A DNA stretch of 20,485 bases from the IMG/VR virus record IMGVR_UViG_3300028392_000344, positions 1 through 20,485 of that record. One strand, written 5' to 3'. Numbering within the stretch: position 1 is the first letter of the stretch; the number at the start of each line of letters is the position of its first letter. A program made the translations under genes and the position numbers. Under the pieces are notes generated by a model that saw nothing but the letters and a program-made list of their open reading frames with translations, was not told the origin of the DNA and made no database searches. Below are positions 1 to 20,485 of this stretch, piece by piece. Source of the stretch: a virus.

Positions 1-268
1 TTTTAATATAATCCTGGGGTTTTAATTTGTGACTATTACACCATTGAACTAGTTCTGCGGTTAATTGCTCTGGAGTAATTTCATTAATATCAACAGCAAC
101 ATCTAAGTCGCCAGAAGTAGGTTTGCGACCGGTACTACCTAATGTATTATTTTGTAAATCAATATCAAGCATTTGCTCAAGCCAGTCTAGTGTAGGCTTA
201 ACATCTATTTGATTGATGCGCTGAGTAGCGGCTTGCTTCTCGCCAGTTTTAAATACGTTGCCGCCCAT
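1..268 (-). CDS. Nucleotidyltransferase-like protein, N-terminal part (runs off left edge)
   Basis: Only the first 89 codons are in the window; the C-terminus lies beyond base 1. The ATG at 268-266 shares one base with the TAA of the next upstream gene (TAATG), so the two are probably translationally coupled. The fragment contains LGSTGRKPTSGDLDVAVD at about residues 43-60. This fits the nucleotidyltransferase-fold signature: a GS pair, a short loop, then D-x-D carrying the metal-binding aspartates. That signature is shared by polymerase-beta-like, CCA-adding and MNT-type enzymes. The substrate cannot be told from this part. From memory, aquatic T4-like phages carry a conserved protein of this type, but I could not check this. 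The fold assignment is moderately sure; the exact function is open. Confidence 0.6.
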   Translation of the reverse strand, partial: MGGNVFKTGEKQAATQRINQIDVKPTLDWLEQMLDIDLQNNTLGSTGRKPTSGDLDVAVDINEITPEQLTAELVQWCNSHKLKPQDYIK

Positions 269-1248
269 TATTTGCCTGCCTTAAATGCTTTTAATTCTTC
301 TGCTAATAATCTTTCAGCTTTCAGGAAATTATCCAATGTATCTGAGCCGGAGAGACGAGACGGAGGATCATTTTGTAATTGCTTAACCATTGCGTCAACA
401 CCATGTTGTTTTATTAAGCCAATAAAGTCAGCGGCTGGCATACCTTTTCCATTACGAGTACCTGCGGTACTAGGCGTATCACCTTGCCCACCTGAAGAAA
501 ATGCCTTTGTTAATAATTTTTTGAATAGCGGCGCGGCTTGTTTTACATCAGTGGATTTTTCAATAGCATCTACATCAGGTTTTAAATCTGGATCTTGTTC
601 TGCGCCTTTTAACTCAGGTATTTTTGCGTCTGCCCATTGACTAAATTTTGATAATGGTAAATGGTCGCTTGATCCGGCTGTCTTGGCACCGCCAGGAATT
701 ACAATGCCGCCCGGCGATGTATATTCGGGTGCTTCTTTAATTCCTGACAATGGGCTCATTTGTTTATTTTGTGCTGAGATATTTTGTTGCGTTTGCGTAT
801 TATACCCATTAGATTTAACTGGTTCAACCGGTGCGACTTTTTCAGCAGCATCTGGATTTGTTTGATATTGTATATCTGGGCCAAATGTATTTTGAAATGC
901 TACTGTATACTGATTAACTTTTTGTGATGCTTTAGGATTTTTTGCTAATTGTTTAGCCGCTTGTTGTGCATCGTATCCTTTTTGCCCGGGAGCAATCCAA
1001 TACCCTTCGTCACCTGGCTTTTTGCCAGCGTTCATTCTAGCTTGTATGGCAGATAAATTTTTATCTGCTTTATTTTTATAAACTTGATTTTGTGCTTGTT
1101 GATATGCTTGTGGGCTTACTAAAGCCTTGCCTACACCTTTGAGTCCGCCAGTGGATGCGCCAGTTTTCACTGTTTGAATAGCAGACTTGACACCATCAAG
1201 TAATCCTTCGTCGGTACGCTGAAGTTTAGTTAGTTCATGAATTTGCAT
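268..1248 (-). CDS. Conserved phage protein, unknown function (possibly virion-associated)
   Basis: This 326-residue protein starts MQIHELTKLQ. The ATG has a good ribosome site (TAAGGA, about 6 bases upstream). It overlaps the end of the preceding gene by 14 bases. No catalytic motif is visible. It is rich in Gln, Ala, Lys and Pro. Residues 1-110 look helical with a small Gly/Ala stretch near 30-45. The middle (about 140-200) is low-complexity and Gly/Pro-rich. The C-terminal third is charged and helical. From memory, the MxIHEL start and Ala/Gln-rich composition resemble uncharacterised proteins near structural genes in aquatic T4-like phages, so a virion or assembly role is possible but is inference. 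That it is a real gene is well supported by length, ribosome site and coupling to both neighbours. Confidence 0.75.
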   Translation of the reverse strand: MQIHELTKLQRTDEGLLDGVKSAIQTVKTGASTGGLKGVGKALVSPQAYQQAQNQVYKNKADKNLSAIQARMNAGKKPGDEGYWIAPGQKGYDAQQAAKQLAKNPKASQKVNQYTVAFQNTFGPDIQYQTNPDAAEKVAPVEPVKSNGYNTQTQQNISAQNKQMSPLSGIKEAPEYTSPGGIVIPGGAKTAGSSDHLPLSKFSQWADAKIPELKGAEQDPDLKPDVDAIEKSTDVKQAAPLFKKLLTKAFSSGGQGDTPSTAGTRNGKGMPAADFIGLIKQHGVDAMVKQLQNDPPSRLSGSDTLDNFLKAERLLAEELKAFKAGK

Positions 1249-1483
1249 CAGTTTTCCTTACGGTGCGAGTAAACTTGCCTGGGTCGCGAAGTTTAATAGC
1301 GTTAATCAATTTGCGTGTAAGGTTCTCTGCTTGCTCTGGACTATAGGTAGAGTCGATTTGCTCTAACAAACGTATAGCACTATCGATAATATTGGTGGCG
1401 CGATTTTCGATAATATGACGGTTGTCATACTCGGTGTATAAGCTATCTAATTCTTCTAATAAACTACGGGTTTTCTTTTGCAT
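1235..1483 (-). CDS. Small helical protein, unknown function
   Basis: This 82-residue protein starts MQKKTRSLLEEL. It is charged and almost entirely predicted helical, with no cysteines and no recognisable motif. Its stop lies inside the next gene (14-base overlap), a typical coupled phage arrangement. An AAGG sits about 13 bases before the ATG, a weak ribosome site. An nATAAATA box lies 21 bases upstream of the ATG, so it may head the short unit 1483-1. Function not recognised. Confidence 0.65.
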   Translation of the reverse strand: MQKKTRSLLEELDSLYTEYDNRHIIENRATNIIDSAIRLLEQIDSTYSPEQAENLTRKLINAIKLRDPGKFTRTVRKTDANS

Positions 1484-1503
1484 AATTGCCAGAACCTTTT
1501 TAT

Positions 1504-1511
1504 TATTTATT
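1504..1511 (-). promoter_or_regulatory. Late-promoter-like box AATAAATA
   Basis: On the minus strand the 53-base gap after the helicase gene contains AATAAATA, one base away from the T4 late promoter box TATAAATA. It lies 20 bases before the ATG of the 82-residue gene. Transcription would begin near 1497, leaving a leader of about 14 bases. AT-rich DNA produces such boxes by chance, so confidence is limited. Confidence 0.35.
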
Positions 1512-1536
1512 ACAATTCATTGTATGTTGTCTGGAA

Positions 1537-2940
1537 TTAATTCTGTTTAATTTGCCCTAATAATGCCTTTAATTTGCTACTTTGTACATCCGCAGTAATT
1601 TTGCTTGTTTCGCCCATGTCTTCGTCTGTAGATCCAACATTAATTACTTTACTTTGTGTTTTAATACTATCATAAATGTTAGGTTTTTTAAACGAATTTA
1701 CTGGGCTGGTTTCTTCGGGTAAATCCGTAATGCGCATAGTTTCGATGTTATATTCTAATTCAACTTTTTGCCCAGTTCCATTACTTGTACGAGTTTTCAT
1801 ACATTGTAACTGATAACGCCCACGCTCTTTCATAGCACGACTTGTAAAGATACCAAACACATTATCTGCGGTATTAATTTTACTAATACCGCCAGCAATA
1901 TGACTGTGGTCAAATTCAATTTCTTCAACTGCTCCGCGATTTAATTGCGATGCTGTCACCAATAATACTCCCAGTTCTTGCGCCAAGTTACGCAATTCTT
2001 CCGCTACATATTTGTCTTTAATAAACTGATCATTGGGATTAACTTTAACACTAGCTGGCATTAACAAGTCCAAGTAATCAACCATAATAAAATCAACTTT
2101 AATTCCTGTTTGTACTTGTACTTCTTTTAAATATGCGCGAACATCATTAATATTACTTTGAGCTGGTAATGATTTTACTCGATATTGCCCAGCTTTTTTG
2201 CCAAACATTTTAATCTTTAATTCTGCTGTTTCTAAATCTTTGCGAATTTCTTTAGTTGACATATTAGATAGCATCGCATCAGTACGCAAGCCCACGAGTT
2301 CTTCACTAAGTTCTAAACTAACATAAACACCACTCAATCCTTGTTCCAACCATCCTAAGGCAATATTCATCATAACTAAAGATTTACCCGAGCCAGATCC
2401 GCCAGCAAAGATATTAAGTTCTCCGCGACTAAATCCACCATATAAAATCTTATCCAGACTAGGCCAACCTGTACTTACTTGCCCGCCTGAATTAAAATAT
2501 TTGTCATTACGACCTCTGGGATCAGCAAAGTAATCTGTGCCCATGTCTTTTTGTAAACTAATTTGTACCGCATCTTTAATTAATTTTTCTACTGGAGCAA
2601 AATCACCCTTTTCCAATAAGTCTGCTGATTTTAAAATTGCTCTTTCTAATTCCTGGCGTTTAGTAAAACTCTCAAATTCTTCCATAAACCAATTTAAGTT
2701 GCCGTCTGGCAGTTCTGGCAGTTCATTAAGTTTGGATCCTGTGGCCGCATTAATTTGTTGTAATACCGGAAGTGTACCATGATCTTCATAGTGTTTTTTG
2801 ATAAACTCTGCCGCGGACCTAACATTACGGTCAAAGTTTTCCGGATTATAAATATTTTGAACACGAACAAAAGATTCGGCGTCGTGTAGCATCATTTCTA
2901 AGAATAGTTTTTGGACTTCAATCCCGTAATCGTTTAGCAA
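1537..2940 (-). CDS. gp41: Replicative DNA helicase, T4 gp41 (DnaB family)
   Basis: This 467-residue protein is the hexameric 5'-3' fork helicase that works with primase gp61 (T4 gp41 is about 475 residues). The N-terminal domain (1-140) is followed by a RecA-like ATPase core. Walker A is GGSGSGKS at 180-187, the catalytic Glu lies in VSLELSEEL near 210, Walker B is FIMVDYLDLL near 284-293, and the sensor-like TASQLNR is at 329-335. No intein is present, although gp41 genes elsewhere carry them. The start appears to be TTG at 2940-2938. The frame is closed by a TAA just upstream, an AAGGA lies 9 bases before the TTG, and the next in-frame ATG (2895) would remove the conserved-looking YGIEVQK start. 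The first 23 bases overlap the end of the primase gene, so translation is probably coupled to primase. No promoter of its own is seen. Confidence 0.95.
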   Translation of the reverse strand: MLNDYGIEVQKLFLEMMLHDAESFVRVQNIYNPENFDRNVRSAAEFIKKHYEDHGTLPVLQQINAATGSKLNELPELPDGNLNWFMEEFESFTKRQELERAILKSADLLEKGDFAPVEKLIKDAVQISLQKDMGTDYFADPRGRNDKYFNSGGQVSTGWPSLDKILYGGFSRGELNIFAGGSGSGKSLVMMNIALGWLEQGLSGVYVSLELSEELVGLRTDAMLSNMSTKEIRKDLETAELKIKMFGKKAGQYRVKSLPAQSNINDVRAYLKEVQVQTGIKVDFIMVDYLDLLMPASVKVNPNDQFIKDKYVAEELRNLAQELGVLLVTASQLNRGAVEEIEFDHSHIAGGISKINTADNVFGIFTSRAMKERGRYQLQCMKTRTSNGTGQKVELEYNIETMRITDLPEETSPVNSFKKPNIYDSIKTQSKVINVGSTDEDMGETSKITADVQSSKLKALLGQIKQN

Positions 2941-3895
2941 GTTGCATTTTCCTTATTTCAATTTTAATTTTACTAGTTTCTTTAGACTGTAATATAATTA
3001 GCAAAGTTGCAACTCTGCCTAATTTTACTACCGCATCATTGATATCTTTAATTCCTGCTGGCCAGATTGGAATACTAACTGCCCATCCTAATTCTATAGC
3101 ACGGGCTATCAATTTCAATCCAGCTTCGTCTTGATCTGGAACTACAATAACATCGCGCTGTAAATTTTTAATTAGCTGTGCTTGTGCGGCATTTATATCA
3201 TTGTGCATAACTGCCATGCCATCCACAGATAATGCGTCAAAAATTCCTTCAACTACAATTATATACTGCCAATCTGCGTGTTGTAAATCTTGTCCAAATA
3301 CATATCCTGGTTGCATATCATTCAAATACTTGGGTACACGATTGTCTAAAAACCTGCTAGTATTGCCTACAATTTGGTGGTTATGCGTAAAAGGTATTAC
3401 CACCCTAGGGCGTATAGCTTTACCACTATCCACCATGTACGGATACTTAGTAGGATCAACTGCTCTAGATTTAAGATAAGCCCATTGTTCTTTATGCTTA
3501 TCCTTATCCAGTAATTCCAACCCTGCTGGTAAATCCTTTTCTTCAAATTCAATTTCAATTTTTTTAATTAGTTTAGCTTGATCTTCTAACATACCATGTA
3601 TGCTGCGATGGCGCAAACTTTCTAAATTTATATGCTCGATAGTCATGGTATCTACATTTAACCACTCAAGCAATTTGCGAGCTTTGTATGTTAACGCACG
3701 ACCTAATGTAAATGAAGTTGTATACTGACAATTAAAACAATGATATGACCAACCTTCTGGATTTATTTTAATTCCACCACGCTGTCTTTTATCTTGTGTG
3801 TCGCCCCGATGAATACAACAAGGCGCATTGAAGGATATCCAACCGGAACTTGTTTGTTTTCGCTTTGCGGGTAAAAAGGAGATTACATCAATCAT
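2918..3895 (-). CDS. gp61: DNA primase, T4 gp61
   Basis: This 325-residue primase (T4 gp61 is about 342) makes RNA primers for lagging-strand synthesis with gp41. The N-terminal zinc-binding module has C26/C27, H29, C53 and C56 (CCIH ... CFNC). The TOPRIM domain has the conserved Glu in IIVVEGIFDAL (E216) and the Asp pair in VVPDQDEAG (D254, D256). KDINDAV at 283-289 is a further conserved-type motif. The ATG at 3895 lies 5 bases from a TATAAT box with a matched -35, so the mRNA is predicted to be leaderless; no Shine-Dalgarno is present. The stop overlaps the helicase start by 23 bases. The identification is secure. Confidence 0.94.
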   Translation of the reverse strand: MIDVISFLPAKRKQTSSGWISFNAPCCIHRGDTQDKRQRGGIKINPEGWSYHCFNCQYTTSFTLGRALTYKARKLLEWLNVDTMTIEHINLESLRHRSIHGMLEDQAKLIKKIEIEFEEKDLPAGLELLDKDKHKEQWAYLKSRAVDPTKYPYMVDSGKAIRPRVVIPFTHNHQIVGNTSRFLDNRVPKYLNDMQPGYVFGQDLQHADWQYIIVVEGIFDALSVDGMAVMHNDINAAQAQLIKNLQRDVIVVPDQDEAGLKLIARAIELGWAVSIPIWPAGIKDINDAVVKLGRVATLLIILQSKETSKIKIEIRKMQLAKRLRD

Positions 3896-3900
3896 GCTTA

Positions 3901-3929
3901 ATTATAACATGAAATTTGGTTGAAATCAA
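3901..3929 (-). promoter_or_regulatory. Sigma70-type promoter of primase/helicase unit
   Basis: On the minus strand: TTGATT (3929-3924), a 17-base spacer, then TATAAT (3906-3901) preceded by TGT, an extended -10. The -10 is followed by TAAGC and then the primase ATG, so position +1 falls on the A of the ATG. A short palindrome, GTTGATTTCAAC, covers the -35 and could be an operator or chance. Confidence 0.8.
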
Positions 3930-3932
3930 CTA

Positions 3933-5120
3933 TTAACGGTACATTAAATTGGTAATAAAACCAGTTGAAATGAGTACTAGGGCGCCTTGGTTCTGTGGTG
4001 GCACTGGATATGCTTGTGGATTGATTTGGCCTAACGCAATTGGCCAATATCCAGAACCGCCGTTGATTACATTTATGGCAACAATCGTTCCATACCCAAC
4101 ACCTTCAGGTCCGTATTCGTCTGGCCCCCAAGTATCCGACATAATTGCTTCGGCTTCTGCTCCAGCGCCATTGCCTAAAATATCTATCTTAGGAGGTGCT
4201 AAGTATCCAGAACCGCCATTTTGAATTTCAATAGAAGTGACTACACCATTCTCACAAGTAGCATAAGCACTAGCAGGAATTCCTGGTTGGTTTGGTGTAG
4301 CAAAAAGTGAGTTATTAAATCCTAACCGAAGTATCGGATACCATCCTTCAATGTTCATGTAAATAGTTTTTGTTTCGTTATAATAAGTTGTCGACTCGGT
4401 AATATTATACCAAATACTTTGATAATTTTGTGCCCACTGGCCTTTAATGGTTCCTGTATATCCAACTAAATCCATTTGTACTGTTGTGATATAATTTTTA
4501 GGCTCGATAAAACTTGTATAAAATTCAGTATTGGCCAATGAATTCCAATACCAACTTCCGGTGCCGCCTGCATACCAACTACCGGCCCAACCTGGGAAAT
4601 TTTCGTATCCTGCTCCGTCAAAACTAACCTGTGAGGACAATGCTGTGGTAGGAATTGTCAAAGGTCTAGAAGGTATAAATTGTGGCAATACTGAGTTTAC
4701 AATATCAATTGGAGCACGGGCTCCAGACTGGGCATTTGTAAATACTGCTTGATTAAGATTACCGCTTTGTACAGTAATAGAATAACTGGCTGGCTGGGCA
4801 ATTAATTCCCATGTATCTTCAGCTGGAATAGTAACTTTGACTTGACCTGTAGCCGCATTAAGAATAGTCATTGGCTCAGTAAGCAATAAAGAAGTTCCTT
4901 CGGTATTTGTTAAGCGAAAGGTAAAAGTACAGCCGTTGACATTTACAGGCTTTTCGTCCTGATTGACAAAGGAAAACAATAATACATTGTCGACTCCAAG
5001 ATTTAAAGTTAGGCGTTTAGAATACACAGGATTGTACCTCATAGAAAAGTATTGCCCGCTTGAGTCTAACAAAAGGACTTGAGTTCGTTGCTGGTATAGA
5101 AAGACTTCTGTGGAATACAT
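3933..5120 (-). CDS. Virion structural protein, tail fiber/baseplate type with GGSGY repeats
   Basis: This 395-residue protein is Gly/Tyr/Trp/Asn-rich and beta-structured in character. Residues about 25-140 (RYNPVYSKRLTLNLG onward, with NQDEKPV near 53) resemble the N-terminal domain of baseplate-upper-protein-like (BppU-type) and cyanophage structural proteins. The C-terminal part carries two copies of an NGGSGY element (301-306 and 353-358). The first is followed by a PPKIDILGNGAGAEAEA pattern typical of repeats in marine phage tail or virion proteins. The specific part of the particle cannot be told. The gene has no Shine-Dalgarno; a CATAAATA late-type box lies 5 bases upstream. It lies next to replication genes rather than a structural cluster, and an HNH endonuclease gene precedes it. 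Confidence 0.75.
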   Translation of the reverse strand: MYSTEVFLYQQRTQVLLLDSSGQYFSMRYNPVYSKRLTLNLGVDNVLLFSFVNQDEKPVNVNGCTFTFRLTNTEGTSLLLTEPMTILNAATGQVKVTIPAEDTWELIAQPASYSITVQSGNLNQAVFTNAQSGARAPIDIVNSVLPQFIPSRPLTIPTTALSSQVSFDGAGYENFPGWAGSWYAGGTGSWYWNSLANTEFYTSFIEPKNYITTVQMDLVGYTGTIKGQWAQNYQSIWYNITESTTYYNETKTIYMNIEGWYPILRLGFNNSLFATPNQPGIPASAYATCENGVVTSIEIQNGGSGYLAPPKIDILGNGAGAEAEAIMSDTWGPDEYGPEGVGYGTIVAINVINGGSGYWPIALGQINPQAYPVPPQNQGALVLISTGFITNLMYR

Positions 5121-5125
5121 ACAAA

Positions 5126-5133
5126 TATTTATG
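5126..5133 (-). promoter_or_regulatory. Late-promoter-like box CATAAATA before the structural gene
   Basis: CATAAATA on the minus strand ends 5 bases before the ATG at 5120 and differs from the T4 late consensus TATAAATA by one base. Late expression suits a structural gene, but the spacing would place +1 at about the start codon. The 14 bases up to and including the ATG match those before the HNH gene at 13 of 14 positions. Confidence 0.5.
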
Positions 5134-5149
5134 CATTTTTACTCGGTAG

Positions 5150-5746
5150 CTAACTAGCATATCTGTTTGATTTGGTACGGTTATCAATTTGCCACAGGGG
5201 TTGCAGATTGGAATAACGACTTAGTATTAAAATCTCTTTTTCAGATTTAGCCCAAGATAACGGAATAATATGGTCAATTTCCCATAAATTCATATTTTCC
5301 CACGACATCCCGCTATTAAACTGTTTTTCTATATGTGTATAAAAATTATCAAAAGAACATCCTAATATTTCGATAGTTTTTGTTTTTTTCGATAATTTGC
5401 CAGCATTGATGGCCCGTCGAATATTCTGCCTAACTCTTTTCTTTAAAGCGAATAACGGATCTGTTTTTAATTTGTTTGCCTGATAATTGCGTTGATATTC
5501 TCGATATTCAACAATGTTTCGTTTCTGCCAAGGGGTGCCGGATTTATCGTAAGATTTATATTGAGCTTTTTCGCTAATGTCTTTGCCAGGGTTTGCTCTT
5601 ATCCAGCACTTAATATTCTCTTGTTCTTTATTTTTTTCGTAATATGCTTTCCTATATGCACTTTTACAGGATTTACATTGATTTTTTCCTTTTACAAAAT
5701 CGCTTAAAGATTTTGATATTCCGCATGAGCTACAAGATTTATTCAT
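5150..5746 (-). CDS. Free-standing HNH homing-type endonuclease
   Basis: This 198-residue protein has an N-terminal zinc ribbon-like site (C5, C8, C24, C27) and a basic helical middle. The C-terminal HNH nuclease domain contains WEIDHIIPLSWAKSEKE (catalytic His at 159), then SNLQPLW (N180) and DNRTKSN. The order is H-N-N, as in many phage HNH enzymes. The GMSWENM stretch just before it is also typical of free-standing phage HNH proteins. The frame is open further upstream to 5908, but that part overlaps a conserved plus-strand gene and precedes the zinc motif, so MNKSCSSCG at 5746 is taken as the start. The gene is probably a selfish mobile element placed between two phage genes. Confidence 0.85.
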   Translation of the reverse strand: MNKSCSSCGISKSLSDFVKGKNQCKSCKSAYRKAYYEKNKEQENIKCWIRANPGKDISEKAQYKSYDKSGTPWQKRNIVEYREYQRNYQANKLKTDPLFALKKRVRQNIRRAINAGKLSKKTKTIEILGCSFDNFYTHIEKQFNSGMSWENMNLWEIDHIIPLSWAKSEKEILILSRYSNLQPLWQIDNRTKSNRYAS

Positions 5747-5750
5747 ACAA

Positions 5751-5758
5751 CTATTTAG
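5751..5758 (-). promoter_or_regulatory. Possible late-type box CTAAATAG before the HNH gene
   Basis: On the minus strand CTAAATAG followed by TTGT and ATG lies just before the HNH start. TAAATAGTTGTATG here matches TAAATATTTGTATG before the structural gene at 13 of 14 positions. It may be a late promoter element or a copied junction. Confidence 0.35.
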
Positions 5759-5784
5759 CGATATTTTACTATAAGTTTTTGGAA

Positions 5785-5792
5785 CATAAATA
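5785..5792 (+). promoter_or_regulatory. Late-promoter-like box CATAAATA, plus strand
   Basis: CATAAATA lies 23 bases before the ATG of the only plus-strand gene. A start near 5799 would give a leader of about 17 bases. No strong Shine-Dalgarno is seen in that leader. The box differs by one base from the T4 late consensus. Confidence 0.4.
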
Positions 5793-5815
5793 TCCCTTGC
5801 AAACACACCACATAA

Positions 5816-6193
5816 ATGAACGAAGAAATTTTTACTAAACTCACTGACAAATACCCGTTTATAACGCTGTGTGTTTACGCCGCCCAAGAATATGTAGGAA
5901 TCATACAAAATCGCGATGATATTATCACAACTATTTACGATTTTGGCTGTATTAACAACTTAGACAATAAGAAACAATTCCTGGAATTAGCCAATATTTG
6001 GTGGTGGGAAAGCAATAGATCCATACCTATTAATATCTTTTTAAAGCAAGATTGGGATCCATTTAAAATAACACTTCGTACTTTTATCAACAAAGATCTC
6101 GAAATTTTACATGGCCCAGTTTGTAGTTTATCCGATATGGCCCGCAAGAAAAGCAAGAGAAAATCTATTACTTTAGTTAGGCGTATGGAGTAA
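5816..6193 (+). CDS. Conserved small phage protein, unknown function
   Basis: This 125-residue protein is the only one encoded on the plus strand. It is divergent from the HNH gene and convergent with the DnaE-like gene, overlapping the latter's end by 21 bases. It contains an aromatic stretch, NIWWWESNRSIPINIFL (about residues 60-76), and a very basic end, ARKKSKRKSITLVRR. The sequence reads as a well-composed protein, and I recall similar proteins (WWWESNR...PINIFLK..W, ending KSKR+SITLVR) in T4-like cyanophages. No enzymatic motif is visible. The basic tail suggests nucleic-acid contact, which is inference. Confidence 0.75.
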   Translation: MNEEIFTKLTDKYPFITLCVYAAQEYVGIIQNRDDIITTIYDFGCINNLDNKKQFLELANIWWWESNRSIPINIFLKQDWDPFKITLRTFINKDLEILHGPVCSLSDMARKKSKRKSITLVRRME

Positions 6194-6742
6194 ATTCATG
6201 TGCAACGCTACCAAGGCGCTGTAAGATATTGAATGACTTTTCTTAAATACAAACCCTTTACTATCGTCTCCGTCCCATACAGTTTTAAACACTTCTGCCC
6301 ACGGCTGATTTTGTAAATGCGCTTTGCCCGGACGAATAATAGCGATGAAAGCCGCCATTCTTGGAATACTATCTGGTTTCATTTTAGCTAGTAAGTCTGT
6401 ATAGTTACCAATATGTACTAACTGTTTGGCCCATTTGGGGTCAGTCCATAGTCTTTCCCACGGTGGTTCTTTTGCTAACATTTCTTTATATTGTTCGGGA
6501 GATTTTATGAGTTGATATACTGACATATTCAACAAGTCAATTTTAAAATAACCACGCCGTTCTGCTTCTTCATAGTCTATTGCCGCACACTGATTTACAG
6601 GATCATATGGAATATCGGTGATGTACACTCCTGAGTTATGTTTGCGAACTTGCCCTTGATGATGTTGTCGTGCTGGGACAGCACTAATCAGTTTTAATAT
6701 TTGCTCTCTATCAGCTAAGTCTAAGTCAATGTCTGCGCTCAT
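6173..6742 (-). CDS. Miniature C-family DNA polymerase (DnaE/PolC)-like protein
   Basis: This 189-residue protein starts at the ATG of an ATGA overlap with the preceding gene; the frame is open further upstream, but coupling favours 6742. Motifs of the bacterial Pol III alpha catalytic core appear in the correct order. DIDLD at 4-8 corresponds to the DFDVD catalytic pair. VRKHNSGV at 32-39 corresponds to GKHAGGV. RRGYFKIDLLNM at 62-73 corresponds to AGLVKFDFLGL and keeps the third aspartate (D69). LLAKMKPDSIPRMAAFIAI then RPG at 137-139 corresponds to the ALFRPG region. FKKSHSISYSALV at 166-178 corresponds to FNKSHSAAYALV. The PHP, beta-binding and C-terminal domains are absent; full alpha subunits exceed 1000 residues. 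Whether it polymerises DNA is unknown. T4-like phages normally replicate with family B gp43, so a repair or regulatory role is possible. The relationship is well supported; the activity is inference. Confidence 0.75.
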   Translation of the reverse strand: MSADIDLDLADREQILKLISAVPARQHHQGQVRKHNSGVYITDIPYDPVNQCAAIDYEEAERRGYFKIDLLNMSVYQLIKSPEQYKEMLAKEPPWERLWTDPKWAKQLVHIGNYTDLLAKMKPDSIPRMAAFIAIIRPGKAHLQNQPWAEVFKTVWDGDDSKGFVFKKSHSISYSALVALHMNLLHTPN

Positions 6743-7125
6743 AATAATACTAGTATAGCAATAATTCCAATATAAGTCAAATAATGTAGGCCTTGATCGG
6801 CGCCTAACAATATCCAAAATGCTCTATCGGCAGGAGTGTATCCTTTGGTAAGATTAGTTTTTACCCAATCAATATGATAATGAACAATACCATCTAAGAC
6901 AGCAAGTATAATAGCAGCATAGTGGGCTCCAATATTCCACGGTAGTGCTATAAACAATACAACCAATGTACCAATTGCGTGCATGCTGGCATGACTTAGA
7001 CCTCCAGGAGCTCCATAAGTGCCTTTGTCTTTGATCATATAAGGAAACTGTAGCCAAAAATCACATATAAAATGTTTGATCCCAAATAAAACCAGCAATA
7101 TAACTATTATTTTTTCCATTACCAT
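6739..7125 (-). CDS. DUF3307-like integral membrane protein
   Basis: This protein has 128 residues, or 126 if the second ATG (7119) is used. It has four hydrophobic segments: near 5-17, 46-64, 67-80 and 112-128. KHFICDFWLQF at 17-27, followed by GGLSHASMHAIG and later HYHIDW, gives the pattern of His and Asp residues (H..CDF.LQ, H...H, H..D) that I associate with the DUF3307 family, whose function is unknown. The start is ambiguous: the ATG at 7119 is coupled as TAATG to the upstream stop, while the ATG at 7125 is better placed after an AGG. The stop overlaps the next gene as ATGA. It probably sits in the host inner membrane. Confidence 0.7.
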   Translation of the reverse strand: MVMEKIIVILLVLFGIKHFICDFWLQFPYMIKDKGTYGAPGGLSHASMHAIGTLVVLFIALPWNIGAHYAAIILAVLDGIVHYHIDWVKTNLTKGYTPADRAFWILLGADQGLHYLTYIGIIAILVLL

Positions 7126-7847
7126 CCAGCCTGTTTAAGTAATTCTTGTGCTTCTATCCTATTAGCAGGATCTTCTTTTAATTTCTTCTGCCACGCATCT
7201 GGATCAATATATGGCCAAATCATTGCTCGGTGTTCAGATGATATTTCCTCTAAAAACTTTTGACCCGACTCACAATTATATAACACCCACGGACTAATGC
7301 GCCCACTAGTAACAGCATATACGATTGCGTTATGATTGCCATAACGCAAATAATCTTGTGACTGTGTTTCTTTCTCTTCGCCCCACGTAATTGCGTGTTC
7401 GATAGCGCGAGTTAATGCGTCTTCCATGCGCTCTACTTTTAAATAAAATAGTAAATATTCTTCGTAAACACTATCTTTAGTCCAATAATCTATTTTTTTA
7501 TTTTGTTTCAACACATATTCTGTAAAGCGGGCAGGGTTAATTGCTTTAATACTTACGCAATATCTTCCAAATTTTACAAAGGCTTTGTAGTATGGACTGT
7601 CACAAAAATCGTCATATGTTTTTAATTTAGCGGAGCCTTGTGTCAACTCATAAAATTTAATGTATGCGTGGAAGCCTAATCTAACACCTGCTTCTTCTTT
7701 TTCTTGTCGACGTTTGCGTGGCTCGCAAGAATGTATTGCCAAACTAGTTTCTTTGACAAAGTCTTTCTTACAGTATTGACAAGTATACTTCATATCAGTT
7801 TTGCTAAATGTACCTAACTTGGCAATGGCGTTGGCGTCAATCATCAT
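7119..7847 (-). CDS. Conserved phage protein with N-terminal C2HC zinc finger
   Basis: This 242-residue protein has a single zinc-finger motif YTCQYCKKDFVKETSLAIHSC (C23, C26, H39, C41) followed by a basic stretch (RKRRQEK). Then comes a long, mostly helical domain containing AYIKFYELTQGSAKLKTYDD and YYKAFVKFGRYCV. I recall proteins of the same layout in T4-like cyanophages, of unknown function. The zinc finger plus basic patch suggests nucleic-acid binding, which is inference. The start may be either of two adjacent ATGs (7847, 7844) or MKYTC at 7793; the first overlaps the previous gene by 11 bases. It is part of the coupled run 9013-6173. Confidence 0.75.
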   Translation of the reverse strand: MMIDANAIAKLGTFSKTDMKYTCQYCKKDFVKETSLAIHSCEPRKRRQEKEEAGVRLGFHAYIKFYELTQGSAKLKTYDDFCDSPYYKAFVKFGRYCVSIKAINPARFTEYVLKQNKKIDYWTKDSVYEEYLLFYLKVERMEDALTRAIEHAITWGEEKETQSQDYLRYGNHNAIVYAVTSGRISPWVLYNCESGQKFLEEISSEHRAMIWPYIDPDAWQKKLKEDPANRIEAQELLKQAGW

Positions 7848-8055
7848 TTACTTTGACAAAATGCCTTGATAAATTATGTTTTTTAATCCATTCCTTTTTG
7901 CTTAGTCCCCAAGTTGCCATAAACACCGGTAGCAGCAATGCTACTTCCTGCGGAGTAATATCAGCTTGTGGGTTGTATCTTTTATTTTCAATTATTATTT
8001 CACTAAGTTCTGGAACTTTAACTTCTTTCTTTTCTTTTTTAAACGGCCAAATCAT
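7837..8055 (-). CDS. Small conserved-type phage protein, unknown function
   Basis: This 72-residue protein starts MIWPFKKEKKE, with a basic N-terminus and then a helical segment (TPQEVALLLPVFMATWGLSK). The ATG overlaps the preceding stop as ATGA, and its own stop overlaps the next gene, so it is embedded in a coupled operon and is very likely translated. The hydrophobic stretch (about 38-52) is short and could be a buried helix rather than a membrane anchor. No function recognised. Confidence 0.7.
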   Translation of the reverse strand: MIWPFKKEKKEVKVPELSEIIIENKRYNPQADITPQEVALLLPVFMATWGLSKKEWIKKHNLSRHFVKVNDD

Positions 8056-8513
8056 TTTTTAGTCTCCTGCCCTAGCTCTTTTAAGTAAGCATCAATGTCT
8101 TTTTTAGTATTAAGTTCAGCCATTAGTTCTATCTCGTCATCTTTCATATGTGGATATAACTCCATTAATTGCTTTTTAATACTGCCTGCTCCGGGTTCTT
8201 TTTTCTTTGTGCTAATCCAATTATGTCGCTGTGTACCTATGTCAGGGCTTACAGTAGTAGCCACTAACCACTGTAGCTTTTTATGATTGCGTTCAGCTGA
8301 CCCTGGAATAGAAAAGAACTTTTTGTTTAAGCGTTCGTTAGTTGCTATTAGATAAAAATGTTGTAAATCAGAGGATCCCTGTACACAAGATCCATAGCGA
8401 ATCATCAAAAACGGGGAGAACTTTTTCTTTTCGTCCTCGTTGAGTTCGTCGTAAAAGTCGCGATTTTTTTTATCAAATTGCGCCATTTCGTTTGAAATGT
8501 GTAGCTTGTCCAC
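8052..8513 (-). CDS. Conserved phage protein, unknown function
   Basis: This 153-residue protein probably starts at GTG 8513 (TAGTG overlap with the previous stop). An ATG at 8486 is the alternative. I recall similar cyanophage proteins whose N-terminus extends before the FDKKNRDFY motif, which favours the GTG. The protein contains FSPFLMIRYGSCVQGSS, then an HFYLIATNERLNKKFF stretch, a QWLVATTVSP.IG..RHNWI motif and a Lys-rich C-terminus with MKDDEIELMAELN. No catalytic signature is recognised. Its position among replication genes suggests a DNA-related accessory role, which is inference. Confidence 0.75.
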   Translation of the reverse strand: MDKLHISNEMAQFDKKNRDFYDELNEDEKKKFSPFLMIRYGSCVQGSSDLQHFYLIATNERLNKKFFSIPGSAERNHKKLQWLVATTVSPDIGTQRHNWISTKKKEPGAGSIKKQLMELYPHMKDDEIELMAELNTKKDIDAYLKELGQETKK

Positions 8514-9013
8514 TAAAATGCCTTGTTATAATCAACCACTTCACAGTTCCGGGAGATATCTTTAACAAAATAAACACAGTCGGGTTCTTTTCCATCGCCC
8601 AATGGTACGCATAACATTTGACCATTTTTAAGTTTAGGAGCAAACCAAGCGACATCCTGATACACATCTAATATTTCTACATCAAGAAAACTAGGTCTAA
8701 AACTGCTTAATGGATTAAATTGAAATGCTTTGAATCCTCTATCGTTTAATGCTGACAGTGGAATAACTTCTAAATCACCAAAGTCTGGTTCGCCAATTAG
8801 TAATTGCCAGTCTACAGGCATACGAATTCTGTGTTCGCCAATGCGTAATACCAACGCAGGAGCATTAAAACTTTCTAAAAAGATTAACGGAATATAATGA
8901 TAATCTGGCTCTTGCGGATTGCTATTGTCTAATATAGCAAATCTCATATCATCTATCTCTTCGGGTAAATGATCAAGTTCATACATCTCGTTATCTAGCG
9001 TTAATATCTTCAT
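8513..9013 (-). CDS. Phage protein of unknown function, first gene of a six-gene run
   Basis: This 166-residue protein starts MKILTLDNEMYEL. A longer frame from GTG 9052 exists, but it would run through the promoter, so the ATG at 9013 is preferred. The protein is acidic and mixed alpha/beta, with HYIPLIFLESFNAPALVLRIG and RMPVDWQLLIGEPDFGDLE. No known motif is seen. A TTGATT-17-TATAAT promoter ends 6 bases before the ATG and no Shine-Dalgarno is present, so a leaderless message is predicted. The stop overlaps the next GTG start (TAGTG). Confidence 0.7.
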   Translation of the reverse strand: MKILTLDNEMYELDHLPEEIDDMRFAILDNSNPQEPDYHYIPLIFLESFNAPALVLRIGEHRIRMPVDWQLLIGEPDFGDLEVIPLSALNDRGFKAFQFNPLSSFRPSFLDVEILDVYQDVAWFAPKLKNGQMLCVPLGDGKEPDCVYFVKDISRNCEVVDYNKAF

Positions 9014-9019
9014 ACTGTT

Positions 9020-9048
9020 ATTATACTTTCTTGATGTGAATAAATCAA
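9020..9048 (-). promoter_or_regulatory. Sigma70-type promoter of the 9013-6173 gene run
   Basis: On the minus strand: TTGATT (9048-9043), a 17-base spacer, TATAAT (9025-9020). Six bases (AACAGT) separate the -10 from the ATG at 9013, so the seventh base, the usual +1, is the A of the start codon. The -35 hexamer is identical to that of the primase promoter. Confidence 0.78.
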
Positions 9049-9053
9049 CCACT

Positions 9054-9896
9054 TTATTTCCATTCCAATTTTTCTTGAGTAAACGGATAGTTGGCTTCTC
9101 TATAGAATACTTTGCGTTTGGTTAAATGTCGTTTTGCGAATTTGCAGGTACTTGTGACGTCCCAAATTTCCACGTGATCTTTGTCTTCGGCCTTTCGTAT
9201 GCCTCGTCCAATTGATTGGATAACCCTAACAAATGATTTACCAGGCTCCACCAGCACAAGATTAAAAATACGGGGAATATTAATACCCACAGCAGCAACA
9301 CCATAGGTAGCAACAATAATTTTATCGTCCACATCAGCAACTTCTGCATATTCTTCATCACGTTTGGTTCCTTTTGTTGCGCCCGATACAAATACTGCTC
9401 GGTCGCCTAATAATTCTACTAGTGCGTGTCCTGCCGCTACACGGTCCACTAACACTAGCGTGTTGCCTGTTGCTTTAACTTTTTCTACAAGTGCGGCTAT
9501 TACAGCAAGCCTATCTTTATCTTCTAGCAAAAATTTTAATTCACTTTGATAATTCGCAAATTCTGCGTGGTCTATTAGCTGTACAACATTCACGTGACAT
9601 TGTGCTAATACACCTCTGTCCTGTAATTCTGATGCCGATAATTGATTGATAACTGGACCTAAACTGGCCTTGAGTGCTTGAAACTCATATGGTTCTTTAG
9701 GTACGGTGCCAGTAAGTCCCCAGCGAATAGGAATACGACTCATGACTGTTGTCATTAAATTTTTCAGGGCATCGGCTTTTGCCATATGACAATTTGATAC
9801 TACTGCCCCGTCTACTACATAGTTGTGATTGTTTTCTATATGTAAATTATATACTTCTGCCGGTTTAGTTATTTCAGTTTTTTTAATTAGTTTCAT
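9054..9896 (-). CDS. uvsW: UvsW-type DNA helicase, C-terminal half fused behind a split-intein C fragment
   Basis: The 280-residue product begins with a 35-residue IntC (MKLIKKTEITKPAEV...AVVSN). It then continues as helicase from CHMAKADALKN, the second half of the DECH box. The C-extein (245 residues) carries superfamily 2 motifs: GLTGT (motif III), VATYGVAAVGINIP (motif V) and QSIGRGIRKAED (motif VI). Joined to the N-half, it gives a 485-residue protein close to T4 UvsW (about 500), which reverses stalled forks and unwinds R-loops and D-loops. The ATG at 9896 lies inside the last codons of the endonuclease gene (14-base overlap). The frame is open to 9947, but the later ATG gives an IntC of standard length. 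Function requires trans-splicing with the product of 10799-11827. Confidence 0.88.
   Translation of the reverse strand: MKLIKKTEITKPAEVYNLHIENNHNYVVDGAVVSNCHMAKADALKNLMTTVMSRIPIRWGLTGTVPKEPYEFQALKASLGPVINQLSASELQDRGVLAQCHVNVVQLIDHAEFANYQSELKFLLEDKDRLAVIAALVEKVKATGNTLVLVDRVAAGHALVELLGDRAVFVSGATKGTKRDEEYAEVADVDDKIIVATYGVAAVGINIPRIFNLVLVEPGKSFVRVIQSIGRGIRKAEDKDHVEIWDVTSTCKFAKRHLTKRKVFYREANYPFTQEKLEWK
9792..9896 (-). other. Split intein C fragment (IntC)
   Basis: These are 35 codons ending in Asn before Cys+1. Block F is VYNLHIENNHNYVVDG and block G is AVVSN|C. The terminal Asn and the +1 Cys needed for splicing are present. The usual penultimate His is Ser here. The length matches IntC fragments of natural gp41- and NrdJ-type split inteins, which are about 35-45 residues. 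Confidence 0.88.
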
Positions 9897-10785
9897 ATAA
9901 TGCTTTAATTTTTCTTGCTGTATTGTCATCAAATCGTGAGTAATCAATATCTATATTTTGCAATCGTAGCCAATCTTGATCAGCTATAGTCACAGTATAT
10001 CCTGCTATTTTTGCCCACTCGTGCAATGCTATAATTTTTGAGTTAAATTTTTCGCCCACACATAATTCACGCGGTTTAACTTCGACTACTATTTTGTTTT
10101 GATGATCCACAAAGTCAACTATATAGACTTTTGTGATACCTTGTAAATTATATTTGATTCGCAATGTTTCATATTCGGCAGATTGATTAATAAATTGGTA
10201 TAACGCTTCCCAACTTGATCGGTAAGGCTTATTGTCGAATGTCGAATCCCAGTGGGTATTTCTGTTATTACTATTCGGGGTAAATTCCCCGTTTAATATT
10301 TTCTTTTTCATAATATCAGATCTTACTTGTTTATCAGCAACTGACATTTTGATCCCGTACATACCGTTGCTATAACCAGAATTTTTTTTACTAATTTTAT
10401 CTTTGACTGATTGCGGTCTAGGACTGAGTGTGCCTATATTTTGTCCTTTGGTGCCAGCATTCCACGGAGTACCAGTATTAAGGTTTTGTTTAATTATATC
10501 TCCATATTTTTCCTGAACTGCGTTGCCACCAATAGAGGATAACATAGCCTTAATCTCGTTAGTAGTGATTGACCCGTTTAGTAAGTTATCAATGTTACTA
10601 ACCCATAATATAGTTTTAGTGCTTAATAATCTTCTGCAAAATCTATCTTTATCATTATCAATCAAAGTTACTCCCGTCGATAACGTTATACTGTTGCCCG
10701 AATACGCAATAACTCTGGTAAGTTGATTATGGTCTATCATCTTAGCGTTAAATCGATCTATCATTTGTTGGGCTGACTGTTTCAT
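9883..10785 (-). CDS. Homing endonuclease, NUMOD3 plus PD-(D/E)XK type, nested between the uvsW halves
   Basis: This 300-residue protein has DNA-binding NUMOD3-like motifs in the middle (GTPWNAGTKG at 105-114; SGYSNGMYGIKMS at 136-148) and a C-terminal nuclease core. That core has RSSWEALYQF (E193), YIVDFV (D224) and VVEVKP (E235, K237), the E...D...ExK order of PD-(D/E)XK enzymes. Such enzymes (EDxHD and Vsr-like homing families) are known beside fractured phage genes and introns. It starts 13 bases after the N-half stop and its end overlaps the C-half start. A TATAAATA late-type box lies 24 bases before its ATG. Its likely role is to cut intein-less uvsW alleles and spread the insertion; the target site is inferred to be the DECH-box region. 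An HNH or GIY-YIG domain is not seen. Confidence 0.82.
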   Translation of the reverse strand: MKQSAQQMIDRFNAKMIDHNQLTRVIAYSGNSITLSTGVTLIDNDKDRFCRRLLSTKTILWVSNIDNLLNGSITTNEIKAMLSSIGGNAVQEKYGDIIKQNLNTGTPWNAGTKGQNIGTLSPRPQSVKDKISKKNSGYSNGMYGIKMSVADKQVRSDIMKKKILNGEFTPNSNNRNTHWDSTFDNKPYRSSWEALYQFINQSAEYETLRIKYNLQGITKVYIVDFVDHQNKIVVEVKPRELCVGEKFNSKIIALHEWAKIAGYTVTIADQDWLRLQNIDIDYSRFDDNTARKIKALYETN

Positions 10786-10798
10786 AAATACTTTCGCT

Positions 10799-11827
10799 TT
10801 AGTTAACTGTATTTATACTAGTATATATTATTTCGTGGTTTTTTGTCAATCTATCTGCCCGTATCCATCCATCGTTAGTTAAAAATTTATGGTTTCCAGT
10901 AACTTGTATTTTATTTCCATTGTCGAACTCCAAATCGTACATTTTTTCACTAGAGGAATTGGTTAAATTTATATGCTGTTTAACTACGATGTCGGTCTTA
11001 AATTCTTTTGTATCTTCTGAATAATTAATAACTGTATCGCCCGCTTTAATATCTTTGATTGCTACATATCCCGAAGGTGTTAAAACTTTACTATCAGCAG
11101 CAAAACATTCGTCAACCATGACACAAACAACGCCTTCGATAAAATCTTGAATAGTAACATCTGACCCAATTTTAGTATTTTTAAGTAAGATGTTTAAGGA
11201 TTGCCAAGTACAAATGGTATGTGTCTTACCCCATTCTTTTCTATCACCAAAGTAAACTCCCACATCCAATCCTAGTCCTCGATAGTCTTTTTCTGTTTGC
11301 GTGACTAACGATTTATTAGGAACAATTACAATAGTTCTGCCGTGGACTTCGCATCGCTGACTAAGTGCCGCGGTCATAATAGTTTTACCTGCGCCTGTTG
11401 CTACTTCCTGTATGCTTTGTGGATTTTCTAGAAAGTTGTTTACAATCTCCACTTGATAGTCACGAAGTTTAATAGGTTGGCCTTCCATAGGATGGCCTTT
11501 ACCCCAGTTGAGATGAACAAATGTATCTTCGGTTACTCTCTCAAAAGTAAAACTAGTAGAATAATCCCTTTGATCATCGAGTATGATGTCATAGTTAAAA
11601 CTTTCTAATATAGGAACAATCTCAGGTAGTAAGTTTGTATAAGTGCTGCCGCCCAATTGAAAATACGCTACTTTGCCATCCCAACGACCAAGTCTAACCG
11701 CAGGCAAATATCTAGCCCCTGGGATTTCATACTTGAAAGTATTGACCAGTTTTTTACGGGCGTCTAACTCAAGACCTTCTATTTTGATGTTAACTTCGTC
11801 TTTAATTATTATTGTAGCGGTTCGCAT
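10799..11827 (-). CDS. uvsW: UvsW-type DNA helicase, N-terminal half fused to a split-intein N fragment
   Basis: This 342-residue product comprises residues 1-240 (UvsW N-extein) and 241-342 (IntN). The N-extein has an N-terminal DNA-binding region (RLGRWDGKVAYF near 45-56), the Q-like motif LRDYQ (121-125), Walker A ATGAGKT (143-149), and TIVIVPNKSLVTQ (motif Ia). It stops at MVDE, the first half of the DECH motif II. The Cys that follows is intein residue 1. The ATG at 11827 is chosen over an in-frame GTG at 11833 because the promoter -10 ends only 8 bases before the ATG and +1 would fall after the GTG. After splicing to the 9054-9896 product, an intact DECH box forms. Confidence 0.9.
   Translation of the reverse strand: MRTATIIIKDEVNIKIEGLELDARKKLVNTFKYEIPGARYLPAVRLGRWDGKVAYFQLGGSTYTNLLPEIVPILESFNYDIILDDQRDYSTSFTFERVTEDTFVHLNWGKGHPMEGQPIKLRDYQVEIVNNFLENPQSIQEVATGAGKTIMTAALSQRCEVHGRTIVIVPNKSLVTQTEKDYRGLGLDVGVYFGDRKEWGKTHTICTWQSLNILLKNTKIGSDVTIQDFIEGVVCVMVDECFAADSKVLTPSGYVAIKDIKAGDTVINYSEDTKEFKTDIVVKQHINLTNSSSEKMYDLEFDNGNKIQVTGNHKFLTNDGWIRADRLTKNHEIIYTSINTVN
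10802..11107 (-). other. Split intein N fragment (IntN)
   Basis: 102 codons starting at Cys1. Block A is CFAADSKVLTPSG and block B contains QVTGNHKFLTNDGW with the TxxH-type T70/H73. The fragment ends at its own stop codon rather than continuing into an endonuclease domain. The size matches IntN of natural split inteins, which are about 90-120 residues. Confidence 0.9.
10810..10817 (-). promoter_or_regulatory. T4-late-type box TATAAATA inside IntN, ahead of the endonuclease gene
   Basis: An exact match to the T4 late consensus TATAAATA on the minus strand lies within the last IntN codons. Predicted +1 is near 10803, giving an 18-base leader to the ATG at 10785. T4 homing endonuclease genes are known to use late promoters of this kind, which supports the assignment. 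Confidence 0.55.
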
Positions 11828-11835
11828 TATCACTT

Positions 11836-11844
11836 ATTATAGCA
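11836..11844 (-). promoter_or_regulatory. Extended -10 promoter (TGCTATAAT) of uvsW N-half
   Basis: TGCTATAAT on the minus strand has the TGn extension but no recognisable -35. The same nine bases form the uvsX promoter. Eight bases separate it from the ATG at 11827, so the message would have at most 1-3 leader bases. It lies just beyond the strong terminator 11864-11894. Confidence 0.65.
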
Positions 11845-11863
11845 TACTTAGTACGCAAAGAGC

Positions 11864-11894
11864 AAAAAAACAGACACCGTTTTACGGGTGTCTG
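11864..11894 (-). terminator. Rho-independent terminator after the 71-residue gene
   Basis: The minus-strand stem CAGACACC/GGTGTCTG (8 bp, 8-base loop; arms 11887-11894 and 11871-11878) is followed by seven T (11870-11864). This is the best terminator in the window and separates the AAA+ ATPase unit from uvsW. Confidence 0.85.
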
Positions 11895-11929
11895 ATAAAA
11901 TGAGCTGTTAAAACAGCCCAGGAGCTACC

Positions 11930-11956
11930 AAAATACTTAGCCTAGTTTGCCAAGTA
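11930..11956 (-). terminator. Hairpin directly after the 71-residue gene
   Basis: The minus-strand arms TACTTGGC (11956-11949) and GCTAAGTA (11941-11934) form an 8-bp stem with one G-U pair and a 7-base loop, then TTTT. It begins immediately after the TAG stop. It is a weak terminator or a 3'-end protecting structure, followed by a small palindrome (11904-11917) and then the strong terminator. Confidence 0.5.
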
Positions 11957-12172
11957 CTATGAATTTCTTAAATACAGTGGTATATCTGTATCAACAATGG
12001 GCTGACCAAAGTGGTCTTTAATAACTAAATTCCAGGCTCGACCATGACTAAAGATATTATGAGTATATGCTAAATCAGCACATTCTTGTATGATTAACTG
12101 GGCAAACAAGTCTAACCCTTCTTGGTCTGGATTATCTTGAATGCCTGCCTGTTCTTTTAGTTTATTAAACAT
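11957..12172 (-). CDS. Small phage protein, unknown function
   Basis: This 71-residue protein starts MFNKLKEQAGIQD. It contains FAQLIIQECADLAYTH, then SHGRAWNLVIKDHFG, and ends in a short beta-type segment. No known motif. It overlaps the 3' end of the AAA+ ATPase gene by 8 bases and is followed by two hairpins, so it is the last gene of that unit. Shared transcription suggests, but does not prove, a functional link with the ATPase. Confidence 0.7.
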   Translation of the reverse strand: MFNKLKEQAGIQDNPDQEGLDLFAQLIIQECADLAYTHNIFSHGRAWNLVIKDHFGQPIVDTDIPLYLRNS

Positions 12173-13184
12173 TTTTCATACAAGTGCTAACAGCCAATGC
12201 CTTCCAATTTTCTTCGGAAACTTTGGTTAAGTCGGCAAGTTTAAGTGCCATACGCAAAGACATCTCACGCAATTTAGTCTGATTAGCTTCCATGAATTCT
12301 AAAATTTCTTCGCCAATTTCTGGACTAAAATCATAATCCTTAAATAAGTCGCCCTGACGGAAGATTTGTTTAATACGCAAAAACTTATCACGCATTGTGT
12401 TAAGTGTTAAATCTAAAAAGTGGCAACGCGACTGTAATGCTTCCAAGTGATCTTGCATCTTCTTACTCTTGATGTTATCAAACTTCAAGTTTGTAATAAA
12501 AATTGCGCCACCTTTAAAGTCAAACATATCAGGAACGCCTTCACGACGTAACATTGAGCTATCTGAATTCCAGTGGATCTTGCGTTTCTTACCTGAATCT
12601 AATGCGGCCTTGAGAATGTTCAGTGCCAATTCATCTTGGAATACTGAGTCACAGTCATCAAATACTAAGACGTTATTAGCGTCAGAGTGACGATACAATG
12701 TACAGTAAAGTCCAATTGGAGTCATAGCACCTTTAACTACTTCATACTTAATTTTCTTACCTGAGATACGATCAAACATACCTGATTTCTCAAGTTCAAA
12801 CTCTACTCCATATGACTTACCTACACCCGGAGGGCCAACTACAATCATAGCACGAACATCACCAGAGATTGTAGCACGAGTCATTTGTTGTAAAATTTCA
12901 AATCGCTGTTCAATACGATTCATTACTTCTTCATCTGTTTCTACTTCGGGTTGAATTTTAATTACAGGTTCTGCTGTAGCAATATCGCTAGCCGCAATTT
13001 CGATATCTTCGATACCGCTTACACGAACACGAACTTCATCGTATTCTTCACCAAAAAAGCCATCTGATTTTATTGTCACATAGCCTCCTTTGGCTCCCGT
13101 TTGATAATCTTTAATAAGTGTAAACGCAACATTGTTGACAGGCATATTGCGATACACACCACTTTTAATTAATACCTTTGACAT
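12165..13184 (-). CDS. AAA+ ATPase
   Basis: This 339-residue protein has an N-terminal domain (1-85) with a KGGYVTIKSDGFFG stretch and then an AAA+ module. Walker A is GPPGVGKS at 117-124, Walker B is VLVFDDCD at 172-179, the sensor-1-like motif is AIFITNL at 227-233, and LQSRC with a candidate arginine finger lies near 250-254. It is not the T4 clamp loader gp44 (no zinc-finger or SRC-type clamp-loader layout beyond the general AAA+ motifs). Related proteins with unknown roles occur in marine T4-like phages, from memory. The ribosome site is strong (AGGAG, 8-9 bases upstream). It has its own TTGACA-17-TACAAT promoter. The N-terminal region may bind a substrate or partner; the remodelling target is unknown. 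Confidence 0.85.
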   Translation of the reverse strand: MSKVLIKSGVYRNMPVNNVAFTLIKDYQTGAKGGYVTIKSDGFFGEEYDEVRVRVSGIEDIEIAASDIATAEPVIKIQPEVETDEEVMNRIEQRFEILQQMTRATISGDVRAMIVVGPPGVGKSYGVEFELEKSGMFDRISGKKIKYEVVKGAMTPIGLYCTLYRHSDANNVLVFDDCDSVFQDELALNILKAALDSGKKRKIHWNSDSSMLRREGVPDMFDFKGGAIFITNLKFDNIKSKKMQDHLEALQSRCHFLDLTLNTMRDKFLRIKQIFRQGDLFKDYDFSPEIGEEILEFMEANQTKLREMSLRMALKLADLTKVSEENWKALAVSTCMKNV

Positions 13185-13218
13185 ACTTTTAGCTCCTACT
13201 TTTATAATTTAAGTTACT

Positions 13219-13247
13219 ATTGTAACACCTAATTAATTTTTTGTCAA
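13219..13247 (-). promoter_or_regulatory. Sigma70 promoter of the AAA+ ATPase gene
   Basis: On the minus strand: TTGACA (13247-13242), a 17-base spacer, TACAAT (13224-13219). The -35 starts on the base right after the stop codon of the 55-residue gene. The leader is about 28 bases with a good ribosome site. Confidence 0.85.
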
Positions 13248-13415
13248 TTAAGCATTTTCTGTATAACGGATAATAACTTCTGTACCGTTAAACATTGCCA
13301 TAACTGTTTGTTCTGCCAAATAAGCTGAACTAGTGTTAATAGGCATAGTACCTTCACTAACTACATTTGAAGTACCTTTTTCGTAGCAAGTGTATGTCAC
13401 GTTATAAATTGCCAT
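13248..13415 (-). CDS. Small phage protein of 55 residues, unknown function
   Basis: This short minus-strand gene starts ATG at 13415 (MAIYNVTYTCYEKG) and ends ...IIRYTENA with TAA at 13248. The ribosome site AAGGA lies about 9 bases upstream. A near-perfect sigma70 promoter (TTGACA-17-TATACT) and an upstream terminator make it a clearly bounded unit. The protein looks like a small beta-strand-rich domain: alternating hydrophobic residues in IYNVTYTCY and EVIIRYTE, with a helix (AYLAEQTVMAMF) between. Its function is unknown. A strong promoter, small size and position suggest an early host-directed or regulatory protein, which is inference. Confidence 0.75.
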   Translation of the reverse strand: MAIYNVTYTCYEKGTSNVVSEGTMPINTSSAYLAEQTVMAMFNGTEVIIRYTENA

Positions 13416-13451
13416 TTTCTTTTCCTTTGTTTAATTGTTTACTATGTTAAT

Positions 13452-13480
13452 AGTATAGCTGAATTGGAATTAATTGTCAA
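13452..13480 (-). promoter_or_regulatory. Sigma70 promoter of the 55-residue gene
   Basis: On the minus strand: TTGACA (13480-13475), a 17-base spacer, TATACT (13457-13452). This is the closest match to consensus in the window. It begins directly after a terminator. +1 is near 13445, giving a leader of about 30 bases. Confidence 0.88.
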
Positions 13481-13508
13481 CCAAAAGAAATGTTGTATTT
13501 TTACAACA
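13481..13508 (-). terminator. Rho-independent terminator after the methyltransferase gene
   Basis: The minus-strand perfect 7-bp stem TGTTGTA/TACAACA with an AAAA loop (arms 13508-13502 and 13497-13491) is followed by TTTCTTTT. It begins 4 bases after the methyltransferase stop and ends against the next promoter. Confidence 0.75.
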
Positions 13509-13511
13509 ATT

Positions 13512-14261
13512 TTAGCGGTGTATAAAGTTTAAGCTCTTGTCCAGCCAGGGTAAAACCAAGTCTTTTTGATGTAAGAATCCTCTAGCCATAACGGATTTAT
13601 CGGCGGATTCGGGTAATAATTTAGCGTCAACTAAGTCATACCAACGGGTAGTTTTAGGGTCGCGGGCTTCTTGATCGCTATTATATACTATAGCATACAG
13701 CCAATTGTCATTCAAATTCTTTTTAAAGAATCCTGCTTTACAATCCCACCCGGCCACGGCCAGCATATGGATAAGACTTACCATAGTATGATGATAATAG
13801 CATCCGTCTTGCTGAGTAAAATCTAAATCTTTTTGATAAATGTTGGTGGTTTGTGGAACTATTAGTACTAACATTCCTCCAGGCGCAGCAATTTTTCGCC
13901 AGTTAATAAGAGTTTGAATCGGATTTAATGCGTACTGAAACGCATCGTGACACCATAGTATGTCAAAACCTTTATCAAAAGAATGTAAGGCTCCTTCAAA
14001 ATCAGCTTGTTGATAAGTCATGTTTATATGTTTAGATGCTAAAGGCAAGTTTTCTAAAATGTCAATACCTTGACATTTAATATTTAAAGGTGCTGCTTGT
14101 TCATCATTGGTAGTGCGTGATGCCCACCATTCTAAATCTTGACTAGAGCCACATCCTAAATCGGCCACAGTACCTATAGACAACATAAAATCGTCGTATT
14201 TGTATAATTGATTTAATGTTTCTAAACTATGCTTGTGTGATTCTTCTATATTTCTAAACAT
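13512..14261 (-). CDS. Class I SAM-dependent methyltransferase
   Basis: This 249-residue protein has a Rossmann-type methyltransferase core. Motif I is VADLGCGSSQD (32-42), the acidic end of strand 2 lies in CQGIDIL (64-69), QADFEG is near 85-90, FDILWCHDAFQY is at 99-110 (motif IV region), and APGGMLVLIVPQ is at 126-137. No DNA-methyltransferase DPPY/NPPY motif is present, so the substrate is more likely a small molecule, protein or sugar; this is inference. The start shares a base with the uvsY stop (TAATG). It is the last gene of the uvsX-uvsY run and is followed by a terminator. Confidence 0.82.
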   Translation of the reverse strand: MFRNIEESHKHSLETLNQLYKYDDFMLSIGTVADLGCGSSQDLEWWASRTTNDEQAAPLNIKCQGIDILENLPLASKHINMTYQQADFEGALHSFDKGFDILWCHDAFQYALNPIQTLINWRKIAAPGGMLVLIVPQTTNIYQKDLDFTQQDGCYYHHTMVSLIHMLAVAGWDCKAGFFKKNLNDNWLYAIVYNSDQEARDPKTTRWYDLVDAKLLPESADKSVMARGFLHQKDLVLPWLDKSLNFIHR

Positions 14262-14713
14262 TATGCTTGAATATCTTCCATTCCAGCAGCTCTTAACCTA
14301 ACAATATGTCCTAACATAAAGTTTTTAGACTCCATGGCTTTCATAATTCCTAAATAACGATTGCGTAACAATGCTAATTCGTTGATTAGTGTTTCAAAAT
14401 CAATAACTTCTTCTTCGCCGTCTACATACTTTTCGGCATCGCGACTGGTTAACGCACGAGCATAACCTTCTAAATATTTTTGAAAGTATTTGCGACGAAT
14501 TTTGCGTAACTGTATATTCAGATAATTTAAAACAGCCTCAATTTCTTGAAGCTGATTAAATCTATGTTCAACAACGCCGGGTAAGGTAGTGATATTTTTT
14601 TCAATAAGACCACCTATCCGACATTCCTGTTTAGCTGAATCAAGTTCAGATTCGTAGTGCGCAATAAAATCAGGTATTACGCTTAGATCCGAAGTTACAC
14701 GACTATACCACAT
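14261..14713 (-). CDS. uvsY: Recombination mediator UvsY
   Basis: This 150-residue helical protein (T4 UvsY is 137) loads UvsX recombinase on gp32-coated single-stranded DNA. The match rests on overall layout and the C-terminal half: IRRKYFQKYLEGYARALTSR (72-91) with RDAEKYVDGEE. This is followed by LLRNRYLGIMKAMESKNF and a final HIVRLRAAG, which parallels the end of T4 UvsY (SRGFAIKHIQDMRA). The sequence resembles cyanophage UvsY more than T4's. Its position just after uvsX and a small acidic gene supports the call. The start shares a base with the previous stop (TAATG). Confidence 0.75.
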   Translation of the reverse strand: MWYSRVTSDLSVIPDFIAHYESELDSAKQECRIGGLIEKNITTLPGVVEHRFNQLQEIEAVLNYLNIQLRKIRRKYFQKYLEGYARALTSRDAEKYVDGEEEVIDFETLINELALLRNRYLGIMKAMESKNFMLGHIVRLRAAGMEDIQA

Positions 14714-14973
14714 TAGTAGTTGTCGTCCTCTTCATCGTCATATTCGAAATCTTCTTCGTCTTCCTCTTCGTCATCTTCTGGATGATCTTTGAGATAGCTG
14801 GTAAGAGCTCGTTTGACTTCAGTTTCACTTTTAAATGTAGCTTTGATTTCGTCAGCATCTATATCATTGTCAATTAATACTGCTACCAATGTTTCTGCCG
14901 CTTCATCTTTATCTACTGAATTAACATACCGCTTGAGTTCGTTATAAATTTCTCTTGCTAAATCAACTGACAT
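14713..14973 (-). CDS. Small acidic protein between uvsX and uvsY
   Basis: This 86-residue protein has a helical body (MSVDLAREIYNELKRYV, DEAAETLVAVLIDNDIDADEIKATF) and an extremely acidic tail from about residue 65 (runs of Asp/Glu, ending DDNY). It starts 2 bases after the uvsX stop and its own stop overlaps the uvsY start. A small protein of this kind follows uvsX in cyanophages, as I recall. The acidic tail could mimic DNA or contact a basic surface of UvsX, UvsY or gp32, which is inference. Function not established. Confidence 0.75.
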   Translation of the reverse strand: MSVDLAREIYNELKRYVNSVDKDEAAETLVAVLIDNDIDADEIKATFKSETEVKRALTSYLKDHPEDDEEEDEEDFEYDDEEDDNY

Positions 14974-14975
14974 TT

Positions 14976-16043
14976 TTATTCCTCCGATTGTGTATCATCA
15001 GTACTTATTTCAATTGGCTCAGCTGGATGTTTTCCAAACTCTGAAATGATTGTGTCTAAACAACCTTCTTCATTACTTTCCCAAGCCTTGCGGAACTGTT
15101 TGATAATTTCGCCATCAAGTGTAACATACATCAAGCGATTGCCGTCTTTCTTGAGCAAACCTTTCTTTTCAGATAAGTCCACCATACCGGAGTATGGGCT
15201 CATACCTGTTGTATAAGGAATCTTAACTTGAACACCTTCAAAAGGTTTAGCATAGCGTGTTTTCATAATCTTACATCCAGCACGAATACCATTTACTTCT
15301 GTTACTTTGTTGCCATCTTCATCTTCTTTGAGCTTCATTTTCTTCATAGCAACAACAATACTTGAAGCATAGATAAATCCTTGACCACCAGAGATTTTGT
15401 CATCCGGATCAAACATATCTTGACTTGCGTATGTATGATTAGTACATACTAACCCTACATTAAAACTACCAAACATATTAACGCAGTTACGAACTAATGC
15501 GGTAAGTGCCTTAGGTTTACGGCCCATGTCACCTTTTAAATCGCCTGCTTCAAACTGATTCATGTCAGTTGGAGTAAGCAACATACCTAACGAGTCGATA
15601 ACAAATAACACTTTCATACGCTCGCCATCTGGTAATGCTTTGTAGTCTGCCATAAATGTTGAAATAGTTTTTGCCACGTCATCAATCATAGCCATGTTTA
15701 GCTTGAGAAGTTTATCGTCGGCTGTATTTACACCCAATGCGTGTAACCATTTCTCGTCAAGTGCGTTTTCTGAATCGATTAAAATAACAAAAATGCCTTG
15801 ATCTTGTGCGTTTTTAACAATATTACCAGAACAAATATATGATTTACCTGCTCCGGACTCGCCAGCAAATACTGTTACTTTGCCTAATGGGATACCTTTG
15901 TTAAAGTCGCCAGAAATAAGATAGTTTAGGGCAAAATTGCCTGTGCTGATCCAATCTGTTGGATCGTTAAATCCAATACTAAGCCCATCGATGGACTTGG
16001 TGATATCGCGTCTAAATTTTGATACGTCAAAAGCCTTGGCCAT
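14976..16043 (-). CDS. uvsX: UvsX recombinase (RecA/Rad51 family)
   Basis: This 355-residue strand-exchange protein (T4 UvsX is 391) forms filaments on single-stranded DNA for recombination-dependent replication and repair. Walker A is GESGAGKS at 61-68, the catalytic Glu lies in LIDSENALDE near 92, Walker B is VLFVIDS at 145-151, and CTNHTYASQ with the disordered DNA-binding loop (about 200-222) ends in SGGQGF. The start MAKAFDVSKF (16043) is preferred over an upstream in-frame ATG because a strong AAGGAG lies 6-7 bases before it. The C-terminus is acidic, as in RecA-type proteins. The gene has its own extended -10 promoter. Confidence 0.95.
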   Translation of the reverse strand: MAKAFDVSKFRRDITKSIDGLSIGFNDPTDWISTGNFALNYLISGDFNKGIPLGKVTVFAGESGAGKSYICSGNIVKNAQDQGIFVILIDSENALDEKWLHALGVNTADDKLLKLNMAMIDDVAKTISTFMADYKALPDGERMKVLFVIDSLGMLLTPTDMNQFEAGDLKGDMGRKPKALTALVRNCVNMFGSFNVGLVCTNHTYASQDMFDPDDKISGGQGFIYASSIVVAMKKMKLKEDEDGNKVTEVNGIRAGCKIMKTRYAKPFEGVQVKIPYTTGMSPYSGMVDLSEKKGLLKKDGNRLMYVTLDGEIIKQFRKAWESNEEGCLDTIISEFGKHPAEPIEISTDDTQSEE

Positions 16044-16070
16044 ATTGACTCCTTTGTGTTGATAATAGAT

Positions 16071-16079
16071 ATTATAGCA
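16071..16079 (-). promoter_or_regulatory. Extended -10 promoter (TGCTATAAT) of uvsX
   Basis: TGCTATAAT on the minus strand is identical to the uvsW element. The -35 position is poor (AGCACA at 17 bases). +1 is near 16065, giving a leader of about 21 bases that contains the AAGGAG. The -10 overlaps the 3' arm of the hairpin 16074-16101. Confidence 0.7.
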
Positions 16080-16101
16080 CAAGAGTTGCCCCTTGTGCTA
16101 T
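16074..16101 (-). terminator. Hairpin between gene 32 and uvsX
   Basis: A 10-bp perfect inverted repeat (ATAGCACAAG/CTTGTGCTAT) with an 8-base loop lies 16 bases after the gp32 stop. The T-run on the minus strand is poor (ATAATATCT), so it may be a partial terminator, an RNA 3'-end stabiliser or an operator over the uvsX promoter, whose -10 it contains. Confidence 0.55.
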
Positions 16102-16117
16102 TATTTTGGCTTAGTGA

Positions 16118-17095
16118 TTACGCTTTTTGACGAGCACGGATCATTGCTAAAATGTCTTGAGCTTTGTCAGATGCTGGAGCAGCTTGTACCGGAGCACTTG
16201 CTACTGGAACATCATCTTCTTCATCAAAGCTGGACACTGGAGCAGGAGCCGCTTTGGCCGCTGGAGCATCTTCTTCTACAGTTGCTGCTGGAGCAACACT
16301 ACCTGCGGGTGCTGATACACCTGCTGGGCGGAAGTATTGACCCCAACGCTCTGCGTCATAGCTCTGTCCGTCTACTGAAGCTTCAAACATTTCTTTGATA
16401 ACTTTCAGTTCAACTTCGCCTGGACGCTTAGGTAAGAATGTCGATAAGTCAGACAAGCTATACTGCTCAATTGCTGCTTGTTCAGCCTCAGACAATGCTG
16501 ATTCTTTACGAGCCCACTTGGAACCTGAATAGTCAGCAAAGCCACCTTTGGAGCCTTTAGTAATACGGAAGTCTAAGCCACGCAAATAGTCTGTTGGCAA
16601 TTCTTCCAATTCTGGATCCATCAACGCACCTTTAACTAACGTAAAGATTTGTGGGCCGATAATAAAACGGCGGATTGGATTCTCTGGAACTTTGTCGTCT
16701 GTCAATGCGTTTTCGCGAACAAAGCCTTGGAAAATATAGTCACGTTTTTTCCAATACTTGCGACCCATTTCTTCTAAGGATTTGTCTTTGAACCAAGTGC
16801 GTACTTCCGTAAGGATTGGGCAAGTGTCGCCCCACATCTCTACGCAAGGTACACGAACTTGTACTTGTTTGGATTCTAATTCGCCTTTGATACCATTGAA
16901 TGGTAAACGAATCATTGCTCGTTCTTGCCAGAAGAATGTATTCTTTGTATTGCCATCTGGGAGGAAGCGAAGTGTTGAAGATGTACCTTCTGCAATATTC
17001 CATAATGGATAAATTGCGGAGTCACCTTGTGATTGATTACCTTGTTTGCCTTCTTGTGCCGATAAACGAGCACGGATTTCTGAGAGTGATGCCAT
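16118..17095 (-). CDS. gp32: Single-stranded DNA binding protein gp32
   Basis: This 325-residue protein (T4 gp32 is 301) coats single-stranded DNA and interacts with polymerase, UvsX and UvsY. The basic N-terminus MASLSEIRARL fits the cooperativity region. The core contains TLRFLPDG, the zinc-site-like PCVEMWGDTCPI (two Cys 9 apart), then EEMGRKYWKKRDYIFQGFV, typical of phage gp32, and IFTLVKGALMDPE. The C-terminal 90 residues are Ala/Pro-rich with an acidic patch (SSFDEEDD) and a final basic helix (DILAMIRARQK). T4 gp32 holds zinc with one His and three Cys; here only two of these Cys are obvious, so the site may differ. The ribosome site is GAAAGG, about 9 bases upstream. Confidence 0.9.
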   Translation of the reverse strand: MASLSEIRARLSAQEGKQGNQSQGDSAIYPLWNIAEGTSSTLRFLPDGNTKNTFFWQERAMIRLPFNGIKGELESKQVQVRVPCVEMWGDTCPILTEVRTWFKDKSLEEMGRKYWKKRDYIFQGFVRENALTDDKVPENPIRRFIIGPQIFTLVKGALMDPELEELPTDYLRGLDFRITKGSKGGFADYSGSKWARKESALSEAEQAAIEQYSLSDLSTFLPKRPGEVELKVIKEMFEASVDGQSYDAERWGQYFRPAGVSAPAGSVAPAATVEEDAPAAKAAPAPVSSFDEEDDVPVASAPVQAAPASDKAQDILAMIRARQKA

Positions 17096-17173
17096 TTTAA
17101 GTTGCCTTTCTAAGTTGTATAAAATGTGTTGCCTATCTATATTACTAGATTAAATTACGTTGCTTGCCTAGTT

Positions 17174-17202
17174 ATTATACACATCTAGGTCTGTGTTTAC
17201 AA
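17174..17202 (-). promoter_or_regulatory. Sigma70-type promoter of gene 32
   Basis: On the minus strand: TTGTAA (17202-17197), a 17-base spacer, TATAAT (17179-17174). +1 is near 17167, leaving an untranslated leader of about 70 bases, long for this genome. T4 gp32 represses its own translation through its leader, so this leader may hold a similar site, which is inference. Confidence 0.8.
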
Positions 17203-17204
17203 GT

Positions 17205-17226
17205 AAAACGACTAACTAGGTTAGCC
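17205..17226 (-). terminator. Weak terminator after the large acidic protein gene
   Basis: The minus-strand stem GGCTAAC/GTTAGTC (7 bp with one G-U pair, 3-base loop) is followed by GTTTT. It lies 20 bases after the stop of the large gene and ends 2 bases before the gene 32 -35 box. Confidence 0.5.
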
Positions 17227-17243
17227 ATTTCTTTTTGTATGTT

Positions 17244-17251
17244 TATTTATC
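17244..17251 (-). promoter_or_regulatory. Late-type box GATAAATA overlapping the stop of the large gene
   Basis: GATAAATA on the minus strand, one mismatch from TATAAATA, could give late transcription of gene 32. It overlaps the stop codon and lies about 150 bases from the gp32 start. Chance in AT-rich sequence is quite possible. Confidence 0.25.
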
Positions 17252-20200
17252 TAAGAAAGATAGAACTGATAGATTTCATAGCAGTTAAATTGGAATCTGC
17301 TGGATTTTCTACCGGTGTATCGTTTTCTCTAATGCCTGCTAAGAATTTGATACGGGCCATCATATCTTCATCAGCACCTTCCACTGGTTCCATTTTACCG
17401 GAATGCCCATACTGTCCTGTTAGTGCTGTTGTTTCTTCTAACCAATTGCCGCCGCCTACTGTTTCATCGGTAAGTTCATCACCGATAGCACCGCCAATAA
17501 CGCCACCAACTGGGCCGCCTAATGCGCCGCCGGCTACTGTGCCAGCAATACGACCGTCCAATCCTTCGTCAACACCATAATCTTTTTGCAAATCATCATA
17601 GATTATTTGTAACATTTTTTCAATATCATCTTTTGGATGATAACCTTGGTCGATCGTAAGTTGCTCAACTTTATCGTGTATTTGGTTTGAAACAAATTTT
17701 TCGATATTTGTTTTTGGATTAGCGTAAATGTCATAAATGTCAACATTATCGCGAGCAATATCTTGTAATAGAATATCTACTTCACTCATGCCGCTTTCTT
17801 CCAAACGGTTAAGAGCTTTACGAATACCACTGCTGCGTTGATCATCTTTGCGATGATTTTCTTTATCAAATTTTGGCATACGGTCATTCATTGATTTGCC
17901 CATATCTACACCTTGGTCAAAATTGCGCATAGCACGGTCCGAAACTGCGTGGGCAACATAGCTTTTTAATGTATCTGGGCTTAGTTCTTTTAATTCTTCT
18001 GCTTTACGACGTGCTACATCACTCATATGAGTAACTTCACCACGTGGATCTACTGGCTTGCCTTTGCGTGTAGGAATCTTTTCCCAGTCACCTTCGTGAC
18101 TCCATGCTACAGGTTTACCATCTGGTCCTAATTTAACTGAATCACTTGCTTCTTGTGTTAAACGGTCAACTGCTTTGTGTATGCCTTTGCTGCGCATAAA
18201 TGACTTATGGTCATCTGCTTCGCCATCATCTTCGTCGCCTGTTGCCAATTTATGTGCAGCACGGCTTGCTAAGTTGCTGGCAGAATTTTCTTCTCCAGAG
18301 CTACTTGCTTTTTTGATATAGTCTTTTAATGTATCAATACTTAGTTCGTTAACTGGTTTCTTTTGCATCATTTCAGCATCAACTACACCTTGTGCGTCAC
18401 TGCGTGATAACCCTTTTTTCTCTAATTCAGTTACACGACGTTCGTATTCTTTCCATTCTGGGTTTAATTTGTTTACTTGCTGTTCGGCAAATGCTTCTGG
18501 TGGATTTTCTTTAAGCATACGCTCAACTTGATTAATCCATCCACTAACATCGCTTGAACCAATTTCTTCTACATCACCAACATAGTCAGCTACATTATCA
18601 ATAGCGGCAGTAACTAATTGTGGACCGTATTGTTTTAATAAGTCTGTGCGTTGCATCATAATACGACGTGTAATAGCATTAGCTACTGGATTATCTTCAT
18701 CTTCTTTTAGCTCGTCCTTGTGCTTACCGATCTCACTTGGATCCGACGAGTCAATAACTTTGCCTGTTGTAGGATCAGTTTTACGATAACCACCGCCCAT
18801 TTTTACTTTAATAGGCTTCCTGGCTACCATCTTTTTAGTAAAAGGATCGTAAACTTGACTGGCTTCGTTTAAATCTTCTGGATTAAAAACAATAATATCA
18901 TTGTCATTCCAGTCCATCATATATTCGCCAGTTGGAACTAACTGAACAGCTTCTGATCCGTCTTCAATTTCACTAATGCCATAGCCAAATTTAGCAAGGG
19001 CTTCTTCGGCAGCTTCTTGTGCGTCATAATCTTCTTCAGCTTCGCACCATTGTTTAGCCAACTTGCGTAAATGTTCTTCGTCTCTGCCAGCTCTCCCTGG
19101 AGCAAATTTTTCTAAGTGACCTTGGTCCTGACTTCCTACTGGATTAGCGGCATGGATAGCTTTAATCTCTGCGTCAAGTCTTGCGGCTTTTTCTGTGTTA
19201 CCCATGCGACGTGCTAAGTCACGCAATCTTTCTAAGCGGTCAAGTTTGTCTTGATCTTTAAACATTACATCACCGGCACTTTCTTGAACTGGCTCTTGTG
19301 CGTCTGGAGCAGGGTTTTTTAATTGTCCAATTACTTGTGCTACAGAACTATTACTTTTTAAATCTTCCAAGCGATTAAGGATGACTTCGCGAGCATCTGC
19401 GTTGGCATCTTGTTCGGCTAATTCTTCTAAACGGTCAAACAATTCGTCATCACCTAACAAGTCATATAGTAGTTCCGTTGCGTTAGTAGCATCAGCTCCT
19501 ACTGGTAATTCTTGACTAAGCAAGCTAACTAATTGAGCTTGTTTTTCTTTGGTATCCGGAACAGCCCAGGTGCCTTCAGTGATAAGGTTAGCCCAATCTT
19601 CAAATATGTTAGCTTCTTTCATTTCGTTTTCCTTTTGTAATCTTGCCAATAAAGGCAATGCTTGTTCAATGCGTGAGTCAATATTTTGTTCGATAAACAT
19701 ATGACGCAAGTCTTCAATAATAACATCTTCGTCTGTAAGAGCAGCCGGATCCCATGACTCAAAATACTTGGAATAGCCGCGAGTTGTGCTTAAACTTTTT
19801 AAGTTGTTTTGTAATGTTTCATAATAGTGTGTTGCTTGTTCTACTAAGTGTTGTGTCTCACCTTCAAAGATTTTTCCTTGGTTAGCACGACGGAACCGAC
19901 TTAGCAAATTCATTTCATTTACGATAGTAACAATGTGATTACCACGAATATCGTAAGGTTTGCCGCCTTGGCGAACGTGTTCTAACATAGCACGGCCTGC
20001 GGATAATTTTGTAAACGGCAGTCTAAATCTTTCTCCATCTGCTGTTTCAATGAACAATGATTGTATGTTGCGATAACGAGCTTCGCCTTCGCCAATATTG
20101 CGTTTATGCTTGATCATCAGTCTGGCTTGAGTCGCATCTGCGTTATAAGATACATCTTTTTTTCCTTGCCAAGATTCAAACAATCCTTCACTAATTGCCG

Positions 20201-20485
20201 CTTGACCTTGCATACTATATTTTAATTTGTTTAAGTCTTGTAAATTAAATGTGCCCGGAACATTGCGTTTTGCAAACTGCCGTAACTGGAATAGAAACCC
20301 GTCGAACCAGCCTTTTTTGTCTTCTGGCTCCATACTTTTACCAACATTGTCGCCAAAGAAAACATCCATGTCTACACCGTTAAACATAATAACAACGGTG
20401 CCATAGTCCTTGCCGGATTCGCCTTTGTAGTCAAAGGAAAACATTGTAGCTTGTTCTGGACTAGCAGCTGGTTTGCCCTGGGCAT
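17247..20485 (-). CDS. Large acidic repeat protein, probably virion-associated, 5' end beyond window
   Basis: At least 1078 residues are present. The frame stays open from the ATG at 20444 through the right edge (reading AQGKPAASPEQAT before it), so the true start lies outside. Features in order: a folded N-terminal part (MFSFDYKGESGKDYG onward), NEMNLLSRFRRANQG, then FEDWANLITEGTWAVPD and ELPVGADATNATELLYDLL (around 19580-19440), a pattern I recall in aquatic T4-like phages. Two related acidic segments of about 70 residues follow (near 18160-18365 and 17795-18000), each beginning ELS.DTLK.Y and ending GI.KA..RL. A glycine zipper (GTVAGGALGGPVGGVIGGAI, near 17480-17555) lies close to the C-terminus and may insert in or cross a membrane. 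No enzyme motif is seen. A virion role, perhaps ejected or internal, is inference. Confidence 0.75.
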   Translation of the reverse strand, partial: AQGKPAASPEQATMFSFDYKGESGKDYGTVVIMFNGVDMDVFFGDNVGKSMEPEDKKGWFDGFLFQLRQFAKRNVPGTFNLQDLNKLKYSMQGQAAISEGLFESWQGKKDVSYNADATQARLMIKHKRNIGEGEARYRNIQSLFIETADGERFRLPFTKLSAGRAMLEHVRQGGKPYDIRGNHIVTIVNEMNLLSRFRRANQGKIFEGETQHLVEQATHYYETLQNNLKSLSTTRGYSKYFESWDPAALTDEDVIIEDLRHMFIEQNIDSRIEQALPLLARLQKENEMKEANIFEDWANLITEGTWAVPDTKEKQAQLVSLLSQELPVGADATNATELLYDLLGDDELFDRLEELAEQDANADAREVILNRLEDLKSNSSVAQVIGQLKNPAPDAQEPVQESAGDVMFKDQDKLDRLERLRDLARRMGNTEKAARLDAEIKAIHAANPVGSQDQGHLEKFAPGRAGRDEEHLRKLAKQWCEAEEDYDAQEAAEEALAKFGYGISEIEDGSEAVQLVPTGEYMMDWNDNDIIVFNPEDLNEASQVYDPFTKKMVARKPIKVKMGGGYRKTDPTTGKVIDSSDPSEIGKHKDELKEDEDNPVANAITRRIMMQRTDLLKQYGPQLVTAAIDNVADYVGDVEEIGSSDVSGWINQVERMLKENPPEAFAEQQVNKLNPEWKEYERRVTELEKKGLSRSDAQGVVDAEMMQKKPVNELSIDTLKDYIKKASSSGEENSASNLASRAAHKLATGDEDDGEADDHKSFMRSKGIHKAVDRLTQEASDSVKLGPDGKPVAWSHEGDWEKIPTRKGKPVDPRGEVTHMSDVARRKAEELKELSPDTLKSYVAHAVSDRAMRNFDQGVDMGKSMNDRMPKFDKENHRKDDQRSSGIRKALNRLEESGMSEVDILLQDIARDNVDIYDIYANPKTNIEKFVSNQIHDKVEQLTIDQGYHPKDDIEKMLQIIYDDLQKDYGVDEGLDGRIAGTVAGGALGGPVGGVIGGAIGDELTDETVGGGNWLEETTALTGQYGHSGKMEPVEGADEDMMARIKFLAGIRENDTPVENPADSNLTAMKSISSIFLR

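What the first reader, a model, noticed from the sequence alone, without database searches (positions are those of the whole stretch)
9054..11827. uvsW is fractured at its DECH box by a split intein with a homing endonuclease gene between the halves
The helicase N-half stops at MVDE and runs directly into an intein N fragment with Cys1, block A and block B, ending at a stop codon. A separate gene begins with a 35-residue intein C fragment ending in Asn, followed by Cys+1 and the rest of the helicase, beginning CHMAKAD. Joining MVDE to CHMA restores the DECH motif exactly and gives 485 residues, near the size of T4 UvsW. Between them lies a NUMOD3/PD-(D/E)XK endonuclease gene in the same direction. 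This is the 'fractured gene' arrangement reported from marine metagenomes for genes such as gp41 and NrdJ. I do not know of a described case in uvsW and could not check.
Basis: partly seen in the sequence, partly recalled or inferred. Interest (0 to 1): 0.92.

Follow-up and report, generated by a model that had tools for sequence, protein, structure and literature searches.

The report
Split intein mobile element in uvsW
A phage repair-helicase gene (uvsW) is cut in two at its catalytic centre by a split, self-splicing protein element with a DNA-cutting gene between the halves; related viruses show it moving between genomes, bringing along the one amino acid it needs to splice, and sometimes healing back into one gene.

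Summary
On the minus strand, uvsW is broken after MVDE (240 aa) by IntN (102 aa). A 300-aa endonuclease gene (HEG) follows, then IntC (35 aa) plus the rest of uvsW (245 aa). It is not an assembly error: 88 related loci share the split site, among them isolates (Salmonella phage S16, Proteus phage PM2). Splicing and nuclease residues are nearly invariant and selection is purifying. A natural fused relative is predicted to have the Hint fold.

One correction: DECH is not the native motif in this lineage. 192 of 192 intein-less loci have DEVH or DEAH; 88 of 88 intein loci have Cys. The intein arrives with its own +1 Cys. A near-identical empty allele (L020) and a donor-like allele (L006) show recent homing and a short conversion tract.

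Relatives show further stages: HEG lost, re-fused into a cis intein, and doubly fractured (a second, VidaL-type split intein at Walker A). A late-promoter-like CATAAATA inside a start-codon hairpin precedes the HEG.

The fractured-gene class is known (Dassa 2009). I found no paper describing it in uvsW, but could not read that one. Trans-splicing, cleavage and timing are untested.

The parts
11108..11827 (-). uvsW N-extein, 240 aa, Walker A to MVDE of motif II
   Evidence: translation; UvsW structure and helicase family matches
10799..11107 (-). IntN, 102 aa plus stop; Cys1, block A, block B (TGNH)
   Evidence: C1 48/48, T70 46/48, H73 48/48
10809..10817 (-). TATAAATAC: late-promoter-like octamer and 5' arm of a hairpin in front of the HEG
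10783..10791 (-). GTATTTATG: 3' arm of the hairpin; its last three bases are the HEG start codon
9883..10785 (-). putative homing endonuclease, 300 aa, PD-(D/E)XK-like (E193, D224, E235, K237)
9883..9896 (-). 14-nt overlap of HEG stop and IntC start
   Evidence: sequence
9792..9896 (-). IntC, 35 aa, blocks F and G, ends VVSN
   Evidence: Met1, His24, Asn35 46/46
9054..9791 (-). uvsW C-extein, 245 aa, begins with Cys+1 (9789-9791)
   Evidence: Cys+1 in 88/88 intein loci, never in 192 intein-less loci
9747..9791 (-). 45 nt that match donor-like L006 and not recipient-like L020 (probable conversion tract)
   Evidence: 15 differences to L020, 1 to L006

Best explanation
This is a mobile split-intein element at motif II of the phage helicase gene uvsW. 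The two half-proteins are made separately; IntN and IntC associate and trans-splice MVDE to CHMA, giving a 485-aa UvsW with DECH in place of the lineage's native DEVH. The endonuclease encoded between the halves is expected to cut intein-less uvsW during co-infection. Repair from the invaded copy then inserts the whole IntN-HEG-IntC block with a few dozen flanking bases, so the +1 cysteine needed for splicing travels with the element. A late-promoter-like octamer nested in a start-codon hairpin probably delays HEG translation, as known for T4 I-TevI and Aeh1 mobE. Shown by sequence: anatomy, conservation, purifying selection, horizontal transfer, linkage of Cys to the intein, HEG loss and re-fusion in relatives. 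Inferred: trans-splicing, target cleavage, late timing.
For: Complete splicing blocks above curated cut-offs; same layout in contigs and isolates; invariant or nearly invariant Cys1, block B His, block F His, Asn and Cys+1, and HEG E/D/E/K in 49-50 of 51; dN/dS well below 1 for IntN, HEG and IntC against diverged relatives; fused relative predicted as Hint fold, pLDDT 91, matching DnaB, gp41-1, NrdJ-1 and Npu DnaE inteins; element 97.7-100% identical to L006 while exteins are about 79.5%, and a closely similar empty allele L020; Cys 88/88 against Val/Ala 192/192; conversion tract; scattered presence on the extein tree, at least 20 forced changes.
Against: No splicing, cleavage or timing was measured. 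IntC's penultimate residue is Ser rather than the usual His. No family-wide rise of similarity beside the insertion site, so the tract rests on one comparison whose length was chosen after looking. The window's hairpin alone does not fold better than shuffles.
Confidence: 0.88

Rival explanations
1. Gene in pieces without splicing: the HEG broke uvsW and the two half-proteins assemble without a covalent joint, as reported for Aeh1 NrdA with mobE; the intein-like tails are relics.
For: Precedent cited in PMC2988022 and PMC10448857. No splicing assay here.
Against: Splicing residues are nearly invariant and IntN and IntC are under purifying selection; L008 and L260 fuse the two parts into one chain and keep all splicing residues, where only splicing would give a normal helicase.
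Confidence: 0.05
2. Decayed passenger: the intein still splices but the HEG is dead and the element is now only inherited vertically.
For: Some relatives have lost or shortened the HEG (L008, L026, L061, L152, L153, L260).
Against: The window's HEG is intact, with conserved active-site residues and dN/dS about 0.1 against diverged relatives; it is 98.4% identical to the HEG of L006 in a phage whose exteins differ by 20%.
Confidence: 0.07
3. The sequence in front of the HEG is only a late promoter; the hairpin is a by-product of A+T-rich sequence.
For: The octamer is kept in more loci than the full stem. The 5' arm hardly varies, so covariation is limited to U-A/U-G changes; the window's own fold is not better than shuffles.
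Against: 29 of 35 same-spacing relatives keep all 9 pairs, and the bases just before ATG are conserved without a promoter reason. The layout equals that of I-TevI, segB and mobE.
Confidence: 0.35
4. The split is an assembly or frameshift artefact of a continuous intein.
For: Metagenomic contig; two relatives do have a continuous intein.
Against: Same stop, HEG and IntC start in dozens of contigs and in isolate genomes S16 and PM2.
Confidence: 0.01

Closest known systems
Fractured genes: split inteins with a free-standing endonuclease gene (Dassa et al. 2009, doi 10.1093/nar/gkp095, not readable here; gp41-1, NrdJ-1)
   Same: Conserved DNA-metabolism gene broken by a split intein with an endonuclease gene between the halves; IntN profile matches gp41-1 and NrdJ-1 structures.
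   Different: Gene is uvsW, site is motif II; HEG nearest TnsA rather than the Vsr-like type. Whether uvsW is among the eight enzyme types of that paper could not be checked.
uvsW of Salmonella phage S16 (gp114, gp114.1, gp115), STP4-a and Proteus phage PM2
   Same: Same split site, homologous IntN (58-63%), IntC (51%) and HEG (about 40%).
   Different: Exteins only 23-29% identical; penultimate His kept; in T4-like relatives DECH is native.
PolB split intein with HNH endonuclease in Pseudomonas phage MIJ3 (PMC6892783)
   Same: Isolate phage gene with a split intein and an endonuclease gene between halves.
   Different: Different gene, Ser1-type blocks and HNH nuclease.
Haloarchaeal MCM-d intein (PMC10643990)
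   Same: Invaded alleles have the +1 nucleophile (Ser), uninvaded ones mostly Pro; +1 residue is co-converted.
   Different: Archaeal, contiguous intein; here a phage split intein and Val to Cys inside helicase motif II.
T4 I-TevI, segB and Aeh1 mobE regulation (PMC2988022)
   Same: Late-promoter sequence within a hairpin that covers the endonuclease translation start.
   Different: Here between IntN and a HEG inside a split gene; the hairpin holds the start codon with the RBS-like bases in the loop; not measured.
VidaL atypically split intein (6vgv)
   Same: Second split intein at Walker A of relatives L091 etc. has a short IntN and a long IntC matching VidaL, E 1.5e-4.
   Different: Not in the window; only in relatives.

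Membership tests
Fractured gene with split intein (Dassa 2009) | Conserved enzyme gene broken in two at one point | tested here: met
   uvsW 240+245 aa; intact allele L020
Fractured gene with split intein (Dassa 2009) | IntN with Cys1 and blocks A and B; IntC with blocks F and G, Asn, then +1 nucleophile | tested here: met
Fractured gene with split intein (Dassa 2009) | Free-standing endonuclease gene between the halves | tested here: met
Fractured gene with split intein (Dassa 2009) | Hint fold of the joined intein | tested here: met
   predicted on natural fused relative L008, pLDDT 91; the window pair itself was not folded together
Fractured gene with split intein (Dassa 2009) | Protein trans-splicing | not testable with these tools
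   needs co-expression
UvsW helicase | UvsW-like sequence with Walker A (TGAGKT) and DExH box after joining | tested here: met
Homing endonuclease of PD-(D/E)XK fold | E/D/ExK active site and fold | tested here: met
   E193, D224, E235, K237 in 49-50/51; TnsA Z 7.8, Vsr 5.2, I-Bth0305I 4.8, middling scores
Homing endonuclease | Cuts the intein-less allele and drives its own transfer | tested here: inconclusive
   transfer shown by sequence; cutting not testable here
Vsr-like (EDxHD) endonuclease family of Dassa 2009 | Vsr-like fold with EDxHD active site | tested here: inconclusive
   Vsr and I-Bth0305I are listed but below TnsA; residue-by-residue test not done
NUMOD3-containing endonuclease | NUMOD3 motif | tested here: inconclusive
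   no hit in the window HEG at E<=1; S16 homologue 19.6 bits, cut-off 20.4
I-TevI-type late-promoter/hairpin control | Late-promoter octamer in a hairpin covering the HEG translation start | tested here: met
   sequence and pairing only
I-TevI-type late-promoter/hairpin control | Late expression in infection | not testable with these tools
   needs transcripts and protein timing

The most novel reading that the evidence does not exclude
The element is a self-contained, self-timing invader of a helicase active site. It supplies its own +1 Cys by co-conversion (DEVH to DECH), carries its own late-promoter/hairpin switch that also sets when the C-half of the helicase can be made, can lose the HEG and re-fuse into a cis intein, and in some phages shares the gene with a second, different split intein so that UvsW is assembled from three polypeptides.
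Probability: 0.35. Interest if true: 0.75.

Novelty: new member of a known kind. Interest (0 to 1): 0.58.

Why it matters
It adds uvsW motif II as a fractured-gene site. The family lays out the life of a split intein in sequence: empty, fractured, HEG-less and re-fused states, with a closely similar empty and filled pair. It indicates that an intein need not find a ready-made Cys, Ser or Thr at its target but can import its own. Relatives with two split inteins in one gene are a natural test of three-piece protein assembly and give new split-intein pairs for protein engineering.

Tried and rejected
Assembly error: rejected, because isolates and many contigs share the layout. A family-wide rise of synonymous identity among intein loci next to the insertion site was looked for and not found; old conversion tracts are erased or absent. 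The sigma-70-like hit upstream of the HEG (TTGACA-18-TATACT) was dropped: 14 hits in the region against 11.9 expected. Mixed IntN/IntC alignments A1 and A3 were misaligned and not used for folding. The HEG gave no match to solved structures by sequence. Paper search for UvsW with split intein: none. Seven papers hold UvsW and intein; of the five looked at, none places an intein in UvsW. The text of Dassa 2009 is not held, so whether uvsW is among its eight enzyme types is open. No near DNA match of the window in phage records.

Full report
What is there. On the minus strand, uvsW is encoded in two ORFs with a third between them. The first (11827-10799) is 240 aa of helicase ending MVDE, followed by a 102-aa intein N fragment. 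The second (10785-9883) is a 300-aa putative endonuclease. The third (9896-9054) starts with a 35-aa intein C fragment ending in Asn and continues CHMAKAD to the end of the helicase. The endonuclease stop and the IntC start overlap by 14 nt (ATGAAACTAATTAA), which suggests translational coupling (inference). The helicase is UvsW-like and the intein parts score above curated cut-offs. The window is a 20.5-kb virus fragment.

It is real and widespread. Scans of IMG/VR brought in dozens of contigs with the same layout at the same site. After removing repeated contigs, 88 loci carry the intein and 192 do not; close copies remain among them, so these are not independent events. Isolates Salmonella phage S16 and Proteus phage PM2 carry it, as do STP4-a and near relatives by their match positions. 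They are annotated as helicase, hypothetical protein, helicase. PHROG families 16259, 9690 and 22417 match the N piece with IntN, the IntC piece with the C half, and the HEG. So the arrangement was already in databases, apparently without being named.

It looks functional. Cys1, block B His, block F His, terminal Asn and Cys+1 are invariant or nearly so. In the HEG, E193, D224, E235 and K237 are kept in 49-50 of 51 sequences. dN/dS against diverged relatives is far below 1 for IntN, HEG and IntC (dS is near saturation for some pairs). The intein of L008, a natural continuous version, is predicted with pLDDT 91 and matches solved inteins including DnaB, gp41-1, NrdJ-1 and Npu DnaE. The HEG is predicted at pLDDT 87; its C-terminal half is nearest TnsA (Z 7.8), then Vsr (5.2) and I-Bth0305I (4.8). 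Those Z values are middling, but with the conserved E/D/ExK they support a PD-(D/E)XK nuclease. The penultimate IntC residue is Ser, Ala, Thr or Glu rather than His, except in S16 and PM2.

It has moved recently. The window and intein-less L020 share the exteins at about 94% nt (83 differences in 1458) and the flanking kilobases at about 94-97%. The window and L006 share only 79.6 and 79.5% of extein DNA and 67-76% of the flanks, but 97.7% (IntN), 98.4% (HEG) and 100% (IntC) of the element. On the extein tree built without the insertion region, the window is the only intein carrier in a starred set of nine. The tree needs 23 changes of state, at least 20 of them forced by starred branches.

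It brings its own cysteine. All 192 intein-less loci have Val (190) or Ala (2) at the third position of motif II; all 88 intein loci have Cys. In T4, JD18 and phiR1-RT DECH is native, so S16-type hosts needed no change. In the 45 nt just downstream of the site the window differs from L020 at 15 positions and from L006 at one, whereas upstream it follows L020 (P 1.5e-9 under independent sites, interval chosen after looking). This is what a one-sided conversion tract from an L006-like donor would leave. The same kind of +1 exchange, Pro to Ser, has been reported for the haloarchaeal MCM-d intein (PMC10643990). No family-wide excess of similarity near the site was found.

Stages of its life. L008 is a single 625-aa ORF in which a deletion of roughly 0.9 kb removed the HEG; a short piece of the old HEG 3' end now reads in another frame as the linker between IntN and IntC. 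L260 is a second, different fusion (632-aa ORF). L026, L152 and L153 have lost the HEG but stay split, with the last HEG codons still visible, and L061 keeps a longer remnant. L008 and L260 each rest on one metagenomic contig.

Doubly fractured relatives. In L091, L094, L124, L126, L128, L137, L152 and L153 the Walker A motif is also interrupted (GAGK|T) by a second split intein with a short IntN, its own endonuclease gene and an IntC of about 135 aa whose closest solved relative is VidaL (E 1.5e-4). In L126 and L128 that IntN runs in frame into its endonuclease. UvsW would there come from three polypeptides and two different split inteins. L144 has a continuous LAGLIDADG intein at the same Walker A site. 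I do not know whether natural genes with two split inteins have been described.

Control element. Nearly all of 42 loci with an intact HEG carry [CT]ATAAATA or a near match in front of it. In 35 relatives, and in the window, it lies 32 nt before the start codon and pairs with GTATTTATG, which includes that codon (306 of 315 cells paired, 29 of 35 perfect). Five relatives fold this hairpin better than most shuffles, but the window's own version does not stand out. The layout is that of I-TevI, segB and mobE, where a late promoter inside a hairpin delays the endonuclease (PMC2988022). Because uvsW-C lies downstream, the same switch could affect when the helicase can be completed; this is inference. 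CATAAATA sites near gene starts in these loci are mostly the HEG ones, so a general late-promoter role in these phages is not established.

Verdict. A genuine member of the fractured-gene class in uvsW, very likely a working mobile split intein. The general kind is known. The new points are the site, the imported Cys+1 with its tract, the re-fused and doubly fractured relatives, and the control element of the HEG.

Noticed in passing
L091:1444-5732; also L094, L124, L126, L128, L137, L152, L153: uvsW fractured twice: a second split intein of the VidaL type with its own endonuclease gene at the Walker A site, so three helicase pieces.
   Followed up: partly
L144:13-2025: Walker A of uvsW holds a continuous intein with a LAGLIDADG domain while motif II holds the split one; its first residue reads as Ala rather than Cys.
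   Followed up: partly
L126 and L128, 1770-2993: The short Walker A IntN runs in frame into its endonuclease gene (553-aa ORF in L126), an intermediate between split and continuous layout.
   Followed up: no
window 5150-5908 (-): Free-standing HNH/endonuclease VII-like ORF next to a structural gene, possibly another homing endonuclease.
   Followed up: no
window 5785-5792 (+) and 5126-5133 (-): CATAAATA about 31 nt before a 125-aa ORF (MNEEIF...), and close before the MYSTEV ORF; possible further late-type promoters.
   Followed up: no
L341:1396-4245 (phiR1-RT terL) and L004:463-3438 (CP20 phoH): Relatives of the window's endonuclease lie between two pieces of terL and of phoH, so the same nuclease family is tied to other split genes.
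   Followed up: partly
L149:2868-3860: A distant UvsW (26% identity) fractured at the same motif II site with a related IntN (63%), suggesting spread across widely different phages.
   Followed up: no
window 13512-14261 (-): 249-aa ORF that reads like a methyltransferase and has no PHROG match.
   Followed up: no
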